Shown piece after piece: positions 1 to 64,000 of a stretch of 64,000 nt of DNA. Positions within the stretch are counted from its first letter, which is position 1. Every line of letters starts with the position of its first letter. Made by a program: the position numbers and the translations under genes. The stretch lies in the NCBI RefSeq assembly GCF_030253575.1, contig NC_080569.1, forward strand, positions 27,168,501-27,232,500, read 5' to 3'. The notes under the pieces are model-generated. The model was given only the letters and a program-made list of their open reading frames with translations, ran no database searches and was not told the DNA's origin. This DNA is from Rhododendron vialii. Lineage: Eukaryota; Streptophyta; Magnoliopsida; Ericales; Ericaceae.

Positions 1-524
1 GCGGGAATCGACGGTGGGAATTGGTTTAGACACGGATCGCTGACGTGGGAGTTTTGTTGTTATCATTTTCCTTTTGTTTTTGGTTTTGGTTTGCTGAAGA
101 ACTGAGATTACTGTTGTCGTTTGCCTACTGGTCTGTTCGGGCATCCGCGGATCACTGACGTGGCAGGTTTTTATGAGGGGATTCGATAAACGTCTGGAGC
201 CCAGAGCTCGTGTTTATTTTTCGTGAAAAAGAAAAGCAATAGTAGTGACGTAACATGGGACGTAGGGGTGTTTTGTGGATTATGAAGTACTCCGTACAAA
301 TTTCTCTTTATTCAAAATTTTGACGCAGGGGTGTCAAATTTTTGTAGATTAATAATTCGTCACGACGAAAGAAATTGAAAAAATAAAAAATTGTAATTCA
401 AACTATTTTTTTAATAAAGTCAAAAAAATCAACTTTTTGACGGATTTGTTTTTATTTGAAAAAACATGAATTTATTTTATTTAAAAGTTAAATTACCGCC
501 ACTCGGCTAATTTTGTAAACAGAA
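1..524. other. Intergenic, no gene seen
   Basis: No reading frame here looks coding. The AT-rich stretch at about 349-480 resembles, in motif order, the palindromic MITE at 51142-51495 (a CGTCA-type palindrome, an A-rich run, then T-rich arms), so it may be a diverged relic of that family. Nothing else is recognised. Confidence 0.4.
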
Positions 525-665
525 AGTCCAGAACCACCGCACATCGTGTGGGGCCCAGAGTGGACCCCACAATATTTATTCCGGGCCCTACAATATTTAT
601 TTATGGATATTGTAAAAAATCAACTTTAACGGATATCGTTAGATATGTTTTCTTCTGTAAAATTA
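525..665. repeat. Dispersed repeat, also at 19157-19310
   Basis: The segment shares an ordered set of motifs with 19157-19310: ACCACCGCAC, then GGGCCC, CCTCAC/CCCCAC, TGTAAAAAATCAA and a GATATCG followed by ATATG and TTTTCT. The two differ by small indels. Its class is not evident; no terminal repeats were found. It lies just left of the solo LTR at 741. Confidence 0.5.
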
Positions 666-1289
666 TTATTATTATTATTATTTTATTTACATTTGTTAGT
701 TTTACATCAAATTTTTGTGAATTATTTGTTTGTCTAATGATGTAATGCTCCAATTTTTCAAGGAATTTCGAAAACATTAACCTAAAATACACTGAATTTT
801 ATAAACTACTAGGCCCTTATTTGTCGTTAAACAAAATGTACATTAAAAAAAATACAACAAAAAGAATCCAACATTTTATTTAAATATCTTCAGAGCAACT
901 CTAGTCTTGATTCAGATCTCAAGCATACTTGGTCTCCGCTCTTGGTATTCTTCCTGTGTCAAATAGCTCCACCGTTGAACCCTGCACCCTCTGGCAAATT
1001 AATCGCCGAAGCAAACGATTTACCAGGATACAAACGTATCCGTGAGTGATAATTCACCCAGTAGAATAATCTCAATCCTACCAATCCTTTACTCTACATT
1101 TAGCAGATCAACAGTATATCAATTCATAGGAGGTACAGAATAATAACATATCGCCCTTTCCTTTACTATCCATTATCTTACATGAAATCTAAGGATCCTT
1201 TCCACAAGGTCCTTTTCGCTTACAACCATAATAAAGGAACAGCTCACCATAACAACTCAGCATTAGCGGTCGCACTATCTCATTGTCAG

Positions 1290-1665
1290 GATCCTTTACC
1301 GTCTCCCAACTCTATACACTAGGTACTTTACCATACCCCTAATCTACACACTGGGTACTATACCGTATTCAAGGATCCTTTACCGTTTCCCAAAATACTG
1401 TATCCGGAGTCCTTTACTGTCCTCCACACACACATTGGGTACTGTACCGTATTTAGGATCCTTTACCGTATCCCAAATACTGTACCCGGAGTCATTTACC
1501 GTCCTCCACACACACACTGGGTACTGTACCGTATTTAGGATCCTTTACTGTATCCCAAATACTGTACCCGGAGTCCTTTACCGTCCTCCACACACTCTGA
1601 GTACTTTACCGTACTCGGGGTCTTTTACCGTTCTCCAACTCAACTAAAAGTACTTTACCGTACTA
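1290..1665. repeat. Tandem repeat, period about 82 bp
   Basis: Units beginning AGGATCCTTTACYGT start at about 1289, 1372, 1455 and 1537, followed by decayed partial units. Each unit carries the submotifs CCCAAATACTGTA, CCGGAGTCCTTTACCGTCC and CTGGGTACTGTACCGTA. The array lies inside the LTR at 741-2898. Some units are over 90 percent alike by eye, so expansion after the LTR formed is likely. Confidence 0.85.
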
Positions 1666-2526
1666 GGGTTCTTTACCGGCACCCAACATTCTCAATCAAT
1701 TTTATCATTTTATCCTTTACTTAACCATGTCTACGTGTTCACTACTCGAAACCACCATGAACCCAAACCCATTCCAACATAAACAACATGATACAATCAA
1801 TAACAGCCCGATTCATAACATAATACATTTCAATGAGATAAAAAGTACATATCAAATAATATTGTGCGAGTAAGTAAACACATAATATTTTATGATTGGA
1901 CCAATGCCCTTAAGATTCATTGAACAAGTAAATTAATTAATTAATTATAGCATTCGCTTATTCTACTAAAAATAAATCAACCACATAGTTTAGGTTCAAA
2001 TTGAGAACTAAAGTATATTCAGGGGGCAAACTACAATTTCATAATATCTCACTTTAAAAGAAAAACGTGCATGCTACAGTAGCCTTCGATTTTCAATTTT
2101 TCAGGAAACAGAGTACTTCTGGTTTGATTCGCGGGTATGATAAATCCCATTATAACTTTTCAAATTCATCATAGAGAAATTATTTAATACTTAGGAGAAA
2201 ATAGGGAAGCAATTATTCTACCTTAAATCCGGCCGAAAGAGCGGGTACTAGTTTGCGAACGATTTCGGTAAAATAAAAAAGACAGCGGCGGCAGCAGATG
2301 AATATTATGTAGAATTGGGAGTGAAATAATATACTGGTGTTCAATTTTTGAATTTATGTAGGTATGTATAATGGGAGAGAATAAGGTAGTGAGAATGTGA
2401 AGATAAGTGTGGAAGTGGTAGAATGGAGAAGAAGAGTGAATGAGAAAGATACTGATAATGATAAGAGAGATAGAAGACAAGTGTCATATTTGGTGGAATT
2501 TTTTTTAATCTAATATATGTAGACAC

Positions 2527-2579
<53 letters not shown>
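2527..2579. repeat. (TA)n microsatellite
   Basis: A pure TA run of about 26 units, inside the solo LTR. On its right is a short near-duplicate (GAATGTATGTGGACGC at 2581 and 2610). Confidence 0.95.
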
Positions 2580-2581
<2 letters not shown>

Positions 2582-2984
2582 AATGTATGTGGACGCGTTT
2601 ATGTATAAGGTGAGAATGTATGTGGACGCATATATGTATAGGATGAGAGAGAAGTGGAGAGTTAGTTTGAATAGAGTTCTAGTTAGGATTTAGATAGGAA
2701 AGATAAGAAATGAATATGAATCCCTAATTTCCTGTATATCTAAAGTTTAAATATATATCTTAAACAATAGCGCAAATAATATCAATTGTACACGTAATAA
2801 TATATTTTAATTATTCAATCTAATTAATTATTAAATTAAAAATTTAACAATATAAATTTGTATTAAAAAAAATTAGGTCAAAAATCCGGATCGTTACAAA
2901 TGACAGTAATCGGGAAAGTGAAAATTTATGATACTAACAATATGCCAAGAAGAATGATTGATTTGAATAGTTTACAAAAATTTG

Positions 2985-3866
2985 ACGCGAAATTAGTAAA
3001 AGCAAAGTTTATGTTCTATACTTAAAAAATTTGAAATACAAAGAATGCTCTCCTTTTGATGGAAACAAATAAACGGCATTAGGGCCGGGGGCCATTTTGA
3101 CTCACATTTTAAATGTTAGGGACTAAATTGGACAAGTGTCTAGATTGGAGAATAAATTGGCAATTCGCTAATACTTTATGGACCAAAAAGGTAAATAAGT
3201 CCCAATTTGTTGTCCAAATTAGGATGTCATTAACGATCGGACCAAATGGATTGCAATCAAGAAGTTGAGGAAAGAAATATGTGGTTTTAATAGATAGTTT
3301 AGGGGAAAAAATAAAAACTCTGTAGAAAGTTGAGTAACAAAAATAAGAGAGCCGGAGAAATAGAGAGAGAGCTGAAAAGGCTATTCTTCCGGCGAGGGGC
3401 TGTGAGTGAGCATAAACATTGGCGAACGGGAAAAAAAAAATGGAATTGATTTCTACACTCTCTTTTTTTGGTATTCATACTCTCTTTTTGTTTTTTAACA
3501 AAAAAAATATATATACACTTTCAACACTAAAATTTAAAAAAAAAAATGTGGTTATAAAAAATAAAAAAAAAGGTATAGAAATAAATTCTCAAAGAATACT
3601 GAGAGACTGTCCTGGCCTTGAGTGAGTAAACACAGAGACTGTCCTTGAAATGGGGCTCAGATGGAGATGTTGTGGTCTGAGTGCTTTTGCAATCGTGGCT
3701 GAGTCAAGAGTAAGAAAAACAATAATGCAACATTTTTTAGATGTGCTGATCAGTCAGTAGCTGTAGCTGATTGTGATAAAAAGTTACTCGGTAGTATATG
3801 TGTAGTATTATTGAATTTTTAATCACACCAATATGTAAGCTCTGGTCGGTCGATACAAGCTGACCG
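2985..3866. other. Phospholipase distal 5' flank, unit 1
   Basis: There is no gene. This stretch is the undisturbed version of 15495-18980, which in unit 2 is split by the 1.76-kb LTR at 15940 and the hAT element at 17922. A GAGAGACTGTCC...GAGTGAGTAAACA motif at 3601-3640 is shared by both units. Short ORFs here are not conserved between the units. Confidence 0.7.
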
Positions 3867-3875
3867 GTGCGAAAG

Positions 3876-4282
3876 CGACTTGTGCGGGGGGTTGCTGTCT
3901 CTTCAAGGCACAGCAGCATGTTGTCCCGACCGAGGGGTTCCACTCCAGTCTTGATCCGACGATCAGAAATGTTCGTTTCGTAGAGCTCGTCGAGTTGAAC
4001 AAGTATGCAAAAAATTAGCTCTATCGGATATCATTAAGTACTTGATCGAAACTTTTTTGTCTTGAAAAGAATGGATCCGAAACACTGGATCAAATCTACT
4101 GGAGCCCATTATTGGCAAGTTATATGTGTTCCGATCAGACACTTAAAGATATCTTATTAATTTGATTTTTTGTATTCTTGTTCAACTCGACGAGCTCTAC
4201 GAAGTGAACGTTTCCGATCGTCAAACCAAGACCAGAGCGGAACTCCCTCGGCCAGGCCTTGAAGGGACAGCAGCCCCAGTCC
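3876..4282. mobile_element. Mutator-like fold-back MITE, 407 bp
   Basis: The ends are long imperfect inverted repeats. The left arm includes TGTCTCTTCAAGGC and GTAGAGCTCGTCGAGTTGAA; the right arm carries their complements around 4180-4275, so each arm is about 150 bp. A perfect 9-bp direct repeat, GTGCGAAAG, flanks it (3867-3875 and 4283-4291), the target length typical of Mutator-like elements. Unit 2 has a related empty site at about 19000 (GCGTGAAAAGTGC). There is no transposase frame, so it is non-autonomous. Confidence 0.85.
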
Positions 4283-4516
4283 GTGCGAAAGGTGCAGAGA
4301 ACGGACTACCGACTCGCACACATGAGTTTCCCAAGCAAAATCATTGTTGTTCGATACACCTACAACTTGATATCACATGTTTATAATGGAGGCGGATTCT
4401 TTGAACTTTAAAAACTTTTTTGGAGTTCAACTTTTCTCCGGAATTTTTTTTTAAAGATCTTGACCGTTAAAAACACCATATAATGGTTGTGAACACTCCA
4501 ACCACATCTCTATGGT

Positions 4517-5258
4517 CAGGGGGGACGGAGCCAGGAATTTCATCACGCAGGGGCGACAGTACATGAGAGAAAAAAATATAAATACACATGCATAATCATG
4601 TAAATACTTAAAACTTAAAATAACATAAATACATAAACCGGTTTAACTAATGAGATCGATCTTGATGTATGTGTCTTATTTTTTTTATTGTTTATCTTCT
4701 TCTTTTTTTCATTTATCACAACTGGATGAATTTAGTACATAGACTTTCATGTTACTTGATTTTTCTATTAAAAAAATAAAGAATTAGAAGAAGTCTAGAA
4801 CAACAATTGGGGAAAGACATACCTACAACTTAAATTTTACTAAAATTACTCAAGGTTTCCAAAATTTCTTCTCATTTGTCTCTATTTTCTCGTAATTGCC
4901 TTTTGAAATCTTAACAATTGGGTATGTTTGTGCCGGGGGGAATTGGTGTGCCATTGAGATTTTAGGAGAAAAAGAAATAAAACTGTTAACAATAAACCTA
5001 TCTAACTTTATTACTTGAATATTCACAATATTAACCCTATAGTTTTATTTTTTGTTATATTTTAGCCATTAGCCTTTAGTAATTAATGTTGGTATTCTCG
5101 TAGTTCAAAGGTTACAATTATTATTTTTTTTACAAAATTCTACACAGGGGCGAGCATATATACTTTTATAGGAATTTTTTTTACATATAATAGTAGTGTT
5201 TCTTTTTCTTCTTGCAGGGGCGACCACCCCTACTAGTCCTTCCCTGGCTCCATCCCTG
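4517..5258. mobile_element. hAT-type non-autonomous element, 742 bp
   Basis: It begins CAGGGGGGACGGAGCCAGG and ends CCTGGCTCCATCCCTG, terminal inverted repeats of the CAGGGGCGGAGCCAGG kind common among plant hAT MITEs. The 8-bp flanks (TCTATGGT and CCGGTGGT) match at five positions and may be a decayed target duplication. The interior is AT-rich and non-coding. GCAGGGGCGAC occurs inside both ends (about 4546 and 5216). Confidence 0.65.
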
Positions 5259-5294
5259 CCGGTGGTTCAAATGTGGAAGAATACAAAATGCGGG

Positions 5295-5305
5295 CCATAA
5301 ATAGG
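5295..5305 (+). promoter_or_regulatory. TATA-like box of phospholipase copy 1
   Basis: CCATAAATAGG is kept in both duplication units (here and at about 21494), about 300 bp before the start codon in the uninterrupted unit 2. Its spacing and conservation suggest the core promoter. No transcript start was observed. Confidence 0.4.
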
Positions 5306-5331
5306 CAGATCAAAAGCTCCTATCACACTGC

Positions 5332-5568
5332 GGCTCCGTTCCAGAAACCTTCTTAAAAAATAAACAGCTTATTTCACATTTTTAAACTTAAAAATAAAGT
5401 AAATGAAAAATATTTTTTTAATTTTTTTTGCATCGTATAAAAGATCTCGATGAGATCTTTCAAACAAAATCCATATTGCATATTTTTAGATTTCAATAAG
5501 CCTATAATTTTTTAGCTTGAAATTGTTCTTACAAAATAAAGACTTTTTTTCCGTTCTGGAACGGAGCC
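5332..5568. mobile_element. MITE in the phospholipase 5' leader, 237 bp
   Basis: It has perfect 15-bp terminal inverted repeats, GGCTCCGTTCCAGAA and TTCTGGAACGGAGCC, flanked by TGC on both sides (5329-5331 and 5569-5571). Unit 2 has the empty site, CACTGCATGAACG at about 21525-21537. The 3-bp target is Harbinger-like in length but not in sequence, so the superfamily is open. It lies about 30 bp after a TATA-like CCATAAATAGG, so it would sit at or just after the transcription start of the phospholipase gene. Confidence 0.85.
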
Positions 5569-6023
5569 TGCATGCACGTTTATCTTAACTTGGCTACTAT
5601 TACCCCGCAGGGCCGGCACGTTTATCAGCCTGAACCAACTGGAGCCAATCGTTGGAGTTGGAGATACATCTCGATCAATCTTTTGCATCCCCTAGTCAAC
5701 AACACTACTGTAGGGTTCAATCATTCAGCCACAAAACAGGAATTCCATATGTGCCCGAAATTCAACATGGATAACTTGCTCTCTCAAATTCTAGCTAGCT
5801 ACCTCAAAAAAGAACTAAACATATTCAGGTATAAATATGTGTATCAAGTAACCAACGAAGCCATCAAGTTAAAAGAACTCATAGAAAAAAGATCACGAAT
5901 ATGGGTGACACCAACATAGCCGACAATTGGCCGGATCTCAGTGGAGATCAAAACTGGAAAGATTTACTGGATCCTCTAGACATCAATCTCCGTCGATACA
6001 TAATTCATTATGGAGAAAGGGTT

Positions 6024-6028
6024 CAAGC
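6024..6028. repeat. Copia target-site duplication, left copy
   Basis: CAAGC here and again at 11808-11812, directly outside the two LTRs. The related gene at 23020-23040 has one uninterrupted copy of this region (GGGTTCAAGTAACCGGCG), confirming the insertion point. Confidence 0.95.
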
Positions 6029-6474
6029 TGTTGAGATTTGGCTTCATTCTCATTTGTCAAAGACTAGCAGTCTTTCTTGACAATGGAAAGATCTGCCCAT
6101 TCTTGTTTGTCAAAGACTAGCAGTCTTTCTTGACAATGGAAAGATCTGCACATTTGCAGAAGATCTCACGCATGGTTTGAAATTAATGCCATAAGCATGG
6201 CTGTTGAACAGGGCTCTATTCTTTGCCTATAAATTGAGCCTTCTGCACTTGTATTTGGTGTGGGAAAATCAGTGAGAGTTTGAGAGCTGCATATGTATGC
6301 ATTTGTATCAGTCTGTGAGTGAGTGTGAGTTAGAGTGATTTGTAATCCTCCTCCTCCTAAATATAATCCGGCTGCCCCCCGTGGATGTACCCGATTTTGG
6401 GGAACCACGTAAATCTTTGTCTCTGTGTTTGTGTGTGTGTTTGTGTTCTGGTTTGGTCCTTAGTTTCCGCAACA
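6029..6474 (+). repeat. 5' LTR of the complete Copia element
   Basis: 446 bp, starting TGTTGAGATT and ending TTTCCGCAACA. A TATAAAT box lies at 6228-6234, so U3 covers roughly the first 230 bp. U3 holds a directly repeated block of about 57 bp (from about 6056 and 6113) centred on the hairpin AAAGACTAGCAGTCTTT; such repeats often act as enhancers in Copia LTRs. A GT-rich run lies near the 3' end. Confidence 0.97.
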
Positions 6475-6476
6475 AT

Positions 6477-6488
6477 TGGTATCAGAGC
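6477..6488 (+). promoter_or_regulatory. Primer-binding site (initiator Met tRNA type)
   Basis: TGGTATCAGAGC, two bases after the 5' LTR, matches the complement of the 3' end of plant initiator methionine tRNA, the usual primer for Copia reverse transcription. Confidence 0.93.
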
Positions 6489-7188
6489 TTGGGAAGCCAA
6501 AACACAAAGCAACATTCTGTTTTTGCCTCTGTTCGAATCTGCGTTTTTTCGAAACAGCTCGAAAATACGATCTAATCTGTCCATCTTGTTCGTCTCGTCG
6601 AGACGATTTCGGGAAGGTATAATAAGCCTTCATCCGACGTCGGGGTGAACCACACCTTCCCGGTCAAAGTTGCGCTTAAGCAGTCAAATCAGAAAATGAA
6701 TCTGACGCGCTTGTGATACGTTTCCACGCGCAACTGCAGGTTGAAGACGATGACATCAGCAAGATGTCATCATCCAGTCAGCAACATGTCATCGCTCCAT
6801 CAGTACCACATGGCGCTGTCATCCGCCACATCACCTGCCCAGTCATCAGACACGTCATCTGCCACGTCACCAAACGGGACCCATATGTGCTGAGTCATCA
6901 ACCACGTCAGCAGTCCGCGTGTCATTCCACGTCAGCGCCAGGTGGGTGCCACGTGTTCGACACCTCAGCAAAAGTGGTCCAGTCAATCATCCAGTCAGCA
7001 GAATTTTCCTAAAATTTGTTTTCTGTGTTTTCGGAGCCGTCCGGACTCCGTTTTTCGCCCGTGAGTAGTCGATTTTGACTATCTCGACGTTCCAGATCCA
7101 ACCCCGTGCCCCGTTTTTCGAGATTCCGTTCCGAAAAATCTGTTGGGAGTATTTTCAGCGGTAAAACTCTCGCTTTTGACTTCGTTGG
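6489..7188 (+). other. Copia untranslated leader
   Basis: About 700 bases between the primer-binding site and the gag-pol start. The part at 6745-6990 is a degenerate array of GTCATC/CGTCA/CCAGTCA words, unlike the rest of the element. Several ATGs precede 7189 but open only short frames. Packaging and dimerisation signals would be expected here, but none can be named from sequence. Confidence 0.7.
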
Positions 7189-10100
7189 ATGTCCAGCATC
7201 GACGAGGAGAGCCCTAGTGTTGTTTCTTCAACACCTATGGACAAATCATCAGATAAGAAGACTTCAGACGAGCCCTCGGTCAGTTCCTACATGAGGAGGA
7301 GCTCGGTTTCGAATGCCAAATTCGAAGTGGATAAGTTCGATGGCACAATTAACTTCGGCATGTGGCAATGCGAAGTTTTGGATATTCTAAATCAACAAGA
7401 TTTGGAATTCACTTTGGAGGATCGTCCTGAGGATATGTCCACCTCCGATTGGGACAAGCTTAATCGGCAAGCTTGTGGCACGATCCGTCTTTGTTTGTCC
7501 AAAGACATCAAGTATTCCGTCATGAGGGACAATTCAGCCAAGGAGTTGTGGCAGAAATTAGAGAGCAAGTACATGACGAAGAGCATAGAGAACAGACTCT
7601 ACCTGAAGAAGAGACTGTATCGTTTTCAGTATCAACAAGGTGCGTCAATGAACGAACATCTAAATAGTTTCAATAAAATTTTGGCCGATTTGCAAAACCT
7701 TGATGTTAAAATTGACGATGAGGATAAGGCACTTTTGTTGATAAATTCTTTGCCTGATACATATGACCACTTGGTTACTACCTTACTGTATGGAAAAGAT
7801 GAAATTCGTTTTAATGACGTTTGCTCTACTTTGATTAACAACGAGGTACGGAAGAAGGATCAACAAGTTCATCGGGATCCCTCTTCATCAGCACTATCAG
7901 TAAGGGGAAGGACTGAATCGAGGAATAGACAGTCCGGGAGGAGACAGTCCAGGTCCAGGTCAAAAGGCAAATCAGCTGAAAGGAATCAGAAATCCGGTGA
8001 TAGGAAGCAGATTGCAAAGGATGAGTGTGCTTACTGTCATGAAATGGGGCACTGGAAGAAGGATTGCCCCAAAATCAAGGAACAACAACAACAACGAGCA
8101 AATGTTGCAAGAGGAGAGGTTGACGACTTGGCATCAGCCTTGATTGTTTCATCAGACACAAATTCAGATGAATGGATTCTGGACTCGGGATGTACCTACC
8201 ATATGTGTCCCCATCGGGACTGGTTCTCAAACTTTCAAGAGATTGACGGTGGCGTAGTTTTGATGGGCAACGACAATGCCTGCAAAACTCAGGGGATAGG
8301 TACAATCCGACTCAAGTTGCGCAACGGTACAACCAAGCTTTTGACAGATGTCCGGTATGTCCCGGATTTGAAGAAAAATTTGATTTCTCTTGGAACCTTG
8401 GATGCAAAAGGTTACAAGATTACTTTAGAAGGTGGAGCTCTGAAAGTAACCCATGGTGCATTAGTGGTCCTGAAAGGCACTCGGAGAGGAAATTTATACT
8501 TCCTCGACGGGCGCACAGTTACAGGAGGAGTAGCCATCTCCAGCAGCAGCTCAGATGATGCTACAGATGACATTTCCCGACTCTGGCACATGCGCCTAGG
8601 TCATGCCGGAGAGAAAGCTTTACAAGGATTGATGAAGAAAGGTCTCCTTAAGGGGGCCAAGACAGGGAAGTTTGGATTCTGTGAGCACTGTGTTCTGGGC
8701 AAACAGACCAGGGTCAAATTTGGCACCGCAGTTCATTGTACGAAGGGTATTCTGGATTATGTTCATTCAGATGTTTGGGGGCCCACAACGACAGCAACTT
8801 TTGGTGGCAAACGGTGGTTTGTCACGTTTATTGATGATTTTTCACGGAGAGTATGGGTTTATCCCATGCAACGCAAGGATGAGGTCCTTGACACTTTCCT
8901 CCGTTGGAAGCAGAGGGTGGAGACTCAGACTGGCAGAAAAATCAAGGTACTTCGGTCAGACAACGGTGGTGAGTATACTTCAGATCCCTTTCTCAAAATC
9001 TGTCAGGAGGAGGGGATAGTCCGACATTTCACCGCAGCGAAGACTCCACAGCAAAATGGAGTTGCAGAGAGGATGAACCGTACTTTGGTGACTAAGGTGC
9101 GGTGTATGTTGTCCAACGCCGGTTTGAGCAAAGTATTTTGGGGAGAGGCAGTCGCCTATGCCTGTCAGTTGATCAACAGGCTACCGTCAGAGGCACTTGG
9201 CGGACGGACTCCCATGGAGGTATATTTTGGTCAATCTTCGATTGATTACGATCGGCTGCATGTATTTGGTTGTCCTGCTTATTTTCATGTCACAGAATCT
9301 AAGCTGGATCCTCGAGCTAGGAAGGCTATATTTGTTGGCTTTACTCCAGGTGTAAAGGCCTATAGACTCTGGTGCCCGGAGTCTAAGAAGATTATTACCA
9401 GCCGAGATGTTACTTTCGATGAGTCGGCCATGCTTCAAACCAACTCTCGAAAGGTTAACACCATTCCAGGGTGTTCAGATCAGGTGGAGCAGTCAGAGCA
9501 GGTGGAGCTAGAGGTTCCTGTAGTTCAAGTTCCTACCATTTCGCCACCACAGGAGCACCACAGTGATGTTTCAAATTCAAGTTCTGAGTCTGATGATGTT
9601 TCAGTTCCCGAGGCTATAGCGCCAACACAGTCTATTGCTACTAGCCGTCCGAGGAGGGAGATTCGAAAACCTGCCCGATATGATGGTATGGTTGCATACG
9701 CCCTTCCGGTTATCACAGGTGTTCCGAATACGTATAGGGAGGCCGTTTCAGGTTCTGACAGTTCTCAATGGAAGCAGGCTATGAATGAGGAGATGAGTTC
9801 TCTTCACAAGAATAAGACTTGGGAGCTGGTACCACTTCCCAAAGGGAATAAAGCAATAGGATGCAAATGGGTCTACGCCAACAAAGAGGACAGTTCGGTC
9901 AAGGGTGGTGTTAGACATAAGGCCAGATTGGTGGCAAAGGGTTATGCTCAGCGCGAAGGGATTGACTACAATGAGGTCTTCTCTCCGGTGGTGAAGCATG
10001 CATCGATCCGCATTCTATTATCTTTGGTTGCGCAGTACGACCTCGAGTTACAGCAACTCGATGTTAAGACTGCATTTTTGCACGGCGACTTGGACGAAGA

Positions 10101-11307
10101 GATCTATATGTCACAACCAGATGGTTTCAAGGTCTCCGGAAAGGAAAATTGGGCTTGCCGTCTTCGCAAGTCACTATATGGCCTAAAGCAGTCGCCACGA
10201 CAATGGTACAAGAGATTTGATCAGTTTATGGCTACGCAGAGGTATACTCGCAGCAGTTTTGACCATTGTGTTTACTTTCGTAAACTTCGGGATGGTTCCT
10301 TTATCTATTTGCTCTTATATGTTGATGATATGCTAATTGCATCTAAGAGCAAGGTGGAGATTTCTCGGTTGAAGGCACAACTGAGTTCAGAATTCGAAAT
10401 GAAAGACCTTGGAGAAGCAAAGAAGGTCATTGGGATGGAGATTCAGCGCAACAGGAAGCAGGGCACAGTTTGCTTATCGCAGACTCAGTATCTGAAGACT
10501 GTACTTCAACGGTTTGGCATAGATGGCAAAGCTAAACCCGTGAGTACACCATTAGCCCCGCACTTTAAGCTCAGCGCTTCGATGTCACCTCGTACTGATG
10601 CGGAACGAAAACAGATGGCCCAAGTTCTGTATGCCAACGCTGTGGGATCCTTGATGTATGCAATGGTATGTACCAGACCCGATATTTCACACGCTGTCAG
10701 TATGGTTAGCAGATATATGCATGATCCAGGAAAGGGTCACTGGCAGGCTGTGAAATGGATTCTTAGATACATTCAGGGCACAGTTAATGTTGGCCTAAAA
10801 TTTGGGAGAGATCAGAAATTTGGTGATCAGCTTGCAGTTGGTTATGTAGATTCAGATTACGCTGGTGATCTGGATAAGAGGCGGTCAATTACTGGTTATG
10901 TTTTCACTATGGCAGGAGGACCAGTTAGTTGGCATTCGACTTTACAGTCCACGGTTGCACTATCTACTACGGAGGCTGAATATATGGCTGTGACTGAGGC
11001 CATAAAAGAAGCCATCTGGTTGCAGGGTTTGATTGGTGATTTGGGTGCCAAACAGGAGCACATCAATGTCTATTGCGATAGTCAGAGTGCCATTCATTTG
11101 GCAAAGAATCAGGTGCACCATACCAGGACAAAGCATATAGATGTCCGTTTTCACTTTGTTCGGGAAATTCTAGAAGAAGGGGACATATTGCTTGAGAAGA
11201 TTGCCACTGCAGACAACCCAGCTGATATGTTGACGAAGGTTGTTACTGGGATCAAGTTCAATCATTGTTTGGACTTGATCAACATCTCTCCGGTTCAGAG
11301 CGCCTAA
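7189..11307 (+). CDS. Copia gag-pol polyprotein, intact, 1372 aa
   Basis: A single uninterrupted frame. In order: a Copia-type Gag domain (about residues 44-220); a basic Arg/Ser-rich stretch (about 235-275); a CCHC zinc knuckle (Cys280, Cys283, His288, Cys293); an aspartic protease with DSG at 332-334; the pre-integrase His-Cys finger; integrase with Asp528, Asp591 and Glu627 in D-D-35-E spacing; a reverse transcriptase with YVDD at 1044-1047; and RNase H from about 1218 (Asp1221 in VDSD). The integrase-before-polymerase order defines Copia. No stop, frameshift or catalytic change is visible, so activity is plausible. The first ATG with full coding continuity was taken as the start; a downstream Met within the first 40 residues cannot be excluded. 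Confidence 0.97.
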
Positions 11308-11350
11308 GGGCGCATTGGGGGCAGCATCGGACCTTTGGAGAATTGTCGCC

Positions 11351-11361
11351 AAGGTGGAGAT
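11351..11361 (+). promoter_or_regulatory. Polypurine tract of the complete Copia element
   Basis: AAGGTGGAGA followed by T directly abuts the 3' LTR, the position where plus-strand synthesis is primed. It lies 43 bases after the gag-pol stop. Confidence 0.8.
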
Positions 11362-11807
11362 TGTTGAGATTTGGCTTCATTCTCATTTGTCAAAGACTAG
11401 CAGTCTTTCTTGACAATGGAAAGATCTGCCCATTCTTGTTTGTCAAAGACTAGCAGTCTTTCTTGACAATGGAAAGATCTGCACATTTGCAGAAGATCTC
11501 ACGCATGGTTTGAAATTAATGCCATAAGCATGGCTGTTGAACAGGGCTCTATTCTTTGCCTATAAATTGAGCCTTCTGCACTTGTATTTGGTGTGGGAAA
11601 ATCAGTGAGAGTTTGAGAGCTGCATATGTATGCATTTGTATCAGTCTGTGAGTGAGTGTGAGTTAGAGTGATTTGTAATCCTCCTCCTCCTAAATATAAT
11701 CCGGCTGCCCCCCGTGGATGTACCCGATTTTGGGGAACCACGTAAATCTTTGTCTCTGTGTTTGTGTGTGTGTTTGTGTTCTGGTTTGGTCCTTAGTTTC
11801 CGCAACA
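11362..11807 (+). repeat. 3' LTR of the complete Copia element
   Basis: 446 bp, the same as the 5' LTR as far as I can read. Its TATA box (TATAAAT) lies at 11561-11567, so a transcript starting here would run straight into the rest of the phospholipase exon. An ATG at 11718 is in frame with that exon (see findings). Confidence 0.97.
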
Positions 11808-12449
11808 CAAGCAACCGGCGACGCCTTCAACTCTGAAAAGGTGTCGAAGAATGCAGGAAGTTGCCGGTACGCAAAGAAGGATCTCTTTGCTAAGGTGTTT
11901 TTAGAGCAAGGCAATCCATTCAAGTACCGCGTGACCAAATATCTCTACGCGACATCCTCATTAATCCCTGTTCCCATTGCATGGTTCAAGGAGACCAATT
12001 GGATGGGGTACGTAGCGGTGGCCACGGATGAGGGGAAGGTGGCTCTGGGGAGGAGAGATATTTTGGTTGCTTGGAGAGGGACAATAGAGGCCTTGGAATG
12101 GCTAGATGACTCAGCATGTACTTTGGTTCCGGCTTCGAACATAATCGTAAATCAGAAGCATGATCCAAAGGTGCATGCGGGGTTTTACTCCATCTACACT
12201 ACTGATAATCCAAGTTCACCATTCAATGATAAATCCAGCGCCAGAGACCAGGTAATATAATATATTTCATTTGTCCCAAATTTTTTGATCTTTTTCGATA
12301 ATCGTGCCATCTTTTAAACTCTTATAATCCAAGTTCACCATTCAATGATGGTTAATTAAGGCTTCTTTTAAGGCAAATAAGAGAGTGGTTATATTAATTG
12401 ATTTAGTAATAATTTTTTACTATTAAGAAGTACTATCTTAATTCTTTAG

Positions 12450-13269
12450 TTTTTTTTTTTTTTTATTTATTATAAGCCAATCAACTTCATTTCATTACAA
12501 AGTGCCCATCGGGCAAATATAGGAATCCACCAAAAATACAGAGATACAAGCTAAATATGAACATCAGGTAGGAACCTAAACTCTACTACTGAGAAATAAG
12601 CACATACTGCAAAGCAGAGACGATACACAAAGTTCGACCAATAGAGCTGTTCACCGAAATAGAGATTAAACACCTATGGGAACGGAACCTAATCACTGAA
12701 TAAGCAAGAAAACAGGGAATCCCTTTTTCATCAAACCAATCTTAACCCCGAAAATAGGCACCAAAGCAAGAAGACCATAATCAACCCACCATCGTCGGAC
12801 AATGCTCAATAGGCGCCGGATTATTTCCCCACCATCCCTTCCACACCGGATCTAAAAAATCAAACTGGTACCTACTCCGAACTGGGGAGACCAGGCGGGA
12901 AACCCAGAAAAACCGGTAAAAACAGAAAAAACAAGAAGAAAAAAAAATCCTAACTCCATCACACCATTATTACCTCGCCGCCAGCCACTTATTGTCGGAT
13001 TTGAGAAGACAAGGCAGGGTTCGGTCAAGTCAAGCCCACAAAACACCGACCGGAGGTCCAATCATCCGAAGCTTTGTTGCCTGAAACACACCAACACTCA
13101 CCGTACTAGACCGGAGAGAGTAGATACACCGGAGGGTTGAGAGAGATTGGAGGAGGGGAAAGGGAGAGGAGGGTGGAGGGGGCGGCGGCCCCCCTCCCCA
13201 GATCTGAAATCTGTGGGTTTGGTTTTTAGAGAGAGAAAGTAGAGAGAAGGAGGAGCGTGATCTATCAAA
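12450..13269 (-). mobile_element. Non-LTR retroposon in the phospholipase intron, 820 bp
   Basis: It begins with a run of T (12450-12465), the poly(A) tail of a minus-strand insert. It is bounded by an 11-bp target duplication, TAATTCTTTAG (12439-12449 and 13270-13280). Read on the minus strand, a pyrimidine- and GC-rich 5' part leads to an AT-rich 3' end with AATAAATAAA before the tail. There is no reverse transcriptase frame, so it is a truncated or non-autonomous LINE or a long SINE-like element. The intron of the unit 2 copy (25753-26127, 375 bp) lacks it. Confidence 0.85.
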
Positions 13270-13345
13270 TAATTCTTTAGTGAATAAGTGAAATTTGCAT
13301 AAATAGATTGGGTACCAATGTGGCTACGCACTTGAGGCACCTTTG

Positions 13346-13445
13346 ATTATAGCCACATCCCCAAGGGATATTAATTTTGGCACTCTCCTTTGAAAGTACT
13401 TATCAATTTGGAAAGTGCCAAAATCACTCCCCTAAGGAAATTGAT
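13346..13445. repeat. Short inverted-repeat relic in the intron
   Basis: TTTTGGCACTCTCCTTT and GGAAAGTGCCAAAATCACTCCCCT form an imperfect hairpin. A similar motif (AGTGGCAAAATCACTCCCCT) lies at about 45798-45817, so this is probably a MITE relic. Confidence 0.45.
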
Positions 13446-14169
13446 ATATATATTTCAATACCATTTTCCACTTCAAGAATAAAATTTCGAAACAAAAGTT
13501 CCGTCATGATTAAAAATGGGAATATTGTCCTTCTAGGTTAACGCTGAGATCAAAAGGCTCGTGGAAGAATACAAGGACGAAGTCATCAGCATAACCGTTG
13601 TTGGCCACAGCTTGGGAGCAGCGATCGCAACCCTAAACGCAGTTGACATAGTTGCCAATGGACTGAACATATATCAAGGTCAACCAAACAAGGCCATTCC
13701 AGTAACAGCCTTCGTGTTAGCAAGCCCTAGGGTTGGAGATTCTGGCTTCAAAAAGGTGTTCGTTGGACTCAATCATCTCCGAATCCTACGCATTCGCAAT
13801 GACAGGGATATGGTTCCAGATTTACCTCTTACTTTACCTCCTTTGTTTGATTACGCTGAAGTAGGCGAACAATTGAAAATTGACACGACGAAATCCGAGT
13901 ACTTGAAAAGTCACTGGGTTAGAGGGAGTCCAACTCTGCATAATTTGGAGGCGTATTTGCATGGAGTTGCGGGAACACAAGGCTCGGAAGGAGGATTTCA
14001 CTTGGAAGTTGATCGCTCTTACGCCCTTGTTAACAAGTCGTTGGATGGTTTGAAAGACGAATATGGCATACCCGTATCATGGTGGCAAGTGCAGAACAAG
14101 GGAATGGTTCAAGATGCAGATGGGTCTTGGGAGTTGAAGGATCGCGAGGAAGACGACGATGATTTCTAA

Positions 14170-14966
14170 ACATTATTATGGTTTGAATTTCCTAAATAAT
14201 TAGATGCACTAATTATTATAAATAAGTTGAAGAAACTTGTTTTATGTGTTAATAAGCCTTCTTGGAGACGGTTAGGTACACCAAGAAGAAGTCGCCTTCA
14301 GGTTTTATGTGTTAATAATTGTTATAAATAAGTTCAAGAAACTTGTTCTTGTTTTTTTTAAAGTTTTATAAGTTCAATTAACAAGTTAATTAGCTGTATC
14401 TTAATTAATACATTGTTATAACCTTGTCGAAATTGTGATGTGTGTAGCATACTTGTTGAATACCAATGTGGAAGGCAGTTAATAATCGAAAAACGTGGGA
14501 ATGAGAATCCGTATCCTCTCATGTTTTGATCAATTATCCAATTTTTATGGGATGATTGGGAGACGCTGTCAAGCGGGGTGTATGTGGCAGTGGTGCCGAA
14601 CGGTCAATTTGACTGTTCATTTCGGTATGGACGGCTCGGATCTAATCCGGGCACATAAAAATCTGAACCGTCCGTTACTCGAATTAAAATCCGAGCCTTC
14701 GACAGCCAAAATAAACGACGGATTGATTGCTCGGCTTCGCCACCAACCACCTCTGCTTGACAGCATCCCGTAAAGTGAGACCTACTGTATGATTAGTAAA
14801 ACTTTTATAAAGTCATTTTGTAAACATGGATGTTTAGATGATCAATGTAAAAGACATGGATAAAATTTTTGTCCAATTACTCTAATTAGGAGCAAAGGAC
14901 GGCATGTTTGGTTCAATTTTGGATGTAAGCACCTCGTTGGAAATGGACGGTCTAAGTTTGGGTTGC
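14170..14966. other. 3' flank of phospholipase copy 1
   Basis: No further gene. It contains the 3' untranslated region and a flank shared with 26761-27570 with few differences. AATAATTGTTATAAATAAG repeats at about 14210 and 14320 may mark polyadenylation regions. Short ORFs near 14495-14773 occur in both units but lie in repeat-like sequence with GGCTCGGAT motifs and are not thought to code. Confidence 0.55.
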
Positions 14967-15133
14967 TTACTGTACAGCACCGTGCTCGTACCTCTGAACC
15001 GTTAGATCGTGCATCCGAAGGCTTGGATTTCATCTCGACAACTAATGCTCGAGAGTCGTTCATTGTTGAGATGAGATCCGAGCAGTCGAATGCATGATCT
15101 AATGACTCGGAGGTGCGCAACACGGTACAGCAC
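14967..15133. mobile_element. Small palindromic MITE, 167 bp
   Basis: The left arm (from CTGTACAGCACCGTG through TCATCTCGACAA) and the right arm (TTGTTGAGATGAGATCC to ACGGTACAGCACA) are imperfect complements, so the element folds into one hairpin. The unit 2 copy is present but split by the 2.4-kb LTR at 27614. Confidence 0.7.
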
Positions 15134-15244
15134 ACACCAGTGCACATCACCATCCCCCAATTCCTAAGTTTGATATCATACCACCTGTTAATGTGATGAG
15201 AGCTGCTATGCGCGCGTACAGCTGCTAAGGGTATGGACAATGTG

Positions 15245-15455
15245 TACAACGCAGTTTTGTACCTGTTTTGAGTCTCCCAAAGATGATCGGAACCGTTCAT
15301 TTTGTTGAAAGTACTTTGCTTAAGGTTCCTTAAAAATATAAACTCAATCCATTATCGGTTAGAGCGTTTACGAAACATCCAACTTTGTTTCAGAATTCAG
15401 GCTAAATTTTGAAGCAAAGTTGGATGTTTCCTAAATGTCTTCATTTTGTGTTATT
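15245..15455. repeat. Half of a fold-back element at the duplication junction
   Basis: This matches the left arm and loop of the fold-back at 30285-30610 (CGCAGTTTTGTACC through GAAGCAAAGTTGGATGTTT). Here the right arm breaks off after about 15455, and sequence matching the start of unit 1 begins at about 15495. The junction of the tandem duplication therefore falls in or beside this hairpin. Confidence 0.65.
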
Positions 15456-15939
15456 TTTAATGGATTATTGGTTCGTTTCGAGGAAATTAAAAAATCAAAA
15501 AAGCAAAAAATTATGTTCAATACTTTAAAATTTTGAAATAAACACGCGCTGGATGGTAAAATACAAAGAATGCTACCCGTTTGATGGAAACAAATAAACG
15601 GCATTAGGGATGGGGGGCATTTTGACTCACATTTTAAATGTTAAGGACTAAATTAGACAAGTGTTTAGATTGGAGAACAAATTGGTAATTCGCTAATACT
15701 TTGGAGACCAAAAAGGTAAATAAGTCCCAATTTTTTGTCCAAATTAGGTTGTTGTTAACGATCGGACCAAATGAGTTGCAATCAGAAAGTTGAAGAAATA
15801 TGTGGTTTTTATAGTTTAGGAACAAAATAGTCAAAATGTATATAGTTTAGGGGATAAAATAAAATAAAATAAAACCTCTAGAGAAACAAAAAGAAGAGAG
15901 CCAGGGAAATAGAGATTGAGTGAGAGCCGTAAAGGCTAT

Positions 15940-17700
15940 TGCTTGCAACCAAAGATAGTATTCCTGGGTGTCTAGCCCGAAGCGTAGGGCTCTCAAGTCT
16001 GTTGCAGAATAACTCGGTAAGACCGAGATCGATCCACATGGAGCGGTTTATCGGAGTGAAATGCTTAATCGGTCTAAGCGGTGGTTTGTAGTTGTAGGTA
16101 GCCAACACTTGACTTTTGGTGATTGTTTTGATGAATTCTAGATTAAACTAAAATTATGGTTGCAAGTATTTAAATGATCCTCAAAAGGACAGCGACCCAG
16201 TATTATGCGTGCCAGAATTGACTGTCGACGCATAAGGAAAGGCTTAACACTTTTGAATTTCGAATCGATTTAAGGAGAAATTCAACCCCCCATTCACATA
16301 CAATTGATTTCAATGGTAAGAATTATCGAATTACTTAGGCCATAGGATGGTATTCGCCCCAGGGCCGAGCCTATAACGACTATCCCTCCATTGACAAAGG
16401 ACTTGCCAAGGAAAGGTTAAAAACTACTAAAAACGTAATTATTTATTATTTACATGAATATGAAAGATCGATACTAGTGCGTGTCAGAAAGATGTTTACA
16501 ACAGAGGTAAGCCAATGGCGTTCTGTTCTCAACCTTTAAGGGATTCGCACTAATATTAATCTTAGATTTTAGTTTAGTGTGAGAAACAGCCGAGTAGTTT
16601 GCGAATACACACAACCAAACCTCAATCCTTACTTTTTAAGAATTTAAACTAACAACTAAACAGTCTAACAACTTGGAAAGAAATCGAAAGGAAAATTATA
16701 AAACTACAATCTTATTCCAGGCAACAGATATTACAATAGTACTTACAAGGGTTAGGCCCTAAATGCTTCCAAAGAGTACTGAGAAAACTAAGGAAAAAAG
16801 AGAAGTTCTGACAAAGAAAAAGGTATGCTAGAGTGAGAAGACTCTCGCATTTTTTGACCTGAGAGAAGAGAGAGAAATAGAAGACTCCTACTGATTATCT
16901 ACGTATATTTTCGCTTTTGGAATTTTGCTCTCAACTACTGATTTCTTTTGGCTGCTACCCAGCCTGTCTCTAACTTTTTCCTTTTGGCTGCTACCCATAC
17001 ATATACAAAGCTAAGAGGGTGAATCGACTGAGAGTTGAAGCATAATGATCCAGTGTCGCACACACATGAGACTTTGAGAAATGGATCAACGGTTTAGATC
17101 AATGCCGAAGTACGATCGGATGTTCTGGGAGCCAACACGTGGGCCGGGGTTGAATTCCATCTTGCTGATTTGAAAGGCTGTGTGACCCATGTGTAATTAC
17201 TGTGCTCCCACAGTGATTGGAAGTGGGCTGAAAAAATGATACAGTGCTATGTGACTGCTAATAGGCAACCACGTTGAATAATTTTGCTAGTGTCATTATC
17301 TCAATGTCACTATCCCATGGACTTTAGCATGCCGACAATTGCATTATTAATCTACAGCAAATTCAATGCATGTTCATTAGTATAATTTTCGTTCCTTCCT
17401 TCAGATTATCTCTACTGACTCTGCTCTGCAGTGCTCCGTTTTGTGTTCGATTGGGCTCCGAATCCTGTCAAAAGTCTTATTTTTATTTGGACTTCATGGT
17501 GACAATATTGGCATCATTTTTGCGCGCTTGCGTCGGTGGGTCAAATTAGATGTCAACAACAACATTTTATCTTAAATTACCTGAAATCAAGATAAACATA
17601 CCTTACACACCATATCATCTAAAATATTCAACAATAAACATAATTATATAGAAAATGAGATATATTAAACACAATAATATACAATATTGTTTGCTCATCA
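15940..17700. mobile_element. Probable solo LTR, 1761 bp
   Basis: It starts TGCTTGCAACC, ends GCTCATCA, and is flanked by the 5-bp direct repeat GCTAT (15935-15939 and 17701-17705). The unoccupied site is in unit 1 at about 3378-3390 (GGCTATTCTTCCGGCG), which fixes both ends. There is no long frame and no internal domain, so a solo LTR is the simplest reading. The family is not identified. Confidence 0.8.
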
Positions 17701-17921
17701 GCTATTCTTCCGGCAAGGGACTGTGAGTGAGTAAACATTGGCGAAAGAAAAAAATACTGAGGCCCTGTTCGATTTAGGTTTTGATGAAGGTTTTTTAGAG
17801 TAATGAGTGAAAAAAATATATAAGTAAAATTTATTAAAAATCGTATCCAAGAATTTTGAGACCCCAAAACGAGAGACTGTCCTGGCCGTGAGTGAGTAAA
17901 CACAGAGACTGTCCTTGAAAT

Positions 17922-18783
17922 TAGGGATGGCAATTCCGGCCGCCCCGACCCAACCCACCCCATTCCCTGCCCCAAATGGGTAGGGGATTCGGGGATTATT
18001 TGGAGATCGGGTAGGGTATGGGAATAATTTTTTAAAAAAAGTGGGGAACGGGTAGGGGGTGGATATGAGGTAATACCCGCCCGATCCCCGTCCCGATCCC
18101 CGCCCCACTAGCCTACTATATATAATACATAATTATATATATATACACACACGCGCGCGCGCGCACACACACACACAAGTTAGGGACTTAAGGTTCCTGA
18201 TCTCCGCCCCAGCCCCACTAGCCTACTATATATATAGATAAGTTAGGGTTTTTCCATTTCCCAGTCGCCACTCTAGAGACTTACGTTTCCAATCCCCAAC
18301 TCCACTAGCCTACTCATCTTGTTTGTTTGAAACTGTTTTTATTTCAATTTGGTTTGTAATGCACTATGGTAGCAACTATGTGACTGTTTTAATTTAAATT
18401 TGGTTTATAATGACACTACGGCAACAGATGTGACTATTTTCATTTTTGATTTGGTTTGTAATGGCACTATGGCAGCAACTGTGGCTAGCTATTTTCCTTG
18501 GCATTTGGTTTGTAATGGCAGCGTAGATTGTTTTTTTTGTTTTTTTTTTTAATTTAGTTTCTTGGTTGATATTTTATGGCAAGTGACATTTTTTTAAAAA
18601 AGTTTTGAGATCTTTGGATCCCCGATTCCCCATGGGGATCCCCGTTCCCCGTTTGGGGCGGGGATGGAGGGTAAAAATAAATCTCCGGTGTGAATTGGGA
18701 CGGGGATGGAGAGGGATTTGAGTTTGGAAATCGGGGACGGGGATAGTGGTATCCACCCCCGACCCTCCCCATTGCCATCCCTA
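17922..18783. mobile_element. Non-autonomous hAT element, 862 bp
   Basis: It has perfect 13-bp terminal inverted repeats, TAGGGATGGCAAT and ATTGCCATCCCTA, and an 8-bp target duplication CTTGAAAT (17914-17921 and 18784-18791); both are hallmarks of hAT. Unit 1 holds the empty site (CTTGAAATGGGGCTCAG at about 3644). The subterminal regions are rich in CCCCGATCCCC/GGGGATCGGG words on opposite strands, so the ends can pair. There is no transposase. Confidence 0.92.
18120..18177. repeat. Compound AT/AC/CG microsatellite
   Basis: Short runs of TA, AC, GCGCGC and AC follow one another inside the hAT element. Confidence 0.85.
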
Positions 18784-19156
18784 CTTGAAATGGTGCTCGG
18801 ATAGAGATGTTGGGGATTGAGTACTTCTGCAATCGCGGCTGAGTCAGGAATAAGAAAAATATAATGTCTAACTTTTTTTTAAGTGTGCCAATCAGGCAGC
18901 AGTTGTGGCTGGCCTGGCTGTGGTAAAAAGTTGCATATGTAACATTATTGAAATTTTAATCATACCAATACGTAAGCTATCGTCAATACGAGTTCCAATG
19001 GCGTGAAAAGTGCGGAGAACAAACTATACCGAGATGCACACATGAGTTGCCGAAGCAAAATCATTGTTGTTCGATACACCTACGACTTGAGATCACGTGT
19101 TTATAATTGTGATTTCAAGAAGCATGGGCGGTTTTGAATGGAAGGACAACTGTGCT

Positions 19157-19310
19157 AGGACCACCGCACGTCGTTTAGGGCCCATTCCGGACCTCACAAA
19201 AATATAGAAAATAATTATTATGGGCGGGGCCCTGTAAAAAATCAAGAGCGAAGGGTTAAGAAAGAGAAAACAACTCCAACAGATATCGATATGTATATTT
19301 TCTGAATTCG
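19157..19310. repeat. Dispersed repeat, second copy
   Basis: This shares ordered motifs with 525-665 (ACCACCGCACGTCG, GGGCCC, TGTAAAAAATCAA, GATATCGATATG). Its class is unknown. It lies between the end of the recognisable unit 2 flank (19110) and the palindrome cluster. Confidence 0.5.
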
Positions 19311-19523
19311 TGAGGGCGAAACTGTGCCACACCCTGTGCGGTAGTCCTAAACATTTTGATGGACGAATATGTCCATTGAATATGATCATTTTAGCTGAGT
19401 ACACGATCATGTCATACATTCATACTAATGATTCCCATCGTCCATCTCTAGTGAGGCTAATTTTATGGTGTCACGTACAATGCATATACATGTATATTGG
19501 GGCGGTTTCGAAGACAACTAATT

Positions 19524-19853
19524 AGACACTTAAAAAAATACCTCATAGTTTTCAATCAAATTTTAATAATTCGAGCCGCTTAACGTGATCAGAACGTGAT
19601 TTTAAGGGTACTTGCGTGAAATCAGTAAAAAAAATAAATCGGGAAGGGCTTGATCTGAGCAGTTTTTATCTTAGATTTGATGAACAGTTCAATTAAAAAT
19701 TGCTCAAAACAAGCACTCTCCGGTCATATTTTTTGCTAATTTCTCGCGGACACCCTTAAAATCACATTCTGCACACATTTAACGGTTCAGATCATAAAAA
19801 TTTGATCGAAAACTATGAGATTGAGATTTGGGGTGTTTTTTTAGATATTTAAA
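19524..19853. mobile_element. Palindromic hairpin element, copy a
   Basis: Arms about 150 bp, centred near 19690. The core pairs GTGATTTTAAGGGTACTTGCG with GCGGACACCCTTAAAATCAC (shortened), and the loop side pairs GGGAAGGGCTTGATCTGAGC with its decayed complement. The family core occurs five times in this window. A TA run follows at 19851-19868. Confidence 0.7.
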
Positions 19854-19879
19854 TATATATATATATATCACAAATTATC

Positions 19880-20214
19880 AAGTGAGGGATCCCTCACTTT
19901 TTTAAAATGCGGGACTTTCATTTCCCGATCAAATTTTGAAAATCCGAACCGTTCAATGTGTGCAGAACGTGATTTTAAGGGTCTCCGCGAGAAATCAGCA
20001 AAAAAAATGACCGGAAAGGGCTTCATCCGAGCAGTTTTTTTTGAACCGTTCAATGAAAACTGCTCGGATGAAGCCCTTCCCGGTCATTTTTTTTGCTGAT
20101 TTCTCGTGGGGACCCTTAAAATCACGTTCTGATCACTTTGAGCGGCTCGGATCATCGAAATTCAATCGGGAAGGAAAGTCCCGCATTTAAAAAAAATAAG
20201 GGATCCCTCACCGG
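19880..20214. mobile_element. Palindromic hairpin element, copy b
   Basis: Near-perfect arms of about 165 bp. AAAGGGCTTCATCCGAGCAG on the left pairs with CTGCTCGGATGAAGCCCTT on the right across a loop near 20048. The ends carry GTGAGGGATCCCTCAC and GGATCCCTCACCGG. TA runs bound it on both sides (19853-19868 and 20225-20240). Confidence 0.85.
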
Positions 20215-20224
20215 AACCTGACTG

Positions 20225-20712
<488 letters not shown>

Positions 20713-20848
20713 AAATTTGATCGGAAACTATGTGATTGAGATTTGATGTGTTTTTTTAGGTATTTAATTGATTGTCCGCGGAACCGCCCCCGTATATATA
20801 TATATATACACACACACACATACATACACACAGTAAGCTTCTAATTAA

Positions 20849-21196
20849 TAAGGGCGCCCTTAGCATATTAAAATGCGGACGTCTCCTTTTCTCCCCTTCC
20901 CGACCAAATTTTGATGATCCGAGCCGCTCAATGTGTTCAGAACATGATTTTAAGATTACTCGTGAGAAATTAGAAAAAAAAAAAAACCGGAAAGGGCTTC
21001 ATCCGAGCAATTTTTATTTGAACCGTTCGATAAAATACAAACAAAAACTTCTCGGATCAAGCCATTTTCGGTCTTTTTTTTTGCTAATTTCTTGTAAGTA
21101 CTCTTAAAATCACATTCTGAACACATTGAGCGACTCGGATCATCGCAAATTGATTGGGAAAGGGACGTCCTTACCGTAATACGTAAATGCGCCCTT
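20849..21196. mobile_element. Palindromic hairpin element, copy d
   Basis: The ends AAGGGCGCCCTTAGC and GCGCCCTTAAAAG are related inverted repeats. The core has the family words GATGATCCGAGCCGCTCAAT and ATTGAGCGACTCGGATCATC, with the loop near 21030. TA/CA runs precede it (20793-20832) and a GT run follows (21207-21229). Confidence 0.75.
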
Positions 21197-21800
21197 AAAA
21201 GAAGATTTGTGTGTATGTGTGTGTGTGTATTATTGTTCTCTTAATTTATTTAGTTATTGTTCAAGCATGGATTGTTGTGCCCCAAGGATCAAAACCAAAA
21301 AACGCCAAACACACATAAATACAGAATTTTATGTAATTTTTCAAAATCGGGTACATACATGGAAAAATCAGAGCAATATTTTTATATGAAGACAAACTTT
21401 AGAAGAGAGTTCCCTCTCAACCAACTACACACTCACACTCTCTAATTTCTACATTAATTGCTAGTCCTACTTAAAACCATACAAATGCAGGCCATAAATA
21501 GGCAGATCAAAAGCTCCTATCGCACTGCATGAACGTTTATCATCCTGAACCAACAGGAGCCAATCGTACGAGATACATCTCAATCTTTTGCATCCCCTAG
21601 TCAACACTAGAGGCCTAGCTTCAATCATTCAGCCACAAAACATGAATTCCATACGTGGAAATTCAACATGGATAACTTGCTCTCACAAATTCTAGCTAGC
21701 TCAAAAAAGAACTAAACATATTCAGGCCGTATAAATATGTGTATCAAGTAACCAACGAAGCCATCAAGTTAAAAGAACTCAGAGAAAAAAGAACACGAAT
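21197..21800. other. 5' flank and leader of phospholipase copy 2
   Basis: From about 21485 this aligns with 5285-5900 of unit 1 without the MITE at 5332. It includes the TATA-like GGCCATAAATAGG (about 21491). Before 21485 lies unassigned sequence. No other gene is present. Confidence 0.6.
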
Positions 21801-21899
21801 ATGGGCGATACCAACATAGCCGAAAATTGGGAGCTTCTCAGTGGAGAACAAAACTAGAAAGGATTACTGGATCTTCTAGACATCGATCTCCGTCGATAC

Positions 21900-23000
21900 T
21901 GTTGGTCCAAATAGCAACCCAAGAAGGGGGTGACTTGGGTATCTCAAATATAACGTGGAATTTAAAAAACTAATTGACTAATTATTCAAGATATTCTACC
22001 ACACAACTCATTATTCAATAATATATCAATTTACTCATGCGATATAGATATGCAAAACTGAAAGTAAAGAGAGTAGGGAAGAGAGAATCGAACGCAAGGA
22101 TTTATAGTGGTTCGGTCCGCAACTTCACGGCCTAATCCACTCCCCAAGTGTCCAACTCAGGATTTGCTACACTATCTCCAATAGTTACAATCCTTCTAGC
22201 TTCGCGGGTGCTAGACAACCTTTACAACGAGCAATCTATCCCCAATCACTCTGACTAATTTTGACTCCGGTGGTAGTCACACCTAACCCAACTAGTTTTG
22301 ACTCCGGTGCTAGTAACACCTAACTCTCAAGTGATTTTCTCTCCAAAATCACTCACAAAAAGATTAACTCTCACAAGAGTATGAATAAGGGTGTACAATC
22401 CCTTTTACAACAAGGTTCAAGAAACAACACTCAAGCTAGTCTAGATATTCAAGATGTAAGCATAGAGTTTGATAGAGATTTGCAATTGAAAAGCTCACTG
22501 AATTATTTCTCCGGAGATCTCTTTTATTGTCTTCATTCTTCTACTGTATTTATTCTTGGAGAATAAGACTTCAGACATGTGGAAGCTCCACTAGCCGTTA
22601 GAATATTGAACTCCAATCCTTTTCTTTTCCAAACGTTTGCATCTTCCATCTTGAGCAACATCAACTACAATCAAGCCTTCAATTTGCCGAAATAATATAA
22701 AGCTCCAAGTAGCATTCAATTGTCCTCCTTGATTAATATTTGCTTTCCATAGAAGTCCTCATAGCCAATCACAAATTAGGAGAAAATTTGTCCTTAATCT
22801 TCTTCCTTCTAATTTCAATCTTGACTATTAGAGATAGGAGTTTTGATGTAGAGTCTTTCCTTGTGTAACTCAATCAAGTCCTACAAAATAAATATTATTC
22901 AAATCAATAGCAAATAATATTAATTGTATTTCTCTTCAATAAAATTTACTTTGTTATCATCAAAATCAATAAAGTTTTCATAGAAATCTTTGGGCTAACA
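21900..23000. mobile_element. Solo LTR, Copia-like, 1101 bp
   Basis: It starts TGTTGGTCC, ends GGGCTAACA, and is flanked by GATAC on both sides (21895-21899 and 23001-23005). Copy 1 of the gene supplies the empty site (CGTCGATACATAATTC at about 5992). No internal region or second LTR remains. The TGTTRG...CTAACA ends and 1.1-kb size suit a SIRE-like Copia LTR; that lineage is inferred. Confidence 0.92.
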
Positions 23001-23307
23001 GATACATAATTCACTATGGAGAAAGGGTTCAAGTAACCGGCGACGCCTTCAACTCTGAAAAGGTGTCGAAGAACACAGGAAGTTGCCGGTACGCAAAGAA
23101 GGATCTCTTTGCTAAAGTATTTCTAGAGCAAGGCAATCCGTTCAAGTACAGCGTGACCAAATATTTCTATGCGACATCCTCATTCCCTGTTGTTGATCCA
23201 TAGATCGAGGAGTCCAATTGGATGGGGTACGTAGCGGTGGCCACGGACGAGGGGAAGGCGGCTCTGGGGAGGAGAGATATTTTGGTTGCTTGGAGAGGGA
23301 CGATCAA

Positions 23308-25590
23308 TGTCACGCTTCGTCCCGGAATGACACCCGAAGTGAGCCCGAACCGACACGACCACGTGGCATTCCACACCAAAGAACAAAATCTAAACGATAA
23401 ACCATGCACATAACAGAGTAAAACCCCAGCGGAAGACTTAACTTTAACATAAACAATGTGTCAACAATTTTACAAACTTACATAATACATAAGTTGCTGT
23501 CTCTTATCCCAACATAAGTAATTAAAACATTAACAGAGTTTCCCACATAATTAAAAACTTGAAATCATAAAGTACTTAACAATCTTAGTCACAAAATGAG
23601 TTTAACAAAAATTAGAGTTTGACTCATTACAATCAACTCGACCCAAAAATACCAACACTTGATACTAATCCAAGTGTCTCCAAAATGCCGACCAGTAGTG
23701 GACCAACTCTACGACCACCGGTGACCTGGCAATCCAAAAAGAAAAACCAGAGTGTGTGAGATATAGAATACATTCAATAAAATACCACAGAGCCTGAAGG
23801 AATATCTCACTTGAATGTAAACCACACAAAACTCAACATAAGTACTCAATCGTATAACCACATGTGTAAATACCAACATACAGTGGCACGTCTGCCACAT
23901 TCCATGTACCTAAGGTATTGTGTCCTGCACACCACACTCCCATTCACCGTTAATTAGACAGCATGGCCCACGATATGGTGTGACTCACTCCACAATTCTT
24001 TAGCGAGTACAATCAACACCCAACAAACATATATCATTAACTAAATCCCAATTAGCATGATATACAATCACCACCATGTAATACTTTATTGAACATAACC
24101 ATATTAAACACACTCACCTTTGTGTCGACCGAAGTATGCCAAACTAAGGTTTCGGCACCTCCCGAATGACCGGCTCTTTACCTAGCCACAAGTTAACTCA
24201 TATTAGTTACTAATTCAATGAATACTTGGCATAATGTTATAAAGCTAATAAGAAGCTAAACAATGTCTAACGGATACAAATATGTCCAAGTCCATATCTA
24301 AAAGTATCTCACGATAAGTGTGAAACTCAAACACTTCCCAATTCTCCAAAAAGACAACATATTCCACAACCAATCTGTCTTAGAATGATCATAACATTTA
24401 ATAGGTTTAGAACTAGTTCATGAGACCACCACCATTAGAAAGTACACTTCGTACATGAATTTTGATATAAAGTTTGCCCAACATAGTGTCCGGACGACAA
24501 AGTTATGCTTGTCCGAAGTTATTCACACAACTGTCCAAGATTACAGATTTTGCACGTCCACCAACTTCAAACCAAAAACTGATTTAACCTAAAACAAAAC
24601 AAGCCACAAACCCTACATATTCAGAAAGGCATACGAGTCTAGTTTCCAAATCAAAAATTGGTGCGCAAACTCGATACCCGAACTAAAAGATATGACTGTT
24701 TTTTCCAAGACATGTCGGAGCCACAAATACAAAATCCAGCAGGATCACACCAACTTGTAAATTCCGCCAAACTTAGAATATGCATCTAATAAACCCCAAA
24801 TTTGGTACACACCATTATCACTCATCAAAGTTCATTCCTGATTTTTCCTTGATTTTTCACAACAAAGGAACCTAGTCAAAATCACCCCCGAACTCAGAAA
24901 TTCTGAGCAGAGCAACACAATTTCAGGCAGAACAGTTTGTGTTCGAAAATTCATAAAAAATCGAATACTTAATACTTTTTAGTAATTCCAAAGCCAAAAC
25001 ATCATCAATTTATCAATCTTTCAAACCCAAAAGGACCCATAATCAAGAGAATCATTTATCCATAAAAAAATTGATGAAAGACGCAGCTCTGTAAGCTGTC
25101 TGCTCAAAAACAGGAATTCTACCACAGTTTGGTTTATGATTTTTATCTTTTTTCATATTTCTCAGAAAATTCTGAAAATTTAACACAATATAATAGACAC
25201 ACTATTAAACCCTTAGTAAAAATACCAAAAATTAACAAGTTTTCTAGATACATTGAATAATTTCGTGAAGAACAAACTAGGGTTTTTCTTCTCTTTCTCT
25301 TCTCCGCTTTTTCTTCTCCTCTTTCCAACCGTCTCGTCTCTCTCTCTCTCTCTCTCTCTCTATACACGTACACGTAAGAGAGAAGAATGGGGAGAAATAT
25401 CTCCTCAGGATACTTGTAAACCTATATAAAGATTATCATGTGCAAGCGAGACCTATTGTTAACTTATGTTCTAATAGCAAATCACCTATAAGACCCTCGC
25501 AAGTTCTATTGTTTACGGTTTTTAACCCCCAAAACATATAATTCAATTAAAAGTAATTGAAATACCGAAATATCCGGAGCGGGTATTACA
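23308..25590 (-). mobile_element. Solo LTR, probably Gypsy, 2283 bp
   Basis: It starts TGTCACGCTTCG, ends GGGTATTACA, and is flanked by ATCAA (23303-23307 and 25591-25595). The uninterrupted coding sequence is seen in copy 1 at about 12087. On the minus strand it begins TGTAATACCCGC and ends GCGTGACA, resembling the ends of the LTR at 27614 (TGTAAATCC...GGGACGTGACA), so the two are probably related Gypsy LTRs in opposite orientations. A (TC)n run lies at 25337-25360. Confidence 0.92.
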
Positions 25591-26760
25591 ATCAAGCTCT
25601 TGGAATGGATAGATGACGCACAAGTTAATTTGGGATCTGCTTCAGAAATACTTGGGAAGGAACATGATCCAAAGGTGCATGAGGGGTTTTACTCCATCTA
25701 CACTACTGATAATCCAAGTTCACCATTCAATGATAAGAGCACCAGAGACCAAGTAATATAATATAAATTTTTATGCAAAGTTTGAAATAGAGGTGATAAA
25801 TGGGCGGATTTGAACGGATTAAAACGGGTTGTGGGTTGAATATGGGCGGGGTAAATACGGGTCAAGAGTAGGTGGGTTGAAATTGGTTGGGTTGAACATG
25901 AGTTAAGCCATACCCAAACCCGCCCTGCCCCTTTCGATCTTCTCTCCCCTTTTTGCATCTTGATTTTCTCAATTTTGAACACATGATCAACATAATAGTT
26001 TCAGGAAATTGATCTTTGTGTATAACTTTATGTTTCAATACCATTTTCCAGTACTTCGAGATCGAATAAAATTTTGAAACAAAAGTTCCATCATGATAAA
26101 AAAATGGCCTTGGGAATGTCCTTTCAGGTTAACGATGAGATCAAGAGGCTTGTGGAAGAATACAAGGACGAAGACATCAGCATAACTGTAGCTGGCCACA
26201 GTTTGGGAGCAGCACTTGCAACCCTAAACGCAGTTGACATAGTTGCCAATGGAGTGAACAAATATCAAGGTCAACCAAACAAGGCCTTTCCAGTAACAGC
26301 CTTCGTGCTTGCAAGCCCCAGGGTTGGAGATTCTGGCTTCAAAAAGGTGTTTGATGGACTCGATCGTCTCCGGATCCTACGCGTTCGCAATGCCAGAGAT
26401 AGTGTTCCAGATTTACCTCTTACTTTACCTCCTTTGTTTGATTACGCGGAAGTAGGCGAAGAATTGAAAATTGACACGACGAAATCCGAGTATTTGAGAA
26501 TTCACTGGGTTAGAGGGAGTCCAACTCTGCATAATTTGGAGGCGTATTTGCATGGAGTCGCGGGAACACAAGGCTCGGAAGGAGGATTTCACTTGGAAGT
26601 TGATCGCTCTTACGCTCTTGTTAACAAGTCGTTGGATGGTTTGAAAGACGAATATGGCATACCCGTATCATGGTGGCAAGTGCAGAACAAGGGAATGGTT
26701 CATGATGCAGATGGGTCTTGGGAGTTGAAGGATCGCGAGGAAGATGACGACGATTTCTAA

Positions 26761-27613
26761 ACATTATTACGGTCGAGTTGAATTTCCTAAATAATTAGAT
26801 GCACTAATTATTATAAATAAGTTGAAGAAACTTGTTTTATGTGTTAATAAGCCTTCTTGGAGACGGTTAGGTACACCAAGAAGAAGTCACCTTCAGTTTT
26901 TATGTGTTAATAATTGTTAGTATAAACAAGTTCAAGAAACTTCTTGTTGTTTTTTTTAAAGTTTTATAAGTTCAATAAACAAGTTAATTAATTAGCTGTA
27001 TCTTAATACATTGTTATAACCTTGTCGAAATTGTGATGTGCGTAGCATACTTGTTGAATACCAATGTGGAAGGCAGTTATTAATAATCGAAAAACGTGGG
27101 AATGAGAATGCGCAACCTCTCATGTTTTGGTCAATTATCCATTTTTTATGGGATGATTGGGAGACGCAGCCAAGCGAGGTGTATGTGGCAGCGGTGCCGA
27201 GCAGCCGATTCGATTGTTCATTTCGGTATGAACGGCTCGGATCTAATTCGAGTACATAAAAATCTTAACCGTCCGTTGCTCAGATTAAAATCCGAGCCGT
27301 TGACAGCTGAGATAAACAGCGGATTGGTTGTTCGGCACCGCTACCAACTACTCCCGCTTGACAACATCCCCATAAAGTGAGACCTATTGTATGATTAGTA
27401 AAACTTTTATAAAGTCATTTTGTAAACATGGATGTGTAGATCATCAATGTAAAAGACATGGATAAAATTTTTGTCCAATTACTCTAATTAGAAGCAATGG
27501 ACGGCATGTTTGGTTCAATTTGGATGTAAGCACCTCATTTGAAATGTATTGTCTAAGTTTGGTGCTGTACAGTGAGGTGCATAGCATATCACCTCCGAGC
27601 CGTTGGATATACA
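26761..27613. other. 3' flank of phospholipase copy 2
   Basis: Matches 14170-14990 with few differences and ends in the left part of the small palindromic MITE, which the LTR at 27614 interrupts. No gene is seen. Confidence 0.6.
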
Positions 27614-27925
27614 TGTAAATCCTGCCTTTTCTTTTCTTTTTTAAAAAAAAGAAAGTAATAGTTTAGTCACGTGGTCTGAATAGAAACCCGACACGCTGTA
27701 TGAGTTACGTAACGTTGAGGTTTTATTTTAAAAATCTGACACCGCCACGATGACCCTTAAATTATTATTAGCTTGTGTTGAATTTTTGGGATTTTTCGGA
27801 GACTGAAATCTGAATGCGCACGGACCGAAATCGCGACGAACCCGAACCGACACACCACACTACGTGTCACGGAGTAGTTCCACAGAATTACAGGTGTTTT
27901 TTTTTTTTCACCTGTTTTAGCCTTT

Positions 27926-28420
<495 letters not shown>

Positions 28421-30284
28421 TATATATATATATATATATATATAGGTTTTATTAAATTAGAAGATAAAACAAAATAAAAAGAGACTAATAGGAGAGAGAG
28501 AGACTCCTACCTGTTCCTTTGTATCGAGATTCACTGCTTCTGTTCCGTTCGTTTCCGTTCATTTCAACAGAGGATTTTTACAACTCCTTTTGGTAATCTT
28601 CTCACCAATTAATCTATTTTATAGTTAGTCATAAGAGATATGTATACTGTTTATAATAAAGGAAGTTGATTTAGGGCAAAAATTACTTACAACTCTCTTT
28701 CATCGCACTAGTTATATCTGAACCTTTCTGTAATTTCTTCACTAGTGGAACCCCTTCCGGCAAAGAGTTTTGTCTCGGAACTCGCCACTGTAAATTGATT
28801 TAAGTAAAATTATTCGTTGACTGTATAAGCCTCCATTTAAGAGATTGACTTTGCTAAATTCCAACGTATATATCTACCCTAGCAATTGTAGGAATTCTAT
28901 TCCAATTTGTGTATGTTTTTTACCCATAGCTTCAGAAGAGACAATAGGTTAGTATATAGTATTGTCATTTTAGAACTATAAAAACAGTCCATAAGCCAAT
29001 TTGATGGCCCGATTTGGAAATTAGTTTATCCCATTAAGTTCAACTGTAACAAATAGTAATTGTGGTAAATTTTGTATAGGTATCAGTGCCTTGAGCTAGT
29101 TCGGTGCCACGTCAAGTTAGACGCATCTTTTTTGGTGTGTTACGTATACCTTGGTTACATGTATTTTCCTGAATTTTGGGATAAAATGCCATTGCTTGTT
29201 TTCGCTGAAAAGTGTGGAATTCGATCCACGTACTTGGTTTAATTGGTGACATTGAATAAAATACATATGATGGCCTGTTTATTAAATCTTTTGTGTTACA
29301 GTAAATCTAGACCGTGGCAATATGTTTTGGGAGCTTGAATTTCACTTCTTGTTAGTACATGCTTGTGATAATATGAATCATTCAAACGATGTCTCGAGCG
29401 CTAGGGGACATGTAAAGAAACTAGTGGCATGAAATAATAAGGTATGAGATGCAGCCAGGCATCACCGGGTAACGATATCTTACCACTCTTCAATGGGGTC
29501 ACTCCCCAACCGACTGGCAAAAATACCGTTAAATGTTATTATCGCTCGAATGTGCAAAAATGAAAGGGAAGAAGAAAATGGTCCATCTTTGGAGAATTGA
29601 ATTTATGGATCAAAATGCATGTTATTGAAAAATTTGATGAGAATACTTGAAATATTGTTTGGTTCTTGAACTGTTTTATTAAGTAAGGTATTTTCATGGT
29701 CAAACTTGTAATTTTGGTATACGTTTCTCACCAGAGCTTCGGCTTATGAAAACCTTTTCTAATTTTTCAAGTTATTGTAGATAGCAAGCTGAGGGCTGGA
29801 TGCATTGTTTGGTTAGCTATTGTAAATAGCATGTCTATAGAAAGGATCAAGAGTGTTGTGTAGTTTTGAGACAAGTGGTATTGTAAATTATGCTTAGCTA
29901 TGTTGTATAGACACTTTGGAGTTGTATGAATAGTCGCTTCTGTTGTTTCCCTTTATATGTTATTTAGTATGCTCTGAATGGTAAAAGTATTGGAGGTCTT
30001 GGTGATTCCGTCACCGGCTGGTCACATGACCCGTATTGGTGTTGGGACGTGACAATACATTTGAAGGCTTGGATCTCATCTTGGCAACCAATGATCGGGA
30101 GTCGTTCATTGCCGAGATGAGATTCGAGCCGTCGGATGCCTGATCTGACGACTCGGAGGTGCGCAGTACGGTGCTGCGTACACCACTGCACAGCACCATC
30201 CCCCAATTCCAAAGTTTGATATCAGACCACCTGGTAATGTGATGAGAGCTGCTATGTGTACAGTTGCTAAGGGTTAGATAGTGC

Positions 30285-30610
30285 GTACAACGCAGTTTTG
30301 TACCTATTTTGAGTCTCACAAGGACAATCGAATCGTTCATTTTGTTGAAAAATACTTTGCTTAAGGTTTCTTAAAAAAATCAACTCCATTCATTATCGGT
30401 TAGAACGTTTACAAAACATCTAACTTTGTTTTAGAATTCAGGCCAAATTTTGAAGCAAAGTTGGATGTTTTCTAAACTCCGTTACCGATAACGGATGAAA
30501 CTGATTTTTTTCAGGGACCTTAAACAAAATATTTTGAATTAAATGAGCAGTTTCGATTATTTTTGTGAGACCCAAAACGGATACAAAACTGTGCTATACA
30601 CGCTGTTTGT
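30285..30610. mobile_element. Fold-back element, complete copy
   Basis: The left arm (GCAGTTTTGTACC, GAGTCTCACA, CATTATCGGTTA) pairs with the right arm (CCGATAACGGATG, GTGAGACCC, GGATACAAAACTGTGC). The loop carries CATCTAACTTTG and CAAAGTTGGATG. The unit 1 copy (15245-15455) has lost the right arm. Confidence 0.7.
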
Positions 30611-31590
30611 ATCCATCTTGCTATACTCATATAGTTTCTGTAATGTGATCAAGTAGATTTTCACAAACCTTTATATATGGAGCTAAAGTAAACAATTCGA
30701 TTTATCATTACCCAAAAGCTATAGGTATCAATCATGTACCGACCGGAATGCGGGGCTTACCTCGGAATCTTCCATGAATGATCCAAAATGTTCATTATCA
30801 AGGGATTATTGCAAGTGCATGATCTAATGTTTCACTTTTTCATTTTGAATCCAGCTAACCTATATGCTCTTCCTAGAAGAACCAAATCTGTAACACAGAG
30901 AAATTAGATTGGCATCATAACCCAGTTAATAAATAAATAAAAAAACTAATACTTCTATTGTTTAAAAAAAACACGTAAATATAAATATATCTTCATAAAA
31001 AACAAATTTTTTGTACAAATTAGTAGTAACAATAGTTTTCATAGAAATGTATAATACTGTACTATTATTTAAGACTTTTCTCTTTGTGTCGAGTGATTTT
31101 GGCACTTCTTTTTTTTTTTTTTTTGTATTTTTATTAGGTGGCGGAGAATAAGAGATGGAAAAAAAAAATGGAATGCAATTGGAGAAAAAGGGAGTGAAAA
31201 TCAGTTCCCATTAATCATTTCGTTTTCATTTTTCACCAAATCCCATTTGTCATCCAACGCAACCCTCAAAAGGGCCTGCTAGTTCCAAGTTCCAAACTTC
31301 CAGCCCTCCATAACCAGAAGAAGGCGAGGGATTGGTCCATGAATTGAATTGATCCGATTCAATCAGCCTCGTCAACATTCACACATGACATGGATAAATA
31401 AATACTACTAATTCATAAAAGTGCTTTCTGCCCTTCTTCCTCTTCTTCTTCCCCACGAAAAGCAGCCTCTAAACCAGTCAAACGACCATCACCTATATGA
31501 TAGAGATCGAACAATCTCCTGTACAAAGTTCAAGAATTCAAATAAGCCAGATCAGAAATAAACGCTAGGTAGAGAATTAGAGTAAGAGTG
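30611..31590. other. Upstream region of the OPA3-like gene
   Basis: No gene. The end of unit 2 passes into single-copy sequence with a T run (31107-31124). Pyrimidine-rich CTTCTTCCTCTTCTTCTTCC lies at about 31433-31452, about 140 bp before the start codon, as is common in plant 5' leaders. No clear TATA box was found. Confidence 0.5.
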
Positions 31591-34500
31591 ATGGTCCTCC
31601 CTTTCTTGAAGCTTGGCACACTTGTATTGAAGACTCTAAGCAAACCCATTGCCGGTCGACTCAAGAAAGAGGCTGGCTTGCACCCCAAGTTCCGCCAGTT
31701 GATCGTCAGCATGGCTCAGGTATATCTCTCTCTCTCTGTCTCTCACTCTAAATCTCTCTCTCTATTTGGGTATATGAAATGAAATGAAGATTAACCGTTG
31801 CTATGAGATTTGAATTTGGGACCTCTGTACGTAATTTTGTAACTGATTTATCAAGTATGTGCTATGGTACCATTGTTGATACCTAGGGTTATGTATGTAG
31901 GGTTTTGGGGCCTTGTTGAGGAATCTGAAAAATGTTGTCTTTTCTAATGGGACCGTAAACGAGAAGAAGGATTAGTTAGAATGGTTCTGGTCTTGGATTT
32001 GTACCAACTGTTCTCATGTGTCTGGGCTAGCTTACATGCCCCTCAACTAATCCTGGGAACCAATCCCACTGTTCACTCGCGGAGGCCCCAATTTCAAGCC
32101 AAAGCAAAGCTCTGTATGGGTTGGCCCCAAAGAAGTTGATAACACCTGAGAGGTTTCGAAAATGTTGAAATTCTTGCGGTGGAAATTAAAAATGAAGCGT
32201 TAAGATCGAATGATTCTGGTCTCTGATTTGTATTTTAGTTTTGGGATATTGGAATCCATGACATTTTCTTTCTCCTTCACAAGCCCCTCTACAAATTCAT
32301 GATCCAGCATAGGCTATATAGCCTGAAGGGTTTGCTTGTCAATCTGTCCAATTGATAGTTCCATTCTGATTGACATTGCTTTTAATCGTGAGAAGTGTTC
32401 TAATTGAGAGTGTGGAATTAGATGTAGAAGATTTTATTACAGATTAACTGGTATGAGGTAAATGTTTGGCGATAGAGGAATGAATCTTTTGTCAAATTTT
32501 GGGCAAATGCTGCAAGTTGAAGGCTTTGATCAATTTGAATCAGAGCTTTTCAACTTTTCCCTGAAGTTGGAATTCTTTAATTCACTGTGCACATTGGGTG
32601 ATATGTTGCATATAAGCCTTTCATTCTTTCAGTTCGACAAACTCTTGCATGTAAGTTAAGTAAGGCACTGGGGGTTCTAGGACCCCCAGTGAGCAAAGCT
32701 GCAGTTTTTGGAGATAAGGTGCCGCTTGGTTCACCATTTTGAGAGTAACTTTTACTTTCGACACAGTTTTCAATAAATTTCTCTCTCTATCTCTCTCCAT
32801 TCATTACCACTCAACTCTCAAAAATAACTTTCTAAAACCTCAACCAAACAAAGTGATCTTTGGCCCTCAGGTACCAAGTTAAGTAAGGCACTGGGGGTTC
32901 TAGGACCCCCAGTGAACAAAGCTGCAGTTTTTGGAGATAAGATCTTTGGCTCTCAGGTACCAACAAGATGGAGGCCATGGCCATTTTTGGCCTGCCACTG
33001 TGTAGCTGTAGCACTTAAGGAGAGTTTAGCAGCCTATGGATGAAAGAAGGTAAGGGGTTGGGTTTGGAGGGCATGAACGGGCCGGAGAGAGTTACTTTCC
33101 TTTCTTTGGTTCGAAGGTAGATTCAAGGAAAGGGAAAGAAAACAGGAGGATGCACCCATCCTTGTGAAGTCACCTTTTCACTTCACCTCAAAAGTGGCCT
33201 GTAGAGGGAAGGAAATGGCTTCCCCTCGGGAAGTTGCAAAAGTTCCCCTCAAATGGAGAGACTAGTTAAACAATATCATACTGATTTCCTTCAATTTTCT
33301 TTTTTGTTCTTCCTTTTTCAGTCCAATCAAACAAAAAGAAGGAACCTCCCAACCCTTAAATGGAATCCAGTTCCCTTCGCTCCTATTCTCCATTGAGTCC
33401 GTACTTCCTACCAATCATGGCATGAAAGATTTTTCTTTTAGAGTCTTGCACACTAGCAAGACTCTAAAAAAACGTCCTTGTAGCTCCTCGGTTCTTGGAG
33501 GTTTAGGGGGGCCACTATTTTAGTGGTATTCTGAGAGTAGCCACTTTGTGCATATATTGCCAAAGGTTAGGTCTGTCTCCAATCATCCCCCGCCCATACC
33601 CCCAATGATTGGGGACTAGATGGGTTATGTTATGTTGTTGTTGTTGTTGTAGTCTTGCACACTAGCATCCATAACGGAGTGGTGTAGAAGCCTAGCATTG
33701 GGATACACCTGGTGGTTTTGAAACATTGCCTAGACTCCTTGGACTTGAGAGAGACCGGCACCGCTGAGAACAATGGAGACAATGAAGTAATCATGCAAGT
33801 CAAAAGTATTTTATTCGGTTGTTGGTTCAGTCTAAGAACCTAACCCACCATTTATGCTCGTTATGGTATAGTATAATTTTTCTTTTTGGATAAGTATGGT
33901 ATAGTATAATTCTACTATCCAATATCCACATATGATTTGATTGACACATTGACATGGCAGGAATTATTGAGAACTCTTTGGTGGGAGATGTTTTTGGTGC
34001 TCCTGGGTCAAGGCCACATGGTACCCCACACCCTTAATTATCCCGCAAAAAAGTAGGGCCCACAACTAATTGGATGGGCCTCACATGAATGTGTCATTGT
34101 TGAGGATGTTGGGGCGCCACATGGCCTTGCCTCGAGACTAATGAACAGTTACTCATTTGGTGGACTCTTTTCAAGGACCGTAGGAGTGGATTCTCTTAAA
34201 GTACACGCAGGATCTTTTTTTAGGTGTTTAATTGGACATTGAAGAAGCATATTTATGATTCAAATTTACCAATGTATTAGGCGTGGAACTCCGAGGCACC
34301 TTGTAAATCAGGAGTTGAATTCTTATTCCTGGTGTTCTTCACTGCCTAAGTTTCCTTTAGCTTTTCTTCCTGTCATTCCTGTGATCATGATGTACCAAAA
34401 TGTTAGTTTTAACTACTTAGTTATGTAGTTTTTGAACTGTTCTCAGACATGCATTCCATATTTCAAACAATTGTTGAAGAGCCACTTTTAGCATAGTGGC

Positions 34501-37500
34501 CGGATTATTTGGTACTGCAGTTTCTGTGTTTGTACAATACGTGTAATTGTGTAACTTTAAGATTGTGTTGCTCTTTACTTTGGTTTTGGTACCAGGCAAA
34601 CCATAGGCTCACAACAACAATGCAAAGACGCATCTATGGCCATGCTACTGACGTTGAGATCCGCCCCCTTAATGAGGAGAAAGCTGTCCAAGCTGCTGTG
34701 GACCTTATCGGGGAACTCTTCGTCTTCTCGGTAATTTTCTTCCACAAGCTACTCATTTTGTTTAGAGTTCTGGATTTTTAAGTAATTATGAACAATATAT
34801 CATCAAATATATTGAAGGTAAGTTAGGTAACTACTGATAGGAAATTAGACATGTGGAAACATATTCTGTAGAAGGTTGAAACAAGGTAGAAAACTCCTTA
34901 TAGTTGTGAATTACCATGCTATGTGGGATTTCTTCATCAGTTTTCCTAACCCTACTGGTAATATTTTTTTCAATTATTCAGACTTTTCTCTGAAATTTCT
35001 GTTGAAGGCATAACTCTTGGTGAAGTATTTATTGCTCCATATCTTCTGGAAAATCCCATTATATTGATCGTATATTTCAGTTTCGTGAATATTTACTTTG
35101 TGATAACCAATATGTTTTGCCATGGCATCCTGAATTCCTTGTCCCTTGGGCAAATGCTTCTGATTCTTGCGTTTTCGAGTCTGCTCCAATGCCTGATAAG
35201 ACCAATAATGTTTTCTGGGATATCTCCTTCTTTCTACTGCGCAATATGTTTATGCCTTTCCTTTGAAAATTAGAGTGAGGCTGGGCAACTGTTGTGGCTT
35301 ATTACATTTTGCAATTTCTTGTAAGACTGTAGATTCCAACAACTGTTGCAATGTCTTGCTAGGTACCACATACGGGTGTAATGTATTGCATTACTGCATA
35401 GTCTTGCACCTTATTTCTTGAGAGAACTGAAAGAGTAACGAGGTTCCATTTCTTTCCCTTACCTGTATAAAGGGCTTCCCTTTTCAAGGGATTCTAGAGC
35501 TATTTACTTAATATTGGTGATCTGGAGGAATGACTTTGGGCAAAGAGCAACTTAGAAATCATTAGCATCAGTCTCAGGAGTCAGTACAGAAAGAAGAGAC
35601 GTCAAGAGTGATTGCAAAGTATTCCTTGTTATTAGGGTAGTCAGTACTAAAAGGACTGGCTTCAGTAGATTGGTCATCTCTGGATGGTGTGGTGCCTATG
35701 TGAAGCAGAACCTCCTACCCTGCTTGCATGCATTGCATCTGACCCAAGATGGATGAATTTTCCCTAGTCTGATATTTGTATTCTCCACATGACAAACGGT
35801 GCTTGCGTTTTTTAATTTTCCAGTTCAACGTCAAAAGCCAACGAATTTAATGCATTATCTACCAGTACTTTGTACTTACAGGAGTAAATATATCTACAGG
35901 TTGCAGGAGTTGCTCTTATTTTCGAGGTGCAAAGAAGTTCCAGATCAGAAGCTAAAAAGGAGGAACTACGAAAGCAAGAAATGGAGGTACTACTATACCA
36001 ATATCTCTTTTTTTAACAGTAATAATCTCGCGTTCCTTTTATTGCTAGGGCCAACCCATATCCGTGTTGAGGTTGCCTTCTTTTATTTGGTTAGCACTTG
36101 TTCTATCATTACCTATTTGTTTCAAGTAGGATGTACTTTTTCTCTGGAATATTTTGGTTTCAGAGATGTGTCTCTATATTCCAGATCATGTACGGAATTG
36201 TTAGTCTACTTATCAAAGTTAATTGAGTAGTCTCCACAGAGCTTCCTCATCTTGGTATCAGGCCAAGCAAAATTTTTGGTTCTTGCTTTCTTATCGTAAT
36301 ATCATTTTAATTAGCAGCGACAGTTTTGTTTTGTCTTGGTTTTATTGCGCTTGATTTACTGCGAACTCTTTCTATAACAAAGATGTACCAGAACAAAACT
36401 TGATCCATTAGTTCAATCAAATAAGGATTGACCATTGACGGGTGAGATTACATTATCTACCAAGTAGGCAGCACAGTAATGTTGGACAGTTGTTTCTTTG
36501 ATATTTTTCGTGCACTCCTATACATAACGTCAATTTGTGTTAACTCCTTCAGAGTTTAGAAGTTATCAACTTAGTATAACGCTACACATTCTTGTGGTCT
36601 TTAAATAACTAATCGATTATTACTGCTCAGTGCTCGTGGCAAGAACTTTATATACTCCCTCTGTCCCATAATGTTTGGGACGGAGGTAGTATTTTTCAGC
36701 AACAAAGAGCTTAAGGTTGCATTCAATCAAGGGTTCTCTAATGAAGGGACCATACAAATACATACAGGTGTTGCCTGTAGGAGCTGGAGTGATTGACCTA
36801 GGTAAGATGGGGTTAGATTAGAGTCATCAGGATTAATGTTGGGCGACTCCCGTAACTGCTTTTATATGTAGTTCATCTATACAAGGTGAATATCTTTAAC
36901 TCTCAATTTTGGAAAACCTAATTCCAGGCTGTACTCCATGGTTATTCTAAACCTTATATTCCAAATTCTTGCGTTGAAAAGCCACCTAATTGTTTCTCCT
37001 ATCCATCCTTTCTCCTCTTGTAAGCTATCAATGGACGTCCATATGGAGGTGCATTTCTTTAGGTATTTGTTTAAGCAAATGTCTTTCAACGTTAGAATTT
37101 TTTTATCAGATGCATGTTATCTTCAACTTGAGGAAATTGGTCAATGCAGCCGACCCCCAAGTAATTGGTACAAAGCCATGTTGAGTTGGTTCAAGAGCCT
37201 CGGGTGTCAATGTTGTTTGGTTGTGCGTAGAAGTTAAAGACATCATACTTGCAAGTTCTGTCTCACTATGGGTCTCTTGTCCGGTAATGTTAACAGAGAA
37301 GTCTGAAAGTAGGACACATGCATGTTTTCCGCAACTTGATTGTCCAAGAGAATTGTTGGTAAGCCGGTTTTGTTACGAATATGAAATGAAGCAGTCTCAT
37401 TATAAATAGTTGCGCATATCTGAATCCATTGTCCTCTCTTAATATGTCATGCTTCTTACAATGATTTCTACCATGTGCTTGTTGAAATCCTGATGTTCAT

Positions 37501-37672
37501 GGTTGCATAGGGTTTGAGGCTAAGAGATGAACAGCTAGCGGGAGAGGTAGAGTGTCTTAAGCAAAAACTTGAAGAAATCGAACAACTTGCTAGGGCACGA
37601 GGACTCGCTGGTGTTTTCAACTTCAGACAGGCTCCTGCTGAAGATTCGAAGTCCGGGAAAAAGCTAGCTTGA
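31591..37672 (+). CDS. OPA3-like protein, four coding exons, 170 aa
   Basis: Coding exons are 31591-31719, 34596-34730, 35900-35986 and 37511-37672, all phase 0 with GT-AG borders (129, 135, 87 and 162 bases, stop included). The protein begins with the OPA3 family signature: a short hydrophobic, positively charged N-terminus followed by PIAGRLKKEAGLHPKFRQ, then MQRRIYGH and the acidic IRPLNEEKAVQ. A hydrophobic segment spans the exon 2-3 border (about residues 80-98, GELFVFS then VAGVALIF). The C-terminal 60 residues are charged with coiled-coil character (LRLRDEQLAGEVECLKQKLEEIEQL). OPA3 proteins are linked to mitochondrial membranes; the plant role is poorly known. The first intron (2.9 kb) carries repeats. 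No defect is visible. Confidence 0.93.
32655..32960. repeat. Duplicated hairpin with a MITE between, in OPA3 intron 1
   Basis: A segment of about 75 bp (AAGTTAAGTAAGGCACTGGG through TTTTTGGAGATAAG) occurs at 32655-32717 and again at 32877-32941. Each copy contains the palindrome ACTGGGGGTTCTAGGACCCC and its partner AGT. Between them, GGTGCCGCTTGGTT (32718) and AACCAAACAAAGTG (to about 32854) look like Harbinger-type inverted ends of a small MITE. Confidence 0.7.
36655..36686. mobile_element. Minimal Stowaway-like MITE, 32 bp
   Basis: CTCCCTCTGTCCCA and TGGGACGGAGG are the two ends of a Stowaway element almost touching (only about six bases between them), with TA on both sides. It lies in intron 3 of the OPA3-like gene. 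An internal-deletion derivative is the likely origin. Confidence 0.75.
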
Positions 37673-38469
37673 CGTGATCACAAGATTTTAACTGCAAATA
37701 ATGCATTTGCTGTTGTTTGTGGCAAAAGTAATAAATTCATTCCTGTTGATCTTATGAGGCTCTCAACAAAATAGCTCTTTCTTCTGTCTCATTGTTTGAC
37801 TCATTGTTGTCCTTTGCCCATTTTGGCCTCAACAGGTCCATTTTTGCAAATTGAATGAAGAATGCAGAAATTTGGCATTTAGGAGAGAAAACTACTTTTT
37901 GATTGTTTTTGCTTTCGTAAAAATGCATGAATGAAAAGATGTGTGTTTCTTCGATAGTTTTCTTCTCACATTTCTTTTTTTCTATCATTGGCGGTAAGTT
38001 CATAACAATTACATCAACATGGATTTGTTGTGTTTTTGAAATAATGATAAAATCCAACAATATTAAGGCTTTGTTTGGAACCTATGGAAAAAGAAAGAAA
38101 GGAAAGGAAGGAAAATTAATAATTTTTCTCTCCCCTTGTTTGGTCTAGAAAGAAAGTGAGGAAAAATAAGAAAATCAAGTTTTGAGCACGGTGCATTTTA
38201 CTCTATGTTATCTTCACACTTTTTTTCTTAACCATCTTCTTCTATTTTTCTTTTCTTTCCACAAGTTTCAAACATGTTTTAAGCTGTTTAATTTTATCTA
38301 AAACTTGTTTTTAAAAATCAATATAAAAAATCAACTCATTTAGAGATAATGGTAAGAGCTTAATCGATTTTTGTTTTTGAATTCGTAGGGATAAAAATTA
38401 AATGAATCTACTAGACCCTTACCAATATCCTATTGAGATAATTTTTAGGTGGGAGCTTTAAAATAAACA
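37673..38469. other. Downstream of the OPA3-like gene
   Basis: Contains the 3' untranslated region (AATAAA-like AGTAATAAATTC at about 37728). It then holds AT-rich sequence with no gene. The pair GAACCTATGGAAAAAGAAAG and CTCCCCTTGTTTGGTC (38069-38146) hints at a Harbinger relic. Confidence 0.4.
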
Positions 38470-38671
38470 AATTGAACGACTTTGATCACCGGTACGAGAC
38501 TCATGCAATCTTATGTACATTTGGGATATGGTGTATCCATACGTGGGCTCAAGAATTCTAAGTTGAAAATAATTGAACGACTTTGATCACCGGTACGAGA
38601 CTCATGTAATCTTATGTACATTTGGGATATGGTGTATCCATACATGGGCTCAAGAATTCTAAGTTGAAAAT
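38470..38671. repeat. Tandem duplication, two 101-bp units
   Basis: The unit starting AATTGAACGACTTTGATCAC occurs at 38470-38570 and 38571-38671. Only about two bases differ, both in CpG-like or C/T contexts (CATGCAATC/CATGTAATC and TACGTGGG/TACATGGG). The duplication is therefore recent. Confidence 0.95.
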
Positions 38672-38782
38672 AATTTCTCTTGTCAATGACCCCTTAACTC
38701 AGATGGCTTCTTTAGTGGACTTTTGGATTCGAGCCTCACAAGGGGTGGTTGGTTAGGGTTTAAGTCTATGAACAGCCTCTTA

Positions 38783-39385
38783 GAGCATCCACAGTGGAAT
38801 AATCAAAAGTTAATAATTAAAAGTTGTTACATCATCTTTTGGTTATGCATTTAAGAGATTGCTAAGATTAACAATGTAGAGGTCCACAATGGTACAATCA
38901 AAATTGAATAATCAAAACTTGCCACATTACTTTTTCAACTTATAAAAATCTAAAAATTGTGACATAAAAAACAAATTTTCCAAAACAGTTTTGAAAAAAA
39001 CAAGTTTTAATAAAAAAAACAGTTTTGAAATAAAGTGTTTTTGCAAAAAAAAAAAAACACAGTTTTGGGAAAAACAGTTTTCCAAAAAAAAAAAAAAACT
39101 GTTATTGCAAAAAATTTTAAAAAAACATTTTTTCTTAGAAACATGTTGAAAATGGAAAAGAGAGAAGGTTTTTGTGTAATGATGGTGTACTTGATTGAGG
39201 AAACGTGGTGACAACTAAGTTTGGTTATTGGCAAAAAGTGGCTAGATTTGATTATCCAAGAGCCAAAATTTGATGAGTTGTTAAGAGGTTGCTAAATTTG
39301 ATTATTCCAATGTGAGCTCTTTTTTGAAGAAATATTGTTAACTTTAATAATTTTTTAGTTTTGATTATACCACTGTGATGCTTTT
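38783..39385. mobile_element. MITE with GAGCATCCACAGTGG ends, about 600 bp
   Basis: The left end AGAGCATCCACAGTGGAATA pairs with the right end TATACCACTGTGATGCTTTT. A second, inner pair (GTCCACAATGGTACAATCAA at 38882 and TTGATTATTCCAATGTGAGC at 39297) suggests one element nested in a relative. The interior is A/T homopolymer-rich. No clear target duplication was found. Confidence 0.65.
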
Positions 39386-39571
39386 ACGTCTTGATCTCCT
39401 TTGTACTAACTTATTAATTCCCGCTAAGATGTAGTACTACGTATATTGGGAAAAAAAAGGAGGAGGAATAATTCCCCTCGATCTTTGCCGCGTCCACATT
39501 CCTTTTCTCATCTGGTTAGTTAGGAAAAAGTATTGGAAGACGGCACTGCTCATCACATAGTGGAGAGAGAA

Positions 39572-39574
39572 AGT

Positions 39575-39615
<41 letters not shown>

Positions 39616-39682
39616 AAAACCCTAGATATCATAAAGAACACCCACCCCCACCCCCCCACACCCCACCCCCCCCCCCCCCCCC
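39572..39682. repeat. (GA)n run and C-homopolymer tract before the VOZ gene
   Basis: A GA run (39574-39614) is followed by CCCACCCCC-type repeats ending in an 18-20 base C run (about 39663-39682). The C run can form a G-quadruplex on the other strand. It lies just before the inferred 5' leader exon of the VOZ gene. Confidence 0.9.
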
Positions 39683-39689
39683 GCGACCC

Positions 39690-39759
39690 TAGCTCTCCCT
39701 ACGTTTCTCTCGGTACAGCTTCTCCCTGTAATCCGCTCATACTTTCCCTCTTCGAATTA
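39690..39759 (+). other. Inferred non-coding 5' leader exon of the VOZ gene
   Basis: Pyrimidine-rich sequence ends at TTAG followed by GTATCG, a possible donor. An acceptor TTTCAG precedes 40495, 13 bases before the VOZ start codon. This would give a 5'-UTR intron of about 735 bp. It rests only on splice-like motifs. Confidence 0.4.
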
Positions 39760-40507
39760 GGTATCGTACGCTCTCTCTTTTGATCAATAATAGTTGCTCC
39801 AATCAATATTTGCTTTCTTTATCAGAGTAAGAATTGAATTTTCTTGGCTTTCATATGCCATTATTATTTCTTTCGCGATCGGTCTGAATTTCTTCACAGT
39901 TTTGGGCATGCCCTTGTTGATTTTTCACGGCTGCGAGCGCATCAAATTTAGGGTTTCTCAACCCATCAGGGTTGATCCACCATTGACCTAATTAAACCCG
40001 GAGAATAGTGGAAGAGAATCTAAATTGGGTTTTTTTGAACCCATCAGGATGGCCCAGTTTGCGATTGTCACTGGGATAAATGTAGACCCGTAGGTCTTGT
40101 GTTCGACTCTTGCTGGCAATGCCTCCTCACCAAAATTAAAAAGGCAGAAGAAAACAGTTGAGGTTTCTCCGTCCCACTAGTGGGTATGATTGTGAACAAG
40201 GGTTGAATATGGTTAGGAGTGTATCTGATTTATGGTTCTCGGCCCGATATGTGGGATTTGATTAGACAATGGATTTGGTTAGCCATAATTTACTTTGCAG
40301 GGATGGGTCCTCCTCCCAAAAAGAAAATTAGTAAAAATAAGTAAGGTTTCTCCATGCAACTAGTGGGTTCTTTTCTCTGATGGCGAAGGGGTTAATTTTA
40401 AACGTTGTTGCAAGTGTATCTAAATTATGCTTTCATGGTCCAACATGTGGGTTTGATTGAGAAGAGGAGAAAATTGAATTTTAATGTTTTCAGGGGTTGG
40501 TGTTGTG

Positions 40508-43500
40508 ATGGGGAAAGGGTCGAAGAGTGGTGGATGCAAGTCTGCGTCGCACCAGCTCTTCAAGGATAAGGCGAAGAACCGCGTGGATGACCTCCAAGGC
40601 ATGTTCACGAATCTACAGTCGGCCAGGAAGGAGAGCCGTGGGATTGATGTAGCTGTGCTCGAAGAGCAAGTGCATCAGATGCTTCGAGAGTGGAAATCTG
40701 AACTCAATGAGCCCTCCCCTGCTTCTTCTTTGCAGGTTAGCATCTTCTCTTTATGCAATTTAGTTCAAATGCTTCTGTACAGGTACTTAAGTATATCTGT
40801 GCACATAAAGGGGAAACACCTGCGGTTACACAGTCCACATTATGTAAGAAAGTTTTGTAATGAATGTTGCTAACCATTGTGGTGAATGCTCTGGAGGAGT
40901 GTATTTAGTTACGGGGATTCTCGTCTTGTTATGAAATCTACCGAGTGTTACTAATATTGGGTATTGTTGTGATTTTTGGAGGTTTTGGTGATGAATCTCT
41001 GTGGTGTATTTACGGACCATTTACAGTATGCATCTGTAGGGGCGTGTATGGTAGCTGCACCCATATATTTCATTGGGAATTGTAATCTTAATGGATGTTT
41101 GTTGTGCTTGGATAAGTAAACTGTGAGCTGAGTTGTGATTTGGTATGTGAACCGATGATTTTTGCAGGGTGGGAGTCTGGAAACTTTTTCATCTGACATT
41201 TATAGGCTGCTGCAACTCTGTGAGGAAGAAGATGATGCTACTAGTGCATTAGCTGCCCCAAAGCCTGAGCCTGATTCCCAGAAAATTGGGGGTGCCACCA
41301 GCTTCCAAGAGGTTTAGACCATCTGTGTTTTTTTTAACTCCTGTCTTTTACCTTGTATTGCATCCATGAGTTTGTTAAGATATGCGGACACAATATTCTG
41401 TCTGCTATAGAATTATGAGATTGTGACGTGTATCTGTGCAATTATAATCTAGTACTTGTCCTACAACAGATTAAGTGGATAATAGATAGGGGGTATTCAC
41501 GTACTGTTTTTCTGTGGGAAGGGGAAGAACACAAATGTAACTACTCTACAATGTTTATAAAACATTCACATTGCTAGTTTGGAAACTCTTCGCTGTCCTT
41601 TCTATTCTATATAAATGTTTGTTATTGCGTCAATTTAATGTAGTTCTTGCTATTTTCTTGCAAAATGTTATTGCATTATCATGTATGGTTCTTCAGTCAG
41701 TATATCAGAATGGTTGTTATTGCTAGTTTTTTAAAAACAGACAATGTTCATTGTGCCCTTTTGTTGGTGCCCTGCACTGCAATTGTTATCTGGACTTGTC
41801 GAATCATGGAAAACAAAAAAACACTGTAGGTACATCTGGTTTGGAAGTTTGGTTTCCATTATTCTCCCCTCTATCTTTGTGTGTCTGTATATCTTCTTAT
41901 CCATGTCTGTCTCTACTTGTACGTGCTTATTCTTCTCTTTGGAGAGTTTGATAGGGTGACTAATGATTATTGTAATGGTTAGTGCATCTCATACAATCAC
42001 CCTTGTCATTCTATTCATGCGCACGAACACGAACCCACGCATGCACATGTACATGCACATAGACACAAAAATGTGGGAACTTTCATCGTTAGCTAGTATG
42101 TCAATTTTTGGCTAACTTGTACTATCGCTTATCAAGCTTTTGACACGTGTTGGCTTTGGCTACTCTATACATATCACCGGCTATATGTTTTTATTCTCAG
42201 TGTCTATTTTGCAATTTGATTTTCCATCAAGTTCTCCTTTTTAAAAATCATCTGAGTCTATTTGCATGGGGTCTCTTTTGTTTTGCCTTTCATTCTTCCA
42301 TAATAGTTTTTTCAGGTAGGAAGAGACGGGGCCTAATTCGTTACCTTTCCATTCCGATCTGATTTGTTGAATTTTATTTCTCAATTTAGCAAGTTAGTAA
42401 GGATCAGGTTACATAGTCACTGAGAAATCGTGCAATCCATTTGACGCAGGGATTTGCTGTGAATCGGGGTCCCCCTGGGCAAAATTTCCAGCCAATTGAT
42501 CAATACAGAGGCTCCTCTTCAGTAATTCAGAACATAGAAGTCAACAACTTGGGGCTTCCCACTCAGTTGGATCACATTGCATATAATATGCATCAAGACG
42601 TTGAACAGAACTACTCTGGTTTTGATACTACTGGTCTGTATGGGGAGGAGGCTATGCAACAGATTTCTGACTATTTGCCAAACATTTGCCCTCCACCTTC
42701 TGCTTTCTTGGGGCCCAAATGTGCACTTTGGGATTGTCCGAGGCCTGCTCAAGGATTGGATTGGTGTCAAGACTACTGCAGTAGTTTTCATGCAGCACTC
42801 GCATTGAATGAAGGGCCTCCTGGTATGACTCCAGTTCTTCGACCTGGGGGCATAGGCCTGAAGGATGGCCTGCTTTTTGCCGCTCTTAGTGCCAAAACCC
42901 AGGGAAAAGATGTTGGTATTCCGGAATGTGTGGGTGCTGCAACTGCGAAGTCACCATGGAATGCTCCTGGTAAGCTATTGTCTGTTTCTTGCATCCTTTA
43001 TGTGTTTTCTGTTCTCTGCCACAGATAGAAAATCATACATACCTTTATACACAACCATGAACGCCTGCACACACAGTCGTGTAGACCTCGCATAATTGTT
43101 ATTTGTCCTTAATACCAAAAACTACTGACTACTTTTGTGACGGCAATTGGATTTATATCAACTCCTTTTTTATTGACTACCTACGTTATGTTGGATATTC
43201 TATGGATACAAGTTATTTAATGTTCCAAACTCTTGTGCTTTTTATTCTGGATACTGAGAGTTGTCTATTCTGTTTTCTAGTTTTGAACTCGTTGTATATT
43301 TTCTTTGCAGAACTATTCGATCTTATAGTCCTTGAAGGTGAAACGATTAGGGAGTGGCTTTTTTTTGATAAGCCTCGAAGAGCTTTTGAGAGTGGGAATA
43401 GGAAGCAACGATCGCTGCCGGATTATAACGGACGCGGATGGCACGAGTCAAGGAAGCAACCGATGAATGAATTTGGAGGGCTGAAGAGATCTTATTATAT

Positions 43501-43855
43501 GGATCCACAACCGAGGAAAGATTTCGAATGGCACCTTTATGAGTATGAGATCAATAAATGTGATGCTTCTGCCTTGTATAGGTTGGAATTCAAACATGTT
43601 GATGGGAAGAAGAGTGCAAAAGGTAAAACTACAAATGATTCAGTTGCTGATTTACAGAAACAGTTGGGAAGGCTTACAGCTGAGTTTCCCTCGGACAGCA
43701 AGCGATCTGTGAATGGGAGGGCAAAGGCTACTTCGAAGGGTGGTGTTGAAAATATTTATTCTGCTCCAAACCAAGTGACAATATCAAGTGATGGATTTAA
43801 GGACGGAACAGAAGATTATCTGGTTGATGATGTGAATGGCTATTACTTAACATAG
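40508..43855 (+). CDS. VOZ-type transcription factor, four coding exons, 478 aa
   Basis: Coding exons are 40508-40735, 41168-41311, 42450-42969 and 43311-43855, all with GT-AG borders; the third ends in phase 1 (CCT G|AA). The N-terminus has the conserved VOZ domain A ([20 protein letters not shown], then [18 protein letters not shown]). Domain B holds the single zinc finger that names the family: Cys215, Cys220, Cys230, Cys234 and His238 lie in GPKCALWDC...[11 protein letters not shown]. It is followed by the NAC-related basic region through [23 protein letters not shown] proteins bind DNA as dimers and in Arabidopsis act with phytochrome B in flowering and stress control. The length is in the normal range and no lesion is seen. 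An in-frame upstream extension exists on the genome but is cut off by the inferred 5'-UTR splice. Confidence 0.95.
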
Positions 43856-44596
43856 TTGGAGAAACTTGGATTCACAAAGAAAAAGCAGCATCTTATCAGT
43901 CTAGTAAATCATTAACCAAATTGTCTCATTTTAGCACTTTGGCAATGGTCGCCACAATGTTTTTTCTCTCCATATGGTCCAGTCTTCAGTTTCTTAGCAA
44001 ACCAACCTCGTTTTTCGCACTTGCGGATCTTGTGGATAATTGACTATTATCTGGAGCTGCAGAGCTGGAGCATTTTCTAAGTCCTAACTGCTGGAAGATG
44101 GTTTATGGAAAGAAGATTTGACCGCCATGTTATCCTTTTAATCGTTTGTGCTTTAGTGAACACTATAAACCATGTGTTGCCAGACAATGGTAATATCTTC
44201 GAAGGCTCTTGGATTAAGACTTCCTTCTAATTATCAAGGAGGGGCATAGTCCATGGTTAGACGGCATCAGCAATATGTAACTTCTAATAGTTAGGTAAGT
44301 TATCTGGAGTTATCAGTGAATTGTGACAGTTGATTATTGGTGCAATTTTTCTTGTTGCCGGGTATATAAGCTATATGGAGTTATTGTCAGAAGGTGTTGA
44401 TGTTCATTGCTGGAACTTTTCTCGTTTCCGGGTATATAAGTTTCTTGAGTTGCCTGGTTGGTTATTATTGGTGCGTGTGAATGATTACTTTTTGCAATTT
44501 TTTTGTTAACTGTTTGTTTTTGCAACCAATATGGGTGTTCTCCGTTTGCATTGTCAGTGAGATGGATTTCATGTTCTGCTTTAAGATTTGAGCTTG
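43856..44596. other. VOZ 3' untranslated region and downstream
   Basis: No gene. The motif TTTCYSGTTKCCGGGTATATAAG occurs in two diverged copies (about 44346-44370 and 44418-44441), a small local duplication. Confidence 0.45.
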
Positions 44597-45280
44597 ACCG
44601 GGTAGATTAATGGATCATTCCCGAATCGAGTTGCAAACAATGCTTTTGGGTTGCTTGCGGCGGCGTCGGCTCTGGCGTGTGATTCTTCCTTTTCCTTTCC
44701 GATCTCCTCAGTGTTGCTTTCCTTTTTCTTGTCGGCCATCACTACTCTGGGCATCGTCCTCTTTGCCTCGGTGGTCCTCTTTGCCTCGGTGGTCAGCTGC
44801 CGGCTACGTGTTGGGGTAGCAGTTTCTACTTAACGGCGAGGTCAGTTCTTCGGGGCTCGGCGATGCTGGTTCGTCTCCACCGTTCTGTTCTCCTGGGTTT
44901 AGTTTGGTTTTCTCGGTCCAGCGGCTAAGCGAGGCAGGGAGGAGGCTGGCGGCTGCTGAGGGTTTTCGTAGGGTTAGGGTTTGTTTGGGCTTTAATGTTG
45001 GCCTTACCCTTTTTATTTGGGCTTTTAAGCCTTTTTGGTGTTTGAATTGCGTCTCATTTACACTTACTGTTCTATCCGGGCTTTTAGGCCTTTTAGGTGT
45101 TGGGTTCTACTCTGTATTGTTTTATCTGGGCAATTAGGCCTCTTGGGGCATCTCTTTAGTTGGCATCTTGCCAATCAAGGGTTTTGGTCTCGGATGGGCA
45201 TTTGTTACCATCCTCCTTGCTCCTTTTGGTTTTTGTAATCTTTCAAAGATTAATAAATTTTTTTCGCCGTTCAAAAAAAA
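44597..45280 (+). mobile_element. Probable LINE-derived retroposon with poly(A)
   Basis: GC-rich sequence ends in GTAATCTTTCAAAGATTAATAAA, a T run, CGCCGTTC and an A8 tail (45273-45280), an ending typical of plant L1-type elements. AAGAT...TTGAGCTT occurs near both borders (about 44586 and 45279), possibly a decayed target duplication. There are short repeats inside (CCTCTTTGCCTCGGTGGTC twice at about 44758-44793; GGGCTTTTAGGCC words). No reverse transcriptase frame. Confidence 0.45.
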
Positions 45281-46685
45281 GATACGCTTGAGCTTCTACT
45301 TTTTATTCGCCTTACCGCGATTACCTTGAGGCAGACTTTGATACCCGAGTGTAGTAGACCTCTACTGATTTTATCTAGGTGGTGTGAAGGTAATAACATA
45401 GTATTTGGATTTGGAGAAGAAAAGGCATCTTGTTGCTATATGCTGTTCAGTGGTCAGGAGGAATGCAACTTGCAACCTTGATTTTTCTTTCATTGCCCCG
45501 ATCTCCTTGTGGTTTTGAAGCTGGCGGAAAAAAAGCTAGAGAGTCCATACTAATGTCAAGATGAACGAAACAGCGATGTCTCCGGTATAGTTTTCATCCT
45601 TGGTCATTTTGGTGAGAGAGCATAAAGTCCGTTTTCCATGAGTAATTGCCTTTATTATCATAAACTTGTTATTATAAAATTAGAGAATTGATTTTGCCAC
45701 TTCATTTTTTTTTGTTAATGTTACTCCCTTTCTCTCACAAAACAAATCATCTAATAAAGACACAAAGGTGAGTGATATTAAAAAAAAAAGGGAGTGGCAA
45801 AATCACTCCCCTGAAATTAAGACAAATATTAATGAAACCTGCATAAAAAAGTAAACAAATATTGGACACAATATATGTATAAAATAGTTCTTCAAGAACT
45901 ATTGAATTACCTTTCTGTCTGTTTCTTTTCTCTCATTTCTCTTCTCTTCTTTCTTTTCTCAATTGTCTGTGTATCTTCTTACAATCCGAAGGATTCTTCT
46001 ATAGACAAAATATCAAAAAGAGTGTATTTAATACAAACGCTATGCCAACCACATCTTTCTCCAAAGTCTTTAAGAGTCAATTCAGAGTCTCAATCATTCA
46101 TAACAGAACATTTATTTTGAGCTTAACTGTTGGGAATCAAGAGAGAATTCACACAATCACATACACTACTTTTATTTATTTCTCAAACAAAAACATACAA
46201 ATTACTGTACATCTCACTCTCCTCTCTGCTCTTTTTTTTTTTTTTCTCTCTTCTTCCCACTCCAATACAAATACATTACAAGCATACAAATGTATAAATA
46301 CACAACTCCTCACACAAAACAAACCATGTGACTCCCATCCCTCTCAATTAACCCACACAAAGAAATACTATTCAATTGGCTTGGCCCCACATCATTCAAT
46401 CCTATCTTCTTCTTTGTCTCTGATCCACACACACAAACCCCCGGCCACTCATATAATTAAGTTTATTAATTTCCAACATAAACTACAACAAATACGAAAC
46501 ATGACTAACCTTACATGGTAGAGAGACACTAAGAATTGAACCATACAACACCTAATAATTATTATAAGATAAAATTCTCCAAATAGATCATGGTTTGTAC
46601 CCATGTATACATGGTGCAGGAAGCCCATCTTGATCAGCTCTGTTTCCACTTTCAGATCTCCAGCTAGCTAGCAGAAGGTGGAAAT
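45281..46685. other. Intergenic, 3' side of the minus-strand UGT gene
   Basis: No gene supported. A small inverted-repeat relic (TTTTGCCACTT...AGTGGCAAAATCACTCCC, about 45690-45815) resembles the one at 13346. Short ORFs at 46042-46521 are low-complexity and Ser/Thr/His-rich and lack codon bias. Confidence 0.45.
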
Positions 46686-48065
46686 TCATTCTAACAGGCC
46701 GTGCAATTTCTGAATCAAACTGTCAATGTAAGAACTATCACGGTTTTTACTCGACAACAGCTCCCTCCACTTAGCATTATTGGCTCTCACCTTTTTCCCA
46801 ATTTCACCATCAACTTCCATTACCAACCTAATTGCCTTGGACACACTTTCTCTGCTAAAAAACTCCTCTCCCTCTTCTCTCTCCACCTCAACTCCCACCT
46901 CCGAATCTCCGCTCACAAACCTCGAATTGACGATTTTCTCCCCGTTCATTGGCATTAACACCAATTCGCACTCATTCACCATAGCCTCCGATAAGGAACC
47001 AGAACCACAGTGTGTCACGTAGCACCCTACGGAAGTGTGTCCCATGATCAACTGTTGTTGTACCCAGCCCCCATAAACAACCCCTCTTCCTTTAGTCCTC
47101 TCGGAGAACCCTCCCGGTAATGAATCCTCAATCTTTTCCAACCCAAGTGGCGGTTTCAGGGCAGCGAGAAACGGCATGCCGGTTAGCTCCAAACCAAGCA
47201 GGAGTTCTTCAAACTGTTCCTTCCCAAGTACACACTCGCTTCCGAATGAACAGAAAATCACTTCTTTGGCTTCGAAACTATTAAGCCACTTAGCCCATCG
47301 TTCTTCTAGCGTAGAAGCGGGTGCTGAGTCCGGAATGACCGGGCCTGCAAGAATAACCGGCCTCCCGAAATGTTTTTCGATGTAATCACTATAATGCCCT
47401 GCAATCTCTTTACAAGCATTGAAACTGATGGCATCACACTCACTGTAGGAACTCAAAATGCGTTGCGCAAAGCGTATTCCGGAACCAAATTCCTTTTCTA
47501 CCAGTTCATTGACTAAGGCACGGGCTTCTTGTGAACTCATTTTAATGGAGGAAGCAGGGAAATCAGGGGGCGGTTTCGTAAAATCATCCGGCGTGACTTT
47601 CTCGTGGAATTTTCTAGCAGGGCTAAAAAGGTAAGCTACGGTTGAAGGGCTAACAATGGAATAGCGTACGGACTTGATGCCTAAACGGCGTGCGAGAGTT
47701 GGTATCCAATGAGCCAAATCGTAGAACACGAAGTCGGGTTTGAGTTGTTCCAGAGAAGCTTCAATTGTGGGTTGTGTGAGATCCATGGCAGTCATGAGCC
47801 GAGGTTGTAATGCATAAGAAGCAATATCGTTGGTCGTTTCGGCGCCCTGAGGGAGCCCGTCGACGTGCGGAACGGTGAACGGGATGAAGGTGATGAGGTC
47901 TGGGTGAAGATTGAGGTGTTCCAACTTTGTTATTGTGTTGGTTGGGACGAAGAAGTGGATTTTGTGGCCTCTCTGAGCAAGCCTATTGGAGATATGGAGA
48001 AAGGGGATTAGGTGACCCATGGCTAACCATGGGAAGGTAGCTACCTCAAATGTTTTCTCAGCCAT
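46686..48065 (-). CDS. UGT79-like glycosyltransferase, 459 aa, Lys at PSPG end
   Basis: A single intronless frame on the minus strand, full length for family 1 plant UGTs. These move a sugar from a UDP-sugar to small acceptors; the UGT79 group typically extends sugar chains on flavonoid or terpenoid glycosides. The catalytic His is His18 (AMGH) and the partner Asp is Asp116 (FVFYD). The PSPG sugar-donor box runs from Trp334 to Lys377. It keeps WVQQQLI, THCGSGS and the Glu in NECELVLMP, but the last two positions are Glu-Lys where Asp/Glu-Gln is usual, and His344 is present. The start ATG lies about 50 bases after a TATATAA box on the same strand (about 48115-48122). The neighbour at 57260 is a divergent relative with a normal box. 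The acceptor cannot be told from sequence. Confidence 0.93.
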   Translation of the reverse strand: MAEKTFEVATFPWLAMGHLIPFLHISNRLAQRGHKIHFFVPTNTITKLEHLNLHPDLITFIPFTVPHVDGLPQGAETTNDIASYALQPRLMTAMDLTQPTIEASLEQLKPDFVFYDLAHWIPTLARRLGIKSVRYSIVSPSTVAYLFSPARKFHEKVTPDDFTKPPPDFPASSIKMSSQEARALVNELVEKEFGSGIRFAQRILSSYSECDAISFNACKEIAGHYSDYIEKHFGRPVILAGPVIPDSAPASTLEERWAKWLNSFEAKEVIFCSFGSECVLGKEQFEELLLGLELTGMPFLAALKPPLGLEKIEDSLPGGFSERTKGRGVVYGGWVQQQLIMGHTSVGCYVTHCGSGSLSEAMVNECELVLMPMNGEKIVNSRFVSGDSEVGVEVEREEGEEFFSRESVSKAIRLVMEVDGEIGKKVRANNAKWRELLSSKNRDSSYIDSLIQKLHGLLE

Positions 48066-48111
48066 ATGTGTTGCTGCTGTTGTTGCTCAGAGAAATACAC
48101 AGCTTAATTTT

Positions 48112-48123
48112 GGCCTTTATATA
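48112..48123 (-). promoter_or_regulatory. TATA box of the minus-strand UGT gene
   Basis: On the minus strand this reads CTTATATAAAGG, about 50-55 bases before the start codon. The duplicated copy at about 55233-55243 reads CTTATATTAAGG, slightly decayed, with no gene behind it. Confidence 0.65.
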
Positions 48124-48420
48124 AGAATTACGTAAGCCATGACTTTTGTGTTGGTAAATTCGAGACCAAAATGACTTGTGTGCTGTATTGTGATTAGTGT
48201 GAAGTATTACTTCAAGAACACTCAATAGCCTCTCTATCGAAAGGAAGGATTTGGTCAAGTCACTTCTTTGCCACATAGTGCCTGCTCGACACCCAAAAAT
48301 TTCTCCAATTTCAGGCATAATGTTTGAAGTCCAAGGACACACGTTTTTCACCCAAACAAAATTGCTTCCCGTCACCTTAACAAATACTATAAATATCTAG
48401 GCAATGGCTGAGTCTGACAG

Positions 48421-49076
48421 TAGGGTTGTAAATGAACTGAGCCATTCGCGAACTGTTCGAGGCTCGGTTCGGTAAGAGCTCGTTCGAGTTTGATTCGTCT
48501 ACTAAACGAACTGAACCTGAACCTCAATTCTAGGCTCGTTCCGTAAATGAGCCGAACCTGAGTCTAACGGTATTCGGCTCGGTTAGGTTCGCGAACCTAT
48601 ACTTAAATTTAATTAATAATTCAATAGGGGTCTATTTGTAAATGTAAAAAATTTTAAGGTTATATGTATAATTCAATACTTATTTTTCTCCCAAATTCTA
48701 TACGATCAATGAGAGAGTTTGGATTCGCTTAAGTTTAATGAGCCAAGCCGAATCAAACCTGAGTCTTGACGAGCTCAATTTGAGCTTAGATTCAGCTCGG
48801 CTCGATTCATTTGAGTTTAAAGAGCCAAACTCAAGCCAAGATGTTCAAGTTCGAATCGAACCCGAGCCGAATCTGAGCCGAGCTCGAGCCAGATTAGTAT
48901 CTTAACGAACCCAACCGAGTCGAACCCGAGCCTTGAAAAATTTTAACGAGCCGAACTCGAGCCAAGTTGTTCAGGCTCGAATCGAACTCGAGCCGAACCC
49001 GAGCCGAACTCATACCTTAACGAACCCGAGTCGAACTTGACAGGGTTCGGCTCGATTCGGTTCGTTTACAGCCCTA
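48421..49076. mobile_element. hAT-type MITE, 656 bp
   Basis: The ends TAGGGTTGTAAATGAACTGA and TTCGGTTCGTTTACAGCCCTA (shortened) are imperfect inverted repeats typical of a widespread plant hAT MITE. The interior repeats GAGCCGAACTCGAGCC-like words. The empty site is in copy B (GAGTCTGAGTAATAAACG at about 55537). Flanks AGTCTGAC and AGTCCGAG may be the 8-bp target repeat with two changes and a 2-base offset. A decayed relative lies at 63163. Confidence 0.8.
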
Positions 49077-49211
49077 AGTCCGAGTAATAAACGCCACTCA
49101 TTTTTTTTTTCTGTCTTTAATACTAGTAGAGGTTTTCTGTCATTCACTTAGATTGCCATTGCAAATCAGTATTGCCTCACTTTTTACTAACCTATGAGGG
49201 CTCACAGTACT

Positions 49212-49452
49212 CGTGGTGTTTCACTGTTAAAGAAAAAGTACTTTTTAAAACGAAAAAATAATTTTAAGCTTAAAAATTATGTGTTTATGCAAATAATTTT
49301 TTTATCAATATGAATCTTATTTGATAGATCTCATTAAGATCTTTTAAACGGTGCAAAAAAATTGAAAAAATATTTTTTATTTTCATTATATTCGAGTTTG
49401 AAATTACTTTCTTTTTTCAAAAAGTATTTTTTTTTAAAAGTGGAACACCCCG
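49212..49452. mobile_element. MITE, 241 bp
   Basis: The ends CGTGGTGTTTCACT and AGTGGAACACCCCG are inverted repeats, and the inner parts (AAAAAGTACTTTTTAAAA and TTCAAAAAGTATTTTT) also pair. Copy B lacks it (CACAGTACTTGACTC at about 55742). The target duplication is unclear. The inner motif GATCTCATTAAGATCTTT resembles one in the MITE at 5332 (AAGATCTCGATGAGATCTTT), so the two may be related. Confidence 0.8.
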
Positions 49453-49708
49453 TTGACTCTGCTAGCTCACTTCTAAAGATTTTTTTTATCATTCAGGTAA
49501 TTAGGTACTTGAAATTAGTTGAGATATATGTAAGTAAGCTAGTCCGAACATATTTGAGTTATCAAAAATTATGTACCAAAAGACATTTGACAATTATACA
49601 AGCAAATTTCCTTGGAGGATCATTAATCTTAAAGGAACCCACAATTGGATTAGAATTATCCTATTAAAAGGGAAAATTACTTGCACACGCCTTAATACAA
49701 TTCATTAA

Positions 49709-50701
49709 GGGCCCGTTTGGATGTCGGCTTATGAAGGGGATAACTAATACCTCCCATTTATACCTGGGCCTACGGCTTATCCCTCGTTTGGGAAGCCATT
49801 TAAGGTTGGGTATTGTTTTATCCCGTTCTTGTGCAACACCGGAGAAAGGGGTATTAGGGGGTCTTACCTATGGGCAGGGTCTGAGGTATCCATAACTTAT
49901 ACCCCTAATCTCCCTAAAAAATTGATGATTTCATCCCTCCTTATCCCCCTTTCCAAACCCTACACCATTTTTGTTTTCTGGAGCAATAAACAAAAAATAG
50001 GAAGAAGAACAGTAGCAACAAGAACAGATCAGAGAAAGGACAGATCGACGGAGAGAGGAGGGATCGAACCAGTCGTAGCTGCTGCTGATGCTTCTTCTTT
50101 TTCTTTTCTTCTGCCGCCGTAGTTCTCTCGCTCTTTCTCTCCCTCTCTCCCTCTTTCTCTGTTAAACCTCTTTCTCTGTTAAATGGTGAAAAGAAAAGGT
50201 TACAGTGATAAGAAAGGAAGAAAAGAATAAGAAAAATGATTGTGTGCATATGAGACCATGTGCTATTATACACCCTCACCAATAATTAATTAAAATGAAC
50301 ACATAATTAAATTATAAATATTTTAATTATTTTATATAATTATATTAATTAACTAATTTATAATTATTATTTGTGAATAAAAATCTAATTAAAGTTGAAT
50401 TTTGTAATTATATATTTAATCTAATGAATAATCTAACTTAACACTGCACAAGGGCAAAATAGTCAATTGATAGCTTTTTACATCATACACTCTTCATTAT
50501 ACCCCAAATTTATCCATCATCCAAACCAAGTATTATTTAATTCCCATTCTCTAATACCTCATCCAAACAACCTATTATTTAATCTTCCTCCATAAACATC
50601 ACATCAATGTGGGCCATCCCTTATTAACTAATACCCCCTACTATCTTATCTCCCATTATTAACTAATACTCCCAATCATTATCCCGCATCCAAACGGGCC
50701 G
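49709..50701. mobile_element. Harbinger/Tourist-like element, 993 bp
   Basis: The ends GGGCCCGTTTGGATG and CATCCAAACGGGCCG are inverted repeats, flanked by TAA on both sides (49706-49708 and 50702-50704), the PIF/Harbinger target. Copy B has the empty site (ATTCATTAAGCTTAAGC at about 55997). Subterminal copies of the TACCC/GGGTA words extend the pairing. No transposase frame was found. Confidence 0.92.
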
Positions 50702-50708
50702 TAAGCTC

Positions 50709-50935
50709 AAGCACAGAATGCCGGGAGCTGTTTTGTTATGTAGAAATGGTGCTTCTTTCTTATCTAAGACTAGCTCATATCCGTGCCTGAAGAATTCGGT
50801 ATTCGATATGGTTTCGAGTGTCCTAAGTAAAGTGTGAGCAAACTGCTTGACCATACCTAAAAGCCCGGCGCAACTTGATGTTGAGTTTGTAACAACTAAA
50901 TCGTTCAAACCAATTGCGCACCAATTAGAATGCAT
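50709..50935 (-). pseudogene. Unrecognised gene fragment, copy A
   Basis: A minus-strand frame of about 75 codons begins MHSNWCAIGLNDLVV and runs through SNTEFFRHGYELVL to LHNKTAPG. The same frame is open in copy B (56236 down to about 56010) with roughly eight substitutions. It looks like an exon relic of a captured or decayed gene. I do not recognise the family. No start context or splice sites were identified. Confidence 0.35.
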
Positions 50936-51141
50936 TTGTGAATCCTAATTGTCATGAGAATTAATTTTGGCACCGCCCAAATTGATTGATAACCTCACTC
51001 ATTTAAGATACAAAAATTCGCCATCACCATCATGTCGGTGGGATAGAGAAATTCACTCACAACCTCTACTTTTATTGTGAGAGTTGAGAGAGTGTAAAGA
51101 TTAGTGTGATTTGTATGTGGTTCACACATCAAAGGGTTTCT

Positions 51142-51495
51142 GTTCTGCTAAATAAGCCATTTGGCTTATTTTTTTGTCCTTATTCAATTTTTTTTTGTAT
51201 TTGTTTGTTTTTTGTCAATTTTTTGGGGATTATTGCTTCTTCATGACAAGAGGAATCTAAAAAGTAAAAAATTACGATCGAAATCCAATTTTTTTGAATA
51301 AAGACGAAAAAATTGACTTATTGGCTTATTTTTGTTTTTATTCAAAAAAATAGATTTCGATCGTAATTTTTTACTTTTTAGATTCTTTTCGTCATGACGA
51401 AGCAATAATTCTCAAAAAATTGACGAAAAATTAACAAATGCGAAAAAATTTGAATAAAGACAAAAAAATAAGCTACTTGACTTATTTAGCTGAAC
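51142..51495. mobile_element. Palindromic MITE, 354 bp
   Basis: GTTCTGCTAAATAAGCC and its right-hand partner (TTATTTAGCTGAAC) start two arms of about 175 bp that are nearly perfect complements (AAAAAGTAAAAAATTACGAT with ATCGTAATTTTTTACTTTTT) around a loop near 51318. Copy B lacks it (AAAGGGTTGTTACTGTG at about 56430). The element would fold into one long hairpin. Confidence 0.88.
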
Positions 51496-52111
51496 GACGT
51501 ACTGTGTGACTCTCACTCTCCATTGCTTCACTCTCCACCGGTCTTCCACCTCAGTGTAAGCACCGGATCTGCGTCTCTCACCTTAAGGTACTTCCAAAGC
51601 CCTATTTAGGGTTTCCTCAGATCTTCTATTCTATGATGCTTTCCTCTTCATCTTAGATGTCACAAAAATAGGCATAGCAATATCAATCCAACAAATCGTG
51701 GCCGCAACTTGAAAGTTATAGTCCCTTTCTGGAATCTTTAATTCAGATTTAACGTGGGGAGAAGCACGACTGTCTGTGATATGTTGTAGTACTGCAAGAC
51801 TTTCATTTTTCGGACCTAGCTATCTTCGATTGGTACACATGTATACATTTTAGTACCTCGTATGACAAAGAATTAGATTGTGTAAAAGTGTCTCAAAACT
51901 AAAGTGCTACGCTTGACGTGGTTAAAATGTAGAGAAAACTTCAGGAGCTGAAACTCTGTGCCATAGTGCGCGAACAAGAAAAAGCTTTAGAAAGACTGGA
52001 AATTTAGCGAAGAATTCGTTGCTTTTGAGTGCCTAGATAAATCTATTTGCATTCTAGAACATGAAGTTATGTGACAAAATACCCTTATTGTACTGACCTC
52101 TGTATATTTCT

Positions 52112-55100
52112 CTTTTCTCCTTCTGGTTGCCAGGTGCAGGATCCACATACAGGGCAGACAGTTGGGATAGGGCGTAGGACAGGACGCCTTTTTGAGCTCA
52201 TCAGTCTTCACCTTCCGCATCGCTTTACTTCTCCAGTTTAGTCCACAGCTTTTGCTTCTTTCATCTCGTCTTTGAGTCTATGGCACTCCTGTTTGGGGCA
52301 TGTGTCGGTTAGTCGTTTACGTTCTTTAGTATCTAGTGGTCAGTTAGGATCTGTGAGAAACACCAATATTGATTGTTTACCTTGTCAACTTGCTAAACAA
52401 CCTGCTTTACCTTTCAATAATTCAGATTCTATTTCCTCAGCACCTTTTGACTTGGTTCATTTTGACATTTGGGGACCTTCTTCCAATGCCACCATGGGGG
52501 GCTCCAAATACTTTGTCATATTTGTTGATGATTATTCGCGCTTTACTTGGATATATCTATTTCACAAACGATCTGAGTTACCAAAAATTTATGTTGACTT
52601 TGCGAACATGGTGAAAACTCAATTCTCTTGCTCTATAAAAGTTTTTCGTTCTGACAATGCTATGGAATATAGAGAAACCAATTTTCTCAACTTTCTCCGT
52701 CAGAATGGTACTCTCCCACATAGATCTTGTCCAGGTACATCCCAGCAAAACGGTCGTGCTGAACGTAAACACCGCCACATTCTAGACACAGTTCGTGCTC
52801 TTCTTATCTCAGCCTCGTGTCCTGAATATTTTTGGGGAGAAGCAGCTCTCACAGCTGTATATACCATCAATCGCATTCCATCCCCAGTCATCGACAATAT
52901 GACACCTTATGAACGGTTGTATGGTATCTCTCCCAATTATGACCATCTTCGAGTTTTCGGATGTGCATGCTTTGTGTTACTTCAACCTCGTGAACATACC
53001 AAGTTAGAGCCTAGAGCACGTCTTTGTTGTTTCATAGGTTATGGAATTGAACATAAAGGTTATCGCTGTTGGGATCCCATTTCTCGTTGTCTTCGCATAT
53101 CCCGTCATGTTATTTTTTGGGAACACAAAATCTTTTCTTCTCTCTAAATTTCACTTACGCACCACTGACGTCAACTCTCTTTTTTTTACTGACTCGTCCA
53201 TTGAGTTATTCCCTGATGAGCTTGATACAGGTTCTCTCCATACGTCTTCTCCGCAGCCTATCCTAGATGCCTCTGTTCTGCCTGCTGATTCTGCACCTGC
53301 ATCTTCTGGCTTCTCCCTCCCGGAGCCTTCCGAGTCATCTCCTAATAATGATGTCACTATTCTTCCACCTCTCCGTCGTTCTGATAGGGTAAGGGAAATA
53401 CCTATTCATCTTCGTGATTACCATTGTTTTTCCACTATCCTTTCACATTATGAACCACACTATTATCGTGAAGCTAGTACTAACCCTCTTTGGCAACAAG
53501 CAATGACAGACGAGCTGCTGGGTTTGACTAATACTCAAACATGGGATTTGGTTGATCTTCCCCCAGGCAAAACTCCCATTGGCTCCAAATGGGTGTACAA
53601 AATTAAGACCCGCTCTGATGGCTCTGTTGAACGGTACAAAGCCTGCTTGGTGGCAAAGGGGTTTAACCAAGAATATGGCATTGACTATGAGGAGACTTTC
53701 GCTCCAGTTGCTCGTCTTACCTCTATTCGGAGTCTAATTGCCGTTGCTGCTGTCCATAAATGGCAACTTTATCAGATGAATGTCAAAAATGCCTTCCTCA
53801 ATGGTGATCTTGTTGAGAAAGTGTATATGAAGCCCCCTCCTGGGTACACTCATCCTCCAAACAAGGTCTGTAAGCTTCGTCGTGCCCTCTATGGCCTCAA
53901 ACAAGCTCCTCGAGCATGGTTCGCCAAGTTCAGCACTACAATTCAGACATTCGGATTTTCATCTAGTCCACATGATTCTGCCTTGTTTATTCGCAAATCT
54001 AAGCATGGTACTGTTTTCCTTCTCCTATACGTTGATGACATGATAATTACTGGGGATGATAGTATTGGTATCACTGAACTCAAGAATCTCCTCAGCTAGC
54101 TTTTCGAAATGAAGGATTTGGGTTTTCTAAGCTACTTTTTGGGCCTTGAAATCTCTTCGGATCCCTCTGGCTATTATCTCTCACAAGCCAAATATGCCTC
54201 TGACCTTCTCTCTCGTGCTGGCCTCACTGATTGCAAGACTGCCTCAAATCCTCTGGAGCCCAATGTTCGCCTTACTCCTCTAGATGGTACTCTACTTTCG
54301 GATGCCACCCTATATCGTCAATTGGTTGGCAGTCTTGTTTATCTCACAGTTACTCGACTGGACATAGCTTATGCTGTTTATCTTGTTAGCTAATTTTTAT
54401 CATCCCCACGAACGACCCATTACGATGCTCTACTTCGTATTCTTCGCTATGTTAAAGGGACTTTGTTTTATGGTCTCCACTACGCTGCTCATTCATTCTT
54501 AGAGCTGCGAGCTTACTCTGATGCAGATTGAGCTGGAGATCCTACCGATCGTCGTTCTATCACAGGCTATTGTTTCTTTCTTGGTGATTCCCTCATCTCT
54601 TGGTGCAGTAAGAAACAAACTGTTGTTTCTCGATCAAGTACTAAAGCTGAATACCGTGCTTTGGCAGATACCACCCAAGAACTCCTATGGCTGCGATGGC
54701 TACTTACCGATATGGGTGTTCACCATTCCACTGGTACTACCCTTTGTTGTGACAACCAGAGTGCCATCCAAATTGCTCGCAATGATGTCTTTCATGATCG
54801 CACCAAGCACATCGAGATTGACTGTCACTTTGTGCGTCAACATGTTGCTAGCGGCGCTCTTCATCTTCTATCAGTGTCGTCATCTGATCAGACTGCTGAT
54901 ATTTTCACCAAGGCGCACCCTCCTGGGCGTTTTCATGACTTAGTTTCCAAACTCAAGTTGGTCTCTACTTTACCACATTGAGTTTGAGGGGGGATGTTAG
55001 AATATTCTAGATCATATGATCAAATCATGTATTATCAAATCATATATTATTATGATTTTATATGATATTGATTTTATATGATTGCGATTGTGATTGTGAT

Positions 55101-55218
55101 TGAGATTGTGATTGTATTTTCCTTTATTGTATCATGGCTCACACTATATATGTGAGCCTTCTCAATTGTACAAAACACAATTCAATACAATATTATTTCT
55201 TTCTCTTATATCATAACA
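52112..55218 (+). mobile_element. 5'-truncated, decayed Copia element with 3' LTR
   Basis: Starts abruptly in the protease/pre-integrase region and runs through pre-integrase (WHSCLGH), integrase (FDIWGP, FRSDN), reverse transcriptase (YVDDM at about 54028) and RNase H (SDAD). It ends at a polypurine stretch (GAGGGGGGA, to 54994) and a 224-bp LTR (54995-55218, TGTTAG...CATAACA). Inactivating changes: TAG at 52239-52241, a stop with frame change near 53145, TAG at 54097-54099, TAA near 54391 and TGA in the RNase H DAD(W) motif near 54529. No 5' LTR exists. It differs clearly from the intact Copia at 6029. Confidence 0.93.
54995..55218 (+). repeat. 3' LTR of the decayed Copia element
   Basis: 224 bp, starting TGTTAGAATATTC and ending ATATCATAACA. 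It contains a short GATTGTGATTGTGATT array. Copy B of the UGT intergenic block starts directly after it (AAATACATTGC), where copy A has AAATACACAGC. Confidence 0.85.
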
Positions 55219-57051
55219 AAATACATTGCTTAATTTTGGCCTTAATATAAGAATTACGCGAGCCATGACTTTTGTGTTAGTAAATTCAAGACCAAAATGA
55301 CGTGTGTGCTGTATTGTGATTAGTGTGGAGTATAATTGCTTCAAGAGCACTCAATAGCCTCTCCATCCAAACGGAAGATTTGGTCAGGTCACTTCTTTGC
55401 CACATGATGCCCGCTCGGCACCCAAAAATTTCTTCGATTTCAGGCATAATGTTTGAAGTCCAAGGACACGTTTTTCACCCAAACAAAATTGCTTCCAGTC
55501 ACCTTAACAAATACTAGAAATATCTAGGCAACGGCTGAGTCTGAGTAATAAACGCCACTCATTTTTTTGTGTGTCTTTAATGCTAGTAGAGGTTTTCTCT
55601 CATTCACTTTCATTGCCATTGCAAATCAGCCCCCATCAATATCTTCTCCTCTCAGCCACACAAATAACAGCTGAACACTCGCAGCACATTCTGACACTCA
55701 TCAGTATTATTGTGCTTCACTTTTTACTAACCTATGAGGCCTCACAGTACTTGACTCTACTAGCTGACTTCCGAGGATTTTTTTATCATTCAGGTAATTA
55801 GGTATTTAAAATTAGTTGAGATACATGCAAGTAAGCTGGTCCGAACATATTTGAGTTATCAAAAATTATGTACCAAAAGACATTTGACATTTATACAATT
55901 AAATTTCCTTGGAGGATCATTAATCTTAAAGGAACCCGCAATTGGATTAGAATTATCCTATTAAAAGGGAAAAATACTTGCACACACCTTAATACAATTC
56001 ATTAAGCTTAAGCACATAAAGCCGGGAGCTGTTTTGTTATGTAGAAATGGTGTTTCTTTCTTATTTAAGACTAGCTCATATCCATGCCTGAAGAATTCGG
56101 TATTCGATATGGTTTCGAGTGTCCTAAGTAAAGTGTGAGTAAACTGCCTAGCCATACCTAAAAGTCCGGCGCAACTTGATTTTGAGTTTGTAACAACTAA
56201 ATCGTTCAAACCAATTGCGCACCAATTAGAATGCATTTGTGAATCCTAATTATCATGAGAATTAATTTTGGCACTCTCCAAATTGATTGATAACCTCACT
56301 CATTTAAGACACATAAACTCACCATCACCATCATGTCGGTGGGATAGAGAAATTCACTCACAACCTCTACTTTTATTGTGAGAGTTGAGAGAGTATAAGA
56401 TTAATGTGATTTGTATGTGGTTCACACATCAAAGGGTTGTTACTGTGTGACTATCACTCTCCACTGCTTCACTCTCCACCGGTCTTCCACCTCAGTGTAA
56501 GCACTGGATCTGCGTTTCTCACCTTAAGGTACTTCCAAAGCCCTATTTAGTGTTTCCTCAGATCTTCTATTCTATGTTGCTTTCCTCTTCATATTAGATG
56601 TCACAAAAATAGGCAGAGCAATATCGATCCAACAAATCATGGCCGCAACTTGAAAGTTATAGTCCCTTTTTGGAATCTTTAATTCAGATTTAACGTGGAG
56701 AGAAGCACGACTGTCTGTGATATGTTGTAGTACTGCAAGACTTTCCTTTTTCGGACCTAGCTAGCTTCAATTGGTACACATGTATACATTTTAGTACCTC
56801 GTATGACAAAGCATTAGATTGTGTAAAAGTGTCTCAAAACTAAAGTGCTATGCCTGACGTGGTTAAAATGTAGAGAAAACTTCAGGAGCTGATAATTTGT
56901 GCCATAGCGCGTGAACAAGAAAAAGCTTTAGAAAGACTGGAAATTCAGCGAAGAATTCGCTGCTTTTGAGTGCCTAGATAAATCTATTTGCATTCTAGAA
57001 CATGAAGTTCTGTGACAAAATACCCTTATTGTACTGACCTCTGTATATTTC
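55219..57051. repeat. Duplicated UGT intergenic block, copy B
   Basis: The uninterrupted copy of 48085-52111, in the same orientation. It carries an orphan copy of the minus-strand UGT promoter (TATA region about 55233) pointing into the Copia LTR, and the gene-fragment-like frame at about 56010-56236 (minus). It ends about 210 bp before the plus-strand UGT start. Confidence 0.85.
56010..56236 (-). pseudogene. Unrecognised gene fragment, copy B
   Basis: The counterpart of 50709-50935, still open over about 75 codons. It starts MHSNWCAIGLNDLVV, and the differences are mostly single bases. Beyond LHNKTAPG the two copies diverge, because copy A is cut there by the Harbinger insertion. Family unknown. 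Confidence 0.35.
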
Positions 57052-57259
57052 CTATTCATGTATGAGTGTTTGATGATGAATTTGCTGGTGTAATTTGGTA
57101 CCAAGTTCCTTCTAACACCCCTTTCATTCTTAATTTTGTGTTCCTTGTTGATATAAGCACGGAAGGATCTTTTATATTAGGAGGCTAATACAAGAAGTGA
57201 GGCCTTAACCTTGCCTAAAAAAGCCTCCAAAATTTGATCTTCTATCGGAGGTTCCACGT

Positions 57260-58648
57260 ATGTCAAAGACAACCCTTCAGGTGGCTATGCTCCCATGGTT
57301 TGCCATGGGGCACATAATCCCATATATCAATATCTCCAACAAGCTTGCCCAGAGAGGCCATAGGATTTTTTTCATCATGCCCATAAATACAATACCCAAG
57401 ATTGATCATTTGAATCTTCACCCAGACCTCATCACCTTTGTTCCAGTCACTGTTCCACGTGTCGGTGGCCTCCCTCATGGTGCTGAAACAACCGCAGATG
57501 TTTCGTCTGAGTTGCATCCTCTTATCATCACTGCGATGGATCTTACACAACCCTCCATTGAAGCTGCTCTGAAACATCTCAAACCCGACTTTGTATTCTT
57601 TGATTCGGCTCACTGGATACCAGCCTTGGCTCGCCGTTTGGACATTAAGTCTATACATTATTCTGTTGTAAGCCCTGCAGTTGTGGCTTACCTGTTTGGC
57701 TCGGAAAGAAAACTCCATGAAAAACAGTGGTCGCAATCTGAATTGATGAAACAGCCACCGGGTTACCCTGCTTCATCCATTAAGTTACGTTCATATGAAG
57801 CTCGTGCCATGGTTGGTCTGGGAGTAAACGAATTTGGTGGTGGAATAACCTTTGTGGAACGTCTTTCTATCTCCCTCAGTGATTGTGATGCCATCAGTCG
57901 CAAAACTTGTATGGAAATTGAAGGGCCTTTCTGTGATTACATTGAAACACAGTTCAAAAAGACAGTTATTTTGGCAGGCCCGGTAGTGCCGGATCCACCA
58001 CTCGCTGCAACCTTGGAAGAAAGATGGGAAAAGTGGCTGGGAAGTTTTGAACCCAAAACAGTGATTTTCTGTTCATTTGGAAGCGAGTGTATACTAGGGA
58101 AGGAGCAGTTTCAAGATCTGGTTCTGGGTTTGGAGCTCAGTGGTATGCCATTCTTTGCTGCCCTAAAACCACCTCTAGGGGTGGAAAAGATCGAGCACTC
58201 ATTGCCGGTAGGGTTTTTAGAGAGAACTCAAGGAAGAGGGATAGTTTATGGAGGTTGGGTCCAACAACAACTAATTTTGGCACACCCTTCTGTGGGGTGC
58301 ATTGTGACACACTGTGGTTATGGTTCGTTATTGGAGGCTATGATAACTGAGTGTGAATTGGTGTTAATGCCGCAATATGGTGATCAATTTATCAATTCGA
58401 GATTGATGGGCGGAGATTTGGAGGTTGGAGTGGAGATCAAGACAGACGAGGAAGACGGGTCGTTTACCAGTGAAGGTGTAAGCAAGGCAATAAGATTGGT
58501 GATGGAGGTTGATAGTGAAGTTGGGAAGAAGGTAAGAGCCAACCGTGCTAAATTGAGTGAGTTCCTGTCGAGGAAAAGCCTTGATAGCTCTTACATTGAT
58601 AGTTTCATTCAGAAACTGCAAGGACTTTTAGGATTGACATCAATTTGA
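57260..58648 (+). CDS. UGT79-like glycosyltransferase, 462 aa
   Basis: One intronless frame. The catalytic His is His18 (AMGH) and the acidic partner is Asp115 (FVFFD). The PSPG box runs from Trp333 to Gln376 and has the regular Asp375-Gln376 end, His342 and THCGYGS, consistent with use of a UDP-sugar such as UDP-glucose. It resembles the minus-strand neighbour at 46686 over its whole length but is clearly diverged, so the pair is an older duplication in head-to-head arrangement. Expected work: adding a sugar to a flavonoid or other glycoside, as in the UGT79 group; the real acceptor is unknown. No clear TATA box was found in the 200 bp before the start. A relic of a further UGT 3' end follows at 58755. 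Confidence 0.95.
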   Translation: MSKTTLQVAMLPWFAMGHIIPYINISNKLAQRGHRIFFIMPINTIPKIDHLNLHPDLITFVPVTVPRVGGLPHGAETTADVSSELHPLIITAMDLTQPSIEAALKHLKPDFVFFDSAHWIPALARRLDIKSIHYSVVSPAVVAYLFGSERKLHEKQWSQSELMKQPPGYPASSIKLRSYEARAMVGLGVNEFGGGITFVERLSISLSDCDAISRKTCMEIEGPFCDYIETQFKKTVILAGPVVPDPPLAATLEERWEKWLGSFEPKTVIFCSFGSECILGKEQFQDLVLGLELSGMPFFAALKPPLGVEKIEHSLPVGFLERTQGRGIVYGGWVQQQLILAHPSVGCIVTHCGYGSLLEAMITECELVLMPQYGDQFINSRLMGGDLEVGVEIKTDEEDGSFTSEGVSKAIRLVMEVDSEVGKKVRANRAKLSEFLSRKSLDSSYIDSFIQKLQGLLGLTSI

Positions 58649-58754
58649 CAAGGCCGATTTTGCCAGAGCTTGCACTATGTCGATGTGTATGTGCGCGAAC
58701 GTGAGTTGTTTTGAAATTGTCATTTAGATTGTGGGGTGTATGGCTTGAATTCCA

Positions 58755-58810
58755 AGTCTTGATAGCTTTTATGTTGATGGTTTCCTTCCTAAACTGCAGG
58801 CCTTCAACTG
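58755..58810 (+). pseudogene. Relic of a UGT 3' end
   Basis: AAGTCTTGATAGCTTTTATG...CCTAAACTGCAGGCC matches, with several changes, the last coding bases of the gene just upstream (CCTTGATAGCTCTTACATTG...AGAAACTGCAAGGAC at 58569-58624). It is about 55 bp long and probably a leftover of a partial tandem duplication. Confidence 0.6.
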
Positions 58811-60000
58811 TTCTTCATTTTATGTTAGTTTCTTATTACAAAAACAGAAGAATAAACAATGAAACTTGAATAACTATGCTTATAGCCAATGGGTCTTCTG
58901 TGATACAATAGTGGTGGGTCACAGTCCTCCTTCAATGGGACCTTCGCTCTCACTTTGGGCTTCTGCTCTCAATACTTGCTTCACGAATTTTAGGAGTATC
59001 TTGGAATGTTTCCAGAGGTTGCAAGGCAAAACTCAGTTTGCCAAGGTGGCTTTCGGTAGTGTTCTGACGGTTGTGGTTTAGCCGTTCTATCTTAGAAGAT
59101 AGATGTTGGTCAATCTCCAACACCCTTCGGTGTGGTGGTGAATCTGTTTTAAAACTATTGTTTACAAGGCTGGGTTTGATTTTCATGTTCATCTAATTCA
59201 GTTCACTTTGTAAGGATTGGGATTCCGGTAGTGTGTATAATAGTGCTCCAAGAACTTCACATTCGAAAATCAACTATTTCAGTATCAGTACCAATCGAGG
59301 GCTACAAATTTTTTATCAGTTCAATGTTTGCGCCACATGGATCACTAAAATGTTAATTTTGTAGAGAATAATTTGTAAAGCATTCTTGATCAATTTCTCT
59401 AATTCTTAATTAAGAATATACAATCTCAAATTTCCAAAAAAATATCTACCAAATACTCCGTACTTAACAATAACTCGATTGAACAATTTGTTTACTCTTT
59501 TTTTTTTAATCCAGAATATGCAGTCATTACATAAAAATTAAATGAGTTAATTAAGCATTTAATGATATCCGATTAAGTTTGATTTAAAATCATCATAACA
59601 TTTTACATTTCCAATCACTTGCGTGGACCTCGATCGGATGTCACACATCTTATTGGTACAAAATTCATATCTTTCTCAGCACCCGTAGTCAGGTTGGAAA
59701 ATCAATCACTTCCCCATTCGTTGCATGTCGACAGTTCCGGAGCTATTATGGGGCAGGTAGAAGCCCCGATTCCACCGGCTTTTTATTTTTTTTGGTACAG
59801 CTTTCATAATTTTGGCTAATTAGTTTTTTTTTTTTGTAAAAAGTTAAAAAATCTCAACTATTATTACAAAGCACGAAAAATTATTTAATCTTAAGAAATC
59901 ATCACACTGAAATTTCTTTCTTGTTACCAGCTGGGTTCCTTCGATTTTAATTCCTGGCTCCACACTCCATGTTGATCTTCGTTCCCCCGACACATGAGAG
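58811..60000. other. Intergenic, nothing recognised
   Basis: AT-rich sequence with homopolymer T/A runs. ORFs at 58866-59081 and 59619-59819 have no recognisable domain, no paralogue in the window and no codon signature. Confidence 0.45.
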
Positions 60001-60097
60001 AGAGAGAGAGAGCCGAGAGGGGGAATCTGGGCGTGGTGGGGCGTGGTGTTGGTGATGATTCCTGATGATTACAGAACGAGACCGTTCATGCAACACT

Positions 60098-60150
<53 letters not shown>

Positions 60151-60282
60151 TTTTTGCAGAAGGACATATCAATATCACTCAATCAAACGAAAGTAGCATC
60201 AAATACACCACACAAACTGTCGCCACCGGTGTGCACGTAAATTATTTGCACTGCAAACACTCCATCCAATTGACCCGTCAAA

Positions 60283-60323
<41 letters not shown>
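60001..60323. repeat. GA and CT microsatellites
   Basis: GA runs at about 59995-60012 and 60098-60147, and a CT run at 60287-60323 with one TG interruption. The GA and CT runs are complementary, so 60098-60323 could fold into a hairpin with a 140-bp loop. Confidence 0.92.
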
Positions 60324-60324
<1 letters not shown>

Positions 60325-60734
60325 ATGTAAAAACAAAACCATTCAATCCGGACAAGTGGTGAACAGAAAAGAATATTAGTACATATCAAAAAGTACCTAC
60401 CCAATGGTTTTGAGACGCGTATTAGACCCCACGATGACGATTATTATAGTAGTGTTCTATTTGAAATATTATAAAAATTTTCGACCTCGTTTGATATAAG
60501 TGATAAATGTGTAGAATTCATAAGATGATGAGATTATGATTAAAATTGTTAATGAAAAGAGATTGATAAGTAATAAAATGAATTGATAATTTGTATATTT
60601 ATTGTACATGGGATAAAAAGATATGATTATTATTACAAAACTTGTTTCACATAAAATAGGATGGGATAGAAAGTCCTTGTGCAAAACTGAAGCATGACAA
60701 ATCCTCCTGTTTCAAACGCCACGTTTGGTACAAA
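60324..60734. other. Intergenic, nothing firm
   Basis: AT-rich. TTCGACCTCGTTTGATATAA and later ACTTGTTTCACATAAAATAG hint at a decayed MITE, but no target repeat is visible. Confidence 0.35.
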
Positions 60735-61293
60735 ACTATTTTATCCGTCCGGATTTAATTAATAGTTTTTTTTTTGAGTTCGTGTCACTTTTCAATTGAT
60801 TTATCTTTCAATTTATAATGTTTTACTTGATTTCGAAAACATTGTATTATAGAACTAATCGAAATCTATCAAATAAGACCCATATTGTTGGGGTTCACCC
60901 ATAGTGGTGGTGTTATTTTATATAGCACCCTTAGTGTTGGGTATTGAGCGTATTTACCCTTGGAATCCCTTATATATAGTTGTAAACCCTATTAGGATTA
61001 GTGTGTGACATAATGTGAGGGAGAGGGTGAGGCGAGCGTGAGAGGGCTGGTCTGTGGCCTCCCAGGGATGAGCCAGCGTGTGGTTCCCGGAGGGTTTTTT
61101 TTCATCTTTGTGTATATGTTGTGTGAATATATATACAAGGGGAGTTTTTCTCTGAAATCACTGCGTGTGTTTGTGTGCATGGTGTCCCTCTGGTCCTAAC
61201 ACATATTCAATATGAAATTCATTACGGATTTAAAGATATAAACCATTTTTTAGCCGGTTAGAATAAAACTAGGGACAATTAAATCCGGATAGA
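60735..61293. mobile_element. Stowaway-like MITE interrupted by a solo LTR
   Basis: TTTTATCCGTCCGGATTTAA (about 60739) and AATTAAATCCGGATAGAGGG (about 61267-61286) form inverted ends with the Stowaway-like right end GGAGTA. The left end is degenerate. About 240 bp of MITE remain once the LTR at 60886-61201 is discounted. Confidence 0.5.
60886..61201. mobile_element. Short solo LTR, 316 bp
   Basis: It starts TGTTGGGGTTC, ends GTCCTAACA, and is flanked by the 5-bp repeat CATAT (60881-60885 and 61202-61206). There is no internal region. The size and TGTTGG...CTAACA ends suit a small Copia or TRIM LTR. Confidence 0.82.
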
Positions 61294-61914
61294 GGGAGTA
61301 ATACATAGTATAATTATTGTATTTCTTCCCTCTTTTTTTTTTTTTGGGAAAATGGAAACATAAAATCTGTCGCACCAAAATCAAATTATTATTGAGAGAA
61401 AATGAGGATGTACACTTTAATCTATTTGCTTGTTGTGTATCTTACTTTTACAAGTCAATAAATTTGGCAACTAGTGAAAATAAAACCCAACATACATTTG
61501 AAAAATATTGCTTGTTTGCTCGTGAATGATTTTGTAAGGCCACCACATTTATTCTAACCCATTTTCTCATTGAAAATAGCTCCTGTTCTGCCATTGAACA
61601 AAACCCATTTCCCAAAAATTACTTAGATTTCAATACCCATTAACCCAATCTAAGAGTTGGTGATAGATTTCACCATTTTGAGCACTCCCAACAACCCAAT
61701 GTAGCATAAACCAACATTAACACATCCCATTTTCAATGAGAGTAAATAACAAATAGCCAAATAGCGAAGGGTAATTAGGTCAGTGTAATTTAGTCCCCTG
61801 GGTTAGGACTATGAATACCAAGTCCCCCAAGGTATTGTTAATCCCCCTAATGAGGAGATTCACATGCTCGTGAGACTAATAGTGCACCTCTTCATTGCGA
61901 AAACAAACAAATGA
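61294..61914. other. Intergenic, nothing recognised
   Basis: AT-rich. CCCATTTTCTCATTGAAAAT (61559) and CCCATTTTCAATGAGAGTAA (61726) form a loose inverted/direct mix around sequence repeating CCCATT/ACCCAAT words. No gene. Confidence 0.35.
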
Positions 61915-62285
61915 TGGAAAAATTATGGTGTCCCAAGTTATTTTGGGGATACCGTAATTTTTGACATAACCGGACCATTACAAGTATAACCAAGACCATT
62001 GATATGTATAACCAAAACCTTACAAATGCATAACCCCTAAAATCTCCAAAAATCATTATGAGCATAATCAAAATCTATTACAAGCATAACAGAATCATAA
62101 CAAGGCATAACTTGTTTGGTTATGCCTTGGTTGGTTTTGGTTATGCCTTAGTTGATTTTTTGGATATTTCTTAATTATGTCTTGATATGGTTCTGTTATG
62201 TTTGTAATGAATTTTAGTTATGCTCATAATAATTTTGTTATGTCAAAAGTTATGGTGTTCTCTTTTTGAGAGGAGACAGGGAAGT
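61915..62285. mobile_element. Fold-back element with CATAAC repeats
   Basis: GTAATTTTTGACATAAC on the left pairs with GTTATGTCAAAAGTTATGG on the right; inner CATAACC/GGTTATG words repeat about every 20-30 bp along both arms (62000-62260). The centre lies near 62115 (CATAACTTGTTTGGTTATG). No target duplication was identified. Confidence 0.65.
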
Positions 62286-62460
62286 GCTTCCCAAGGATTA
62301 GAGGTCTCTTGGAATTGTTAGTACAATCTCAAGGTTGAGAGAGGTTAACAAACAGGGTCTCCGTGACTTTTTGTTCTGAACATAATTTTTCTGATGGAAC
62401 AGTATTTCATGTACTAGTGTATCTACGTTCTTGAAAATTGGAAGGACAATTCAAAACGAG

Positions 62461-62730
62461 ATACTCCTATTGTCCCAAAAAGTTAGGCCGTTGAACTCAA
62501 CTTTTTATTGAGAGACATAATCATTACATGTACACATTTTTTACTTTCCAAAATTGCCTTCTACCATTATTTTAGTACTTGGTCAAGAGTTTTGCTTGGT
62601 TGCTAGTAAAACGGATAAAATGGGAAACGTATAAAAGGTTAGACATTGCATTCTGTGAAGAAAAATGAATTGTGAAACAGCTAAAAATGGAATTAATACG
62701 GAGACTAATTTTATAAGATAGAGGGAGTAT
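62461..62730. mobile_element. Degenerate Stowaway MITE, about 270 bp
   Basis: The left TACTCCTATTGTCCCAAAAA and the right TTATAAGATAGAGGGAGTA are diverged Stowaway ends with TA at both borders. The inner parts TTAGGCCG and CGGAGACTAA also pair weakly. Confidence 0.65.
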
Positions 62731-63162
62731 ACGGATAAGAACGTCACTTTGGCCAGGAAGGAAAACATTAGTATACGAGTCTAATACTGTATTTTGTTTG
62801 TTTACTTTAGAAAATGATGAATAACAGGCTTTATGTGACTAGTTGAAAGCAATGAATCACAATTTTTCAACCAAATCTGAAATAGTCTAAAGAGAGCTGT
62901 TAAATATCACCGTTTTGTATCACAATTAATTTAGGTCCTTCTCTAATGTAGGGTATGCTTTTTTCTGTGAGATATTAGAACCTATTTTATGGGAAGGGGA
63001 AGGGGCATCACACCCAAAACGCCCCATATGACGTTGAACCCTGGCCTCCACTATGGCAGCTTTTGGGTAATACCATTGAGCTAGAAGCTCGTTGGTTATG
63101 TAGGGTAGTTTGTTCATTGTTCTAGATAATTCTTAAAAATTAATTAAGATGTGCTTAACGCC

Positions 63163-63473
63163 TAGGGCTGCAAACAAACTGACCGCGAGCAGCTCAAGCT
63201 CAACTCGACTTGTTTAGTAATTGAACTGAGCTGGAACTTGAGTTTTAGGATCATGTAGTAAACAAGCTGAGCTCACCACTCCAAAGCTCGACTTGTTTAT
63301 AGAGGTTCGTCCGGTAAATGAATTGAACTTATAGCTTGTTAAGGGCTTGAACTTCGGTAAATGAACTGAGATTATAGCTCGTCAAGGGCTTGAACTTGAG
63401 TTTTATGCTTACTCAGTAAATGAGCCAAATCAGAATGCTACAAAACTCGACTTGACTCGTTTACGTCTCTACC
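63163..63473. mobile_element. Decayed hAT MITE related to 48421-49076
   Basis: Begins TAGGGCTGCAAACAAACTGA and ends CTCGTTTACGTCTCTA. The interior has GAGCTCAA, AAACTCGACTTG and GAACTTGAG words like the element at 48421. It is shorter and more diverged. The 8-bp target is not clear. Confidence 0.6.
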
Positions 63474-64000
63474 AATTTTTACCAATGCCCAAGGTAACTT
63501 AAAACACAGTAAAGTTATAAGAAACCAAAATTGTACGTAGGAGTAGTATTGGATTGGATAATATATATGGTCAAATATATGGCAGTTGGGGTTCCGATTC
63601 ACTTTTAGGTTGAAAAAAACAGCCGTAATCGTGAAACATTTAACTCATTTCCGTTTCAGGGCCAGACCTCCTGATTCGTGCAAAAGGAAGATACAGTACC
63701 ATGACAATGATATATACTACTCCAATAGACTACAGGGTCGACTGGAGGTACTTCGATCAGTTCCTACAGACACACAAACACACGTTTTGTGTGGCCATGG
63801 TCCCCTACACAACTTTTTGTACGGTCATTTCAGATGGTTAGGGTCAGGGCTTGGAAATTTCCCACACGAGAACCCGATATTAAGTTGGCGGGTTGTTAAG
63901 GTTAGCTATTTTCGATATGGAATACAAAAATAACATGACACAATACCACGAAAAGTTAAACAGGTTGAATTATGGTTAAGAGAATTCTGACAAGAAACGA
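63474..64000. other. Intergenic, no supported gene
   Basis: A 115-codon frame at 63586-63933 opens without an ATG in good context. It has no recognisable domain and ends just before the window edge. It is not called a gene; an exon of a gene extending to the right cannot be excluded. Confidence 0.35.

What the first reader, a model, noticed from the sequence alone, without database searches (positions are those of the whole stretch)
11561..14169. LTR-driven chimeric phospholipase with a microsatellite-encoded hydrophobic leader
The 3' LTR has its own TATA box (11561) and an ATG at 11718 that reads through the LTR end, in frame across the target duplication, into all the remaining phospholipase coding sequence. 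The new N-terminus ([12 protein letters not shown], then alternating Cys-Val from the GT run, then LVWSLVSA) is hydrophobic and ends like a signal-peptide cleavage site. A cytosolic lipase could thereby become a secreted or membrane-inserted one lacking its first 43 residues. Two short upstream ATGs in the LTR (about 11625 and 11629) would lower translation.
Basis: partly seen in the sequence, partly recalled or inferred. Interest (0 to 1): 0.75.

Follow-up and report, generated by a model that had tools for sequence, protein, structure and literature searches.

The report
Young retrotransposon breaking a plant lipase
A very recent copia retrotransposon has landed inside a plant phospholipase gene; by a one-in-three frame coincidence its end could start a shortened enzyme with a greasy new front, but nothing yet shows that this protein is made.

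Summary
The DNA is essentially as described. A Ty1/copia element (446-bp LTRs, identical; CAAGC target duplication) sits in exon 1 of a class-3 lipase gene of the plant phospholipase A1-II type. From ATG 11718 in the 3' LTR a frame runs into the rest of the gene: 30 LTR codons plus 358 lipase codons, catalytic triad kept. Corrections: 41 residues are lost, not 43 (the duplication regenerates Gln42-Ala43); the upstream ATGs are at 11626 and 11630; the "microsatellite" is U5 sequence shared across this LTR family.

The fusion looks like a by-product. The start codon is ATG in 11 of 40 best-matching LTR copies, otherwise ACG (28) or ACA (1); one of three insertion phases gives an ATG-led open frame; the five other 3' or solo LTRs with this ATG run 0-25 codons further. 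The start context is weak and a segment shared with the solved plant enzymes is lost. The leader scores like a signal peptide on a crude matrix, but so do 61% of its shuffles. The gene was under purifying selection before it was hit, so recent gene loss is likeliest, perhaps with occasional LTR-started transcripts. Transcription, translation and secretion are untested. A known kind of event; low interest.

The parts
5901..6028 (+). lipase exon 1, first part (codons 1-42 plus two bases); native frame now runs into the 5' LTR and stops after 59 aa
   Evidence: phmmer to 7x0d/2yij/7x0c
6024..6028 (+). target-site duplication CAAGC, left copy
6029..6474 (+). 5' LTR of the copia element, 446 bp
6475..6488 (+). 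primer-binding-site-like stretch ATTGGTATCAGAGC (complementary to the 3' end of initiator tRNA-Met; recalled)
   Evidence: sequence; the tRNA assignment is from memory
7180..11307 (+). single open gag-pol frame of the element (stop to stop); gag, integrase and RT pieces match Pfam families
   Evidence: three pieces searched apart
11362..11807 (+). 3' LTR of the copia element, 446 bp, identical to the 5' LTR
11561..11567 (+). TATA-box-like TATAAAT in the 3' LTR
11626..11655 (+). upstream ORF 1 (9 codons and stop)
11630..11671 (+). upstream ORF 2 (13 codons and stop)
11718..11807 (+). LTR-encoded leader, 30 codons, from the ATG to the LTR end
11808..11812 (+). target-site duplication CAAGC, right copy; re-encodes Gln42 and part of Ala43
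11813..12251 (+). lipase exon 1, remaining part
12252..13536 (+). lipase intron (GT...AG)
   Evidence: same position as the introns of paralogues L045, L046, L047 and L049
12439..13281 (-). dispersed poly(A)-tailed repeat inside the intron, flanked by 12-bp direct repeats TAATTCTTTAGT
13537..14169 (+). lipase exon 2 with the GHSLG serine, aspartate and histidine positions and the C-terminal region
21801..26760 (+). sister lipase copy B, broken by stop codons and inserts

Best explanation
A young Ty1/copia element with an open gag-pol frame inserted, in sense orientation, into exon 1 of a duplicated phospholipase A1-II gene that had until then been under purifying selection. The insertion breaks the native protein: a transcript from the native promoter would now encode 59 aa (42 whole lipase codons, then LTR codons and a stop). 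The 3' LTR carries the same sequence as the promoter-bearing 5' LTR, and its U5 has an ATG followed by an open frame that happens to be in phase with the lipase, so a transcript starting in the 3' LTR could encode a 388-aa protein: a hydrophobic 30-residue leader plus lipase residues 42-399. I think the usual outcome is loss of gene function. LTR-started, 5'-truncated transcripts may appear when the element is active (stress, loss of methylation), but a stable, secreted, active lipase is unlikely. Shown: insertion, target duplication, LTR identity, frame, family of the gene, prior constraint, that the ATG is carried by other copies of the element. Inferred: promoter activity, translation, targeting, folding.
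For: Identical 446-bp LTRs and matching CAAGC duplication. Gag, rve and RVT_2 domains in integrase-before-RT order. Near-identical LTR pairs elsewhere on C12 and C13. Lipase exons match plant PLA1 structures 2yij, 7x0c and 7x0d. Purifying selection before the hit: polarised with L045, 14 synonymous and 14 non-synonymous changes on this copy's branch, 78% non-synonymous expected from site counts, binomial P = 0.0012 with no transition correction; dN/dS 0.36-0.38 to four paralogues. The start codon is ATG in 11 of 40 LTR copies, ACG in 28 and ACA in 1 (the 40 are best-scoring copies of 697 candidates, not all copies). Six ATG-class LTRs are not followed by the primer-binding site; the five outside this gene run 25, 11, 10, 6 and 0 codons past the LTR. 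LTR-started 5'-truncated transcripts are reported for ONSEN insertions in Arabidopsis (PMC8501995, passages).
Against: The frame is open over the whole 388 codons and the catalytic residues remain, which an active fusion would need. The leader is strongly hydrophobic (Kyte-Doolittle 11-residue maximum 3.5), the matrix score is high, and the charge difference across the hydrophobic stretch (-2) favours the signal-peptide orientation by a rule I recall. An insertion this young would show no decay even if nothing were made, so an intact frame neither supports nor refutes function. With L046 as outgroup the exon-2 branch counts are only 4 synonymous and 5 non-synonymous. [quoted passage not shown]
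Confidence: 0.75

Rival explanations
1. One reading: the 3' LTR drives a translated chimera whose leader acts as a signal peptide or membrane anchor, so a cytosolic lipase becomes a secreted or ER-bound one.
For: TATA box, open frame and kept triad; matrix score 7.5 at VSA|TQ versus -6.0 for the native N-terminus, and charge difference -2; one N-glycosylation sequon, NKS at residue 344; precedents for LTR-started transcripts or products: blood-orange Ruby (PMC3520747, one passage), mouse DicerO (PMC8069103, passages).
Against: 3065 of 5000 shuffled leaders also pass the threshold; no Lys or Arg before the hydrophobic stretch; poor start context and two upstream ORFs; transcripts must pass the element's own poly(A) region, which lies close to the TATA box in the two plant Pseudoviridae clades modelled in PMC3601003 (Retrofit and Sire; passages; not mapped for this element); loss of an N-terminal segment shared with the solved enzymes.
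Confidence: 0.06
2. LTR-started transcripts occur but yield no stable lipase: they are degraded, or translated only into short upstream peptides or a misfolded fusion. The effect is regulatory or nil. (This is compatible with the best explanation as a milder form of it.)
For: LTR-containing transcripts truncated in 5' in 6 (control) and 78 (heat) cases, of 35 and 139 genes with LTR sequence in transcripts, in the ONSEN study (PMC8501995); two upstream ORFs and the poor start context.
Against: No transcript data here.
Confidence: 0.3
3. The whole element is spliced out, or the insertion is heterozygous or polymorphic, so that full-length lipase is still made.
For: Identical LTRs fit a very recent, possibly unfixed insertion; a seemingly spliced-through exon-1 ONSEN insertion in AGO5 is reported (PMC8501995).
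Against: The exon-2 and exon-1 searches of the held assembly gave this copy once, with the insert; no spliced product or second haplotype could be looked for.
Confidence: 0.12

Closest known systems
Copia-like element at Ruby in blood orange (PMC3520747, one passage read)
   Same: A copia-like element whose 3' LTR contributes a transcription start and gives a chimeric LTR/gene transcript.
   Different: There the insertion is in the 5' UTR and the coding sequence is not split; here it splits codon 43 and any product would be N-terminally replaced. Transcription is shown there, not here.
Mouse oocyte DicerO from an intronic MTC LTR (PMC8069103, passages read)
   Same: An LTR promoter and first exon give an N-terminally truncated host protein.
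   Different: There the LTR is intronic, the isoform is proven and has a function; here the insertion is exonic and no product is known.
ONSEN insertions in Arabidopsis genes (PMC8501995, passages read; ONSEN as a copia element is recalled)
   Same: Recent insertions, mainly in exons, with transcription starting in the LTR and 5'-truncated gene transcripts.
   Different: Measured by transcriptomics there; here sequence only.
Plant phospholipases A1 of solved structure: 2yij, 7x0c (A1-IIgamma; taken to be AtDSEL, with Ser236, Asp302, His339 aligning) and 7x0d (taken to be CaPLA1)
   Same: Same lipase family by sequence over both exons, GHSLG, triad positions and C-terminal region (PMC9000616, abstract and passages).
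   Different: This copy lacks about 10 residues present in the cluster paralogues and in 7x0d, and is split by the element.

Membership tests
Ty1/copia LTR retrotransposon | paired LTRs with TG...CA ends and a target-site duplication | tested here: met
   446-bp identical LTRs, TGTTGAG...CGCAACA, CAAGC duplication
Ty1/copia LTR retrotransposon | copia-type gag and integrase upstream of reverse transcriptase | tested here: met
   PF14223, then PF00665, then PF07727 in three separate pieces
Plant class-3 lipase, phospholipase A1-II type | Lipase_3 domain, GXSXG, Ser/Asp/His | tested here: met
   PF01764 in both exons; GHSLG and the Asp and His aligned to the triad of 2yij
Plant class-3 lipase, phospholipase A1-II type | intact N-terminal segment in one reading frame | tested here: not met
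   split by the element after codon 42
LTR-promoted chimeric gene | open frame from the LTR into host coding sequence | tested here: met
   388-aa frame
LTR-promoted chimeric gene | transcript starting in the LTR | not testable with these tools
   no RNA data available
Secretory signal peptide | hydrophobic core and (-3,-1) small residues | tested here: inconclusive
Secretory signal peptide | positive n-region (usual, not obligatory; recalled) | tested here: not met
   [10 protein letters not shown] has no Lys or Arg
Secretory signal peptide | entry into the ER in vivo | not testable with these tools
   no localisation experiment

The most novel reading that the evidence does not exclude
The U5 of these copia copies, after one ACG-to-ATG change, is a portable start-codon-plus-signal-peptide cassette: in one insertion phase of three, a sense insertion into an exon could turn a cytosolic protein into an N-truncated secreted or ER-bound one, and this lipase would be the first captured case.
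Probability: 0.05. Interest if true: 0.6.

Novelty: new member of a known kind. Interest (0 to 1): 0.22.

Why it matters
If the fusion were expressed it would show how a retrotransposon can, in one step, replace a promoter, remove a protein's front and change its destination, because the GT-rich U5 reads as alternating hydrophobic Cys-Val codons. If not, it is still a clean, datable example of a constrained plant gene broken by a retrotransposon, beside a sister copy already dead.

Tried and rejected
Rejected: private microsatellite slippage as the origin of the leader; the GT run is shared (30 of 40 copies by a strict pattern). Rejected: an RNA hairpin at the start codon as a special feature; single-sequence folding of 11690-11760 was no better than shuffles (z = 0.49; 137 of 200 shuffles fold at least as well), and I did not run the covariation test. 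Tried without result: tRNA scan (0 genes) and Rfam scan (0 matches at gathering score). Paper searches for an LTR- or TE-derived signal peptide on a host protein (listings of 5, 15 of 30, and 5 papers) showed none that I recognised from titles and abstract starts; I read none of those papers, and the library is open-access only, so this is no claim that nothing is in print. A further search listed one paper, not read. A search bearing on the species did not settle it; 13 contigs and 532.6 Mb suggest Rhododendron, an inference from recalled chromosome number only. One LTR row (83-base partial, C4:35553137) was dropped from the 40-copy counts, and itself scored 40 of 697 candidates. Eight of the 16 exon-2 rows (L037-L044) were not analysed further. 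Of the six paralogue loci fetched, L048 gave exon 2 only and L050 was left out of the dN/dS as too distant. An earlier count said the ATG occurs only in copies at least 99.5% alike; one search replaces that (11 copies, down to 97.7%). No structure prediction was run: the spliced protein is not letter-for-letter in the window.

Full report
What is there. The window lies in a genome of 532.6 Mb in 13 contigs (window = C13:27168501-27232500), a plant by its genes. A Ty1/copia element occupies 6029-11807. Its LTRs (6029-6474 and 11362-11807) are identical over 446 bp and flanked by CAAGC on both sides. Gag, integrase and RT pieces match Pfam families in copia order, within one open frame 7180-11307. 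The element lies in sense orientation inside exon 1 of a lipase gene: 5901-6028, then 11813-12251, an intron 12252-13536, and exon 2 at 13537-14169. With the flanks joined, the gene reads 399 codons without a stop. Both exons match the solved plant phospholipases A1 2yij, 7x0c and 7x0d, and the 42 codons cut off upstream match the same three. [quoted passage not shown] that these entries are those proteins is my inference from the titles and the aligned triad. AtDSEL is called cytosolic in the title of a reference cited there (seen in its reference list).

The chimeric frame. ATG 11718 opens a frame of 30 LTR codons, then lipase residues 42-399, 388 aa in all. Exon-2 residues Ser25, Asp91 and the His of TLHNLE align with Ser236, Asp302 and His339 of 2yij (alignment; triad named in PMC9000616). 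Two short upstream ORFs begin at 11626 and 11630 and close before 11718. The start context is CCGTGG-ATG-TAC, with neither a purine at -3 nor G at +4, the usual favourable bases (recalled). A native-promoter transcript would now encode 59 aa.

Where the leader comes from. I compared 40 LTR copies from this genome: the two in the window and 38 of the other 39 places (one 83-base fragment was dropped; one search scored only 40 of 697 candidates, so these are best matches, not all copies). The homologous codon is ATG in 11, ACG in 28 and ACA in 1. The 11 are the copies most like the window's LTR (97.7-100% over the matched part), so ATG looks like a derived C-to-T change in a CpG. The GT run is widely shared: a strict (GT)5 pattern fits 30 of 40; by eye 8 of the rest differ by single substitutions in the run or its anchors and 2 are rearranged. 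[quoted passage not shown] its remark that U5 begins with such a stretch concerns the animal Zam group, not plant copia). The leader is therefore a property of the element and was not shaped at the lipase. Of the three possible phases at the LTR end, one has an ATG-led open frame. Of the 11 ATG copies, 5 are followed by the primer-binding site and 6 are not (3' or solo LTRs); past the LTR end these 6 run 150 codons of exon 1 here and 25, 11, 10, 6 and 0 codons elsewhere (possible splicing into genes further downstream was not examined).

Is the leader a signal peptide? However, 3065 of 5000 shuffles of the leader pass 3.5, with 331 reaching the observed value. There is no Lys or Arg before the hydrophobic stretch, though the flank charge difference (-2) favours the signal-peptide orientation (rule recalled). 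The test is inconclusive; a modern predictor was not available.

What the insertion hit. The exon-2 search found 16 places: this copy (A), a sister at 21801-26760 (B) with in-frame stops and large inserts, a cluster of five at C13:28.01-28.04 Mb, and nine more distant ones. In the cluster, L045 and L047 are open from an ATG to a stop over both exons (L047's stop comes one codon before the position of A's last residue in the alignment); L046 is open but has TCG, and L049 ACG, at the homologous first codon (other starts not sought), L049 also ends differently; L048 has a stop in exon 2 and gave no exon-1 match. dN/dS of A to the four cluster copies with both exons is 0.36-0.38, against 0.27-0.38 among them. 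Polarised with L045, the A branch has 8 synonymous and 7 non-synonymous changes in exon 2 and 6 and 7 in part of exon 1; 14 of 28 non-synonymous against 78% expected gives P = 0.0012. With L046 the exon-2 count is 4 and 5. B shows 19 of 31 non-synonymous (P = 0.029), so it too seems to have been constrained before it died. There was no transition correction, which would weaken these P values, and only one outgroup at a time. A also lacks about 10 residues present in the four cluster copies, as does B, so it was not standard even before the hit.

Age. With 0 differences in 446 bp, a 95% upper bound of about 3/446 at 1.3e-8 per site per year (my arithmetic; rate recalled) is under about 0.3 million years. 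Gene conversion between LTRs would make it look younger.

How it most likely works. Gene loss by exonic insertion, with an accidental in-phase frame. If the element is transcribed, some RNA may start in the 3' LTR and enter the gene, as reported for ONSEN (PMC8501995, passages), Ruby (PMC3520747, one passage) and DicerO (PMC8069103, passages). A stable secreted lipase needs, in addition, escape from the LTR's own poly(A) region, initiation at a poor ATG behind two upstream ORFs, translocation, and folding without an N-terminal segment that its relatives share. Each is possible; together I give about 6%.

Verdict. New member of a known kind; interest 0.22.

Noticed in passing
window 12439-13281: The lipase intron holds an ~820-bp dispersed repeat, poly(A)-tailed on the minus strand, with 12-bp direct repeats TAATTCTTTAGT; the genome search gave 48 matching pieces including this one (40 of 150 candidates scored).
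   Followed up: partly
window 21801-26760: Sister lipase copy B is broken by an in-frame TAG at codon 19, a second stop, and two inserts of about 1.1 and 2.3 kb, while its exon 2 stays open and 92% identical to copy A.
   Followed up: partly
window 6385-6648: In the 5' LTR the same ATG opens an 87-codon frame across U5 and the primer-binding site, so the ATG-bearing copies have a long upstream ORF in their own leader; it is 87 codons also in L007 and L008 but 49 in L004.
   Followed up: partly
window 21284-21362: Weak (70%, E = 0.007) antisense match to the LTR U5 about 440 bp upstream of lipase B's ATG, perhaps the end of an older related LTR.
   Followed up: no
C13:28009727-28043119 (L031-L035, L045-L049): A cluster of five further lipase copies about 0.85 Mb away, two with stops in the exon-2 match and two without ATG at the homologous first codon: the family seems to be gaining and losing members.
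   Followed up: partly
window 46686-48086 (-) and 57209-58648 (+): Two long open frames of 466 and 479 aa that look alike and look like plant UDP-glycosyltransferases (by eye and recalled, not searched).
   Followed up: no
window 52242-54981: Fragments of another copia-type pol region in several frames (by eye, not searched).
   Followed up: no
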